Under the pieces are notes generated by a model. That model was given only the letters and a program-made list of their open reading frames with translations. It was not told where the DNA came from and made no database searches. Both the position numbers and the translations under genes were made by a program. A DNA stretch of 64,000 bases from Heterodera schachtii (taxonomy: Eukaryota; Nematoda; Chromadorea; Rhabditida; Heteroderidae), in NCBI GenBank assembly GCA_023374025.1, contig SIJG01000007.1, positions 2,918,636 through 2,982,635 on the forward strand. The letters are read 5' to 3'. Position 1 is the stretch's first letter, and each line of letters opens with the position of its first letter. Positions 1 through 64,000 of the stretch are shown piece after piece.

Positions 1-355
1 TTTTAAATTGGAAAATAGTTGCTAAAAACTTTCAAATTTAGGGGGTGTAAAATGACAATATTAAGATAAATATTTTTAAAATCTTAAATTTTTAAAGGCG
101 AGCAATGCCAAAATCGGCGGAACTGAAGCAAATGAAAAGTGGCAACAAATCGGAAAAAATGTGTTAAATTAATTACCCAAAATTTTTTTAACCAAAAATC
201 AAAAAATAAAATAGGAAATTTATATAACCAACAAAAGCAAAGGAAAAGTGGAGACAGAAGGAATATCAATGAAAAATGACTAAGAAAAAGAAAAACAATT
301 ACAGAAGCCGATGGATAACAATGGAAAATGGATTTTTAAATAAAAATGTTGACAA
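1..355. other. AT-rich sequence with no recognised gene
   Basis: This is AT-rich sequence before the first transposon. The short open frames here have low-complexity F/L-rich translations and no recognisable domain. I see nothing functional in it. Confidence 0.5.
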
Positions 356-363
356 TTAAATAC

Positions 364-1350
364 TAGTGCTGCTCGAGAGTCCCGGTCTCGACTCGAGAAT
401 AGTCTCGGGTTTTTGAGTCTCGGTCTCGAGGTCAAGTCTCGAGTCTCGACTTGAGAAAAGTCTCGGGTTTTTTGGGTCTCGAGTCTCGGGGTCAAGTCTC
501 GGTCTCGACTCGAGAAAAGACTCGGGTTTTTGGGTCTCGGTCTCGAGTCTCGGGGTCAAGTCTCGAGTCTCGACTTGAGAAAAGTCTCGGGTTTTTTGGG
601 TCTCGGTCATCGGTCTCGACTCGAGAAAAGTCTCGGGTTTTATAGTGTCTCGGTCTTAAGTCTCGGGTCAAGACTCGGTCTCGAGTCTCGGGGTCAAGTC
701 TCGTTCTCGAGTCTCGACTTGAGAAAAGTCTCGGGTTTTTTGGGTCTCGAGTCTCGGGGTCAAGTCTCGGTCTCGACTCGAGAAAAGACTCGGGTTTTTG
801 GGTCTCGGTCTCGAGTCTCGGGGTCAAGTCTCGAGTCTCGACTTGAGAAAAGTCTCGGGTTTTTTGGGTCTCGAGTCTCGGGGTCAAGTCTCGGTCACGA
901 CTCGAGAAAAGACTCGGGTTTTTGGGTCTCGGTCTCGAGTCTCGGGGTCAAGTCTCGAGTCTCGACTTGAGAAAACTCTCGGGTTTTTTGGGTCTCGGTC
1001 ATCGGTCTCGACTCGAGAAAAGTCTCGGGTTTTATAGTGTCTCGGTCTTAATCTCGAGTCTCGACTTGAGAAAAGACTCGGGTTTTTGGGTCTCGGTCTC
1101 GAGTCTCGGGGTGAAGTCTCGTTCTCGAGTCTCGACTTGAGAAAAGTCTCGGGTTTTTTGGGTCTCGAGTCTCGGGGTCAAGTCTCGGTCTCGACTCGAG
1201 AAAAGTCTCGGGTTTTATAGTGTCTCGGTCTTAAGTCTCGGGTCAAGACTCGGTCTCGAGTCTCGGGGTCAAGTCTCGGCCTTGACTCGAGAAAAGTCTC
1301 GGGTTTTTTAGGTCACGGTCTCGGGAAATTTGCGGTCTCGAGCAGCACTA
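364..1350. mobile_element. hAT-like non-autonomous element filled with a CTCG-rich satellite
   Basis: The ends are a 15-bp inverted repeat (TAGTGCTGCTCGAGA and its complement). The element is flanked by a perfect 8-bp target duplication TTAAATAC at 356-363 and 1351-1358. An 8-bp duplication with a TAGTG start is typical of hAT elements. The interior is almost entirely a degenerate satellite of TCTCGAG/TCTCGGG words, in which a GAGAAAAGTCTCGGG core recurs roughly every 60 bp. Open frames inside it on both strands are repeat artefacts and are not annotated as genes. Confidence 0.88.
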
Positions 1351-1362
1351 TTAAATACGCCA

Positions 1363-2985
1363 TTATAAATGTTTGGTTTTACTATTTCTCCATAACTTTT
1401 GCCATTTTTTCATTTCATTTTCACTCATTTTTTCCATTTTTTGCTCAAATTCTCTTCGTAGAGCTTCAATGTGCTCATTTTTAGTTGATGTTTTTTGAAT
1501 TTGTTGTCCCTCCTTTTTTACATTTTTCGGTCCACTGATCGTCGCTTTTTTTATATTTTTATGAAGCCAATTTTTCTCCTCATAAATTTTATTGTTTTTT
1601 CGCTTTTCCTCCTCAATTTTACTTTCCAAATTTTTCACATTTGCGCGCGAATTTTTCGCGCACAATCCTAAAGGTATTGGAGCCCTTTAGCTTAAAAAAT
1701 TGTATCTTCTAATCCTTAATTTTTTCAAAATTTTATCTTCCAATCCTTAATTATGCATTTTTCTACCTGAAAGTGACAACTTCCAACGCTTAATTATTTT
1801 AAAATTTTATCTTCCATGCGTTAATTATGCACTTTAAACCAGAGTGGCCAAGTTTTTTTTTTCAAAATAAGACAAAATGGCTCAAAAACTAAGATTCGTA
1901 CCCCAAAAATAAGATTTTTTCTAAAACTAATAGTAGCGTGAAGGAACCCAATAAAAACATGAAAAATCGACTAAAACAAATTATTAGCGTAAAAACCAGG
2001 GCTGTCAACTGAAAATTTTCAAAATCAGCATCATCGTTGCAGCCGACACAAAGGGCAAATTCTTCGCCTTTTCGACTTTTCTTTATGTGCCGGAATTCTT
2101 TTTCCTAGCTCTCCAAGTAGACATGTTTACGTTTTGGTGGCATTTTGTGAATTTCACTCAAAAAATGAAATAAAAATGTATTTTTTTTTCAAAAATCGAA
2201 TTAATTCAAGCATTCGCTTCAATAAAAACTATAAGTCAGAACAGTCATTCAAATTTTTCATTTTTTATTTTCAAATCCAAAATAAGCACAAAATAAGCAC
2301 GTAATGCTGAAATAAGCACAAATCTTAGAAATAAGCACATTTGGCCACTCTGCTTTAAACACTAAAAAGGGCCCAAATACAGCTTTAGGATCGTGCGCGA
2401 AAAATTCGCGCGCTGCGATAACTCGGCGGGGACTAATTACTCACCTCCTCATTAATCTCAAAATTCAATTCCTCCTCATTTTCCAAATGTAATTCCCTTA
2501 ACTTATAGTCAAGGTTCAATTTTTTCCCACTTTTTATCAAAATATCCGAATTTTCATTTAACATTTCGACAGCAGAATCTAAACGCGTATAATTTTGATG
2601 AACATCCCATTTATGACGACGACCATTATCCCTAAATATTGGCTTCACCGCTGGCAATTGATTGGCAAATTCTGCATTTTTACCTTTGAAAATTAACACA
2701 TTATTATTCAAAATTAATTATAAAATAAAATTAAAAGACAAACAAACCTTCAACATATAATCGGAATAAATATTCGAACAAAATTTGTAAATATTTTCGA
2801 TTTTTTTCACATTTTTCGCGTAAAACGATATTTTCACATTGCAAATTGTTTTTCATAAAATACGAAAAGCCAAGAATGGCCTCATATTGCTGAGACAAAT
2901 GTTCTGCATAATTTGTCAATTTTGAAAATTTCTCATAATTTGTCGCCAGTCCTTTCACAAATTCACAAAATAAAACATCATCATA
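1363..2985 (-). CDS. Orphan nematode gene family, copy A (exons 2748-2985, 2445-2683, possible C-terminal exon about 1363-1665)
   Basis: I do not recognise a function. Exon 2748-2985 follows a TTTAG acceptor and carries a VKGLATNYEK motif, a YEAILGFSYFM segment, a CENI motif and a KNRKYLQILFEYL helix. It ends at a GT donor in phase 1 and joins 2445-2683 in frame (EFANQLPAVKPIF, then acidic helical sequence), which ends at GAG|GTGAGT. A coiled-coil-like K/E-rich frame at 1363-1665 resembles the C-terminal helix of copy B and is probably a later exon, but its acceptor is unclear. The intron between them is occupied by nested transposons (1643-2415). Homologous copies lie at 6189-7362 and 41533-41718, which is the main evidence that this is a real gene. 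A start codon was not identified. Confidence 0.55.
1643..2415. mobile_element. Outer inverted-repeat element with palindromic GCGCGAA ends
   Basis: The sequences near 1643 and 2415 are inverted copies containing GCGCGCGAATTTTTCGCGC followed by ATCCTAAAG. The similarity continues inward for about 50 bp with mismatches. The terminal motif is itself nearly palindromic. A second element (1840-2352) is nested inside. Boundaries are approximate and I found no clear target duplication. Confidence 0.55.
1840..2352. mobile_element. hAT-like MITE, TIR CAGAGTGGCCAA, nested in another element
   Basis: Perfect 12-bp inverted ends CAGAGTGGCCAA are flanked by a perfect 8-bp duplication CTTTAAAC (1832-1839 and 2353-2360). 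A CAGAG start and an 8-bp duplication indicate the hAT superfamily. The interior is AT-rich with repeated AATAAGCACAA words and has no coding capacity. A solo right-end sequence resembling this family occurs near 27650 and again near 32350. Confidence 0.88.
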
Positions 2986-2999
2986 CTAAATTTGAATTT

Positions 3000-3240
3000 A
3001 TTTATGAACAAAATTTAATTTAATTTATTATTGAAGAAGAAAATTAATTATTAAAAAAGCGTACACCTAGCTAAAAAAATTCAAAAATTCGAGTCATAAG
3101 AACAGGCCCGTAAATATTTAAACGAGTCACGTGTGCAAATTCCTCTATAAGATTTCTCAAATTGTTGCAATGCCGAATCCATTTTGATTTGCGCTTTTCA
3201 CGTGCCCACTTTCCGTCATCTGGGCTACGCGAAAATCCGC
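3000..3240. other. Intergenic AT-rich sequence
   Basis: This lies between copy A of the orphan family and the left array of TTTGCGGACGGACA repeats. Nothing recognisable was seen. Confidence 0.4.
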
Positions 3241-3329
3241 GTCCAGACATTTGCGGACGGACATTTGCGGACAGACATTTGCGGACGGACATTTGCGGAC
3301 GGACATTTGCGGACAATTTCGGGAAAAAA

Positions 3330-3620
3330 TTTCTTTTATTATGCCTTTTTTGGCATTTTGCTTTTTTGGTGCCTTTTTGGCATTTTTTCCGAAAAATAAC
3401 ATTAAAAATGCAATAAATTGGAAAATACACCCCTAATAAATGACTTGAAAATTTTTCAGAAAATACACTCCTAAGAAGTGAAAAAGTTTCTCAAAAGCGG
3501 ATCCCCAAAATTTCATTGGTTTTCTTGATAAAAATTTAGGTTTAAAAATTTTCCTTTTTCGCAAAAACATTATAAAATGTTTAATAATCATTTAATGATT
3601 CAAATTAACAGTTCGTAAAT
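3330..3620. repeat. Dispersed AT-rich repeat family (copies also at about 8100-8500, 10080-10370, 40920-41060, 60060-60480)
   Basis: A recurring stretch includes TGCCTTTTTGGCATTTT, AAAATACACCCCTAA, TCCTTATTCG and TTTAATAATCATTTAA in the same order at several places in the window. It has no coding capacity. The copy near 60300 lacks the MITE found in the copy at 8218-8396, so it serves as an empty site. Confidence 0.6.
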
Positions 3621-3899
3621 TAGTCCGTTCGGTTTTTTACACATTTTAAATTTGAAGTGCCATTTTTGACCAATTGTAAAATGGGTCAGTTCCTTCTCAA
3701 CCGTATTAAACATTCTTGGTATTGTTCGAACGCATTTGAACTCTATTCTTAACATGCAAATTTCCAATTTTTTTTATTCATGTACAAATAATCAGGCAAA
3801 AAAGTTTGAAAAATAGGCTTTTGAGTTCCTACCGGCCATAACTTTTTTGAAACTTAGCTACAATTTTTTAAATTTCCATATTAATAATAAACACATAAA

Positions 3900-4187
3900 G
3901 CTATCAAACAATACCAAGAATAATTAATTTGATTGACAATTAAAGAAGTTTTGTTCTAAAAAGTCTTCGGCGACTTTTGGGGTGCACCCCAAAAAATATG
4001 CTTTTCCCCACTTTGGCATCTATATTTGAACACTGAGCAAGAGATATCTAGCGTTCTTTCCATACCATCTGGGAAAAAATCGGAGAGCTGTATCAAATTC
4101 CCGACAAGAATAGTCGATATTCCTAAAGAAATTTTTAAAATGTTTGGGGGGAGGGTCAAAAACTTGGTTGTGAAACCAAAAAAAAAG
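3900..4187. other. Intergenic sequence without a recognised gene
   Basis: AT-rich sequence lies between the dispersed repeat and the large palindrome. Overlapping open frames on both strands have no recognisable motif. Confidence 0.35.
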
Positions 4188-4849
4188 AGCCGATCGCACC
4201 ATTTTCGGGGCACCAAAAGTGCCTGATCCGGAACCCGGACCGGCCCGGTTAAGAATAATTTTTTATTCAGTTTTTCAAGGGCTATCTCCCAGGCATGGTC
4301 CGGTTCTTGATCCATTCACTTGGAGCCCGTCATGGGTCGGGCACATCTGCCGGAGGACCCTCAGCCTCGCCCCCGACCCTGGCGATGTCCAACCCAAACT
4401 AAGCGTGCCGGTACCAGCGGCTTTTTTGTACAGCTCGATGGGTTCTACAAAACGGTATCAATGGCGTCCGGCTGTGTCTACTACAAATGGAGAAAATTGG
4501 CGAGAAATTTTTTTTTCAGTTTTTCGCATCACTTCTCGCCAATTTTCTCCATTTGTAGTAGACACAGCCGGACGCCATTGATACGTTTTTAGAGCTAATC
4601 GAGATATTCAAAAAAGTCGCTGGTAGCGGCAAGCTTACAATTAGCTTGGGTTGGCCATCGACAGGGGTCGGGGGCGAGGCTGAGGGTCCTCCGGCAGATG
4701 TGCCCGACCCATGACGGGCTCCAAGTGTCAAGAACCGGACCCGGCCTGGGATTAGCCCTTGAAAAACTGAACAAAAAATTGTTCTTAACCGGGCCGGTCC
4801 GGGTTCCGGATCAGGCACTTTTGGTGCCCCGAAAGTGGTGCGATCGGCT
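4188..4849. repeat. Large palindrome, arms about 320 bp, loop about 26 bp
   Basis: Arms 4188-4506 and 4533-4849 are near-perfect reverse complements (for example CCGATCGCACC at the left edge and GGTGCGATCGG at the right). They are separated by a short T-rich loop. The arms are more GC-rich than the surroundings. Divergence is limited to scattered substitutions and small indels. This would form a long hairpin in single-stranded DNA or RNA and is most simply a fold-back transposon. No target duplication was found. Confidence 0.8.
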
Positions 4850-4868
4850 TCCGGAAAATGACCAATCA

Positions 4869-4940
4869 ATCACTGAGTTTTTTTTTGGAACGCCCACACT
4901 GAGTTTTTTTTGGAACGCCCACACTGAGTTTTTTTTTGGA
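4869..4940. repeat. Three tandem copies of a 25-bp unit
   Basis: The unit CACTGAG-T(n)-GGAACGCC repeats three times, with variation in the T run and in the last copy. It lies between the palindrome and the GTCCGCAAAT array. Confidence 0.8.
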
Positions 4941-5226
4941 TCGACCTAGCACTGTCTCCATTCCATGTTTTGAGAATTTCTATAAGAAAATTTTTAATTT
5001 TGCCCGAAATCGTCCGCAAATGTCCGTCCGCAAATGTCCGTCCGCAAATGTCCGTCCGCAAATGTCCGTCCGCAAATGTCTGTCCGCAAATGTCCGTCCG
5101 CAAATGTCCGTCCGCAAATGTCCGTCCGCAAATGTCTGGTAGCCCGAAAATCAGCTACTCGTAACACACTCGAAAAGGTAAAGGTCGCTTCCATACGTGA
5201 TCGCCAGACGCCTATGATTCGACTTA

Positions 5227-5783
5227 CAAGGGAACATTCCGAACTGTATGTGTTCAAATCACTTTTAAACCACTTTTATCGTGTAGAGCATAGTCGATTT
5301 GCTATTGTAAATTTTCGGCTTTTTTGGCTACGGAGCCAAAAGTGATCAGAAAAAAGTGATCAGATGAAAACCCAGCAAAAAATTGTTAATTTAATTAATT
5401 TTTTCCCTCTTCACTATTTGTCATGGGTTCTAATCCCCTGGGCAGATGATGAATTTTTTTGAATTTTTTTAAGGTGTTATTCCACCTAGCATATTTTTAT
5501 TCAGTTATTTTAATTTGGTTTATGATGCTATTTGATAGATAATAGTTTCCTGATCATTTTTTAAGAAAATTTGTGGCTCTATCATTATTTTGAAATTTTT
5601 TATGAATTTTTAAAAATGTTGCCATTTTTATCGATTTTTCGAAACTTTGATCACTTTTTTCTGATCACTTTTGGCTCCGTAGCCAAAAAAGCCGAAAATT
5701 TACAATAGCAAATCGACTATGCTCTACACGATAAAAGTGGCTTAAAAGTGATTTGAACACATACAGTTCGGAATGTTCCCTTG
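5227..5783. mobile_element. Non-autonomous element with about 140-bp terminal inverted repeats and a possible TTA duplication
   Basis: Arms 5227-5363 and about 5649-5783 are inverted copies starting CAAGGGAACATTCCGAACTG. The outer flanks carry TTA on both sides (5224-5226 and 5784-5786), compatible with a PIF/Harbinger-like TWA duplication. This is weak because TTA is common in AT-rich DNA. The central segment of about 285 bp is AT-rich with no gene. Confidence 0.6.
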
Positions 5784-5789
5784 TTAGAG

Positions 5790-6188
5790 ACAAAAAATGA
5801 TTAAGAGCATCAACATACTCAAAATGCAGAAATACAAAATTATTAGTAAGAAACTGGGATGAAGCGAGGACAGAAAGCTGCGCGGTCGCGCATTTCGGAT
5901 TCAAATTGCCGCGGTCGCGCTCCACCTTATAAGCAGAATGAATGGCTGGCGACCACCTATAAATAAACATACAGGATTATAAAATTAGCAAAAACGAGGC
6001 ACAAATACAAAATATTTTATGATATGTAAATGACCACCCATATATCGGTTGACAATCGAGCAAATAATTTTACTTTGAATTTAAATATCGAATGAATTTT
6101 AATTTATGAAAAATTAAATGTTTTTTCATAAAAAAATGATTATTATCACTGACGAAATCCCTTACTGACGAAATCACTTCTGACGGAA
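5790..6188. other. Intergenic, no gene recognised
   Basis: The sequence contains a short GC-richer patch around 5880-5925 (CGCGGTCGCG repeated twice) and otherwise AT-rich DNA. No supported feature. Confidence 0.35.
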
Positions 6189-7362
6189 TCACACCCAATT
6201 ATGTGACAAATCGAATTTGGAATACAAAATTATAGAATTTTTATGATATAGACATGATTCTTGCTTTTTTGCCCTTTGTTCCGCTTTTTTAAGCATTTGT
6301 TCCAATTTTTTTTCAAAATTTTGTCGAAATATTCCGACTAAATTTTCATTTATTTGCCAATCATTCGCTGTGCCAATTGCCAATTGCAAAATCATTTCAT
6401 TAATTGGCATTTTTGGTTCATTTTCCAATTTTAATTCATAATTCAATTTCTCCTCATTCATCAATTTTGGTTTAAATTTTCGAGAAGACAAGTATAATTT
6501 GCTTAAGTTATACAAAGCTTGTCCCTCCCACTTATTAAAATAAAATGTCGAAATTTTGACCAGACAATTCACCACATAAATTATTGGTCCTTCAATTTCA
6601 CTTCGGTATTTAAATGCAAATTTTGGCTTCACTGTTGGAATTCCGGCGAATTCACTGTACAAATATTCGTACAAAATGTCCAAATACTTGCGATATTTTT
6701 GGCATTCTGTCCGTTCATCTTCAAATTCATCTTCTATTCGGAACCCGTCAGTTGGGCCCCCACGGTTGGGCCCCAGCATGTTTTTCCACTTAAGCTTTTT
6801 TCATTGGCATCCAAATCCAACAATCTTGGTATCATTCGAAAGCTCTTATCATGCTCTATTAGCCTTACAAAAAGCGGATAGATTTTCAAGCCTGGAAAAA
6901 ATTTTATTAAGAAAAAACTTCAAAAATTTCGACTTTTTCGAAATTTTCATGTATAACTTTTTTGGTAATTATCTAATCGCGAAGCAATAGCTTAGAAAAA
7001 GCTTCTAAACATGTTAAGCTTTCGAATGATACCAACAATGTTAGATTTGGATGCCAAAGAAAAAAGTTATAGAATGTTATAGTGGGAAAGCATGCTGGGG
7101 CCCAAACGTGTGGGGCCCAATCGTGAGGGCCCAACTGACGTAGACCGCTTCTATTTTGTCGCATTTCCAATTCTTTCTCATATAATACACAATGCCAAGG
7201 TGTGCCTCATATTTTTGCATTGAATATTCACTTAATTTCGTTTCTTGATGGCCTTTCATAAATGCAATTAGCATTTTATCATCCACCTAATGAATTAAAA
7301 TGGATTAATTAAAACCAAATTTATTAATTATTAATAAACTCACCTGTTTAATTGCATCTGAA
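6189..7362 (-). pseudogene. Orphan nematode gene family, copy B, coding exon split by a MITE
   Basis: The function is unknown. A 19-nt exon at 7344-7362 joins a long exon starting at 7286. The exon encodes MKGHQETKL and YEAHLGIVYYM segments, is interrupted at 7155 by the element at 6739-7147, and resumes at 6730 with a KYRKYLDILYEYL motif, a FAGIPTVKPKF motif and a C-terminal charged helix, stopping near 6189. Removing the element and one copy of its 8-bp duplication restores a continuous frame through CDKIEDEFEDER, which matches the paralogous sequence in copy C (CEQIGEEFEEL). The insertion therefore hit an intact coding exon. As sequenced the allele should be non-functional unless the element is spliced out. 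Confidence 0.6.
6739..7147. mobile_element. MITE with CGG...CAGTTGGGCCC ends, 8-bp target duplication, inside an exon
   Basis: The ends are CGGAACCCGTCAGTTGGGCC on the left and, inverted, CGGTCTACGTCAGTTGGGCC on the right. They are flanked by a perfect duplication CTTCTATT (6731-6738, 7148-7155). The interior resembles the elements at 34900, 37639, 47973 and 63317 (GCATGTTTTT, ATCCAACATTGTTGG). The superfamily is not assigned: the duplication length fits hAT, P or Merlin, but the CGG start is not diagnostic. Confidence 0.85.
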
Positions 7363-7364
7363 CT

Positions 7365-8209
7365 ATGAATAAAGCAATAATGAAAATAATAATAATAAAA
7401 AGATTTATAGAAACAAAATAAAGCATTTTTTGTTTCTCTTTGTTATAATTTAAATGATCAAATAAAAATTGAAAGCCCAGTGATTGTTAATAAAGGAAAA
7501 CTTGAACAATAAAAAATAATGCAAAATTATTTCATCAGAGTCCGGTTTTCTGCTGGTGATTGAAATTTTTGGCCATTTTTGGTGGGTTTTTCGGGATTTA
7601 AAAACTTTTATTAGTTTAGGTAGCCATTTTATGACCCATGAATCATATAAAAATTAAATGAGAAAATATTTTTACATAAAAAAATTTTAAAATTAAGTGA
7701 AATAAATTATGAAATGAAAAAAATGGAAAATCGCACTGACTTATGAAATGGAGAATTAGACGCAATTATTCAAAAAATTGTTGTTAATCAACATTATGTA
7801 GAAATATACAAAATCCCTTATTTATTTTATAGTTTGTATATTATATTAAATAATGACGCAATTATCTAAAAAAATTGTGATTTATTTTATGTTTGGTGGG
7901 ATTAGAAAGCATCCGACATTTAGTACGATTAGTTTAATGCCAAAGTCGCCGAAAGTGAAAGCAAATGAAAAATGGAGCACAAAATAAAAGAAAGTTACGG
8001 CAATTTTTTTTTAAACTTGTGAAGCGCATCCGCCATGAACAGGGCTCCCAGATCAAAATTTTCAAAATCCTCATTTGGCAGGCAAAAAAGCCTATTTTGG
8101 GTCAAAAAGCCTCATTTATAAAATTTATTCAAAACACGTTTAAAATGTTCAAATGTTAAATTTTAGGTTTAAAAATTTTCCTTATTCGAAAATAAAATAT
8201 TTAATAATC
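7365..8209. other. Intergenic AT-rich sequence
   Basis: No gene was recognised. The last part (about 8100-8209) is the left portion of a dispersed repeat copy. Confidence 0.4.
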
Positions 8210-8217
8210 ATTTAAAT

Positions 8218-8396
8218 TAGAGTGCCACGGGACCGGGACCTGGAAGCGGACAACTGAGTACCAAGGTCCCGGTTTTGACCAGTTTTGTCCGGGACAGGGA
8301 AATTCCCGGTTTTCCCAGCCAAAAGTTCCCGGTTTTTCAAACTAAAAAGGTCCCGGTCCCGGGTTTGCCCAAAATTCCCGGTCCCGTGGCACTCTA
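8218..8396. mobile_element. hAT-like MITE, TIR TAGAGTGCCACGGGACCGGG
   Basis: A 179-bp element has inverted ends TAGAGTGCCACGGGACCGGG and an 8-bp duplication ATTTAAAT (8210-8217, 8397-8404). The duplication is palindromic and alone would be ambiguous. A paralogous copy of the host repeat near 60310-60340 carries a single ATTTAAAT with no insert, which confirms the boundaries. The interior is rich in TCCCGG words. Confidence 0.88.
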
Positions 8397-8404
8397 ATTT
8401 AAAT

Positions 8405-10660
8405 GACCAAAATTAAGTTATTTGGTTAAGTTTACGTGTTTTGCTCCCTAAAAATCCTTAATAAAAAATTTTTAAATGACTTTTTTGGTGCCTTTTTCGG
8501 GATTTTCGTGTTTTTTCATGCTTTTTATTCAATTTTTTTCGTGCAATAAGAATAACATTACGGTGCGAAAAATGAGGTATGAAAATTTTTTTGTGATTTT
8601 TTACAAAATAATATTTCTGGGAGAAGGGAGTGGGTAACATGATTTCGAAATTTTTAATTTTTTATATTCTAATCTACTCAAAACGGTTCAGAATTTAATA
8701 AAATTATGAGTTGATTTAGTCAAATTTTAGCAAATTTTGCACTTTTTGTCCTTCAATTCACCATGTAATTAGGGATGGGAATTTTATGTAAATACACATA
8801 TTTTTTCCTGACTTCTCCATGCTCTAAATAGCAGGGAAAACACTTTCTTTTTTGTGTTTGCGAACAAAAGTTGAGACTTTTTTTTTTTTTTTACATATTT
8901 TCGGATTTTTCTACATATTACATATGTACATATTTTTATACAGATTTTAAATTTTTTCGTACATATTTCGCAATTTTTCGTAACATATTTTGAGGATTTT
9001 TGAGAATTTATAGAAATTTTTCGTGAAATCCCTAAAAATCGATTTTTTTCAAAAAATGAGATACCAAAAATAATTTTTAAAATACTAAAAAGTGATTCTA
9101 AGCTAATTTAGGTAGTTTTTATGGCACTTTGTGCCTGTTTCACCCTTTACGAGGAATTTTTTCCAAAAAATAAGCATTAAAAAATTTTTTATTTACATAG
9201 TTTGGATTTTTTGTACATATTTTTACAAATTTTAGCATTTTTATACATATTTTTTACATATTTCGCAATTTGTCTTATATAAAATTCTTATACAGTTTAG
9301 GCCCCATAAATTTTTTTTTTTAAAAGGAAAAAAAAGTTTCCGGGGGTTTTGGGGGTCGCTGATCACGAATCTGAAACATTTTTGAACGACTAAATTGTAA
9401 AAAATAATAATCGATCTGAAACAATTTCGCAAAATGTTCGATTTGCGTGCAATGCATCTTGTCCATCGCCGGGTGGTGGACACTTCTGTACGAAATTTTA
9501 ACCAAATGGAGTTGTATTAGCTATTCCCAGCTGTTAGAGGACTACAAATTCCAAATAACAAAACAATTTATTGAATTAAAAAAGAACGCACAATAAAGCC
9601 TGGATGGGGAGCAGCTCGTTTCCCCCCCACTGTTTCCCCCCCCCCCCCCCCCCAACAGTTTCCCCCCTATCAGTTCCCCCGAGAAATTTTAAAAAAAAAT
9701 TTGCTAACTTAGAAATTTTCAAAAAAAAATCCCTTTAGAAAGTTTTTTCACAAGGAAATTAAGAATAAAAATTTTTTAAATTTTTATGGTGAATTACTTA
9801 AGATTTTTCAAAAAATTTCCAAAAAATAGCTTAAAATTTCCTAAAAAATCGCGAAATAGGCACCTAAAAAGGCAGAAAAATTCGCAAAATAGGCATCAAA
9901 TAGGCACTAAAATAGGCAAAAAAAATTTTATTAAAGCTTTTTAGGTAGCAAAACTCGAAAAAATTAATCAAAAAACCTATTTTGCCCACATTTCAATTGT
10001 TTTAAAGTTGTTTTCGATAAAAATAATTTTTTAAACCAAAAACTTTTATTAAGAAAAAATAATTGAATTTTGAGGATCAATTTTTGTGAAAAATTTTTTT
10101 CAATTCTTATGGGTGTATTTTCTAAAAAAATTCAAGTCGATTCTTAGCGGTGTATTTTTCATTTTTATTGCATTTTAGTTATGGATTTTTCCGAAAAAAT
10201 GCGCCAAAATGGCGAAATAGGCACAAGAATAGGCAAATAGGCACAAAAAGCCCAAAATAGGCAGTATAAGTCACCGTAGGCACCCCAAACAAAGCGGAAA
10301 ACGCGTTTTTCGTGCTTATCTGTGCGTATTAAGTGCGCAAAAATTTTAGGCATTTGCCTAAAAAAAGAAGCCCTACTAATAATAATATTTGATACATTTT
10401 TGAACGACTAAATTATAACAAAATAATAATCGATCTGAAACAATTTCGCAAAATGTTCTGATTCCCAAAATTTTTTTTATATTTTTTTAAGCCCCAATAT
10501 TTTGATTTTGAAAAATTTTCTTCGCTAGAAGAAGCCACGGGCAAGAAAAATTAAAATAAATTTAAAAAACAAAATCAACAATAAACAAACAAAACAACAA
10601 ATGGATGGATGGACAGAAAAGAGAGAGAGGACGAAGATTTTAATTATAGTAATTAATTAA
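8405..10660. other. Repeat-derived non-coding region
   Basis: No gene is supported here. It contains dispersed repeat pieces (8400-8500 and about 10080-10370), a diverged TACATATTT-rich stretch (8880-9300), a C run near 9637-9653 next to GTTTCCCCCC words like those of the intronic fold-back at 24740, and a GATCACGAATCTGAAAC motif that recurs elsewhere in the window. Confidence 0.5.
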
Positions 10661-12726
10661 TTAATTGCTTTTTGCATCATCGGCTCTTCCTCCTCTAACG
10701 GCGGGCGGTGGTGTTTTGATGGTGGTGGTCAACAATGCCCAGTGCAAACTGTACACAACCAGCTCATACGTGCCGATGGTGATCGCCGTGTTGGGCACCG
10801 ATCGAATCAACTTTGGGAGAAAAAATAGTAAAATTTAAAAGAAAAAATTGCACTCCAAATTAAATTAAATTTTTGTGGTTTTGCGAGTGCATTTGGGGTG
10901 CACCCAAAAATTTCGCCGGGACATAATTTCGCCAACAAAAAAAAAAAAAAATTTTTTTTTAATTTTCAATTTCAAGAAAAAATCTTAGATATTTGAGCGA
11001 TTTTTTGGAAAAATTTTCGAAAAATTTATTAATTCATTGTAAATTTCAATAAAAAAATCGCTGAAAATTTTCCTAAATTTTTTTGAAATTTTCTTAAAAA
11101 ATTCTAAAAATTTTTTCGTAAAAAATTTCTAAGTTTGTTTTTTTTAATTTTTTTGCTGCGAAAAAAATTGTATTCCTAATTAAATGAAAATGGTTTCATG
11201 GGGAACAGGACCAAACATCGCCGGGACATATAACACCGCAATTTTTTTTTTTTGGTTTAAAAAAACAAAGAAAAAATCAATTTTTTTTAAATTACTAGAC
11301 TAAATGAAAAAATTTATTAAAAATTCAAGGAAAAAAAAAACAAAAAATTAGTGAGAAAACGTCGCTGACCTTAACTTACGTAAACAGACTTTAAAGAATT
11401 ACCAGTTAAAATTATAATTTTTTCTCAAAAAACAGAAGTGAAATAGCTAGAAAAATCCACACTTAAATTTGTTTTTGCTAATTTTTTAAATTTTTAGAGT
11501 TTTCGAATTTTGAAAACTCATTGTTTTTTGAGAAAAAAAAAAATTCTAAGTTTTAGTCCAAACACTCTTCCCTGACAAATTTTGACTTGGCACCGTTTTA
11601 GGGCACAAAACGTAATCAGTTTTAGGGAAGACGAATAAATTTTAAAAAAAATTTTTTTTGCTGAAATTGTTTGTGTACCTGCAAAAGGACGCCATGCCAA
11701 AGTGTCTGCCAGCCCTTGTGGCGGTGTGGCGCCAAATGTGCCGCAGAATGTCACGCAACCGATTTGTTGAGCCCTCCTCACGCAATCGGGTCCGAATAAC
11801 CTCTGAAAATGAAAAAAACGAAATTTTTTTCTACCCTTAACTTCCCCCCCCCCCTCCCCTACCAGGGATGGCGTTTCAATGCACAAAATTTTTCGCAAAT
11901 CCAAAGTCCGAGGCCTAAAAATTTTTTTTTTTTTTTTTGGAAACCGGAAGCCTAAAGAAATGCTTGAAAACCCCCTCCCCCCACCATGTGGGTAGCACGT
12001 GAAGCCGGCCACCAGCTTGGCCGTTGCCGCTGCCACCATAAACTGCGAAAAGTTGGGTGCGTCCTGCTGCTGTTTGCCGATGCTTGTCACTGATGAGTGT
12101 TGGATTTTGCTGGAAATGGAGGGGTTTAAAAAAAAATTTAATTTCACGGGAAATACTCGTCTCCTCTCAATCGAATCAAATATTAATTTTTTAACTTGGA
12201 AATTCATAAAAAAAATTTAATTTTTTCTAGCGATTTTTTGAAATAATTGAAAAGTCGCTAGAAAAGTTTTAAATATTTTTTTTTTGTCTGGATGGAGAAA
12301 CGAATAACACCCGAATTCCACATAAATTTTGCAAAATTTGATATAATATCATTCAAATTACTGTCTATTAGTATAATTATTATTTTAAACTCACTCTCGA
12401 AGGAATTCATAAATCATGAACTGAAGCATGGTCTCGGTGCTGCCAAGATATGAGCCGGTCACACCCTTAAACATAATGGGAGAATGGCTCAGTTGGTTAA
12501 ATTCGATTAAATTTTTTTTTGGAAATGAGGGTTCCGGGTTCGAATCCACCAGAGTGTAAAAAAAAATATTTAAAATTTTTTATGGACTGGGAGACTACAC
12601 CGAACTCGCTAACCTCCTCCTCCCGTAACTTTCCCTATAAAAAAATTTGCTTTTACTATAAAAATTCCAAAATTGCAGAAATTTTTCAAAAAGTAGTGCA
12701 CCCACCCAGCCCCATCTCGAAAAAAT

Positions 12727-12775
<49 letters not shown>

Positions 12776-15700
12776 AAATTCAGTCAAATTTATTAAAAAG
12801 AAGTCAACAGCACATGCGGTGGCAGGTGTTCACCACAGCCCAGTCAAGTTCATTCCCAGCAGATGAAAAAAGATTTAAAAAATTGCCATTTTCATTACCC
12901 TCCAAAAGCTGAGAATGCCCTCCTCGCGAAGAATGCGACGCGCACACTCAAAGGCACGCATGCGCATCGGGCTGAGCTGCAGCCGCGTCTTCACCAGCAA
13001 AATTGGGTTGAGCGCAGTTGCGGTGACAAAAACTACAAACAAAAATTGAGAAACAAAATGAAATAAAACGAGTTTTTACGAGTTTTTTTTTTACGATTAA
13101 ATTCCAAACTTTTGAAAATATTCAAAAAAGCATACAAAATTTTTTTTATAAGAAAATTAATTTTGCAAAAAAATTGTTAAGAAATTTTTTCATAAGGAAC
13201 TTTCAAAAAAAAAATTTTCAGCGAGAAAAATTATGAAAAAACTTAGTAGTTCATCATGAAATTTTGAAAAAAGCGCCTGAAAATTTTAATTTTTTTTTTT
13301 TGAAATTTTCTTTGAAAAAATTTTCAAAAAATTTTTTTAAATAAATTTTCATTTTTCGATATGCTACGCCAATTAAAAAAAAAATTCTGGGAACCATAGC
13401 CACCTGCACTGGCGGCGGACAACATGTGCACGGAGTGGGAGTTGGACTGAACCCATTCAGGGTGGTCGTTCAGGAAACGCTTCATGGACGAGTAGCAGCC
13501 AAAAAAGACAGCACTAAAGGGACGACCGACGGATAGATGGATTTTCAATTTTTTGATTAGTGTTAAAAATTTTAAAAAAAAATTTTTTTTTTTTTTTTGC
13601 CCAGGAAATGGTGAGAAAAGTTTTGGGATTTCTACAATTTTCCTTAACTAAGTTCACCGCAAAACCCAAATTTTGCACACAAAAATTGACAATTATCAAC
13701 TTTCGCAAAAATTTTCCTATTTTTACAGGACAATTCCCTGAACCGGAAAAATTTAAAAAAAAAATTCTTTTTTTTTAAATAGTTCTAACTTTCCTATTAG
13801 CTAGTCTAGTAAAAAAGCATAAATATATTTCAAAAATTTCGTTCCAAAAAGATTTTTTATTCTATGTTTTTATACGGTTTTAAAGAAAATTTCGGGTTTA
13901 AAAATATTAGAGGTGGTGGAACGCACTGCTCTTGTTCATAGAGTTTTATCATCGCCGAGACTAATTTGTATGTTCCACAAATATAAATACAAATTTGAGA
14001 AACTGTTACTGTTCTTTAAGACAAAAAAAAATTTTTTTTTTTTTTTTTTTAAATTTCGGCGTTTTTTACGCCCAAATTCCGTCGTTTTTTTTATTTTAAA
14101 TGGTTTGCTTCCAGAACCATTTGCGTCCGGCGGAAAACAGTCCCAATTTTCAAGGAAAAACTCTTTTTGTTGGCATTAATTGGCTCACTTTGCGGGCGCC
14201 ATACTTGCCAAAGTCGGGCCGAACCCTTTGAACAGCGCGCGCAGGCGCCCCTCGCGCCACACGGAATGAAAGGAGCGGAAAATGACCGATTGGTGGAGCA
14301 GACGACGGCACAGCGCAAAACGGGAGGCTGTAAAAAGAGGGGCAATCTTTCGGAATTGCGGTCCCGAAAAAATTTTTTTTTTTTTTTAATTTTTTTTTAC
14401 CCCAGAAAATCGATTAAAAAAATCAAGGGTACACCCCAAAATCTCGCCTGCCGAAATCTCGCCGCAAAAATTTCAAAAAAAAAAAAAAAAATTCAAACTT
14501 AGAAATTTTTCAAGGAAAAAATTCTTAGAAAATTTTTTTTATAAGAAAATTTAAAAAATTGTTGCAAATTTTTCAGCAATTTTTTTTTGAAATTTTACTG
14601 TTTTAGAAAAATTTTCAAAAAAAACTTAGCAAATAGTTTTTTTTTTTTTTTTTTGGAATTTTCTAAGAATTTTTTCCTTGAAAAATTTCTGTTTGATTTT
14701 TTTTTTAATTTCTGCCGGCGAGATTTCGGCGGTTAGCGTATTTTTTAAGCCTAGAAAAATGCCTTACAAATTAAAAAAAACATTTTTTTTTTCGGGACCG
14801 CAATTCCGAAAGGTTGCCAAAGGGGGATACCTCACAATCAATGTTTTTTACGTGAAAATTTGCCATTTTTTTGGAGGGGGGGGGGGGGGGGTAATCCGAA
14901 GACAAATTTTATGCTCCGGTGTAATTTCTAATGGGCTGCAAAAAAGAAGACACTCATTTTTTGCGGAATTGGGGCCCGGTTTTTGGGCGGTAACCCAAAG
15001 ACAATTTTTTTTTTTCTGGAAAAATTTGGGTTTTTTAGAGGAAAACGTGAAAAATTCAATTTTTCTTTTTTTTAATATGAATTGCCTGCCATTGATCCAT
15101 TTCAAATTTAGCCTTTGATATAAAAAAAAAAAATTCTGGAAAACCTGTCGATGTACTGCTCGATGCTGGCGTGGTCGTGATCGTTGAACTGGTCGAACTT
15201 GTTGACGACATCCACCGCTGCATTCGTTCCATTTGCACTTGACGTCGCATTTCGTGCCCATGCGAACTTTGCAGCCGCGTTTTAACAACCTAAAAACATG
15301 TCAATATTGCCATAAAGCGGAGACACTTCTGGCCCGAATTTTTTCAATTTCGAGTTCTCGACCCTGTTTTATCTCGAAAAACAGCTTTGAATTTTTTTCA
15401 ACAAGAAGAGGTACCAAACTTTTTTTTTTTTTTGAGAATCATACAAAAATAGGAAGGGGAGAGTAAATTTATGAAAATCGGACTAACTTTCAAAAAAATT
15501 TCCAACTTTGACTCAAAAATCCGCCACAAAAAATGAAGGAACCTCTAGGGGATAAGTGAAGCTGGTGCCCACAATGCCACCGAGAGCGCCGCCAGTGAAA
15601 TGAATAAAAAACTGAAAATTTAAAAAAAAAATTTTTTAAATATTGAAATAAGATTTTACATAAAAAAAATAAATAAATTTTTCCATTTTCTTAAAATATA

Positions 15701-15930
15701 ACACAAAATTTGAGTAGTTCGCGTGCAAAAAATTTGTCCATTTTTTTGCCCCAAATTTCGCGTTTTTCCAACCTATGAAAAAAAAAAATTGAGTATTTCA
15801 AACTCGGGCTTACCTCGGACCAACCGCCACTTTGTGCCACCAAACCGTCACCACCATTTTTGCCGCCAATGTTTTGTCCGTCGGCCTCCGACAGAAAATG
15901 CATTTGCCTTGGACATTTGGAATCAGTCAT
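10661..15930 (-). CDS. Mitochondrial pyrimidine nucleotide carrier, SLC25A33/SLC25A36 type (frame broken by an 8-bp duplication)
   Basis: Ten exons join in phase: 15814-15930, 15543-15611, 15145-15289, 14189-14327, 13404-13513, 12899-13032, 12395-12465, 11985-12109, 11679-11802, 10661-10810. The product would be about 391 residues, an inner-membrane carrier of three repeats. Carrier signatures are PLEVVKTRLQ, NPILLVKTRLQ and PHEVIRTRLREEG. The closing RSVPNTAITIGTYELVVY is characteristic of SLC25A33/36, which exchange pyrimidine nucleotides across the mitochondrial inner membrane. A 15-residue S/T-rich stretch follows repeat-1 helix 1. Exon 9 contains an 8-bp tandem duplication (11717-11731). 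With it the frame ends early in the last exon and loses the final helix; without it all exon phases agree. It could be an assembly error, a polymorphism or a young pseudogene. Start chosen at 15930 as the first ATG before a consensus donor. Confidence 0.85.
12479..12552 (+). other. tRNA-like relic (A and B boxes) inside a carrier intron
   Basis: TGGCTCAGTTGG and GGTTCGAATCC match RNA polymerase III A and B boxes with tRNA-like spacing. However, the T-stem and D-stem do not pair and no anticodon arm is evident. It is probably a tRNA-derived SINE or dead tRNA. Confidence 0.4.
12730..12772. repeat. Poly(A) tract of about 43 bp
   Basis: This is a nearly pure A run in an intron of the SLC25A33/36-type gene. 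Its exact length is unreliable in any assembly. Confidence 0.8.
14430..14735. repeat. Intronic fold-back with GCCGAAATCTCGCC ends
   Basis: GCCGAAATCTCGCC near 14445 is inverted near 14715 (GGCGAGATTTCGGC). AT-rich complementary sequence lies between. Related motifs occur at 10908 and 11215 (ATTTCGCCGGGACATA). No target duplication was found. Confidence 0.5.
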
Positions 15931-16549
15931 TATTTTTAATTTATTTATACTCTTAAAAGTGAAAATTTTGTGATGGAAAATTAAAATCCGAAAATTCGGC
16001 ACTAATAAAATGACCGTCAAAAAAACAAAAATTTTTTTTTAATTTTTTTTATTACACATTATTTAGACCCATTAGTTTTTGGGGTTTCTGTGGTCCTTGA
16101 TCACGAATCTACCACCTATTTTGACCGATTTCTAAACCCTAACGCAAACTCGAAATAAATGTTGTGTTTTTTTTGTTTGTTCGAGTTCAGGCAAGGGGTT
16201 AGAAATTAGTTAAATTTTTGACTTTTTTTAAAAAAACAAAAATTTTTTTTTTCGCTGACCCGACGAATTTGTTGAGGGAAGTGCTGACCAACTCTGTCCC
16301 ATTTTCGTTGTTTTGGCACTTGGAAAGTGCAGAAAAATGGGAGATTTCTATCCACACAAATCTTAATTTCTTGAAAAATGATTATTTTTTTTTAACGAGG
16401 GGGGGGGGGAGGGAGGGGTAAGAAAGGCAAGAAAATGACGCGAGAAACTGAAAAGAGGTGTATGTTTAAATGCGAAAAAATAGGTAATTTGATATGCAAT
16501 ATTTCATAAATTAGTATGGATTTTGATTAATTGTAAACCATAACTAAAA
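15931..16549. other. Upstream region of the nucleotide carrier gene
   Basis: AT-rich sequence extends to the left end of the Transib-like element. Part of it (about 16080-16160) carries the dispersed TGATCACGAATCT motif. I cannot point to a specific promoter element. Confidence 0.4.
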
Positions 16550-19432
16550 CACTATGGGTACGCCCCACTGTGCAGAGAAAAGCCTAGTACTATCTCGTCA
16601 TTTTCTTTTTCTTTGTAATTTCTCTCAATTTGGCGTACTATCTCTTCGTTTTAATAATGTAAAAAACAACATTTACTTCGCTCTATAGAACTTTTTTTCC
16701 GCCTTACAGATTATCTTTAAATTTTGCATAGCGATAGAGAAACGGAAAATAAACAAAATTTCAGTGATTTAATTAAAAATTTCGGCCTAGAAAATTACTC
16801 AATTGATAATTTTTCTGAAAATTTTCAATTTTTTTAGAATTTATGGCGAATAAAAAATCATTGCTTAAGCTTCAAGGCAAGAAAGGCGCGGAACAGCTAA
16901 GAAAAAGACGAGAGGAGCGACAACAGAAGTTGGAGTGGGCGAGACAGGCAAAATTGGCCAAGAAAAGCGAGTTTTCCAACTGTTTTTCATAAAATTTCCA
17001 ATTTTTGCAAATTTAAGCCGCTCCCCAGCCTAACCCCGACGCAGAAATGCCACAACCATCTGAAGAAGGGCCGTCGACATCAGAGGCAACGGCGCAGGAC
17101 AACGACGGACGACCATCATCAACTCCAACACCGATGACACCGCAGGAAATAGACGTGCCATCGGTGGACATGCTGGAAACCGATGTGCCATTCCCTTCAA
17201 CGCCTGCCGACGACGACCAACAAATTCAACCAATGCCGTCAACATCCACGGCACGCTGTGACCTCATGGCGACACCATCGACTTCAAAGTGCGCCGGTGG
17301 CTTTGGTCTCGACGATGGTGAGAGAAATTCCATCAAAAATTTTGTTTTTTTTTTAATTCATTTCATTTTCATTATTTTTAAGTCCATATGTTTGACGAAC
17401 TGCGACGGCGCCACGTTTGGATCGAGGAGGAACTGCAACGGCAGCGCCGATCAAACGCTTTCCTCAGGAAACAACTCAAGGCACAGCGCGACCGTTCGAC
17501 GAGCCTCGAGCGTTCGGCTTCAGCATGCCGCCAGCGCAAGGCCCTTTCCGACGTGACGAACACCCAGCAGAGGGACAACAGGCTGAGCGCGGCGAACGAC
17601 CTGCTCATCACCTTGGACTCTGGCATCTCCTTCAAGGCCCGTGAAACACTGAAGCGGTCGTTCACCGACCAAGGACTTGACGTTTGGGCACCGACGAGAG
17701 CGGTGAAGCGCCTGAAGGCGGAGCTATGCGAGGCGGTCATTTTCCATTGGATGGGCAATGGGGAGACGCGTGCGCTCGTTTGCATTGACGTTCGTGCCAT
17801 GATAGAGTGCCGGCTTCAGGAATTGGTGAACAGTGGTGAGAGAGAAAATTAATCAACTTTTAAAATGTTAAATGAAGACCGACTCAAACTCCACCAGCAA
17901 TTTGTCTCTCAAATTGTGTTGGTGCTGACGGGTGACAAAGGGGGCGATGGAGTGGCGGCAACGACAAAGTTGGGACTGGTGATCGGCAACGTTGAGCACC
18001 CAAATTCCCCAAAAAATCTGTCCATTTTGGGCATTTATTTTGGGAATGATGACCGGACAAATTTGGAGAACAAATTTGGCTCAATTTTTGCGCAATTGAA
18101 CCAGCTGAAGACCGTTTTATTGGAAATTGCCGGGAGGAAGCGGACCATTCCAGTCCAAATGTTAATAAACAAAAAAAAGTAATAATAATTTTAATTTTTC
18201 AGGCTTCTCTGTGCCGACCTCAAATTCACTTCGGCACTGATGGGACACCAAGGTTCTGCAGCGACTTTTCCTTGTCCACTTTGCACAGCTCGGAAGAACC
18301 AATTGACGGACAAAATTGTGGATGCCCGCCCGTCGCCTCCCCCGCCCCAAAATTCGTACATTGGCCCTCCACTCGTCAACATTGCCTTGGCGGATGTTGT
18401 ACCGCCCAGTTTTCATCTCTTGCATGGTGAAGAAAGCGAATTAAAAAAACAATTCAGAATTTACAGGCAATGGCCAGCGAATAATTGACGCCATTTGTTC
18501 GGAAGCGGATGCTCGTGGAAAGGGGGACGATGTTCGAAAACGACTGTCTGATGCCGGCGTGCGACGCCATCCTCGGACAAAACAATTCACGGGTAAAATG
18601 AGGGGGATGGGTGGGGGCTATCGAAGCCAAATTTTTCGACAGGTGGCGACATTTACAAAATCCTTGCCCACGAGAATTTTGCTGCTTTTACGGCACCAAT
18701 TCCCCCCGGAACATTAAAATTTATGTTAATCGACGCAATGAATGACCTCCGCCACATTTACCGCCTATCGCGTGCCAAAATTCTTCATCCCGGGGACCTC
18801 AATTCGCTTGAACATTGGACCAAAATGTTCTACTGCCACTGGCAGCAACTCCGAACAATTGACGCCGCTCGTTACCCAGTCCGCCCAAAGCTTCATCTTC
18901 TCGCTGCTCACGTCGTTCCATTTGCACGCACTCATCTCTGGTGGGGACTGATCAGTGAACAGGGAATGGAGCACATGCACAGAATGTGCAACAATTTGGT
19001 TAATGAATAATTTTTCCTATTAAAATATAAATCCAGGTCGGTCGCTATGCTCATCTCGGCACTCCGGAGAAGGTTGTTGAGAAGTTGGTGAAACACACGA
19101 CCCTGCTAAATGCCCTTCACGATCGTGGTGTCGAAAACAACCAAGAGAATGGAAGCAAATACCCAAATTTCTGATCAAAATTTCATTTTTCCAAACATTT
19201 TCACCATTTCACATTTTCACTATCTGAATATTATGTTGAACAAGTTTTCCCGACTTCTATAGCATTCATAATAAAGAGTTTAGTCATTTGAATAAAGTTT
19301 ATTAATGTTAATTGGTCTTCAAAAAAGGCAGTGATCAGATATATTTTTTGAATTAACGCGCAAAAAATTACGCCAATTACGCTATTTGGCGTTATGATCA
19401 ATTTTGTCTGACACTGGGGCGTACCCATAGTG
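16550..19432 (+). mobile_element. Complete Transib-like DNA transposon
   Basis: An 18-bp perfect inverted repeat, CACTATGGGTACGCCCCA, bounds the element. Transib ends start CACWATG and resemble the RAG heptamer. The flanks carry CTAAAA on both sides (16544-16549, 19433-19438), read as a 5-6 bp target duplication; Transib usually makes 5 bp. The single gene inside (16843-19174) has an uninterrupted spliced frame, so the element is structurally complete at 2883 bp. Confidence 0.9.
16843..19174 (+). CDS. RAG1-like Transib transposase
   Basis: Eight exons join in phase: 16843-16981, 17018-17317, 17383-17835, 17878-18160, 18203-18426, 18467-18592, 18643-18998, 19037-19174. They predict 672 residues. 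The N-terminus is basic and then S/T/P-rich. The RNase-H-like core shows TGDKGGD (D317), HPNSPKNLSILG, ADLKF (D397), the zinc pair CPLC (C416, C419), LHLLAAH (H593, H598) and SEQGMEHMH (E618). Spacings D397 to C416 (19) and H598 to E618 (20), and the H-x4-H, equal those of RAG1 D708-C727, H942-E962 and H937/H942 as I remember them. The DDE residues would cut and join DNA at the CACTATGG ends. No stop or frameshift is present. The first intron is only 36 bp and least certain; an alternative start is the ATG at 17047. Confidence 0.88.
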
Positions 19433-19448
19433 CTAAAATAATATTTAC

Positions 19449-19485
19449 GAGCGGTCGGGAACCGCTTCGCGGTTCCCAACCGCTC
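19449..19485. other. Strong short hairpin just outside the Transib element
   Basis: Two 17-nt arms (GAGCGGTCGGGAACCGC and its complement with one G-T type mismatch) are separated by TTC. The motif is GC-rich in AT-rich DNA. It could be a repeat relic, a structured RNA or a cruciform. Nothing else identifies it. Confidence 0.5.
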
Positions 19486-19639
19486 TGTTCTGATTTAAAT
19501 TTATTTCAAATAATTATGGATACCGATTTCCAATCACACAAAAAAATTTGTGGTAATTTGCGCTGAATTAGAGCTTTCAAGTATGTGATCAGTGATCACA
19601 AATTAAAATTTATGTTTTTTTCATTCATCTTATTCTGTT

Positions 19640-21865
19640 TTGTTTCTTTTTTATCTTCTCCCTCTCTGTCCGATCTCTCTTCTCTATCTCTCTCTCTTAC
19701 CTTTCTTTCTCTCTTTCGCTCTCACTCTTGTCCTCTTTTCTCTCTCTTCTTTTCTCTTTCACTTCTTTCTCTCCTCTTTTCTCTCTCTCCCTTTCTCTCC
19801 CTTCATTTTCTCTCTCTATCTCTCATTTATTTTATTTCTCTCTTCTCTCACTCTCCTATTTTCTCTCTCTCCCTCTCTCATTTTCTCTCCTCTTATCCTT
19901 TCTCTCTTTCGCACTCTCTCTTCTCTCACTCTCCTCTTTTCTCTCCTCCTCTCTCTCTCTGCTTTTCTCTGTCTCTCCTATCTCTCTATTCGTTTCTCTC
20001 TTATTTCTCTAGCTCCTCTTTTTCTCTTTCCCCCTCTCTCTCTTCTTTTCTCTCTCTTCTTTTCTCTTTCACTTCTTTCTCTCCCCTTTTCTCTCTCTCC
20101 CTTTCTCTCTCTTCTTTTCTCTCCTCTTATCATTTCTTTCTTTCGCTCTCTCTCCCTTCATTTTCTCTCTCTATTTCTCATTTATTTTATTTCTCTCTTC
20201 TCTCACTCTCCTATTTTCTCTCTCCCAGTCTCTCTCTCTCCCTCTCTCTTCTTTTCTCTCCTCTTATAATTTCTTTTTTCGCTCTCTCTCTTTCTTCCTT
20301 CTTCTCTCTCTATCTCTCATTTATTTTATCTCTCTCTTCTCTCACTCACCTCTTTTCTCTCTCTCTCTCTCTTCTTTTTCTCTCTCTATCTCTCATTAAT
20401 TTTATTTCTCTCTTCTCTCACTCTCCACTTTTCTCTCTCCCTCTCTCTTTTTCTCTCCTCTTATCCTTTCTCTCTTTCGCACTCTCTCTTCTCTCACTCT
20501 CCTCTTTTCTCTCCTCCTCTCTCTCTCTGCTTTTCTCTGTCTCTCCTATCTCTCTATTCGTTTCTCTCTTATTTCTCTAGCTCCTCTTTTTCTCTTTCCC
20601 CCTCTCTCTCCTCTTTTCTCTCTCTTCTTTTCTCTTTCACTTCTTTCTCTCCCCTTTTCTCTCTCTCCCTTTCTCTCTCTTCTTTTCTCTCCTCTTATCA
20701 TTTCTTTCTTTCGCCCTCTCTCCCTTCATTTTCTCTCTCTATTTCTCATTTATTTTATTTCTCTCTTCTCTCACTCTCCTATTTTCTCTCTCCCAGTCTC
20801 TCTCTCTCCCTCTCTCTTTTTCTCTCCTCTTATCCTTTTTCTCTTTCGCACTCTCTCTTCTCTCACGCTCTCCTCTTTTCTCCCTCTCCTTTTCTCTCCT
20901 ATTTTTTATCTCTTACTCTTCTTTTCTCTCACACTTCTTTCTCTCCTATTTTCTCTCTCTCCCTCTCTCTTTTTTTCTCTCCTCTTATATTTCTTTTTTC
21001 GCTCTCTCTCTTTCTTCCTTTTTCTCTCTCTATCTCTCATTTATTTTATCTCTCTCTTCTCTCACTCACCTCTTTTCTCTCTCTCTCTCTCTTCTTTTTT
21101 CTCTCTCTATCTCTCATTAATTTTATTTCTCTCTTCTCTCACTCTCCACTTTTCTCTCTCCTTCTCTCTTTTTCTCTGTCTCTCCTCTCTCACTCCTCTT
21201 TTCTCTCTCCTTCTCACTCTCTCTCTCTCTCTTATTTTCTCTCCTTTTCTATACTCTTTTTTCTCTCCCCTCTCTCTCTCTTCTTTTCTCTCCTCTTATC
21301 ATTTCTTTCTTTCGCTCTCTCTCTCCTTTTTTCTCTCGCTATCTCTCATTTATTTTATCTCTCTCTTCTCTTACTCTCCTCTTTTCTCTCTCCCTCTCTC
21401 TTTTTCTCTCCTCTTATCCTTTCTCTCTTTCGCACTCTCTCTTCTCTCACTCTCTCCTCTTTTCTCTCCTCCTCTCTCTCTACTGCTTTTCTCTGTCTCT
21501 CCTCTCTCTCTATTCGTTTCTCTCTCCTTCTCACTCTCTCTCTCTCTCTTATTTTCTCTCCTCTTTTCTCTCTCTCTCTATTCTTTTCTCTCTCACTTCT
21601 TTCTCTCTCTCTCTTTCTTCTTTTCTCTCTCACTTCTTTCTCTCCTCTTTTCTCTCTCTCTTTCTTCTTTTCTCTCTCACTTCTTTCTCTCCTCTTTTCT
21701 CTCTCTCCCTCTCTCATTTCTTTTCTATCCTCCCTCTTATTATTTCTTTCTTTCGCTCTCTCTCTCCTTTATTCTCTCTCTATCTCTCATTTATTTTATC
21801 TCTCTCTTCTCTCACTCTCTCTGTCTCTCTTTTCTCTATCCCTTCTCTCTCTCTTTTGGTTTTCT
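19640..21865. repeat. 2.2-kb polypyrimidine (CT)n-type satellite
   Basis: The plus strand is almost pure C/T for about 2.2 kb. It is built from CTCTCT with recurring blocks such as ATCTCTCATTTATTTTAT. A block starting near 19895 recurs near 20465, showing longer-range tandem duplication. Long S/L/F-rich frames here, and the R/E-rich frame on the other strand, are repeat artefacts. Confidence 0.9.
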
Positions 21866-22359
21866 TCCAAATAATTATCTTTTATATTCCTAAAAGCATA
21901 TTTAAAGAAATCGAATTTAATTCAAATTCATTAGGAAACTTAATAAAAAATTTAATTTGAGGAAAAAGCAAAATACCACTTGTAAACAATTTCATAAATA
22001 AACATTTTGTTAAAAAGTTTTCTTTCTGCCATTTCTATTTTCTTTACTTTTTTCAAGTTTTCGTTTCAAAAAAAAGTCAACTTCAAAACGATACGTACGG
22101 ACAGCACCAAATTAGTATAGTGGATTTTAACAAAAAACAATAACAACAACAACAAAATAACAACGACAAAAAACAAAGTGAAGGTTGAGCAGGAAGAGAG
22201 CAAAATCATATGTAAAAGAATGGTGATAACAAAAAAAAATATAATATTCTGTCAAAATCTTTCAAAAAAAAAAAATTTTAATGAAAATTTTTATAGGCTA
22301 GGGGAGAGTGGGTAGGGGGCGTATAATTAATTGCCGATGGACGACAAATTCTTGATCGA
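21866..22359. other. Intergenic sequence downstream of the SLC25A39/40-type gene
   Basis: AT-rich sequence includes a CAACAACAA stretch near 22138-22165. It would hold the 3' UTR of the minus-strand carrier. No polyadenylation site can be fixed with confidence. Confidence 0.4.
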
Positions 22360-25300
22360 TCACCATGCCACACTGCGATTTTTTCGTGCAAAGAACTGCT
22401 TCAACTCCTCATAGCAGCCGATCATGACGGCACAAGCGGGTGCCACGCGCGCAACACGCGGCACGGCGCCTGGGGGCACACAAAGAGAATTAAAAACAAC
22501 AAATTATCGGTGTGCGCAAGCAACAAGGCAATATTGTTCCTTAGCACTAGAAAATTTTAAAAATTATTTTTTTTTCGTAAATTTTCAGAAAATTTGTAAA
22601 TTTCAAATTTTTTGAAAAATTTTTTTTTATAACCATTTCAAACTTAAATTCGTGAGCAAGTCGTCCTTCCCCTCCCCCCTAACAACAAAGGAGGGGCCCC
22701 CAAGTGAATTTGTCACATATTTTCAAGAATTTCTTGATTTTTGCAAATAAGTATTTTTCTTTTCAAAAAAAAATTTTTTTTAATTTTTTTTTCGAGGGAG
22801 GGGCGGGGGTGGGGGGGGGGGGGGTAAAGTGCACATTGCCAAAAAAGGCTATTGCTTCAAAAACGCACCGGTGAACAGAGCGCCAAGCCCCTTGCTGTTG
22901 ACCAACTCGCGCATCACTCCGAACATGTTGGTGTTACGCGTCGACATTTTTGCTGCCGCCTTCTCATGGTGTGCATGCCGTTCAGCTGGAAAAAGTTGTG
23001 CCCCGTTGAATTTGACATTCAAAAATTGAAAAATAAATTAAAAAAATAAATAAATTTTGATTTTTAATTCATAGGTAAATTGTGCAGAGATGCCGTGCCT
23101 GGGGCTTCACTTCATGCCCCGGTTCTTTCACTCACGAACATTTTTTTTTTTGAAAAAGTTTGCAAACTTAGAAATTTTTCATTAAATTTTTTTTTATGAG
23201 AAAATTTCAAGAAATTTTTTTTTTGAGAAATCGCAAGAAAATAAAATCGACGAAATATTTTTTTAATGGGCAAAATGGTACACCTCCCCCCCCCCCATGT
23301 ATGGGTTAAAGAGAAAAAGAGGGACGGCTAGAGAAAATAGGAAAATAAGAGGAAAGACAGTTAGACAAATGAGGAGAGATTGGGGTGGGCTCTCCCAGCT
23401 GTCCGCTTTTACAAAAATTCTAAAAATCCAAAAAAAAAAAATGTTGGATTTCATTTAAAATTTATTCGCTCACTTAAATTTTTTGAAAAAAACTTTTAAA
23501 CGCACCATCAATTTGGCCCAGCGTGATTTGTTGGTGGGTTTTCACAACGTCAAATGGCAATGTGAGAAGGGCAGCAACGGAGCCGGACAAAGCGCCGGAG
23601 GCGAAGGAAAGCGCAAAGTTCGGCTGTTGACGGTGGGCAATTTGCATCAGACGGGGCTTGCTGAGCTCGTACAGGGACCAGTAGATGGCTGAATAACAAC
23701 AAAAAATTTCATTGATAATTTATTACAGAAAAATTTCAGCGATTTTTTAGGAAATATTTTTGAAAAAAAAAAAATTATTAACCAACGTAAAGTTGGAAAA
23801 TTTTTCCAAGTTTTTTTTTTCTTAAATGTCCATACTGAAATTTATGATTTTTTTTTTTGGGGGGGGGGTGGATGAACTGCTCCATTTTTGTAGTTAGATG
23901 TTTTTTGGAAACACCTAGCTTCGTAAAAAACATTGAATTTTTAAATTTTCGTTTTGGTAACAACACAGGCTTTTCTCGGAATATTGAGATCTAGAAATTA
24001 TAGTATTTTATGCAGTTAAACGGTTTGGACTTTTTAATGCGGAAATTGCAAATCCAAAAAAAAAATTGTTTTATTTTTATGGACCAACCGGAAAATGGAA
24101 TGTCACGCATTATTGTCGCTGTCCACCCTCGCCACAGTGCCATGTACCCATCAGATTTGACTGTCCGAACAATTGCACCTCGCAGTTCTAAACTCAATTC
24201 AAATTGAAAAAAAAAAAAAAAAAAATTTTTTTGGTTACCCTCAAAAATTTTTTTGTTACGCCCCTCTCACAAAGAAAAAAAAAACTGCAAATTTATCATT
24301 CTTGGTTAAATTTTCCTCGAAAAATTGGATATTTTTTAGGCATTTTTACCACTATAGGAGAGGCGTTCGGATTGCATTTTGGTGCGCACCAACTCCAGCG
24401 GGGACACCACCGACACGGCCATCGTGCGGGCGACAGTGCCAGCCAACAGCGGGGCCATGAACGCTGAAAGTAGTGCAAATATAATGAAAAAAAAAAAAAT
24501 CGATTTTTGGAAATAAATATTTTTTTGATGGCCGTCCATAAATTTTTTTTGCAACATTTAATGAAGATTTATTTATTAATGTAAGCCGGGACTCGGGTCT
24601 CGGCTACCGATTGGGATTGAAGAGGAGAGGCTCCTCCCAATTGGAACGCCCCCCGGGATTCCCCTTTTAAGCGATGGTTTTCCCAGCCATCGAGGTCAGA
24701 TAGCCAGTTTTCCAGTCCGGAGCAGGTCGTTTCCCCCCCGTCGTTTCCCCCCCCGTCGTTTCCCCCCCACGTCGTTTCCCCCCCGAAAAATTTTTTTAAA
24801 AAAATTTTTCAAACCTAGAAATTTTTCATAAAAAAATTCTTAGGAATTTTCTTAGTACGAAAATTTCAAGAAAAAAAATTTTTTGAGAAATTTTTCAGTG
24901 GTTTTTTAAAAATTTCGTGATAAATTTCTAAGTTTTTCAAAAATTTTCTAAAAAAAAATTTTTTTTTCTTGAAATTTTCGTACTAAGAAAATTCCTAAGA
25001 ATTTTTTTATGAAAAATTTCTAGGTTTGAAAAATTTTTTTAAAAAAATTTTTCGGGGGGGAAACGACGTGGGGGGGAAACGACCCGGGGGGGAAACGACG
25101 GGGGGGAACCGGCGGGGGGGAAACGACGGGGGGGAAATGAAGTGCACCCTTTCCAGTCACCCACTACTGGCCCTCCCCCTAAGCCGACCGATGGGACGGA
25201 GCCTTTCCGCGGGGGCTACGGCCCAGTCTAACAATCAGCAGTTGGTGGTGGAGGAGATCGATCTCCGGGATTGGAACAAAGTAGCCCAATCCCGAAACCC

Positions 25301-27352
25301 GGAACGGCTTAACTTTGATTTTTCCCAAAATAAAAAAAAAAAAAGCGCTGAAATTTTTTCACATTTTTTTTCATGGAATTTTCTTTGAAAACAAAATTAT
25401 TTTTTTTTCGCAACTGGAGTGAAGAATTGGCCGCCTATTTCGCTGAGGTTTCTGCAAAAAGTCCGTACAAATTTTTGACTGCATAAAAGCAAAAAAAAAA
25501 AAAAAATTTTTTTTTCTAATTTACACTCACCGGCACCGCTGAAGATGCTGTTGTTGTTGTTTTTGCTGGCCAATGCGTTGCGCCACATGCACAACATGTT
25601 GTCGTACAGTGTGAAGTAGAAAACGGTGGCGGGGATGGCACTGAGCCTTAAAAGGGCATTTTGTTTAAAATTTAATCATTGATCAAAAATAGGGTAAGTA
25701 AACGCTTTAGTTCCCACCGCAAAGCGATTAAAAATTTTTTTTTTAATTTGCAAAACTTAAATTTTCAAAAAATACACCTACAAATTTTTGCAGAATTTCG
25801 AGTTAAAATGCGTTTTAATTTGCTGAATTTTTACATTGTGGGCGACAGTCCTGACCACAGCGAACGGAGTCCCTCAATTCGAACAATTTTTACGAAGGCT
25901 TCCTGAAAATTTTTTTTTTTTGAATAAGATGCAACAAACCATGGTTTCCAAGACGGACCAGGAGGGGATGAAACTGATTGTAAGGTCCAAAAAATGACAG
26001 AAAAATTTTTTCTGTCCCAGACATTGGGGTAATGAAACCAAATTGGATGACTGGTCCCCCCAATTTTTTAGACAAATTACGCCAGGTATTGGCACAAAAT
26101 GCCGACTATTAAATTTGGGCCGCAAAAATTTCAAAGTGCCATTAAATAATGAAATGTCGCATAGTGCGTAAACCCAAAAATGCCTGAAAAGAACCAACCA
26201 CCGACCAGCGTGCCACTGAAATGGCCCGGTCGGTTGAACCATTCGCACTGTTCACCGCCAGTGCCAATGCCGGCCGCTCTGTTGCCACAAACGCGGCAAA
26301 GATGGTCCATTAGGCCTAAATTTTTTTTAATGATTTTTATTTGGACGGAAATTTTTGGCTTTTTAAAAAAAAAAAATTTCTTTAAACCAGGCCTAAAATG
26401 GACCAAAAAATTATATGAAACGCGACAAAAAAAATGGTCCATAGATCTCAAAATTTTATTATTTTGAAAAATAAATAAAATGGCATTTTTTGAAAAAATC
26501 CACCCAAAATTGTAACCAAAACTCAAAATTTTATTTATTTTTTGAATAAACCAACCAAAAATTTAAAATAAAGACAAAAAATCGGCCAATTAAACGTCCG
26601 ATTTTTTTTTTGAAATTTTGCTATTAATTTATGATAAACGGTCTAAAAAAATTATCAAAATCCAAAAATTCTTAAAAATGCAAACCGTTTGAAAACAGAA
26701 AACATTCGCCCTCCGCGAGGGGCCTCACTTGGCTTTGCAGACGAATTTTCACGACGTCCATCGGTGTAACTTGACAAAAAAAAAGTTTTTTTTTTTTTTT
26801 GCAGTGGGAGCAGAAATTCACACCCTAAGCCATGAAACGAAATGAAAAAATACGATAAATTTTGTAAATTTTCGAGTCAATTTCTCTGAATTTTCATGAC
26901 AAATTTAGTTAAAAAAAAATTTTCCCGGCATCTTCAACAATTTCATTAGCATTTTAAATTGCATTTTAGGGGTCAATTTTTGAAAAATTCAAAGGAATTT
27001 TGTGGTCCGGTGTGGTGTGCCAATAAACGAACGCCTGGGAAAATTTTAACAAATTTTATTAGGAAAATTGACACAAATTTTCAAAAAAATGCAATTATTT
27101 TTGCTTAAAAATTGCAAAAAAAAAAAAAACCAAAGACCAAACCAACAAATGATGTGAACAGTGCACCGACCGATGAAGCTATTAAAAAAAAATTTCGTAA
27201 AAATTCTGCCAAAATTACACTAAAAAAAAAAAAAAAATTTTCTCACCAATAATTTGTTGTGGGAATGTAATGTCACCATTATAAACGGTCGTTGTTTTTG
27301 CTGTTGTTGTTGTTGTGGTTGATGAAGACGAAGCAAAATCGGTGTTTGACAT
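22360..27352 (-). CDS. SLC25A39/SLC25A40-type mitochondrial carrier, complete copy
   Basis: Eleven exons join in phase to 380 residues: 27247-27352, 27143-27178, 26686-26769, 26206-26315, 25835-25902, 25531-25646, 24350-24463, 24089-24187, 23506-23688, 22869-22985, 22360-22469. The three carrier signatures are [22 protein letters not shown] and [11 protein letters not shown]. Family-specific stretches are [37 protein letters not shown] and [13 protein letters not shown]. The family (yeast Mtm1, human SLC25A39/40) imports glutathione into mitochondria and affects Mn/Fe handling. A loop after GLMDHLC has three cysteines (CRVC, EQCEW), as in the human proteins. Start 27352 is the only ATG in phase; the N-terminus is a short S/T run. 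A near-identical truncated copy lies upstream. Confidence 0.92.
24580..25320. mobile_element. Intronic fold-back element with GTCGTTTCCCCCCC ends (copy 1)
   Basis: GTCGTTTCCCCCC repeats at about 24727-24785 are inverted at about 25060-25130 (GGGGGGAAACGAC). Complementary AT-rich arms lie between. GC-rich outer sequences (AAGCCG and GATTGGG words) suggest an older, longer inverted terminus. The same element occupies the equivalent intron of the duplicated gene (29285-30025), so it predates the duplication. Similar TTTCCCCCC words occur at 9620, 33835 and 46340. Confidence 0.65.
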
Positions 27353-27639
27353 TGGAAATTTTCGTTTTAAAATAAATGCCTTAAAAAAATTCGCGTTTAT
27401 AAACGGTTAAAAAAAGAAGTTAACCACATTTTTGGCTTTAAAAAAATTAGCGTAAAAAACAATTTGAATTGATTATCAAAAGTATTTTTCCATCCGCCGA
27501 TTGCCTCCAATTTCCAATTTTTTTTAGAGTTATGGAGGCCGGCGGTGCCGATATTTTGAGCCAATTTTTAAGGAAAATAGAGGTTTTTGTAGAAACCGCC
27601 AATGAAAAATTTTAATTTTAATATACAAGTCTTAGAAAT

Positions 27640-27995
27640 AGGTAAGCACACTTGGCCACTCTGTTTTTTAGGCAAATGCCGAAAATTTTGCGCACTTAAT
27701 ACGCAAAGATAAGCGCAAAAGCCTTGCTGTTTGGTCATCGAAAGTTGTGTTACAATCACATTTTTGCCCTTCTCATGGTGGCATGCCGTTCATCACTGGA
27801 GGATTTGTGCCGTTTTGAATAAATGGACTTAATAAAAAATAAATTTTGATTTTGTAATTTTTCGCAAGAGGTGCTGGCTCATTCATGCCCGGTTTCAATC
27901 CGAACATTTTTTTTTAAAAATTCAAAAATTTTATTAAATTTCAGACAATTTCCTTTTTTTGGATTGCCAAAAAACTCGCCTATTTATGCAATGGT
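27640..27995. other. Junction between the two carrier copies, with degraded-looking sequence
   Basis: The first part aligns to 32340-32465 and the second to 22945-23290, including a remnant of carrier exon 10. Both parts show many single-base and short deletions (GTGTGCATGCC becomes GTGGCATGCC). This is the error style of an unpolished long read rather than ordinary divergence, and the flanking copies are much closer to each other. Confidence 0.55.
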
Positions 27996-28216
27996 ACCTC
28001 CCCCCCCCCATGTATGGGTTAAAGAGAAAAGAGGGACGGCTAGAGAAAATAGGAAAATAAGAGGAAAGACAGTTAGACAAATGAGGAGAGATTGGGGTGG
28101 GCTCTCCCAGCTGTCCGCTTTTACAAAATTTCTAAAAATCCAAAAAAAAAAATGTTGGATTTCCTTTAAAATTTATTCGCTCACTTAAATTTTTTGAAAA
28201 AAACTTTTAAACGCAC

Positions 28217-31200
28217 CATCAATTTGGCCCAGCGTGATTTGTTGGTGGGTTTTCACAACGTCAAATGGCAATGTGAGAAGGGCAGCAACGGAGCCGGACA
28301 AAGCGCCGGAGGCGAAGGAAAGCGCAAAGTTCGGCTGTTGACGGTGGGCAATTTGCATCAGACGGGGCTTGCTGAGCTCGTACAGGGACCAGTAGATGGC
28401 TGAATAACAACAAAAAATTTCATTGATAATTTATTACAGAAAAATTTCAGCGATTTTTTAGGAAATATTTTTGAAAAAAAAAAAATTATTAACCAACGTA
28501 AAGTTGGAAAATTTTTCCAAGTTTTTTTTTTCTTAAATGTCCATACTGAAATTTATGATTTTTTTTTTTGGGGGGGGGGTGGATGAACTGCTCCATTTTT
28601 GTAGTTAGATGTTTTTTGGAAACACCTAGCTTCGTAAAAAACATTGAATTTTTAAATTTTCGTTTTGGTAACAACACAGGCTTTTCTCGGAATATTGAGA
28701 TCTAGAAATTATAGTATTTTATGCAGTTAAACGGTTTGGACTTTTTAATGCGGAAATTGCAAATCCAAAAAAAAAATTGTTTTATTTTTATGGACCAACC
28801 GGAAAATGGAATGTCACGCATTATTGTCGCTGTCCACCCTCGCCACAGTGCCATGTACCCATCAGATTTGACTGTCCGAACAATTGCACCTCGCAATTCT
28901 AAACTCAATTAAAATTGCAAAAAAAAAAAAAAAATTTTTTTGGTTACCCACCAAAATTTTTTTGTTACGCCCCTCATACAAAGAAAAAAAAATTGAAAAA
29001 TTGTCATTCATGGTAAAATTTTCATCGAAAAATTGACTATTTTTTAGGCATTTTTACCCCTATAGGAGAGGCGTTCGGATTGCATTTTGGTGCGCACCAA
29101 CTCCAGCGGGGACACCACCGACACGGCCATCGTACGGGCGACAGTGCCAGCCAAAAGCGGTGCCATGAACGCTGAAAGTAGTGCAAATATAATGAAAAAA
29201 AAAAATCGATTTTTGGAAATAAATATTTTTTTGATGGCCGTCCATAAATTTTTTTTGCAACATTTAATGAAGATTTATTTATTAATGTAAGCCGGGACTC
29301 GGGTCTCGGCTACCGATTGGGATTGAAGAGGAGAGGCTCCTCCCAATTGGAACGCCCCCCGGGATTCCCCTTTTAAGCGATGGTTTTCCCAGCCATCGAG
29401 GTCAGATAGCCAGTTTTCCAGTCCGGAGCGGGTGGGGTCCCCCCGGTGGTTGCCCCCCCCGTCGTTTCCCCCCCACGTCGTTTCCCCCCCGAAAAATTTT
29501 TTTAAAAAAATTTTTCAAACCTAGAAATTTTTCATAAAAAAATTCTTAGGAATTTTCTTAGTACGAAAATTTCAAGAAAAAAAATTTTTTGAGAAATTTT
29601 TCAGTGGTTTTTTAAAAATTTCGTGATAAATTTCTAAGTTTTTCAAAAATTTTCTAAAAAAAATTTTTTTTTCTTGAAATTTTCGTACTAAGAAAATTCC
29701 TAAGAATTTTTTTATGAAAAATTTCTAGGTTTGAAAAATTTTTTTAAAAAAATTTTTCGGGGGGGAAACGACGTGGGGAGGAAACGACCCGGGGGGGAAA
29801 CGACGGGGGGGAACCGGCGGGGGGGAAACGACGGGGGGGAAATGAAGTGCACCCTTTCCAGTCACCCACTACTGGCCCTCCCCCTAAGCCGACCGATGGG
29901 ACGGAGCCTTTCCGCGGGGGCTACGGCCCAGTCTAACAATCAGCAGTTGGTGGTGGAGGAGATCGATCTCCGGGATTGGAACAAAGTAGCCCAATCCCGA
30001 AACCCGGAACGGCTTAACTTTGATTTTTCCCAAAATAAAAAAAAAAAGCGCTGAAATTTTTTCACATTTTTTTTCATGGAATTTTCTTTGAAAACAAAAT
30101 TATTTTTTTTTCGCAACTGGAGTGAAGAATTGGCCGCCTATTTCGCTGAGGTTTCTGCAAAAATTCCGTACAAATTTTTGACTGCATAAAAGCAAAAAAA
30201 AAAAAAAAATTTTTTTTTTCTAATTTACACTCACCGGCACCGCTGAAGATGCTGTTGTTGTTGTTTTTGCTGGCCAATGCGTTGCGCCACATGCACAACA
30301 TGTTGTCATACATTGTGAAGTAGAACACGGTGGCGGGGATGGCACTGAGCCTTAAAAGGGCATTTTGATAAAAATTTAATCATTGCTCAAAAATAGGGTA
30401 AGTAAACGCTTTAGTTCCCACCGCAAAGCGATTAAAAATTTTTTTTTTTAATTTGCAAAACTTAAATTTTCAAAAAATACACCTACAAATTTTTGCAGAA
30501 TTTCGAGTGAAAATGCGTTTTAATTTGTTGAATTTTTACATTGTGGGCGACAGTCCTGACCACAGCGAACGGAGTCCCTCAATTCGAACAATTTTCACGA
30601 AGGCGTCCTGGAAATTTTTTTTTTTTGTTTAAAACGGAAAAAACCATGGTTTCCAAGACGGATCAGGACGAGATAAAACTGATTGCAAGGTACAAAAAAT
30701 GACAGAAACATTTTTTCTGTCCCAGATATTGGGGTAATGAAACCAAATTGGCTGACGAGTGTCCCCAATTTTTGGGACAAATTACGCCAGGGATTGGCAC
30801 AAAATGCCGACTATTAAATTTGGGCCGCAAAAATCCCAAATGGTCCTTAAATAATGAAATGTCGAATAGTGGGTAAACCCAAAAATGCCTGAAAAGAACC
30901 AACCACCGACCAGCGTGCCACTGAAATGGCCCGGTCGGTTGAACCATTCGCACTGTTCACCGCCAGTGCCAATGCCGGCCGCTCTGTTGCCACAAACGCG
31001 GCAAAGATGGTCCATTAGGCCTTAATTTTTTTTAATGATTTTTATTTGGACGGAAAGTTTTGGCTTTCTAAAAAAAAATTTTTTTTTTAAACTAGGCCTA
31101 AAATGGACCCAAAAATTATGCGAAACGCGACAAAAAAAATAGTCCATTGATCTCAAATTTTTATTATTGTGAACAATAAATAAAATGTCATTTTTTGAAA

Positions 31201-32054
31201 AAATCCACCCAAAATTGTAACCAAAACTCAAAATTTTATTTATTTTTTGAATAAACCAACCAAAAATTTAAAATAAAGACAAAAAATCGGCCAATTAAAC
31301 GTCCGATTTTTTTTTTGAAATTTTGCTATTAATTTATGATAAACGGTCTAAAAAAATTATCAAAATCCAAAAATTCTTAAAAATGCAAACCGTTTGAAAA
31401 CAGAAAACATTCGCCCTCCGCGAGGGGCCTCACTTGGCTTTGCAGACGAATTTTCACGACGTCCATCGGTGTAACTTGACAAAAAAAAAGTTTTTTTTTT
31501 TTTTTTTGCAGTGGGAGCAGAAATTCACACCCTAAGCCATGAAACGAAATGAAAAATACGATAAATTTTGTAAATTTTCGAGTCAATTTCTCTGAATTTT
31601 CATGACAAATTTAGTTAAAAAAAAATTTTCCCGGCATCTTCAACAATTTCATTAGCATTTTAAATTGCATTTTAGGGGTCAATTTTTGAAAAATTCAAAG
31701 GAATTTTGTGGTCCGGTGTGGTGTGCCAATAAACGAACGCCTGGGAAAATTTTAACAAATTTTATTAGGAAAATTGACACAAATTTTCAAAAAAATGCAA
31801 TTATTTTTGCTTAAAAATTGCAAAAAAAAAAAACCAAAGACCAAACCAACAAATGATGTGAACAGTGCACCGACCGATGAAGCTATTAAAAAAAATTTCG
31901 TAAAAATTCTGCCAAAATTACACTAAAAAAAAAAAAAAATTTTCTCACCAATAATTTGTTGTGGGAATGTAATGTCACCATTATAAACGGTCGTTGTTTT
32001 TGCTGTTGTTGTTGTTGTGGTTGATGAAGACGAAGCAAAATCGGTGTTTGACAT
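28217..32054 (-). pseudogene. SLC25A39/SLC25A40-type carrier, duplicated copy lacking the last two exons
   Basis: Nine exons match exons 1-9 of the complete copy in length and phase: 31949-32054, 31847-31882, 31391-31474, 30911-31020, 30540-30607, 30235-30350, 29058-29171, 28800-28898, 28217-28399. Coding changes are few (for example Glu to Asp at the start of exon 5). Exons 10 and 11, about 75 residues including the last two transmembrane helices, are absent; only a scrambled exon-10 remnant is seen at about 27750-27800. It is either a truncated tandem duplicate or a second haplotype placed in tandem by the assembler. Confidence 0.8.
29285..30025. mobile_element. Intronic fold-back element with GTCGTTTCCCCCCC ends (copy 2)
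   Basis: This is the same element as at 24580-25320, in the same intron of the duplicated carrier, with only small differences in the G and C runs. Confidence 0.65.
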
Positions 32055-32059
32055 TGGAA

Positions 32060-33460
32060 ATTTTCGTTTTAAAATAAATGCCTTAAAAAAATTCGCGTTT
32101 ATAAACGGTTAAAAAAAGAAGTTAACCACATTTTTGGCTTTAAAAAAATTAGCGTAAAAAACAATTTGAATTGATTATCAAAAGTATTTTTCCATCCGCC
32201 GATTGCCTCCAATTTCCAATTTTTTTTTAGAGTTATGGAGGCCGGCAGTGCCGATATTTTGAGCCAATTTTTAAGGAAAACAGAGGTTTTTGTAGAAACC
32301 GCAAATGAAAAATTCTAATTTTAATATACAAGTCTTAGAAATAGGTAAGCACACTTGGCCACTCTGTTTTTTAGGCAAATGCCGAAAATTTTGCGCACTT
32401 AATACGCAAAGATAAGCACAAAAAACGCCTTTTCCGCTTGGTTTTGGGTGTCATCGAAAGTTCATTTTTCAACAAAATCCACCTTAATTATCCAAAATCG
32501 ATTCAAATGCATGGAATTGTCAATGAATCTCTATTTTCTATTCAATTCAGTGTATTTGGCTCGGTTTTGGATAATAAAGGTGGACTTAGGTGAAAAATCA
32601 ATTTTCGTCTTTTGTTCGAATTCGGGTGCTGGGTTCGAAATAGGTAAAATGGATGTCAATCATATTTTTGAGCAGCGACCCCAAATTCCCCTGAAAACCC
32701 GTTTTTTTTTATCATTAAAAACAAATTTTTATGTGATCCAGACTGTACAAGTAGCGGATTTCTCTTATCCTTTTCGGAATTACTCAAAAATCCGGGCCCC
32801 CATTTAACTGCAAAATAGTCGTCCATTTTTTTAATTTACCATCATAAAGAGAAAACATACACTAAGCTAAGCACAAATTCCTAGTTCAATTAAGAATTCA
32901 AAAAAGGATTGTCGATCATTTCTCAAATAATAATTGATTCATTCATTTCACTGATCACTGCTTGGCCCCGCGGGACTCGAGAACACTTTCATTGCGCGGA
33001 AACAATAATCTGAATTAAATGCAATTTTTATCTGATGAAAAAGAAATTTTTTGGCAATGGCAAATGTAATACTATGCTTTGTCTCCCCCCCCCCCCCATT
33101 TCTCGAAAAAATTGGTACTTTTCCGTTTTGCGGCCAAAGTTTTAATTTTTTATAAAATCAGTCGCGTAGAATTACAAAAGCAACGCGCCAAAATTATTGC
33201 GTATGCATAAATGCCACAATTTGAGCAAAGGTCTCTTCGAATGGGTCTGCTGCGTTCGAGATCGATGATCACGGTTCTGACATTCTTTTTGACAAATCCC
33301 GAACCCGAATTCGTAAAAAAAAGTCTAAAATTCAATTTTTAACTTAACATTAAAATTTTGAAAAAAATTTTTGCGAGAAATGCGGGGGAGGGGGGGGGGG
33401 GGGGGTAAAGTACAGTATTACGATGGCAAATGCCACTGGATGACTCATTCTGCTCACACT
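32060..33460. other. Intergenic region between the carrier copy and the F-box-like gene
   Basis: It starts with sequence shared with the first duplicate (to about 32420). It continues as AT-rich DNA with a C run at 33086 and a G run near 33386. A minus-strand frame at 33150-33335 has no recognised motif and could be a missed last exon of the F-box-like gene. Confidence 0.4.
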
Positions 33461-33463
33461 TAC

Positions 33464-35845
33464 CCAATTGAATTTTGTCTTCATTCAAATCAACAAACAC
33501 ATTGCTCAAATTGTCCGACGAATTCCAATTATTTTTCTTTTGCTGCTGCTGAACCGCCGCCGGCGCCGCCGTCTCCCCACTAATTGGGCATCGCTTCAAC
33601 AGCAAACAACAAATTGACCCACAAAAGCCTTCATTTGTCAATGTCAGCTTCTCTTTGATCCGTTCATTCACCAATTCAAATGGCTTAATTGGCTTTGCGT
33701 ACGTGCGGTTGAGTTCAGAACGAATTTCGTAATTGGCGGAAGTGGTGGTGGCACGCAGAAATGTCTAAACAAAAAATACATACAGTAGAAGGAAGCACGG
33801 TAATCCGGGTGCACTTCATTTCGCGCCCGGGTCGTTTCCCCCCCCCCCCCCCCCCCCGCGCCCCGAAGAAATTTTTTTTTTTTAATTTTCAAACCTAGAA
33901 ATTTTATGTAAAAAAATAGGAAATTTCTTGGTAAGAAAATTTTAAGAAAAAAAATTTCGAGAAATTTTCAGCGATTTTTTGGAAAAATTTTTGAAAAAAC
34001 TTAGTAATTCACCATAAAATTTCAAAAAAGTTGCTGGAAAACAAAAAAAAACTTTCTTGTAATTTTCTTAAGAAGAAATTAAATTTTTTTTTTCTTGAAC
34101 TAAATTTAGGGGTTTTTGGGGTCACTGATAACGAATCCGGTATCCATTTCAACCAACTCCGAATCCCAGACTCGGATTCGAACAAAAGTTCGAAAATTCA
34201 AATTTTCCGAACTTGACATTTTTGCTTCCAAATAGTTTTAAGTAATCTTTTTATTGAAGTATTAATGAGTCCCTATTTGATTCCGCATATTAGCCCGGCT
34301 TTAAACTCTTGGAACTTTTGTTCGAGTCCGGGTTCGTGGTCCGAATTTGGTCGAAATTGATGTCAGAATCGGATTAATAATGATCAAAATATGGGACCGA
34401 CTACCTTTTTGAAAGTGTTGACCCATTTGGACTTTAGTTGTGCCATGCTATCTCCGAAAAACAATCGCTTTGGATGACCATCTTTGCTCGGCGAGTGCAG
34501 CCAGTTGGCCAACACTTGGCCCACAGAAATTGCACTTGGCCAATCATCATCATAATCAGCATCAAAAACAGCGGAGGTCAGACGAACGATATCGAAAGAA
34601 TGCAATTGATCAAGATCAGTGAGCATTGTCGGTGCAATGAGGTCAAAATGAGCGCCGCCGGGCAAGCCCAAATGGCGAATGTTTGGCGCAAAAAGGGGCC
34701 AAATTTGATGCAAAAAATTATCCAAAATCCGCTGGACGGTTTTGCTGCATGGCCACACAGACAAACCAAATTTGGTGCCTCGGTCCCAAATTTGCTTGTT
34801 GGAATGAAGAAATGAAATGACGGCGGAGTGGTCAATGTACCTGAAAAAGAGATGCTTTTTATGAAAAAAAATGTAAATGTTTTTGGAGGCAATTGAATAC
34901 GGAACCGCTCAGTTGGGCGCCGGCACGTTTGGGCCCCAGCGGGTTTTTAGCTATAACTTTTTTCTTTGTCAACCAAATCCAACATTGTTGATATCACAAA
35001 TCCAACATTGTTGATATCATTGGAAAGCTCTAAATGTCCTCTATTAGCCTGCCAAACTTTAAAAAATTGTTCAAAATTAACAAAATGTTTTGGAATTTTG
35101 CAGGCTATTAGAGCATCTAAAGAGCTCTCGAATGATACCAAGATTGTTGGATTTGGATAACAAATAAAAAAGTTATAAACTCAAATTTTCCGATTTACAC
35201 ACATTTTTGGTTCACACTTTGTTTAAATACATGGAAACGAAGTGTAAACCGTAATTGCTTCATAAAAGATAATTTAAACTATTTTTAAGCTAAAAATGAA
35301 AAATTTGACTTTTTGTTCGAGCTCGGGTTCGGAATTGGTCGAAATGGATGTCGAATGCGTGATCAGCAACCCCGGAAACTTGGAAAGAAAACAGATTTTT
35401 TTTCAAAAATGGGGGGGGGGATAAACTACTATTACCAACAATTTTACATTTTAAATGATTTGATACGACTGAAAGAAAGCATTACAGAATCTTAAGACTT
35501 TTGAAGCGGATTTTGTTAGGCAACGGACGTTCCGGCAATGGAAATCCCCCAGATTTGCCTTCCGCAAAAAATTGTGGCATTTCATTGTCCTTGCGAATTT
35601 CAATTGCTTTCCAAAGCGTCAATTCCGTTTTGGCATCAAAATGCGTGTCCACCAACGCATCAAAACGTGGCGAAATCAGTGCAATTTTGAGGCCGAGTTG
35701 AGCATGGTCAAACGATGGAAGAATGTCCATCCACACGTCGCTACAAATCCAGCTGAAACATGAGGGGAAAAAATAGGAAAAATGAAAAAAAATTTTAATT
35801 TTAAATGAAAATTTCCGAAATTTTTCAAAATAATTGCTGACCGTC
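33464..35845 (-). CDS. F-box-like protein of the cyst-nematode expanded family
   Basis: Exons 35486-35752, 34405-34840 and 33464-33764 join in phase. A tiny first exon with ATG at 35845 (about 11 nt, MNRR) is possible in phase 2. The N-terminal block DVWMDILPSF...QLGLKIALISPRFDALV reads as an F-box. It is followed by LPNKIRFKSLKILYIDHS, a WPLFAPNIRHLGLPGG motif, a VGQVLANWLHSPSKDGHP motif and a LLLKRCPISGE motif. I recall this layout as a large family in Globodera and Heterodera; F-box proteins recruit targets to SCF ubiquitin ligases. The last recognised exon ends at TTGG|GTAAGT after a poly-Q stretch, and the following exon was not found. The first large intron contains a partial MITE (from 34900). 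Confidence 0.72.
34900..35165. mobile_element. Partial copy of the CGG...CAGTTGGG MITE family
   Basis: The left end CGGAACCGCTCAGTTGGG and the interior (TTTTTAGCTATAACTTTTTTC, ATCCAACATTGTTG) match the family. No right terminus or target duplication is visible, so the copy is truncated or badly decayed. Confidence 0.6.
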
Positions 35846-35849
35846 GGTT

Positions 35850-37120
35850 CATTTTTGTGTCGTTCAATTAGCAAGCACACTTTTCCCTTTTTCCAATTGA
35901 TTTGTGTGTCACAAAGGCCAAAAAAAAACTGTATTAACTTAAAATAGAGAAAACAATTAGGAAAAATAAAAGAGAGCAAAAAGAACACAAAAACAAAATA
36001 GTGTACTTGAATGGCAACAAGAGTACGTACTTGATTCAATGACAAAACGAAATTTTTATAATTTGGAAAATTAGCGTAAGTTTGAGTACCAAATTGAAAA
36101 TATTTTCGCCCTTGTTTCGCGATTTGTAACTTTTTCATGTAACTTCACAAATTCTTTAAGAAAATGCAATGAAAAATTTTTTTTTTGACTCGATCACATT
36201 TTTTGGCGACTTGTTTATAAATTTTCAAAAATTTTTCCAATAAATTTGTTTTTTTCTTGACCAAAATTTTTGAAATTCATTTTCTTTCTTGTGAAAATTC
36301 TGATTTTTTGAGACTTTACTTATTCACCCCTATATTTGAAACTTTTTTGCCCCTATTTCGCGATTTTGTTGCCCCTATTTTGGACTTTTTCGCCCCTAAA
36401 AATCCCATCCCTACTGATCAGATCAAAATTGGAATTTCCTATAGTCTCACATACTATAAAAAGGATAAATAAAGGCTGTTCAAGATTGATTACGTTTATC
36501 ACATGATATACAGGATAATAATGTTTTAAGTGCTTCTTGATTAATTTAAAAAAAACGTTGGAAATTACAAAAATAAAATATACTAACCACATAAATTAGG
36601 GATTGGATTGAAAAATCTTTCAAAATCAGAACATCGGCGGGACCAAAAAATCAAGCTTTGGGGTCAAAAAGCTGAACATTTTACGAAATTGCTTTAAATC
36701 AGTTACTCTTTTTACAATTTACCCAATTTTTTCTCGACGCATTTCCAAAAAACTTTTGGGGGACGGGGGGGGGGGGGTGGGTCCGGCGGTGCCGTTAGGC
36801 GCCGCCGGGAAAAATTTTTGAAGATTTGAGTGCAATTTATTAATAACTTTTGTCGAAAATTTTTTCAAAACTTCTGATTTTAGCCATTTTTAAGAAAATA
36901 CATAGATTTTTAGCCCGGCGGTGCCGATAGGCGAGGCGTCGCCGAATTTTTTTTTTTTTTACTTTTGGCTAATTTTCAACAGGCTTTAGTCCAAAAAATG
37001 AGTAAATTAGATCCAATCCTTCTTAAGTGATTGCTGTCATTGGTTTCTTTAGCTTTTATTCAAAATCCTTCTTTTTTTTCGTCCACAAATTCTTGGCCAA
37101 ATGGTGCCAGCCCGCGGAAA
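35850..37120. other. Intergenic region with repeat fragments
   Basis: AT-rich sequence includes two GTCCGGCGGTGCCG-type patches (about 36780-36810 and 36915-36945) and a G run at 36767. The same GGCGCCGCCGGG motif occurs inside the hAT element at 58395. No gene was recognised. Confidence 0.45.
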
Positions 37121-37124
37121 TTGC

Positions 37125-40100
37125 CTAGAAAATCGGCAGCACACAAAAATAAGCTAAAATTTGAAATTAAAAGGAAACATAAGGAACTGATTAGCTAATT
37201 ACCCACAAAAACCAACGGCAAAACAAATGCCATGGGCACAAAAACTTTGGGGCCGTCCGCCGCATCGTCTAATTTGAAAAATCATAATAATAAATTGATG
37301 TACTGATTATGCTTAATTAGTATGAGGACATAATTACACGGGAAGTGATCAGAGTTGTCCAAATTAAAAAAAAAGTTTTAATTATGTATTATTTTTTCAT
37401 GGCCTATTGATCCTGGGAAAGTAGTTTAAAAGAAGGGACTGAAAATTCCCAAATTACCAGTCGCAGGAGTCATCGATTCTAAAAATAAAAATTTTTGGTT
37501 TGTATAAATTGTGACTAAAAGTGCCAAAAGAAGCAACAACAAATTTACATGAAATAACTGAAAATCACTTCTACTGTCAAGTTGACAGTGTCAACTTATT
37601 GCCGAGATTGAGTAATTTGCAGTTTTTGGCAAAATGAACGGTTTACCTCAGTTGGGCCCCAGCATGTTTTTGGACTATAACTTTTTTGGTTGTCAACCAA
37701 ATCCAATATTCTTGGTATCATTCGATAGCCTTAAAAGTCCTCTATTAATCTGCAAATTTTTGAAAAATTTCGTTGAGGTTCAAAAAAGTTATGGCCAGAA
37801 AACTTCAAAAAACTTGTTTTCAAAAAATTTTTGGCCATAACTTTTTTGAACCTTAACGAAATTTTTCGAAATTTTGCAGGCTAATATAGGACAAATGATG
37901 CTATCGAATGATACCCAACAATGTTGGATTTTATTTTACAAAAAAAAAAAAAAGAAGTTATAGTCCGGTGCCCAAACGTGCCGGGCGGGGCCCAACTGAT
38001 CGAGTCCGGAAAATTACACCTCCAGGCAATGGGAATGGCACATATTCGTTGAGTTTGCCAAATTTCACATCGCATGACCAATCGGTGGCTTTGGAATTAT
38101 TCACTATTTTTTCCATCACCCATTCCTTGGCTTCTTTTTTATTGTCATTATCGGCGCAACTCATAGTCAATTGGTGTTCATTGGTTGAAACTAAAATGAA
38201 AATTAATTAAACATTTATTTAATAATTTTGTCTCGTGACTGATGAGGGGCCAATTTCTAAAAAAAAAACCGAAGAAAATTGGCATGGACGACACTTTTTT
38301 TTATATTTATAAGTAAAAAACTCAAAAATATTTTTCAAAAAAACAAACAAAAACAAATGAATGCGTCAGCAGAAATGCCACTCACTGGGACAGTATTATT
38401 TGTTGGAATAGAGTACGGTATAACGTATAATGTCGATTCAATTTGGGGCTAAAAGGACAAGCGACCCACCAAGACAAAGGCCCCACGGACAAAGGATCCA
38501 CGGACAAGTGACCCACAAAGACAAAGGACCCACAGACAAAGGACTCACGGACAAGTGGGCTACCCGACATTTGAGGACTTGACATTTGAGGACCCGACTT
38601 TTGAGGACCCGACTTTTGAGGACCCGACATTTGAGGATTTGACATTTGAGGACCCGACATTTGCGGATATTCCCGACATTTGAGGACCCGACTTTTGAGG
38701 ACCCGACATTTGAGGATATACACAATTTCAAAAAAAAATGAATGAAAATTTTATTTATATCATTATAAAAAAGAGAAAAAGCCATTCCCGAGGGCCAGGG
38801 AAGCAAAATGCTGATAAGCCCTTATCAATCTTTGATTATTTTGGAAACTTTCATATTCAAAAAAATTTAAGATTAACTACTTCATTAAATAGTACTTGTG
38901 TTTTGGTAATTCATGAAGATCCCCTTTTTTCTATTAACATGTGGAATCATTGTTGGGACGACAAGTCAAAACAAGAATGAATTTATAATACTTTTTAATA
39001 TCAGAGTCATTAATTATTGTTCTGAAGAAAGGAGAGCGGATTGAATGAGTTTAACCAACTCAGGGGATAGTATTCGAGAAAGAAAAAAACATACAGAGAC
39101 AAGATTTGTTTATAGAACAAGGGCTACTTATAAAAAAATAAAAACCGCCCGACCCTAAAAATGTATATTTTCTTGAAAATATTTGCTCAAAATCTGTTAA
39201 CAAATCACATTGGAATAATTTCACGAAAATCAATGAATTATTAAAATTTTATTATATTTTTATTTTTTTTTAAAATTTCGATTTATGACAACTTCCAGTT
39301 TCCAGCAGGGCTTGATTTCCCTTTCACCTTTTTGGAGTGAAAGATTTTCACATTACTAATGAATGGCATTTTTTGTGGGGAAAGGCAAAAAAATTCATAT
39401 ATCTTTAAATAGATTTTAATTTACAAACTTTTTGTGTTAAATGCGATCCAAAATGATCAAAGATTGCCAGGGGCTTCCCAGCTGGTATAATTTATATGGT
39501 ATTCAATTGCTGTTTGTCTGAGCAAATTGAATATTAGGATGGCTTGTAAATCATTAAGAAAGAAAAAGGCTGTTAATCTCCAAAATTAAATTTGTAATCA
39601 TTATTTGTGCTGTCAAATATTTAAATTATTCGGTTGTCCTTAATGCTTTTTGACACATTGCACCCGTTGGCACTTGGGAATGGCTTTTTCTCTTTTTTAT
39701 AATGATATACATAAAATTTTCATTCATTTTTTTTTGAAATTGTGTATATCCTCAAATGTCGGGTCCTCAAAAGTCGGGTCCTCAAATGTCGGGAATATCC
39801 GCAAATGTCGGGTCCTCAAATGTCAAATCCTCAAATGTCGGGTCCTCAAAAGTCGGGTCCTCAAATGTCGGGTCCTCAAATGTCAAGTCCTTAAATGTCG
39901 CACCACGGACAAGTGACCCACAAAGACAAAGGACTTCTTGAAGAGTTTAATGAAATATGATAAGAAAATGTGGAAAAATTTTCAAAAATTTGCCTTTTTT
40001 TTTTATTACTCGATAAGCATTTGTAAGCTAATCGAGTAAAACGGCATGAGATTTGGATAAAACAAAAATGGCCTTTACCGGCAGTACAATTGACTTTGAA

Positions 40101-40336
40101 GCAATAGATGGACACCTCATTTGCGCATTCTTTGACTACGAGTGTTGTATTAACAACTCCGATTGATCCCTTGGCGCATTTCAATGCTATTCATTAAAAA
40201 CAAAAAAACAATTATTATTAATTTTAAAAAATTAAATTAACAAAATACCGCCGCCACAAAAATGGGGGAAAAATGCGAACGGAATGAACAAAATTGCGGC
40301 GGCAACCATTGGACGAGGAGCGGCGAAGAAAATCAT
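37125..40336 (-). CDS. Small secreted cysteine-rich protein with hydrophobic C-terminal tail (three-finger/ET-module-like)
   Basis: Six exons, all separated by phase-1 introns: 40249-40336, 40079-40186, 38020-38190, 37458-37478, 37203-37268, 37125-37153. They give exactly 160 residues. The N-terminus (MVAAAILFIPFAFF) is a signal peptide. The mature part has cysteines in LKCAKGS, KECANEV, YCFKVNC, MSCADND and DWSCDV. The C-terminus (VFVPMAFVLPLVFVAYFCV) is a single hydrophobic stretch ending the protein, as in GPI-anchor signals. The cysteine order resembles Ly6/three-finger or nematode ET-module proteins, but this is a resemblance only. The 5 introns keep one phase, typical of extracellular modules. 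The intron between exons 2 and 3 holds a fold-back element, and the one after exon 3 a MITE. Confidence 0.72.
37639..38008. mobile_element. MITE of the CGG...CAGTTGGGCCCC family in an intron
   Basis: The ends CGGTTTACCTCAGTTGGGCC and the inverted copy near 37990-38008 match the family. The flanks share only an imperfect match (ATTTT-containing), so the target duplication has decayed. The element sits immediately downstream of a splice donor of the cysteine-rich gene. Confidence 0.7.
38450..38565. repeat. Tandem CACGGACAAGTGACCCACAAAGACAAAGGA repeats
   Basis: About four degenerate copies of a 30-bp unit precede the fold-back element. The array resumes with one more copy at 39902-39935 on its other side, so the element split a pre-existing array. 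Confidence 0.7.
38566..39901. mobile_element. Fold-back element with about 230-bp inverted arms of GACATTTGAGGACC repeats
   Basis: The arms 38566-38795 and 39673-39901 are inverted copies. Their outer part is an array of a 15-bp unit (CCGACATTTGAGGAC). GGACAAGTG occurs directly on both outer flanks, compatible with a 9-bp duplication of a Mutator-like element, though the flank is itself repetitive. The 870-bp centre has one plus-strand frame (to 38980) ending in DPLFSINMWNHC, which may be a Mutator-like transposase remnant. Confidence 0.6.
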
Positions 40337-40339
40337 TTT

Positions 40340-41080
40340 GAGCAATAAATATTATTTGCCAAAAAAATAATAATAATGTCTAGTAATTTAAAAAATTAAT
40401 GAATTTTACTATTTTATGTAATAATTAATAAAAATGAATTCGTTTATCCAAATTACCCTTTTAATGAATATTGGAAAATGAAAAATGTGAATGATTGGAG
40501 CGAATTTGCGAGCTGTGATTCATTGGGAAAGTGATGATGATCAGATCAGCAGGGCTCGGAATAATAATTTATGTTTTTTAATAATATTTTATGCGTAATT
40601 TATCAGAAAATTAATTATTTTTATAACATTCATTTATTTAAAAAAAAGAATAATTTTAAGTTAAATTTAAATTTAAACTCTTTTTTGAGAATTCCTCAAG
40701 AAAAATTTCAAAAAATCCCTTTAAAATTTATTTAAAAACATTTCGCTAAAATAATTATTTTTCAAAATGCATGGCAGTTTCACTGGGAATATTCCGGTCT
40801 AACTGATAGGGCGCGAATTTTAAGATAATTTTCATAGTTTTAACTTTTGGATGATAATTTTAGGTGCTAAAAACAGCCCAAATAGTTAGTTTTTAGGTTC
40901 GAAAAAACCCGCAACACATCTTTCATTTCGGAAAGTTCCATTAAAATGCAATAAAATCGGAAAAATACACCCCTAAAATTTTCTCAAAAATTGATCTCCA
41001 TAATTTCATTTTTTTCTTGATAAAAAATTTTAGTTTTCAAAATTTTCCTTATTCAAAAAACATTGGTGTCATGGCAACTC
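40340..41080. other. Upstream region of the cysteine-rich gene
   Basis: AT-rich, with a dispersed-repeat copy at about 40920-41060. No further gene was recognised. Confidence 0.4.
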
Positions 41081-41093
41081 GTACAATTGGCAA

Positions 41094-41367
41094 CTCGTAC
41101 AAAAAAAATTTCTAAGAATTTTCAATTAAAACTTAGAATTTTTAAATTAAAAAAATCTAAATGAATTTTTTAGCTTAGAAAAACTTTTAAAAAATTTTTT
41201 AAGTTTCCTACTAAAATTTCAGCTGATTTTTTTTTTAATTTCTTAAATTTTTTGAAAATTTAAGTGTTTTAAAAAGTTTTTCTAGGCTAAAAAATCCATT
41301 TAGATTTTTAATCTAAAAATTCTAAGTTTTAATTGAAAATTCTTAGAAATTTTTTTTGTACGAGTCT
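41094..41367. repeat. AT-rich palindrome (MITE-like) with CTCGTACAAAAAAAATTTC ends
   Basis: The left arm from 41094 is the reverse complement of the right arm ending at 41367 for about 90 bp. The right flank carries CTGACGTAGACCG, the terminus of the CGG-family MITE, so it may have inserted into an older element. Confidence 0.65.
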
Positions 41368-41532
41368 GACGTAGACCGGTATTGTTCGCAGAAAATGCTT
41401 TTTTTTGGGCTTGTCTCTCCATAACTAAGCCAAAAAAAAGTGTAAAAACGTAAAAATCATTGTCTCTAATTAGTAATTATCATTAGTATTTTAATAACTC
41501 AAAATTAACTAATGCAAAAAGCTGCAACAAAC

Positions 41533-41718
41533 CTTCAGCATATAATCGCAATGAATATTCATATAAAATGTCCAAATAGTACGATATTTTTGGCATAATT
41601 CTTCAAATTCTTCCCCAATTTGTTCACAATGCCAATAATTTCCAATCATCATAAAAAATTTGATAAAATTTGTTGTTGCTTGTCCTTTCACAAATTCAGA
41701 AAATAATGCATCATTATT
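41533..41718 (-). pseudogene. Orphan nematode gene family, copy C, frameshifted fragment
   Basis: The exon begins after TTTTTAG and encodes SEFVKGQATTNF and HCEQIGEEFEELCQKYR like copies A and B. It then shifts frame at TATCGTACTATTTGG; the continuing family sequence (YYLDILYEY, LRLYAEG) is in the next frame. It ends at a GTTTGT donor as in copy A. No partner exons were found nearby, so this is a decayed fragment or carries a sequencing error. Confidence 0.6.
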
Positions 41719-41719
41719 C

Positions 41720-42970
41720 TAAAAAACTCAAATTAATAGCAAAGAAAAACCCAATCTGATGATGATCAATAGTGTTCATTAGAGTTGGGAATTTCATGTA
41801 AATACATATTTTACCTAAAACATTATTCTAAGTTTAATTCGGTCAATTCGGAGTGTTTGTGCGGTAAATATTACAGGAACAAAATATGTCTTACAGTAAC
41901 CAAAAACTTTAGTGTTCATTAGCGCTAGGAAGTTCATGTAAATATTGTATTTCTTCTTGAATTCCTATTTTACCTAAAACATTAATCCATGCCTAATTAG
42001 TTATTTAGGAACACCGGTGCGGTAAATATTACAGGAATACAGTATGTTTTACAGTAACAAATTTTTAAATTAGAACTCAAAACACAAAAAAAAAAATTCC
42101 ATCGATTTTCCATGGCAATCATTTCCTCCAACTTCGTCATGGCACAAGACACACATCAACTTGGCCACAAAAATTTATTGTTTTACTCGCTTCGCCCTAA
42201 AGGCTGAATCTGCCCCAATTCCCATGGGCATTTTCCGTCTTCGGCATTTCTTAAATATGAGCAAAACAAAACAAAAAAAGCCCCCCCCCCCCCATATATC
42301 CGCTTCATTTTCACAATTTCTCTAGTTTAAAATGCCATTATCCCATTTTTAATGGCATTTAAAGTAAATTTTTCGCAACATTTTCGGCAAATAAATCAAT
42401 AAATATTGTTTAAGACGACAAAAAATTTATCTATCAGCCCGCTTTTATTAAATTGACCTGTCTAAGTTGTGAAAACCGAAAAAATTTCAAAAAAAAATTA
42501 CTACAAATGAAATTTCTTCAAGTAAATTGCCAACAAAAAATTTTAGAGGAAGTAAAATAAATTAAAAATAATAATTTCAACAATAGAAAATCAATCTATA
42601 GTTGGTCGGGCGGGATCAATGCTAGTAGATTTATTACCGGGATTTATCCCGGCGTAGGGATTTTCTTTTGGGATTTTCCTGCATTTCCCCGGTTTTGATG
42701 TTGATTTACTGGCGTCTCGAACCCGGGGTCCGTTCCCGGGGTTTCCAAAATTTCCGGTCTCGACCAATTCTCTATTTTTAGAAAACAAAATGGCTCGAGA
42801 ATCCCATGGTTGCATTATATTCAAACAAATTTTAGCATATAAAATATTTAAAATTTCACAATTGGCACCAAAATTCGTACATTTTTTAGGCAGTTTTATC
42901 CCGAAGCATTTTGTTTACCTTTTCAAAACCATTACATTTATTTTCATTATTTTAAAATATTTTTTTAATT
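41720..42970. other. Intergenic region
   Basis: AT-rich DNA with a C run at 42281-42293 and two similar CATGTAAATA...TTTTACCTAAAACATTA stretches (41795 and 41935). A GC-richer patch at 42600-42780 has no clear splice structure. No gene is supported. Confidence 0.4.
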
Positions 42971-42975
42971 AAAAG

Positions 42976-43044
42976 GAAAGTGTCTCCATTCCTCAACTTG
43001 AAGAGCACGACATAAACATCAACAAAGCCTTTCACACAATCATG
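42976..43044 (+). other. Possible exon ending ATCATG|GTAAGT
   Basis: A 69-nt open stretch lies between an AAAAG acceptor-like site and a strong GTAAGT donor and reads ESVSIPQLEEHDININ. It ends in phase 0, which would fit the phase-0 start of the exon at 45992, about 2.9 kb downstream. It may be an early exon of the CXC-deaminase gene. No homology supports it. Confidence 0.3.
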
Positions 43045-43049
43045 GTAAG

Positions 43050-45991
43050 TCAGGTTGGCCGAGATTTGCTAACTATACCGCAAAAATTCGAGACTTTTCT
43101 CGGGTCCAAGACCCGAGTCCGGGTTAAAATTTTCGCTTCCTAAAAAAATTTTTACAAAAAAAAAATTATAAGTGCTATAGAGGCCTAATTTCCTGAGACT
43201 CGAGGCTGAAAAAATCCTGAGAAATTTTCTTAAGCCCGTGACTCAAGGCTGGGATTTTTTATAAAAATTTTTCATGTATAAAATATGAAAAGCCATTATT
43301 TACTTACTAATAGTTATCCTCATTAGCCACCGGCGGATGATTTGGTGTGCTATTAACTCAGTAAATTGCATGTTTTGAAATTTTTCATTTTCCACAAATA
43401 AAATATTCTCTCCTCCACTCATTTAAAATGAAAAAAACAACAATTACCTATTTGTCTCTTAAACAAAAAATCGCAGACTAAATCCAATTTAAAATTCTAA
43501 ATGCTTAGTATTTTTGTAAAAAATTCCATGGATTTTTTAAAAAGGAATTTATTTATTCAAAATGAAATTAAAATCATTTTCAAAAAATTAAAAAACCAAA
43601 ATATTAAATAAATAAATCACAACAATTCGATAATAGTTTTTTTAGATTTTTAAAGCATAATTTTGTTTTAATTTGTGAATAATAAATATTAAACAAAAAA
43701 TAAAATGAACAAAAATAAATAATTTACAAAATTCTTTTTAAAAAATCCGTGAACTTTTTCCGCACTCTGTATTTTTATATTGTTAACACTTGAAAAAATT
43801 TTTTTTAAATTATTAGCACAAATGGCCATATTTAAAAATTTTCAGCAAAATTTCGCACAAAATCCCCGCCCCACCAATAATAGGCACCATTCATTTAAAT
43901 GAAAAAAAAAAATTGTTTGTCTCATGAACATAAAAATCCTCGGACAAAATCAATTTAAATTCAAAAATCAATTGAAATGAAAAATGCTTCATCATTTTTG
44001 TTCCGTTCACCTTTTCGTCTATTTATTTTGCAAATTGATTTAGAATTATTTAAATTATTTAAATTAAATCTTTTCATATTTGGCACAAATGGTCATAAAA
44101 TTAAAAATTTGCAGAAAAATTTCACCCAAATCCCTCCGGGCTAATTCTCGGCACTATTTTTCGGCACCATTCATTCATTCATTCGTTACTATGTTTTGTG
44201 AATTTGTTGTTTTGCTTCTTCCCCCCCCCCCCCCCCCTTTGCCCCCAGTGAGTCTTTTGCAATTTTCAATTGCCCTCCCGCGCCGCCCTGCTGCTTTTTG
44301 TCTCTTTTGGCATTGCCATCAGAGAAGAGAAGCTTAAGGCACTGTGTGTGCCGTGGCACCATTGAATTGTCTGAATTGTCGCCCTCTCCATGTGTTTGTG
44401 GTCGGGGAATTGCTAATGCTTCATGCCGAGGCGCTGGGTGGGGGACGGCACTTTATAATTGGTTGCCTGGTGAGGGACCGGCGCGGCGCGGCGCGCCGGA
44501 CATGGCACTACTACTAATGGATAACTGAAAAGAACAGAAAGAGAGAGAGTGAGAGAGAGTGGAAACAAAAAAGGGGAACAGGATGAGAGAAAAAGGCAAA
44601 ACTGAGAGAATGTGATGGGAAGAGAAAAAGGCAAAACAGAGAGAGAGTGATGGTAATTGAAAAAAGGAAATGAGATAGTGTGATGGAAAGATTAGTAAAG
44701 GAAAAGAAGAAAGAGCAAAGAATGAGGGAGAGATGGAAAAATAAGAGGGACGATAGAGAGAAATTGAGTGTCTGAGATTGTGAGTTAATCAGAGAGTGAG
44801 CGAGTGAAGGGTAGAGAAATCGAGACAGGAGAGAGAGAGCGAGAGAATGTGAGCGAGAGAGAGAGAGAGAGACGAAGTTGAGCTAAAAAAGGATTAGAGA
44901 GTGAGAGAGAGGAAGAAAAAGTAAGAACCATAGATAGAGAGGGAGGGAGATAAAGAGAGAGAGAGAGAGAGGAGCCAAACTGTGAAAGAACAGAGAGCGG
45001 AGAGGAGAGGAACATGGATGAGTAAAGTGAGACAGTTTCGGACGAGAGTCGTCCCCCCTTCCCCACTCTCGAGAATTGCCATTCTCATCGGATGACCTAT
45101 GCCATGCCAAGGTCACCACCACACCAAACATCATCATCATAACATAACAATCATTGTGCCTGCTGGGGTTGTCATTATGAATGTTGCAAAACATACAAAA
45201 TTTTTGCCGCGTAAATCTTTCGCTTAATTGGCTAAAAATGAATTTTTTGTATGTCATTTAAGCCGCCCATTAAAATTTGCTAATTACCCTCTTTTGTGCC
45301 ATTATTCCGTGCCCCAAAAGATAATCCCTCCTTAATATATGCATATTTATATGAATATTTCATCGCTTCACATTGGGCAAAAAGCCATCCATTTCTCTGT
45401 CATTTGCTAAAGTGTTCACATATTCTGTGCCATTGGCCATACTCAAAAGTTTTTAAGTATTCATGATTTCCCCTGCCAAAATGCCAGAAAATTGAAATTT
45501 TGCCACATTCGGTTGCAATTTTCTACCATTTTTGAATTTTTTAAAATTAAAAAATGCTAATCTTCGATAAATCTCCAGAAATTATGGCTTTTTGTAAATA
45601 GAATTTGTTGCAAACACAAAAATAGGGGTTAACTCGAGCGTCAACAGTTCGCATCACTCGAAAATCGAGAATTGATTCCGGAGACTCGAGACTAAGAACA
45701 AACCTTCAAAAATTCTTTTTGTTTGAATTAAAATTTTTCTTAAAAATGTTTCTTTTATATGAAAAAAGCAAAAATGTGAAAATTTCGCTTTTTAATCGTT
45801 TTTTCGCAAAAAAAAAAAAAAAGATTAGCCAATTTTGAAAAATTCATGTCCATTTTTTTGGAATTTTATTCATATTTCGAGATTTTATATTCATATTTAT
45901 TTTGAACCCTATTAATTACATAATTTTTTTTTTTTTTTTTGTAAAACCCTAAAATTGTTGCCCCAAGCCTTATTTATTCAATTTTTCACAG
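43050..45991. other. Region without a supported gene, upstream of the CXC-deaminase gene
   Basis: AT-rich to 44070, then a GC-richer 44270-44525 segment with GGCGCGGCGCGGCGCGCC, which may be promoter or 5' UTR. Open frames across it are proline- or serine-rich and unconvincing. A GA-repeat tract follows. Confidence 0.4.
44525..45010. repeat. GAGAGA-rich polypurine tract
   Basis: About 480 bp of degenerate AGAGAG sequence on the plus strand, the purine counterpart of the 19.6-21.9 kb tract. The S/L-rich minus-strand frames are artefacts. Confidence 0.85.
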
Positions 45992-48900
45992 TTAAAGTGG
46001 GAAAAACGGCGTAACTCCGGCACTGCTGCAACTGCTGCTGTTGGTCCACAACAACAGAACAACGATAACAGCTCGGACACTGAACGGTCAAGTTGCCGTG
46101 CCGTTGTCGAATTTGGCGGTTGCTCACCACAAAAAGGTCCGGCAACAACAAGTACAACAACAACAACAGCAGCAGCACAACAACAACAACAACCAAACCA
46201 ACAACAGACCATCGAAAGGTGGACAAATAATTATTTGAAATTAATTTTATGGATTTTATTTATTTTTTTAATTTAATTTACTTTACTTTATTTTTTATTC
46301 GTTTTTGAGGGTTCCGAAAAGGGTGGCACTACATTTCCCCACCGCCATTCCCCGTACCCCGCGCATAGTTTCCCGCCGGAGAAATTTTAAATTTTTTTAA
46401 TAATTTAGAAATACTTGAAGAAAAAAATTTTTGAAAAATTTTTCAGCGATTTAAAATTGTTTTTGAAAAATCTTAATAATTCACCATAAAATTTTTGAAA
46501 AATCTTTTTTTCTTGTAATTTTCTTTTAAAAAACTCAGATTTTTTTTTTTCTTAAAAATCTCGCAGGAATTGTGCTCTTGTCCAAATCGGTTAATCTCGG
46601 CAACCCGTCAAAACAACCTCGGAATCGAGCTCCCGTGAAATATCTTGTCCTAAAATTTCTGTTTTTTTTTTGTTTAGGAAATTTTTTTAAATCTTTTTTT
46701 CGACTCCTGCCAAAGGAATTTATCCCCAACATTTAAAAAAAAAATTTCCAGCTGTCTCCGATAATTTTTTTCAGGGAATTTCGTTTTCATCCCCGATCCC
46801 CATCTAGTCAGGGAGAAATCTTATTTCAAAGCATGATTTCAATAAATTAAATTTTTTTTCAGCTACAATTCATATTGGCAAAACGCGTCGACCCCGCAAC
46901 CGGCGCATCATTACTACACTGGCGGGACCGGATCACTTGTTTACTCAACAATCAGTGGTGACGCACATTCCATTTGCAGGTGATCGTTGATCACTTGGAT
47001 CTGCAAATAAATTTATATTTTATGTGTCCCGTTACATTTTTAATTTTAAGTGATTAATACTAGAATATCGGCCTGGGTCTCTGGGTCCAGCAGGCCTGGG
47101 GTTTTTTCTGAACCCAGGCCAAGACTTGTGGGCCTTCTGGCTTTTTTCCTGCTGGATTTTTTTTTTCCAGAAAGACGAGGCCAAAGGCCAAGCACTAAAC
47201 CTAGTCTTGGCCCTATGTCCAGCCAGGCCTAGTCCCCAAAAAACTCGTTTTTCCTGAGCCTGGGTTTTTCCCAGAAAATCCATGCCCATGTCATGCATTA
47301 AGCTATACCCAGGCCAGCCCAGGTTTTTAATCAATTGCCGAGATATCGGCACATGTCTTGTTAATCTTGACTGATCACCGGATTTCAGTAGTAACGCGGA
47401 CGTATCCGCCCGTCTCTCCACCCGTACCCATCAGTTATCCTCTTCACTAATCCTTGTGCCAACTCCGCCGGCCACTCATTATCAGCATCATCATCATTAT
47501 CCCAATCATCATCATCATCAGCAGCAGATCACCGTTGATCCGTCCTACAATAACAACATTGTGCCAATGTCTTCACCGTCCGGCACGGGTGCCATTGGTG
47601 GTGGTGGCGGTGGTCACATTGGCATCTATCATCAAGCAAATTCGAGTAAAATAAGCAATTTTCAATTTGTGACAGGTGTCCATTTAGGAAATTTAAATTT
47701 GCTTCGTTTTTCAAAATTCTAGAGTTTTAAAATAAAATTTTGAAATATTTTTTAATGCAAAAGAATTTGAAAAATTTTTGTTAGTGTTCATTTGTTCTTA
47801 ATTTTCTAGATTTCTTCCAACACAAAAAATCGTTTAAATTTTTAATTAATTCTAATCTTTCAAAAAAAAAATTTCTTTAAATTTTTGGCGCCTTAATTGA
47901 AATGGTGCTTTACATTTTAGCTCATTACGCTTTTCAAATTAGCTTACTAATTTTGTTTGCTATAAAATTAATGGGTCCACTGCGTTTCGGCGCTCGCGTT
48001 TCGGCGCTCGCGTTTCGGCGCTCCCGTTTCGGCGCTCGCGTTTCGGCGCTCGCGTTTCGGCGCTCCCGTTTCGGCGCCAGCATGTTTTTGGCTATAACTT
48101 TTTTCTTTGTAAACCAAATCCAACATTGTTGGTGTCGTTCGAAAGCTTAATCTATTTAGAAGCTTTTTCTAAGCTATTGCTTTGCGATTAGACAATTATC
48201 AAAACAGTTATGCATGAAAATTGCGAAAAGTCGAAATTTTAGAAGTTTTTTCTTAATAAAATTTTTTACAGGCTTGAAAAACTTTTCGTTTTTGATAAGG
48301 CTAATAGAGCATGTTAAGAGCTTTCGAATGATACCAAGATTGTTGGATTTGGATGCCAAAGAAAAAAGCTTAAATGGAAAAACGAGCTGGCGCCGAAACG
48401 GGAGCGCCGAAACGCGTGGGTCCCAAAATTAATACCCTTAATAATAAAAATTAATTAATCAATTATACATATCGCACAAAAGCAGTTAAAAATAATTAAT
48501 TTGCAGCTGCAGCGGCGGCAAATGTCAGTGCGGCAATCCCGGCAATGCCATTCTGTTGTGAATGCCATGCAACGGTAGGTGTAGTAGTAGCCCCATTAAA
48601 ATTTAAATTAAAAATTTTTGAAAAAATTTCCAGCAAAATCGTTGCAGCAACGACAGTTGTCCCTGTTTTGCGACACGGCGCATGTGCGACGAGCACTGCG
48701 AATCGGCCAGGTGTTTTTTTGCGAAGGCAAAATTCATATGCAACAAATTTTTGAATTCCGCTAAAAAAAGACGCATTTTTTTTGTAAAATTTTCAAAAAA
48801 TAATTTGAAAATTAAATTAAATTAGAGCTAATTTGCATAAAATTTATGAATTATATATTTAAATTCACCAAATTTTTCAACTAAAACCATTTTAAAAAGT

Positions 48901-51900
48901 AAAATATATATTTTTAAATTGAATTTAAATTTATACACCATTTAAAAAAATAAGTTATAAAAAATACATTTTAAACTCATCATAATTTTTTTTGTTTCAA
49001 GTTAAAACATTAAAAACAATATAAATAAAGAAATGCATTCTTAAATTAAATTCATTAAATTTCAACTTATATCATTATATATTTTATATAATGGTATAAG
49101 TTGAAATTTAAAACAATCAAGCAAATTTTTTAATTTATTCATAAGTTAATTCATCATAATTTTCAAGTTGTTAACATTAAAAAAAATATAATTTGAAAAT
49201 TAAATTAAATTAGAGCTAATTTGCATAAATTATGAATTATATATTTAATTCACCAAATTTTTCAACTAAAACCATTTTAAAAAGTAAAATATATATTTTT
49301 AAATTGAATTTAAATTTATACACCATTTAAAAAATAAGTTATAAAAAATACATTTTAAACTCATCATAATTTTTTTTGTTTCAAGTTAAAACATTAAAAA
49401 CAATATAAATAAAGAAATGCATTCTTAAATTAAATTCATTAAATTTCAACTTATATCATTATATATTTTATATAATGGTTATAAGTTGAAATTTTAAAAC
49501 AATCAAGCAAATTTTTTAATTTATTCATAAGTTAATTCATCATAATTTTCAAGTTGTTAACATTTAAAAAAATATATAATTTTTTTTAAAATTAAATTCA
49601 CCAATATTAAACCATTTTATAAAAAATAAAATTATCTTTAAAAAATAAATAATACATTTTTTAATTTAATATTTTAAATTTGTAAAGGTACCGCGGCGAT
49701 TGTTTGAACCAAGCAATTTGCAAATGCTCATGCGAGGCGGACCCATCAAAACCGGCAAAAAATGTGTGCACAAAGTCCAACTGTGACTGCTTGCGCATCA
49801 AGGAGTCCTGCTCAAAGGCGTGCCAAATTTAAATTTAATTTAAATTATTTAAAATTATTTGAAAATAATTTTTTTTAAATTTTTTCAGTTATGCGCCTGC
49901 AAACAAATTTGCAAGAACAAAGAGCCGCCAAAACGGGCGGCAAAAGTGAACAAGCCGGCACAGGGGTGTGCTTTTTTTTTTGTTTGGGAGCAGCTCGTCT
50001 CTCACCATATCTTTTACCCACAAAAATCTTTTTTAGAAATTTTCCACTTTTAAATTTTATCAGAAAAACACAGAAATTTTTTCTTTTAATGATTTTTTGG
50101 GAAAATTTTGAAAAAAAACTTGTAATTCTTCATAAGATTTATAAAAAAATAGTATTGGAAACTTTTCAAATGAAATTTTCTTCGAAAAGAGTTTAAAAAA
50201 TTTTTTTTTGAAAAATTTTTATGTGAGAATTTAATTTTCGTGAGCAAACGTCGGGGAATGGGGAAGGGGAAGAATGTACTTTTTCAAGAAGTTTTTTTCC
50301 ATTTTTCATTTAAAAATAATTAAAAATTTCACATTTTTGGGTTTTGGATTAGGCTTCGCCTTGTGAAATTTTTAAAAACTTCATGCTTAATTACATGCAT
50401 ATATAATAATTAAGTCAAAATGGAAAAAAAACATTCAGATGTCAATGTGCCAAAGGCAAGAAACAGTGTAGCAAAAAGGAGTGCCAATGCCGTGGGGTGT
50501 ACGAGTTTTGCTCAACCAGGTAAAAAAATATTTACACAAATTTTTAAAAATCACAATTAAATAAATTTGCTCTATTTTTTATTGACGGCAAATTTTTCAA
50601 AGTTTCTTCAAATATATTACATTTAAGCTAAAAATCTCGAAAATAGGCTAAATATGGTATGAAAAATCATCTTAGAAGGTAAAAAAAAAAAAGTATATAA
50701 TTTATTAATTTTGAAGAAAATTGAGCAAAAAATCGAGAATTTTCCATTTTTGGGCATAAATTTCCAATTTTTGAAATTTTCATTTCTTATTAACAGGGAA
50801 CGGATTTATATGTGCCAAAAAACTCCCAAAATATGTGCTAAATCTCCAAAAAATGCCAAAAAATGAAGAAAAACTGGTCAAAAAATAAGTTTATTTCTCA
50901 AAAAAGTCTCGTTTTTTATCCATTTCGCTAGCACAATGCTAATCAAAAGCATTTCAATGCTTTTTGGCCTAAAATTTTTCTCGCTCTCATAGATTTACTT
51001 ATTTTCCGGAATTTTTTTTTCGCAAAAATACAAATTTTGCCTTAAAAGCGAAAATCATGAAAAGGGTCAAAAAATGCAAAAAAGAAAAAATTGAAAACTT
51101 TTGGGGACATTTTGCCAAGAATTTGATAGCAAAAAAATTGAAATTTTGTAAAAAAAAAAAAAAATTCAAATTTTATCAAAAAATCGTCAAAATATGTGAC
51201 AAAAACTGCCGAAACCCCAAAATATGTTTTTATTCCCAAAAAGCCCAAAATATGTTTTTATATGTGCTAAAAACTCGCTCTGATTGAAAGGAAAACAAGT
51301 AAAAATGCTATTTTTGAGCTTTTCATGCGATAGCATATGCGCAAAAAAAATAATATGTAAAAACATATAAATCCGTTCCCTGCTTATTAATATTTTGAGA
51401 AAATATACACAAATACATTTCTCGAGAAAAGTCTTTGGATTTTTGGATATCACTTATCAGTCTCGGATTCGATTATTATTATTTATTTTTTTTACAGTTG
51501 CAAATGCGGCGGAGATTGTGCCAACGGAGCATCAAAATTCCATGTGCCTAAACATGTTCAGAATTGTTTCCTGGAACATAAACATGAGAGCAGGTCCATT
51601 GGGAATTAATTAATTAATTTTTTTTTGTTAAATGGATTCTTCTCTATGAAAATGTGTAAATTTTATGGAATTTAATTCAATTTATTTTTAAATTCCAAAA
51701 AAAAAAGTAACAGAAATTTTTCTAAAATTCAAAAAAGGAAAAAAATTTTCTACGGGAAAATTTTAAAAATTCAAAAAAAAAAAATTATTTTTTTTTGAAT
51801 CACAAAAAAAGAAATATTTGTTGAAGTTTCTTTGAAAAATGGAATTTTTTTAATTTTCAATAAAAGAAAAGATTTTTCCATTGAAAAACTTAAATTTCAA

Positions 51901-54900
51901 AAAAAAAAAAAACTTTTGCCCCATAAAAGTGGCCTAATTGTGACACTAATTGGCGACGGTTACATTTATCGTGGCGACTTTTTCCACGACTCAAAGAATG
52001 AGCCGCACGTGGAGGAGCAATTAGTTGCAGCAATTTATGATCTAATCTCCAAGTACAAAGTGAGTAGAAATGATATTAGAAGGCATTAATATATATTTTT
52101 AAATTTTTTCTATAAATTTCGCCCAAATTTTAAATAAAATTAACTTTTTTTTATGCTACAATTTGGTCATTTTTTTACATTTTAATTGCCGGAAATTTAA
52201 TTCTAATTTCAACTGCTAATCATCCAGCACTCATTACTCAAATTTTGATGTAAAATTAATTACAATTTTTTATTTTTTTGTAATTTTAATAGTATAATTT
52301 GGTCTATTTTTTTTTAATTTTAATTTTCATGGCCAACCCATTTTTACGGTTTTTACATTTTAATTGCCTGTCATCAATTAATTTTTTTTTTAACTGATAC
52401 TACCATTCACAAATTGAGGTTGATTATTTTTACTCTCGAGCTTTTGGGTGTAAAATAAGCTATCATTTTTTGTACACTATGTGTAATACTAAAATTTTGT
52501 CCATTTTTTTTTAAATTTTAATTTTCAATGGCCAACGCCCATTTTTATGGCATTAATTGCCTTAATTTAATTTTAATTTACCCCACAAAATTGAGGTTGA
52601 TCTGTACGAAATTGTCATTTTTGTGTCCAAGAGTCCATGCTTTCACCAGGATTGTGAGCCCAAATGTGAGGTGGTGGACGAATGCAAATGCAATAAAGGT
52701 GGTTTTGCATAAATTTAAGAAATAAATTATTTTGGATTGTGGAAAAATTCAAAAATTCAAAAAAAAAAAAAAAAAAAAATAGAATTTTATTAAAAATGTA
52801 AAAAATAAATCTGGCAAATTTTTTTTTGTTAGGTTTTTCTTGGAAAATAAATTAAAAAAGAAACAAAACAAAAAAACGATCTGCTGCTATATACAATATT
52901 ATTTAACAAACAAAATTAGAAAATATATTGTTTTAAATGTATTTATAGAACAGATTTATTATGGAAAGAAAAAGCCCAAAAAATGTAGCTGCGATATAAA
53001 CAAAACGATGAAATACTGGATTAAAAATTAGCAAAAAAATATACAAAAATTTTTCTCAAAAATTGGTTTGCTATTTTTCGCTCTTTAGGGGGGGGGGGTG
53101 TGTTTTTTGTTGAAATTTTTGATCTTTCTCTGGGTATCTTTGCGAAATTCTCTGTGAAGCCTAATTTTAATGAGCTTATTATAAAAAAATCATTTTTCAA
53201 GCATGTGCTAAACTGTTGGGATTGCTTTTGTCAAAGGTGCGCAAGGAGTTGAGCAAGGTGGATGTGCGAATGACAGTCAAATTTTTGTGAGTTATCGTAT
53301 TTCCTAAAATAGAAGAGCCCCCGGGGCTTTAATTTAAATAATATTTTTGTAAAAGATATCCGCATTTGAACCGTGGTGATCTGTACACCAAACAGGGCAT
53401 TTTGTCCATGCTACAGTCAGGCATCAAAGTGGAACCACTGTTGTTGAAGGTGGTTTTTGTTGGAAAATCTGGGGGTCATATTTTTGTAAATTTAATGCAT
53501 TTTATCGTCATCATTTTTTGCCCAAACGGTCAATTTTTGCAAATTTTTGGACAAAATAAAAATTTGCTTTTTTTGCCCAATTATCTTTTAATTATAAAAA
53601 ATTTTAAAAATCTTTGTTTTTTTTTTTTTCAAATTTTTCTTGCAAAAAACTCATTTTGAAGAAATATTAATTAAAGGATTGGAGTGCTGTCATGGATTGG
53701 GCGCCACACCCAGAACATAAGGGCGAATATTTGCAGGTGGTGTAACTATTCTATTGTCTTGTATTTGTTGTAATTACATTGATCATTATTCAAATAGGAG
53801 AATTTAAAAATTCTATAAAATAGTCCATTAATTAATTATTAATTGATATTTAATTAATTTTCAATAGTTGTGGGGCAATCACAATTTGGACAGGGCGGTC
53901 GCCCAATCGCAAGCATTCATCAACGAATGCCGGTCAGTCATTCAAAACTCCATAATTCATAATTGTTTGAAAAAAAAAGTTTGGAGAAAAGCCAATTTAT
54001 CCACAAAAAGGCTGCACATAATTACGGATTAAGAAAATCACGTTTTCGGCATTTTGGGGTCTCCCTAATTACGGTTTAATGATGTTCGTAAAAATCTCTC
54101 CATAATTATCGGTTACGAATATTTTTCCGTAATCGAAATTCAATTACATGCAACCCTGATACACATACAAGTAATTGCAGCCCTAATAGGTATATATGTA
54201 ATATTATTTTATTTAAATTTGATTTTTTAAATTTTTTATCGATTTATAATTTAAGGCGTGCCCTTGGCCTGTCAATGAAATTTTGGGTGGCAGAAATCCA
54301 CGAGATTGTCAAAAATACCATTCTTCACTGTAAGTTGTCTACGAATTTTTTAGCGAAAATTTAAATTTTTCAAAAAAAAAAATTTTTTTCGGTGGGGGGT
54401 TGGGAATTTCCAATTTTTTTTTAATTTAATGCCTAAAAAGAATACAATTTGTTACAGACTCTGAAATTCGTGGCAAATGCAATGAGTTGAACGATGCACT
54501 CAAGCAGTTAGACCTCACCGCAACCCCACACAAAATTCGCACAACTCCCAGCAAGCGGCGTTCATTCATCGACATGCACGGTGGGCATGGGAAAAAAAAA
54601 ACCAGAATCTGAGGCCTAAGAATTTGAGAAAATCGAAATCCGAGGCCTGGCTAAGTTGGACCGGAAAATGTTCGGAATTTCGAGGCCTTGAAATGGCAGG
54701 AAATCGGAATTCTGATCGCCAAAAATGATTGGAAAAACGGAAGAAGCCGAGTTCCTATGCCTGAAAATGATAGGAAAACATGTTCGAAAACCGGAATACT
54801 CGATGCTTGAAATGGCAGTGAATCAGAATTCAGAGGGCTAAGAGGGTTAGAAAATCGGAATTTCATTTGTTCGAATTCAAAAGTCCAAGGCCTAAAAATT

Positions 54901-56787
54901 AGAGGAAAACGGAATTGCATTGGCTTAAAATGTTAGAATTCGGAATTTCGAGGCCTTTTTTTTTAATAAAATTCTTATTTTTTTTTTTTTGTATTAAATT
55001 TTGATTTTAAAAAATTAATTTAAATTTATATTTATATTTTCAATCAATTATATTCATATATTTCATTAATTTATGTTTAGAATTGCGTGACAAGCTGTTG
55101 ATGCGCGGCGGCACTTCAACAGAGGGCGGCGGAGCGGGCAAAGGCGCTAAAAACGGCAGTTCCGTTTCCGTTGCAAGGTCCACAAAATAACGGAAGAAAA
55201 TTAAAAAATTTTTAACAAAACCGAAAAAAATTTCAGATGAGTAAATCCGAAGGATTTTTTTTTTTTTTTTTTGCTCATTAACCCTATTAAAAATTTTTCG
55301 GTTTAATTTTCAAAATTAAAAGACTTTTTTTCGAATCGCCAAAAATGAATCCTTTTTTTTTTGTTGCATTTTTGGATGGTTTTTTTGCAAATCTTAATGA
55401 AATCGTTTAAAATTTCTTTGTAAAAATGTTAGGAACATAATTTTTCGTTTTTTTTTTTCCACAAAATTTTATGAAATATTATGAAAAATTAAAAAAAAAG
55501 TTTTTCCAAAAAAGAGATATCAAAAATTAATTTTTAAAATACTAAAAGGCGATTGATTCTAAGCCTATTTAGGTCATTTTTATGGGATTTTATGCCTAGT
55601 TCACTTTTTACGAAGAATTTTCCCAAAAAATAACAATTTAAAAATTTTTATTTATATATTTTAGTACACATATGTATTTGGGAATTTTTGTACATATTTG
55701 ATACATATTTTAGCATTTTTTATACATGTTTTATTTACATATTTCGCAATTCTTCTTACATAAAAATGGGCAATGGTGCAGTTTTGTGGTTTCTGCGTAA
55801 AATAAATTTAAAAATTTAAGAAGCATTTTTTCTAGAATAGAAAAGTGCGCTGACTACGAATCCGAGCTCGGATTTTGCAAAATCATTGATTTTGTCTATG
55901 ATTTTTCCGTCAAGTACATGATTTTTTCTAAAATTTTATTATTTTAAAAAAATTTTATTTCCTATGAATTAAGGGGTAATAAAATGAGCTGGTCATGAAT
56001 CTGAACTTTGATTTCGTTAAATCAATGTTTTTGTCTATGATTTTTAGCAAGTATCACAAAAAAATAAATTTGCAGCCAAGCGGACTCGAACCCAGACCCC
56101 CTTCTTATATGGCCCCTAAAGGCCAGTAATTAAATTTCAAAAAATCGTAAAAAAATTAAAAGCTTGACTTCTCCAGACATTCAATAGCTCATTCGAAAGC
56201 TCTTTTTAAGCTCTACAACATCTGTGTATTGGTTTTTTAAGCCCGACTAATTTCCTTAAAGTTTTGGAGAAAAGCAAGTACTTTACGAAAAAATCATAGA
56301 CAAAATCAATGATTTTGCAAAATCCGAGCTCAGATTCGTAGTCAGCGCATTTTTCTATCCTAGAAAAAATGCTTCTTAAATTTTTAAATTAATCTTACGC
56401 AGAAACCACAAAACTGCACCATTGCCTAAAAATGGAAGCCCTGATAATTACTGTTTTTAAACTTTTTTTTTTTTTTTTGTAAAACGCTGTAAAAATTTTT
56501 CAATTTTTTTCCGCCCAAATTTTCTTATAAAAAATTCTAAGATTTTCCTTATTCATTTCAGCGAAGAAGCACATGCGCAAGCGATGGTCGCCAGCTTTTG
56601 TGGCCGTTCATTTGACGACGGCGAAACAAATGAAATTGCACAACGCATTAGAAAAGCAACCGCCAGCATCAATTTGGAAATTGAGGCAATTAGCAAAAAC
56701 AAAAAAAAAATTACCCGACTTCCTAAAATACAGCCCCCCCCCCCCCGAATTGGTGCCCTCCCTGAAATAAAGCCACCGGGAGCATAG
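45992..56787 (+). CDS. CXC-domain / AID-APOBEC-like cytidine deaminase fusion protein (5' end missing, 3' end uncertain)
   Basis: Nineteen exons join in phase: 45992-46218, 46863-46979, 47389-47645, 48507-48574, 48634-48710, 49688-49817, 49889-49965, 50439-50519, 51498-51593, 51930-52059, 52596-52698, 53202-53286, 53356-53449, 53677-53736, 53868-53932, 54256-54329, 54458-54580, 55081-55177, 56562-56787. The N-terminus is rich in Q, T, H and G. Exons 5-9 encode cysteine clusters like tesmin/LIN-54 CXC DNA-binding repeats (CQCAKGKKQC, ECQCRGVYEFC, CKCGGDCAN). Exons 10-16 read as a deaminase: HVE (52006-52014), SKSPC (52625-52639), then CAKLLGLLL, a GILSMLQSGIKV strand-helix and DWSAVMDW, in the AID/APOBEC order. 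His-to-first-Cys spacing is 32 residues (31 in AID). Deaminases of this family convert cytosine to uracil in DNA or RNA. No ATG was found in the first exon, so upstream exons exist. One intron appears GC-AG. Confidence 0.8.
47973..48424. mobile_element. MITE with GTTTCGGCGCTC repeats, 9-bp target duplication, in a deaminase-gene intron
   Basis: The ends GGGTCCACTGCGTTTCGGCGC and, inverted, GGGACCCACGCGTTTCGGCGC are flanked by AAAATTAAT on both sides (47964-47972, 48425-48433). The left end carries six copies of a 12-bp TTTCGGCGCTC(G/C)CG-type unit. The interior matches the CGG-family MITEs (ATCCAACATTGTTGG, ATCCAACAATCTTGG inverted), so the termini of this family are variable. Confidence 0.8.
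48798..49570. repeat. AT-rich tandem duplication, two copies of about 388 bp
   Basis: GAGCTAATTTGCATAAA at 48825 and at 49213 marks two almost identical copies, in the intron before the exon at 49688. Each copy contains a palindromic segment around TATATAATGGTATAAG. Confidence 0.85.
50794..51382. mobile_element. hAT-like MITE, TIR CAGGGAACGGATTTATATGT
   Basis: Ends CAGGGAACGGATTTATATGT are inverted at 51363-51382. A perfect 8-bp duplication CTTATTAA flanks it (50786-50793, 51383-51390). The CAGGG start and 8-bp duplication are typical of hAT. The element lies in the intron between exons 50439-50519 and 51498-51593 of the deaminase gene. No transposase frame. Confidence 0.9.
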
Positions 56788-57166
56788 AGCATACATGTAC
56801 AAGGGGTGCGCCCAGTCAGACCCCCATACGTCGGACGTTTGGCGCAGGGGGGGTGCGCCAGGAGCAATTTTTCTTACATCGGCCCCTATTTTTTCCCGGC
56901 GACCTTTTTTTTCCAAAAAACTTTGTGGGAAGGGGGTGGGGCGGTCCGGCGGTGGTGTCGATAGGCGCCGTCGGGAAAATTTTTTGAATTTTTTATGCGT
57001 TTTGCTAAGGAAATTGTTCATATTTTAACTTTTTTCCCCTTCGGTACGACCCACCCCACGACGACCCCCCCCCCCTCCTTTACAGCCGCCCCCCTTACGA
57101 CGCACGTGGGGGGGGGGGCGTGCGCCGGCGCACCCCTTGTTCATGTATGAGGCGCTCTATTATAGG
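56775..57166. mobile_element. GC-rich fold-back element near the 3' end of the deaminase gene
   Basis: ATAGAGCATACATGTACAAGGGGTGCGCC is inverted near 57120-57166 with mismatches. Between them are several G and C runs and a CGGTGGTGTCGATAGGCGCCG motif seen in other elements. It may have displaced the original end of the last exon, since the current stop (56785-56787) lies at its left edge. Confidence 0.55.
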
Positions 57167-58096
57167 AAATATATATATATATATATATATTATTTGATTC
57201 AATTTTATGGGTGCGGATTTTCAATTTTTAAATGTTTTTTTTTGCAGCTTCGGTTCGACGAAAAACGCGTAAAAAAAAAACTTTTTTTTTTCCGCGGAAA
57301 TTCTTCGATTAAGCACTATTATTTATCAGTGTACATAATTTGGTCACTAAAATAATTATGCCGCCACTATGTTGGCATTTAGCAACTCTATTTTTGCCAC
57401 TTTTTTTTTCAAGATTTGCTGAAAAAATTCAAGTCAACATTTTATTTTCATAAAACTATGGTTTTTTAATTGAATTTTTTAAAAAATTTTTGCCCCTTAT
57501 TTATTAAGGCCCGCACCCTAATTATTTGTTCAAACCTAGATTTTCAAATTTTTGTTTTAAAATAAAAACCTTTTTTTATATACATATGTATGTATATATT
57601 TTTTGTTTATTTATAAATTTAAATTTATTATGTGTTTTACAGGCACTGATGGAATTTTTGGCGCATAAAGGAGCAATTGGATAGAAAAATTGATGGAGGA
57701 TTTAAAAAAAATGGATTAATTCTAAAAAAAAAAAAAAATCATTTTTTGTGTGACTTAATTTTTAATCATTTTTTTTTATGTACAAAATCGAATTTTTATG
57801 CCCATTAATTTTATGTGTCGTCATTCTAAAGCTTCTGCTGATGGGACAAATGTGCTTTTTTTAAAATTAATCTTAATTTTTTGTTTGTTTCGACAAAATG
57901 ACGCAGGGACAAAATGTCGCCGGGGACAAAGTGTTGCATCCCCTAACAATAAGCAAAAAAAAAATATAGAAAAAAAAATTACAGTATCATAAATGATAAG
58001 GGTACTTATTTCCTTTACAGGCTACAACATGCATTTTCAAAAATTCTTTTTGTTTTAATCATTGATGAGAAAACAAGTCTCAAGGGCTTTTTAGAG
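57166..58096. other. Region after the deaminase gene, with a possible alternative last exon
   Basis: A (TA)n run at 57167-57190 follows the fold-back. At 57643 a TTTTACAG acceptor precedes 42 nt in phase 0 that read ALMEFLAHKGAIG and stop at 57682-57684. This could be the original terminal exon. The rest is AT-rich and unassigned. Confidence 0.35.
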
Positions 58097-58104
58097 GTTC
58101 TGAT

Positions 58105-58289
58105 AAGAGAGCGGAATTTTGGGGAAATACGGATCAGGACCAGGATTACGGACTAGGCCCACACATACGGATTACGGACTAAAAAAAGCGGGAAAATCCG
58201 TACTCCGTAAAAATCCGTATCGGCCCAAAAAATGCGGACTACGGATCCGTAAAAATCCGTATACGGATCCGGTCCGTACCCGCTCTCTA
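58105..58289. mobile_element. Old hAT-like MITE with AGAGAGCGG ends
   Basis: Inverted AGAGAGCGG ends (right end CTAGAGAGCGGG when inverted) are flanked by GTTCTGAT and GTGCTGAT, a target duplication with one mismatch. The interior consists of ATCCGTA/TACGGAT words. Confidence 0.7.
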
Positions 58290-58394
58290 GTGCTGATTAC
58301 GAGTCCGGGCTCAGATCAGCGCTACCGTGCACCCCTGGGGTTGTACAGTGGACAACGAAATGACAGCTTCCTGTACCAAGGGTACCCCCTCATG

Positions 58395-58805
58395 CAAGGG
58401 CGTAGCCAGACCCTTGGCTTTGGGGGGGGGGGGGGCTGAAGTCAAAAATTCGATTTTTAGGGGTGTATTTTTCTTTTTAAGTCGATTTTTAGGGGTGTAT
58501 TTTTGCTTTTTTGAAATCCCGAATTATGTGGTGTATTTTACAAAATTTTTCGCCGTTTTTTCGCCAAAAAATTAATATTTTTTGCCATTTTGACCTCCAT
58601 TTTTCAAAAATATGGTAAAATGGGGGTCCGGCGATGCCGATAGGCGCCGCCGGGAAAATTTTTAAGTATTTTAATGCAATTTTGTTAAGAAAATTGGTTA
58701 AAATTTCAAAAAAATTTACTGAAAATTTTTTACTTTTTGGGTTTCGGGGTGGGGGGGGGGGCTTTTTAACCCCCTCAGCCCCCCCCCCCCCTGCCTACGC
58801 CCTTG
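58395..58805. mobile_element. hAT-like MITE, TIR CAAGGGCGTAGCCAG
   Basis: Near-perfect inverted ends CAAGGGCGTAG(C/G)CAG are flanked by a perfect 8-bp duplication CCCTCATG (58387-58394, 58806-58813). Long G and C runs lie just inside both ends. The interior contains CGATGCCGATAGGCGCCGCC, a motif found also near 36780, 36915 and 56945. Confidence 0.88.
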
Positions 58806-58819
58806 CCCTCATGGGCAGA

Positions 58820-60730
58820 GATGTCCATGAGGGTTACCATCCATACAAATTTTCGAATTTCACATGTATGACTCAAAATGAGTTTCATTAATATTTTTAC
58901 ATTCTAAGAGCCATTCTTCAATTTCAGCGTCAGGTTTTTGCCAGAAGAGTAAATAAATCACGAATATTAAATTCTTTTACAATTCCCATGCAAAAAAAAA
59001 AAAAAACAAAAAAAAAAACAATGTAATATGAGTAATCCAAAAAATAAAAATGTGAATACGGAAAACCAATTCCAAATGAAGGGTTTTATCTAAACAGTCT
59101 ATTGAAATATAGAACAATCTATTTACTACCGTATTTCATTTCCTCATTTTCAAAAACTCTCTTCAATACAATTAAAATAAAAACTCTATTTAATTAATTG
59201 CTAACCAAATATAGTTCATGCATAGAATAAAGTGGACTACCGTATCTCGTTTCCTCATTTTCAAAAACTCTCTTCGATACTGTATCACTGATGCATAATT
59301 TCCTAGCCCGTTAATATACCTAAATTTGTTTTATAAAAATAAGAAATACTGTTGATTTTCCATTTTATTAACCAAATATATAATTTATAACTAAGAATTC
59401 AAATGATCACCATAAGATTATCTCATATCTCGTTTTTATAAAATATGGACTAAAAAGCTCAAAAATGGCCAAATATGGACCAAAATATGGACTAAAGCTG
59501 TCAAAATATATGTTTTAAATCCTCAAAAATTTTGGGGCTGTAATTTTTAAAAATTTCCAAAAAGTCGATCTTTAGGGGTCTATTTTTTCGCTTTTTTTTT
59601 GCATTTTTCTTGTGAAAATATGCCGAAATATGGACTAAAGGCAAAATATGGATTTATTCCCCAAAACCCCGAAAATATGGATTTATATGGACTAAAAACC
59701 TTCATCAAATCGAAAAATTTTAACGTAGAAATGATATTTTTGAGCCACTTACTTCATAGCATATGCGCAGAAAAAATATGTGAAATCCATATAATTTATA
59801 ACCCTATTTATAAAAATAAGAAATACTGTTGATTTTCCATTTTTATTAACAAAATATATAATTTATACTAATAATCCAAATGATCACCATAAGAAGATTA
59901 TCTCATATCTCGTTTTTGCAACAAAATAGTAAATTTTATGTAATCGCTAGAGCTCGCATTGTGAGGCATATTCCTTTTTTTTCTATGCACTAATTCCGAT
60001 AAATTAAGCATAAAAAACGCAGTTTCCACTTGGTTTGAGGCTTCTTTCTACGTTGACTTTTATTATGCCTTTTTTTCCTTAAATGCCTTTTTTGGCATTT
60101 TTCCGTATTGGTGCCTTTTTTGAAGTTTTTCCCGAAAATTTCCATTAAATAGGCAATAAATTAGGGAAAATACACGTCTAAGAAATGAACTGAAAAAATT
60201 TCAGAAAATACATCCCTTAGTAATGAAAAAATTTCTCAAAATTTGATCGCCAAAATTTCATTTTTTCCTGATAAAATTTAGGTTTTAAAATTTTCCTTAT
60301 TCGAAAAACATTATAAAATATTTAATAATCATTTAAATGACTAAAATTAAGTTGTTGTTTTTTTTGTTAAGATTTACGTGTTTTGCTCCTTAAAAATTCT
60401 TAATGAAAATTTTTTAAATGCCTTTCTCGGGATTTTCATGCATTTTCATTGCCTTTTTTTCGGTGTTTTCGTGCCTATTATAATTAGGGATGCAATTTTT
60501 AGGCTTTAAAACTGCCAAAATAGGTAGGCTTTAGGCTCTAAAAAACCCCTAAAATAGGCTCTAAAAATGGAAAATAGGCACTAAAAACCTCATTTTTAGG
60601 GGTGTAAAATGACAAAATGTAATTAAAAAAAGTAAGAAAATTTGCGTCCCTAATTAATCCTTTTTCGTTTTTGGTGCCTTTTTTTTGCGAGCTCTATTAA
60701 TCACTGACGTCCAATATTGTTCATTTGCCA
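58820..60730. other. Repeat-derived intergenic region
   Basis: A 110-bp sequence occurs twice (59330-59440 and 59808-59922). Between the copies is a TATGGACTAAA-rich segment whose right part resembles the hAT element at 50794. A dispersed repeat copy occupies 60060-60480, and a decayed TAGGGA(T/C)GCAA inverted pair lies at 60485-60655. No gene. Confidence 0.5.
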
Positions 60731-60733
60731 ATG

Positions 60734-60926
60734 TCACCAAATTATGCTGTAGTGTTTCGCTGCCGCATTGGCAAAACGTTGTCCGTTTACAATCAGATCG
60801 GTGCCTTCAATTTGCGCATCAATCTTTGGCCCGTCAATTTGGTGCCGTACTCCGTTGATGGTGATCACATAATTTTGACGTTGGCCATTTTGTGCCCGAT
60901 TTTCTGCTCCTCTGGCGGCAGGTGCC
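60734..60926 (-). CDS. Tandem last exon D4 of the 11-residue-repeat gene
   Basis: The acceptor AAAG|GGCACC starts the exon in phase 2. It encodes AENRAQNGQ, NGVRHQIDGPKIDAQIEGTD, LIVNGQRFANAAAKHYSIIW and a TGA stop. It is the most distal and most diverged of four homologous exons (60734, 61449, 61832, 62577). See the exon at 62577 for the gene model. Confidence 0.6.
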
Positions 60927-61186
60927 CTTTCATGGGATGAAAATTTAGCAAATTACCTAAGTGAAATTTAGCCAAATTGGAAAAAAAACATGAAAATATT
61001 TTTGAGATATCAAATCTGCATAATCCAAATTAATAAGAAAATTCCAGGCCTGAAAAAACCCAGAGCCACGAGAAAAACCTAAATTCAGAGAAAACCTGGC
61101 AATCAATGGGTTTCCATGCATATGTCGAGCTCAAAGCACATAATAAATGCATTTTTTGCAATTCCATAATTTTTCCCATCAAAAGT

Positions 61187-61440
61187 CATTGTTGGTCAGC
61201 TTGGTAAGGGGGGGGGGACAAACAAGTAATGGACGGAATGCCGAAAAGGGATTAAGCTTAAATGAAAGCCACGCTTGGTAAGGGGGGGGGGACAAACAAT
61301 TCATGGACGGAATACCGAAAAGGGATTAGCTTAAATGAAAGCCACGCTTGGTAAGGGGGGGGGGACAAACAATTCATGGACGGAATACCGAAAAGGGATT
61401 AGCTTAAATGAAAGCCACGCTTGGTAAGGGGGTAGCGATG
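61187..61440. repeat. 73-bp tandem repeat with G runs
   Basis: ACGCTTGGTAAGGGGGGGG units start at 61271, 61344 and 61417, giving a period of 73 bp; a partial copy precedes. Further single copies lie at 61725-61810 and 62445-62530, next to the other duplicated exons, so the repeat spread with them. Confidence 0.85.
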
Positions 61441-61448
61441 ATTGAAGG

Positions 61449-61671
61449 TCACCAAATTATGCTGTAGTGTTTCGCTGCCCCATTGGCAAAATGTTGTCCG
61501 TTCACAATCAGATCGGTGCCCTCAATTCGCGCATCAATCTTTGGCCCGTCAATTTGGTGCCGTACTCCGTTGATGGTGATCACACAGTTTTGACCTTGGC
61601 TGTTTTGTGCCCGATTTTCTGCTCCATGACTCTGTTGTTGCGCATTTGCTTGTGCTTCTTGGCTACGTGCC
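61449..61671 (-). CDS. Tandem last exon D3 of the 11-residue-repeat gene
   Basis: It has the same acceptor and phase as the other three exons. It encodes ARSQEAQANAQQQSHGAEN, then NGVRHQIDGPKIDARIEGTD, LIVNGQHFANGAAKHYSIIW and TGA. It keeps the longer 5' part seen in exon D1. Confidence 0.65.
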
Positions 61672-61831
61672 CTTTTATGGGGGTGAGAATTTAGCAAATT
61701 TAGTGAAATTAGCTTAAATGAAAGCCACGCTTGGTAAGGGGGGGGGGACAAACAATTCATGGACGGAATACCGAAAAGGGATTAGCTTAAATGAAAGCCA
61801 CGCTTGGTAAGGGGGTAGCGATGATTGAAGG

Positions 61832-62024
61832 TCACCAAATTATGCTGTAGTGTTTCGCTGCCCCATTGGCAAAATGTTGTCCGTTCACAATCAGATCGGT
61901 GCCCTCAATTCGCGCATCAATCTTTGGCCCGTCAATTTGGTGCCGTACTCCGTTGATGGTGATCACATAATTTTGACCTTGACCATTTTGTGCCCGATTT
62001 TCTGCTCGTCTGGCGGCAGGTGCC
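61832..62024 (-). CDS. Tandem last exon D2 of the 11-residue-rep gene
   Basis: The shorter form (APAARRAENRAQNGQGQ) joins NGVRHQIDGPKIDARIEGTD and the KHYSIIW end with TGA. Its 5' part resembles D4 and its 3' part D3, suggesting unequal exchange among the exons. Confidence 0.65.
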
Positions 62025-62284
62025 CTTTTATGTGTTAATAAATTTAGTGAAATTTAGCCAAAGTTGGGAAAAAACATGAAAATATTTTGGGAGATATCCA
62101 TAAATTCAAATTAATAGAAAAACCAGGCTTGAATGAGAAAAACGAAAAACCCAGATTCAGAAAAAACCTAGCAATGGGTTTCCAGGCATAAGTCGAGCTT
62201 ATAGCACATAATAAATGCATTTTTTTGCAAAAGTTGCATAATTTTTCCCGTCAAAAGATCAGTTTGTTTCTCGCAACATTAAGC

Positions 62285-62425
62285 GGTACTTTCCTGTTTT
62301 GGGGCCGCACCCAAAAACCACGGCGTTTTTCGAATGGTTAATTTATGCGGTGAGAATGTGAATTTGCGCGCTCTTTTGTTGATTTTTTAAAATTTTTGGG
62401 TGCGGCCCCAAAACAGGAAAGTACC
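62285..62425. mobile_element. MITE, TIR GGTACTTTCCTGTTTTGGGG, 8-bp duplication
   Basis: Perfect inverted repeats of about 34 bp starting GGTACTTTCCTGTTTTGGGG are flanked by CATTAAGC on both sides (62277-62284, 62426-62433). The related sequence near 61190 lacks the element. The superfamily is not assigned. Confidence 0.88.
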
Positions 62426-62576
62426 CATTAAGCATTGTTGGTCAGCTTGGTAAGGGGGGAGGGGCAGACAAGTAATGGACGGAATGCCGAAAAGGGATTA
62501 AGCTTAAATGAAAGCCACGCTTTGTAAGGGGGGAGCGATGATTGACTCATTCTCCTATAATGTTAATTTGCCAATG

Positions 62577-64000
62577 TCACCAAATTATGCTGTAGTGTCT
62601 CGTTGCCGCATTGGCAAAACGTTGTCCGTTCACAATCAGATCGGTGCCTTCAATTCGCGCATCAATCTTTGGCCCGTCAATTTGGTGCCGTACTCCGTCG
62701 ATGACCACCCAGTTGTTTTGGCCTTGGCCAGTTTGTGCCCGATTTTCTGCTCCATGACTCTGTTGTTGCGCATTTGCTTGTGCTTCTTGGCTACGTGCCC
62801 TTTTATGGGGGTGAGAATTTAGCAAATTTAGTGAAATTTAGCAAAAAATTGAAAACATGAAGATTTTTGAGATATCCAAAATGTATAAATTCAATTTAAT
62901 ATAAAATTCCAGGCATGAAAAAAGCCAGAGCCACGAGAAAAACCTAGACCCAGAGAAGGCATAGCAATGAGTTTCCAGGCATATGCCGACCGAAACATCG
63001 TGGGAAGTTTGAATTTTTTTGCCTTTATTTTTTGGTACATAAATAAAAAATTTTGAAAATTTGCACGTTAATTAGCGTTTTTGAAATGCTTCCGAACAAC
63101 AATACCAACATTTTAAATTTTATTCATAAATTATTGTAATTTTTAATTTAATAAAGGAATTGTGTATAAAAAGTATCCCTTTAAATAAGGAAATGATCAC
63201 CTCATTTATTCTTCAAATTGGAGTAAGTTTTTTCACAATTTTTTTAATTCTTAATAAATATTTTTCGTATTTTTTAAAATTATTCATTTTTTTGATAATC
63301 ATAAATAAAGCCCTACCGGTCTACCTCAGTTCGGCCCCCACGGTTCGGCCCCAGCATGGTTTTCCACTATAATTTTCTTTAACTTTTTTCTTTGTCAACC
63401 AAATCCAACATTGTTGGTATCATTCAAAAGCTTAAACTGTTTAGAAGTTTTTTCTAAGCTATTGCTTTGCGATTAGACAATTATTAAAAAAGTTATACAT
63501 GAAAAAATGGAAAAGCATGCTGGGGCCGAACCGTGAGGGCCGAACTGAGCGGTTCCGAGCCCTACATATGTGGTGCTCTTGCTTCAGTTCGCATTCGTTG
63601 AGCATGTGCTGCCCTTGCTTCTGTTAGAACACGTTGCGCACGTTGAACATGATGTGCCATTGCTTCTGTTACAGCTCGTCGCCTATTTGCCATTGCTTCG
63701 GTCCGCATTCGTTGAGCATTTGCCATTGCTTCTGTTTGAACACGTCGCGCACTTGCCACTGCTTCTGTTTGAACACGTTGCGCATTGGTCATTGCTTCGG
63801 TTTGAACACGTTGCGCACGTTGAACATATGCCATTGCTTGTGTTACAGCCCGTCGCCTATTTGCCATTGCTTCGGTCCGCATTCGTTGAGCATTTGCCAT
63901 TGCTTCGGTCCGCATTCGTTGAGCATTTGCCACTGCTTCTGTTTGAACACGTTGCGCATTTGCCATTGCATCACTTATCACTCGTTCAGCATTTGCCAAA
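62577..64000 (-). CDS. 11-residue-repeat protein with alternative last exon D1 (5' end beyond the window)
   Basis: The exon 63566-64000, open to the right edge, encodes tandem 11-residue repeats of the type NAQRMRTEAMA, with variants such as NRRRAVTEAMA. It is Ala/Arg/Glu-rich and predicted helical. It ends at ACATAT|GTAGGG in phase 2, which fits the phase-2 acceptor of exon 62577-62799 (ARSQEAQANAQQQ, then a GVRHQIDGPKIDARIEGTD segment, ending HYSIIW). All four downstream exons share this phase, so each could serve as last exon. Function unknown. 11-residue amphipathic repeats occur in LEA-type and lipid-binding proteins; repeat-rich effectors are also known in cyst nematodes, but neither is shown here. 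Confidence 0.65.
62830..63308. other. Intron of the 11-residue-repeat gene (left part)
   Basis: AT-rich, containing a duplicated stretch also seen at 61020-61180 and 62060-62250 (CCAGAGCCACGAGAAAAACCTA). No further feature. Confidence 0.4.
63317..63557. mobile_element. MITE of the CGG...CAGTT(G/C)GGCC family inserted at a splice donor
   Basis: The ends CGGTCTACCTCAGTTCGGCC and the inverted CGGAACCGCTCAGTTCGGCC are flanked by a perfect duplication AGCCCTAC (63309-63316, 63558-63565). On the minus strand that duplication reads GTAGGGCT, which is the donor of the upstream exon, so the exon keeps its donor. Confidence 0.88.

Follow-up and report, generated by a model that had tools for sequence, protein, structure and literature searches.

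A nematode protein joining CXC-type repeats to an AID/APOBEC-like deaminase domain: a candidate chromatin-tethered C-to-U deaminase

We describe a gene of the nematode Heterodera schachtii that combines, in a single predicted protein, three CXC-type repeats and an AID/APOBEC deaminase domain. Through sequence comparison we show that the fusion recurs across nematodes, that it retains the HxE motif and the likely zinc cysteines, and that it carries a 20-residue insert. We propose that the protein may act in the nucleus as a C-to-U deaminase tethered to DNA or chromatin, with a conserved housekeeping role, a reading that we place slightly short of even odds (a probability of about 0.48).

The stretch under study (positions 45992-56787) lies on the forward strand of a 64,000-nt window of contig SIJG01000007.1, the window being the whole stretch of DNA that was analysed. 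It had been read in a preliminary description as nineteen in-phase exons, and the chain does keep phase at every join, with no internal stops, AG at all acceptors and GT at all donors with the sole exception of a GC after 49817. The end of that model had to be moved, a further exon at 57643-57684 had been missed, and a likely start was added at 43042. The closest orthologue has the C-terminus ...EIEALMEFLAHKGAIG and other orthologues have similar ends, so the exon called to 56787 stops earlier, with 56685 as its last base before a GC donor, and 56686-56787 is intron by comparison with these C-termini. The start was placed at 43042 because in P0001-P0003, orthologues from cyst and root-knot nematodes, a Met precedes LKWEK, which fits the ATG followed by GTAAGT at this point; P0001 and P0002 have additional residues ahead of the Met, and the frame upstream of the 43042 ATG has a stop at 42970. 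The coding gene thus likely spans 43042-57684 in 21 exons (Table 1), its splices being backed by conservation and splice signals. An extra exon near 52950-53030, which reads KKPKKCSCDINKTMKYWIKN and then a stop, was considered and omitted; without it phase holds and the orthologues match. The N-terminal region encoded by exons 2-4 is poorly conserved (mean identity 0.09 over 16 orthologues). Pfam searches with 8 of the 29 long open reading frames of the window yielded no match at E up to 0.01.

Table 1. Features of the CXC-deaminase gene, in window coordinates
Feature	Position	Strand	Remarks
Likely start codon, coding exon 1	43042..43044	+	ATG, then donor GTAAGT at 43045
Coding exons 2-4 (45992-46218, 46863-46979, 47389-47675)	45992..47675	+	Q/H/N-rich low-complexity N-terminal region
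Degenerate CXC repeat A (aa 229-265)	48557..49703	+	Exons 5, 6 and start of exon 7
Nine-Cys CXC repeat B (aa 273-311)	49725..49912	+	Exons 7-8; GC donor at 49818
Nine-Cys CXC repeat C (aa 330-363), then C-x-N	50440..51519	+	Exons 9-10
AID/APOBEC deaminase domain (aa 378-592)	51562..54459	+	Exons 10-18; PF08210 and fold matches of orthologue models
Catalytic motif HVE (H414, E416)	52006..52014	+	HxE conserved
SPC, zinc cysteine C446	52632..52640	+	32 residues from H414
20-residue insert FHQDCEPKCEVVDECKCNKA (H448, C451, C455, C461)	52641..53203	+	Intron near the end of the insert
C467, start of helix alpha-2	53204..53206	+	Likely second zinc cysteine
Loop 7 equivalent YPHLNRGDLYTKQG	53357..53398	+	Within most conserved block
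Basic motif KIRTTPSKRRSF	54532..54567	+	Conserved in alignment; possible nuclear localisation signal
Coding exon 20	56562..56685	+	GC donor follows; 56787 falls in the intron
Last coding exon, ALMEFLAHKGAIG-stop	57643..57684	+	Matches C-termini of orthologues; absent from the preliminary description

The assignment of the deaminase domain is carried by profile searches and structure prediction of orthologues, two of the checks that the preliminary description had suggested. Pfam family PF08210 (APOBEC_N) matches the window protein with an E-value of 4.1e-25 (89.2 bits, cut-off 25) and exceeds this cut-off in all 25 orthologues (53.0 to 107.3 bits), bearing out the AID/APOBEC-like deaminase that had been claimed. 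A Foldseek search with an orthologue model returned 61 matches at E ≤ 0.001, the best 50 of which were all AID/APOBEC, and the 50 VIA matches listed for each of two orthologue models were again all AID/APOBEC. The domain is accordingly predicted, from these two orthologue models, to have the AID/APOBEC fold. Searches of the PDB by sequence yielded only two matches for the whole protein, both weak and to cyclases, and two weak rows only for the deaminase profile, one of them APOBEC3G (E 0.57); every NCBIfam match lay far under its cut-off.

The HxE motif is present in 43 of the 45 readable sequences (70 in total), the distant P0065 among them, and one further fragment reads HVEE by alignment. 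The fragments P0057 and P0058 have HAVE and HATE in its place, lacking the catalytic Glu, so the deaminase fold may outlast catalysis. H414 of HVE is separated from C446 of SPC by 32 residues, the gap originally reported. At the position of the SWSPC Trp, a residue found in APOBEC3G by alignment of the deaminase profile with the PDB, 49 sequences carry Lys (43), Arg (5) or Asn (1). We treat this Trp as common in AID/APOBEC deaminases and not as defining; its replacement suggests that the substrate pocket differs.

Beyond SPC, the pattern SPC[FY]HQxCxPxCx5Cx5C occurs in all 48 retrieved SPC-containing proteins. Set against the AID/APOBEC norm of PC-x(2-4)-C, the zinc pair would be spaced as PC-x4-C via C451, or as PC-x20-C via C467, where helix alpha-2 starts; in the Romanomermis model this helix begins one residue ahead of the cysteine equivalent to C467. 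The insert is a low-confidence loop in both orthologue models, and its H448, C451, C455 and C461 are potential zinc ligands of its own. The preliminary description contained no mention of a cysteine-rich insert between two likely zinc cysteines. Together with alpha-2 and the segment from beta-4 to loop 7, the insert makes up the most conserved blocks of the protein (mean identity 0.86-0.91 over 16 orthologues; 0.91 for aa 486-508). Slow evolution extends outside the active site, the tail included. A retained HxE and a conserved insert are what selection for catalysis would be expected to produce.

The CXC region displays the tesmin/LIN-54-like cysteine spacing first noted for it. The window protein contains two strict nine-Cys units, at aa 273 and aa 330; among 200,000 shuffles of the 139 residues, at least one such unit arose in 4 and two arose in none. 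Chance assembly can be ruled out on the strength of this control and the PF08210 E-value. The strict pattern occurs twice in the window protein and P0001 only. With looser gaps, 20 of the 35 proteins that hold the start of the region have at least two CXC units, 12 have one and 3 have none (two units in 0 of 100,000 shuffles). The window protein is not hit by the Pfam TCR profile up to an E-value of 1, and the matches of this profile in 8 of the 25 orthologues (14.6 to 17.9 bits) all fall below the cut-off of 23.5. No LIN-54-type minor-groove Tyr precedes the central CxC in any of the rows, out of 70, where the residue is readable (35 for repeat A, 39 for repeat B and 36 for repeat C). Membership of the LIN-54 family was rejected on these two grounds; the name 'CRC domain-containing' is attached to 23 of the first 35 homologues. 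Repeat B has an Arg directly ahead of the central CxC in 31 of 39 readable rows (Asn in H. schachtii), at a position that we take to correspond to the minor-groove Arg of MSL2. A CXC profile found no match in the PDB at E up to 1, and the predicted structure of the region is of low confidence. The spacing component of the proposed CXC DNA-binding region is thus upheld; given the weak TCR scores, the lack of a PDB match, the low-confidence model and the variable number of units, DNA binding by the repeats is putative.

In the mechanism that we put forward, the CXC repeats would coordinate zinc and bind nucleic acid, with no sequence reading of the LIN-54 type. The catalytic zinc would be held by H414, C446 and C467, with E416 as proton shuttle, and an extra zinc on H448, C451, C455 and C461 might shape or gate the mouth of the active site. 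Nuclear entry could proceed through the basic KIRTTPSKRR stretch, and candidate substrates are single-stranded genomic DNA exposed at the bound site or nascent RNA. A bolder form of this proposal, which we regard as quite doubtful, is a nearly invariant, phylum-wide targeted base editor that docks on chromatin through CXC and is gated by the loop zinc, with deamination programmed and essential (as a DNA mark or a nascent-RNA edit) and not a means of defence.

The main rival, unlikely in our estimation, is a non-editing chromatin or transcription factor resembling APOBEC2, in which the deaminase fold would bind nucleic acid or proteins and CXC would contact DNA. The replaced SWSPC Trp, the two relatives without a catalytic Glu and the slow evolution beyond the active site are consistent with such a factor, but the near-universal HxE, reaching as far as P0065, and the location of the highest conservation in active-site blocks favour catalysis. 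An RNA editor akin to APOBEC1, in which structured RNA would be bound by CXC and the zinc sites of the insert and specific transcripts would be recoded or marked by the deaminase domain, appears distinctly improbable, as the CXC domains described in PMC4974476 bind DNA. The top rows for the second orthologue model, APOBEC3H and APOBEC3G, also speak against it, and on their account the fold does not separate RNA from DNA enzymes.

The preliminary description had inferred a mutator or editor that might act against transposons; a DNA mutator directed at transposons or viruses we consider very unlikely. The window is rich in tandem repeats, and transposons and viruses are the targets of the best-known AID/APOBEC members; yet arms-race APOBECs are not strongly conserved, and here deaminase identity to Trichuris and Trichinella is 67-71%. 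APOBEC3 forms an expanded family, and none was found in our protein searches, in which each match stands for a cluster at 90% identity; Diploscapter pachys is represented there twice (P0023 and P0033). Searches of the H. schachtii genome with NAD1 and APOBEC_N, read exon by exon, matched nothing and missed this gene too, and have no bearing on paralogues. The slow evolution of the protein disfavours an arms-race role. The erroneous joining of two adjacent genes, to which the long introns might point, can be dismissed because the CXC-deaminase order is common to proteins predicted from many nematode genomes, including P0065 at 31-36% identity to full-length members, which also vindicates the original placement of both parts in one gene.

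Protein names in databases already mention CRC and APOBEC_N; a literature search with incomplete coverage of papers on nematode AID-like proteins found no title or abstract describing the fusion. Among AID/APOBEC enzymes, the best-known members evolve fast and serve immunity. In contrast, the deaminase described here differs little from one nematode to another, retains its catalytic residues, is fused to CXC repeats and bears a conserved set of potential metal ligands in its active-site loop. If it is active, nucleic-acid deamination would have a fixed cellular job throughout an animal phylum; if inactive, it would provide a second APOBEC2-like case of a deaminase fold turned chromatin factor. 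Should C. elegans possess the gene, its function would be directly testable there; the P0017 cluster of 40 sequences may include the orthologue, and ZK287.1, which one paper lists with no function given, is our guess at it.

Among known systems, AID, APOBEC1 and APOBEC3 share with the nematode protein the HxE, the SPC zinc motif, the order of strands and helices and the predicted fold. The nematode protein differs from them in its fusion to CXC repeats, in the cysteine-rich insert of about 20 residues, in Lys, Arg or Asn for the SWSPC Trp, and in its slow change across the phylum. NAD1 (novel AID/APOBEC clade 1, PF18778) ranks second among Pfam families for the window protein, and up to an E-value of 1 it also matches 16 of the 25 orthologues, but its score of 21.7 bits for the window protein (cut-off 27) is far exceeded by that of APOBEC_N. 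APOBEC2 evolves slowly, as does the nematode protein, and is a non-editing member for which chromatin binding has been reported; its Pfam match is weak and limited to 3 of 25 orthologues, and we know of no CXC region in it. CDD-2, described in PMC11305532 as a cytidine deaminase that clusters with nucleoside deaminases, is taken to be different from the CXC-deaminase protein. With the CRC of LIN-54, tesmin and TSO1 the nematode protein shares tandem CXC spacing and C-x-N, but it lacks the minor-groove Tyr and falls under the TCR cut-off. LIN-54, to our knowledge, has no deaminase domain, and the pre-SET CXC of EZH2 is another CXC domain of the MSL2 kind. According to PMC4974476, LIN-54 requires its minor-groove Tyr, and MSL2 has a single CXC whose Arg is inserted into the minor groove. 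The nematode protein departs from MSL2 in its several repeats, in the Asn of H. schachtii repeat B and in the lack of a PDB profile match, and resembles it in CXC spacing and in the Arg ahead of that repeat's central CxC in most readable rows.

The 19-exon chain proposed in the preliminary description joins in phase; alignment to orthologues required correction of both its ends. The corrected gene model, in an assembly of 178.5 Mb and 356 contigs, has 21 coding exons and encodes 719 residues.

Corrected gene ends and other sequence features of the window
Feature	Window position	Basis or remark
Likely ATG	43042	GTAAGT donor immediately after
True end of the earlier chain's final exon	56685	GC donor; alignment to orthologues
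C-terminus, ALMEFLAHKGAIG	57643-57684	Alignment to orthologues
14-bp tandem repeat GCGTTTCGGCGCTC	47982-48077	6.9 copies; within the gene's 47675-48507 intron
Pyrimidine-strand tract, 2.2 kb	19643-21856	Many TC repeats
GC skew -0.908, AT skew -0.727	20001-22000	Bin of the pyrimidine-strand tract
Complex tandem array	378-1265	Close to window end
Complex tandem array	63611-63998	Close to window end

The catalytic motif HxE was found in 43 of the 45 sequences in which a pattern search of 70 (69 retrieved homologues plus the window protein) could read it. The two exceptions, P0057 and P0058, are fragments from divergent relatives in which the zinc insert is retained, with HAVE and HATE where HxE would stand; they may represent a catalytically dead branch. 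Among the 25 sequences unread by the pattern, P0063 shows HVEE by alignment, the gene models of P0025, P0033, P0035 and P0039 lack the motif stretch although both its flanks align, and in the remainder that stretch lies outside their coverage. After SPC, the deaminase reads FHQDCxPKCxVVDECxxNKAC. The final cysteine of this stretch is where helix alpha-2 begins, which suggests that the zinc pair is spaced PC-x20-C; the alternative is PC-x4-C, using C451. The pattern SPC[FY]HQxCxPxCx5Cx5C is present in 48 of 48 SPC-containing proteins, the other 21 of the 69 retrieved being 19 fragments short of that stretch and two proteins (P0021 and P0025) garbled there. H448, C451, C455 and C461, invariant in a 17-sequence alignment, would be enough to hold a second zinc.

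Every match with an organism name was a nematode, in both the first homologue search (32 of 35 matches named) and the second (8 of 29), although the searches depend on shared short words and relatives outside nematodes could escape; a third, in which scoring was limited to the 7,997 candidates with the most words in common, added five proteins. One of these five, the divergent 722-residue homologue P0065, retains the whole layout (CXC repeats, HAEE and insert) and is 31-36% identical to full-length members. Over the deaminase, identity to the window protein is 86% in Caenorhabditis bovis, 85% in Nippostrongylus, 71% in Trichinella, 67% in Trichuris and 61% in Soboliphyme. The N-terminal 226 residues are unconserved (mean identity 0.09); the value rises to 0.91 for loop 7 with its strand. 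The Heterodera trifolii protein P0001 matches the window protein at all 214 residues of the deaminase and all 128 of the C-terminal tail, with a single difference among the 139 residues of the CXC region and 95% identity over the aligned portion of the N-terminal part; the window would thus come from a cyst nematode closely related to, yet separate from, the source of P0001. Two Diploscapter pachys entries, P0023 and P0033, may be paralogues or assembly copies. Three Trichinella records (P0030-P0032) fuse the deaminase to an acyl-CoA dehydrogenase, after which they are named; two gene models were probably merged, which would conceal the family in that genus.

Repeats B and C of the window protein match the strict nine-cysteine spacing, and repeat A is degenerate; at least one strict unit arose in 4 of 200,000 shuffles of its 139 CXC-region residues, and two units in none. 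Only P0001 otherwise has two strict units, many aligned orthologues having one added residue in repeat B or an extra cysteine in repeat C. With looser gaps, 20 of the 35 proteins containing the start of the CXC region have at least two units, 12 have one and 3 have none (shuffles: one unit in 495 of 100,000, two in 0 of 100,000). The strict spacing is thus weaker across the family than in the window protein, whose own result is unaffected, and the odds given to the competing readings stay as they were. None of 25 orthologues reached the TCR cut-off of 23.5 bits (8 match, at 14.6-17.9), a PDB search with the CXC profile came back empty, and the LIN-54 minor-groove Tyr is absent from the readable rows of the CXC repeats. 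Together these argue against LIN-54-type family membership.

Catalytic residues are kept while the whole pocket stays fixed, which is suggestive of an enzyme under selection whose substrate does not change, rather than of an arms-race factor. On that reading we prefer a nuclear editor tethered by its CXC region, with putative activity and DNA binding (probability about 0.48). A chromatin factor that does no editing comes second and appears rather unlikely.

A 2018 Nat Commun paper (PMC5956068) notes the earlier identification of deaminase-like proteins in C. elegans and Nematostella, and a 2026 review (PMC12993061) counts nematodes among the invertebrates in which AICDA, APOBEC2 and APOBEC4 are conserved. 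Automatic protein names had already flagged both domains; 23 of the first 35 homologues are called "CRC domain-containing". Our literature search found neither the fusion nor the insert described; two key papers lay outside its coverage, and the fusion may therefore already be in print.

The position before SPC, Trp in APOBEC3G, is instead Lys (43/49), Arg (5/49) or Asn (1/49) in the sequences compared here. In AID two residues separate the zinc cysteines, whereas the nematode deaminase would have PC-x20-C. According to PMC4974476, LIN-54 requires its minor-groove Tyr, for which Arg is no substitute, whereas MSL2 inserts an Arg. At the corresponding position of repeat B, Arg occupies 31 of 39 readable rows, and Heterodera schachtii has Asn.
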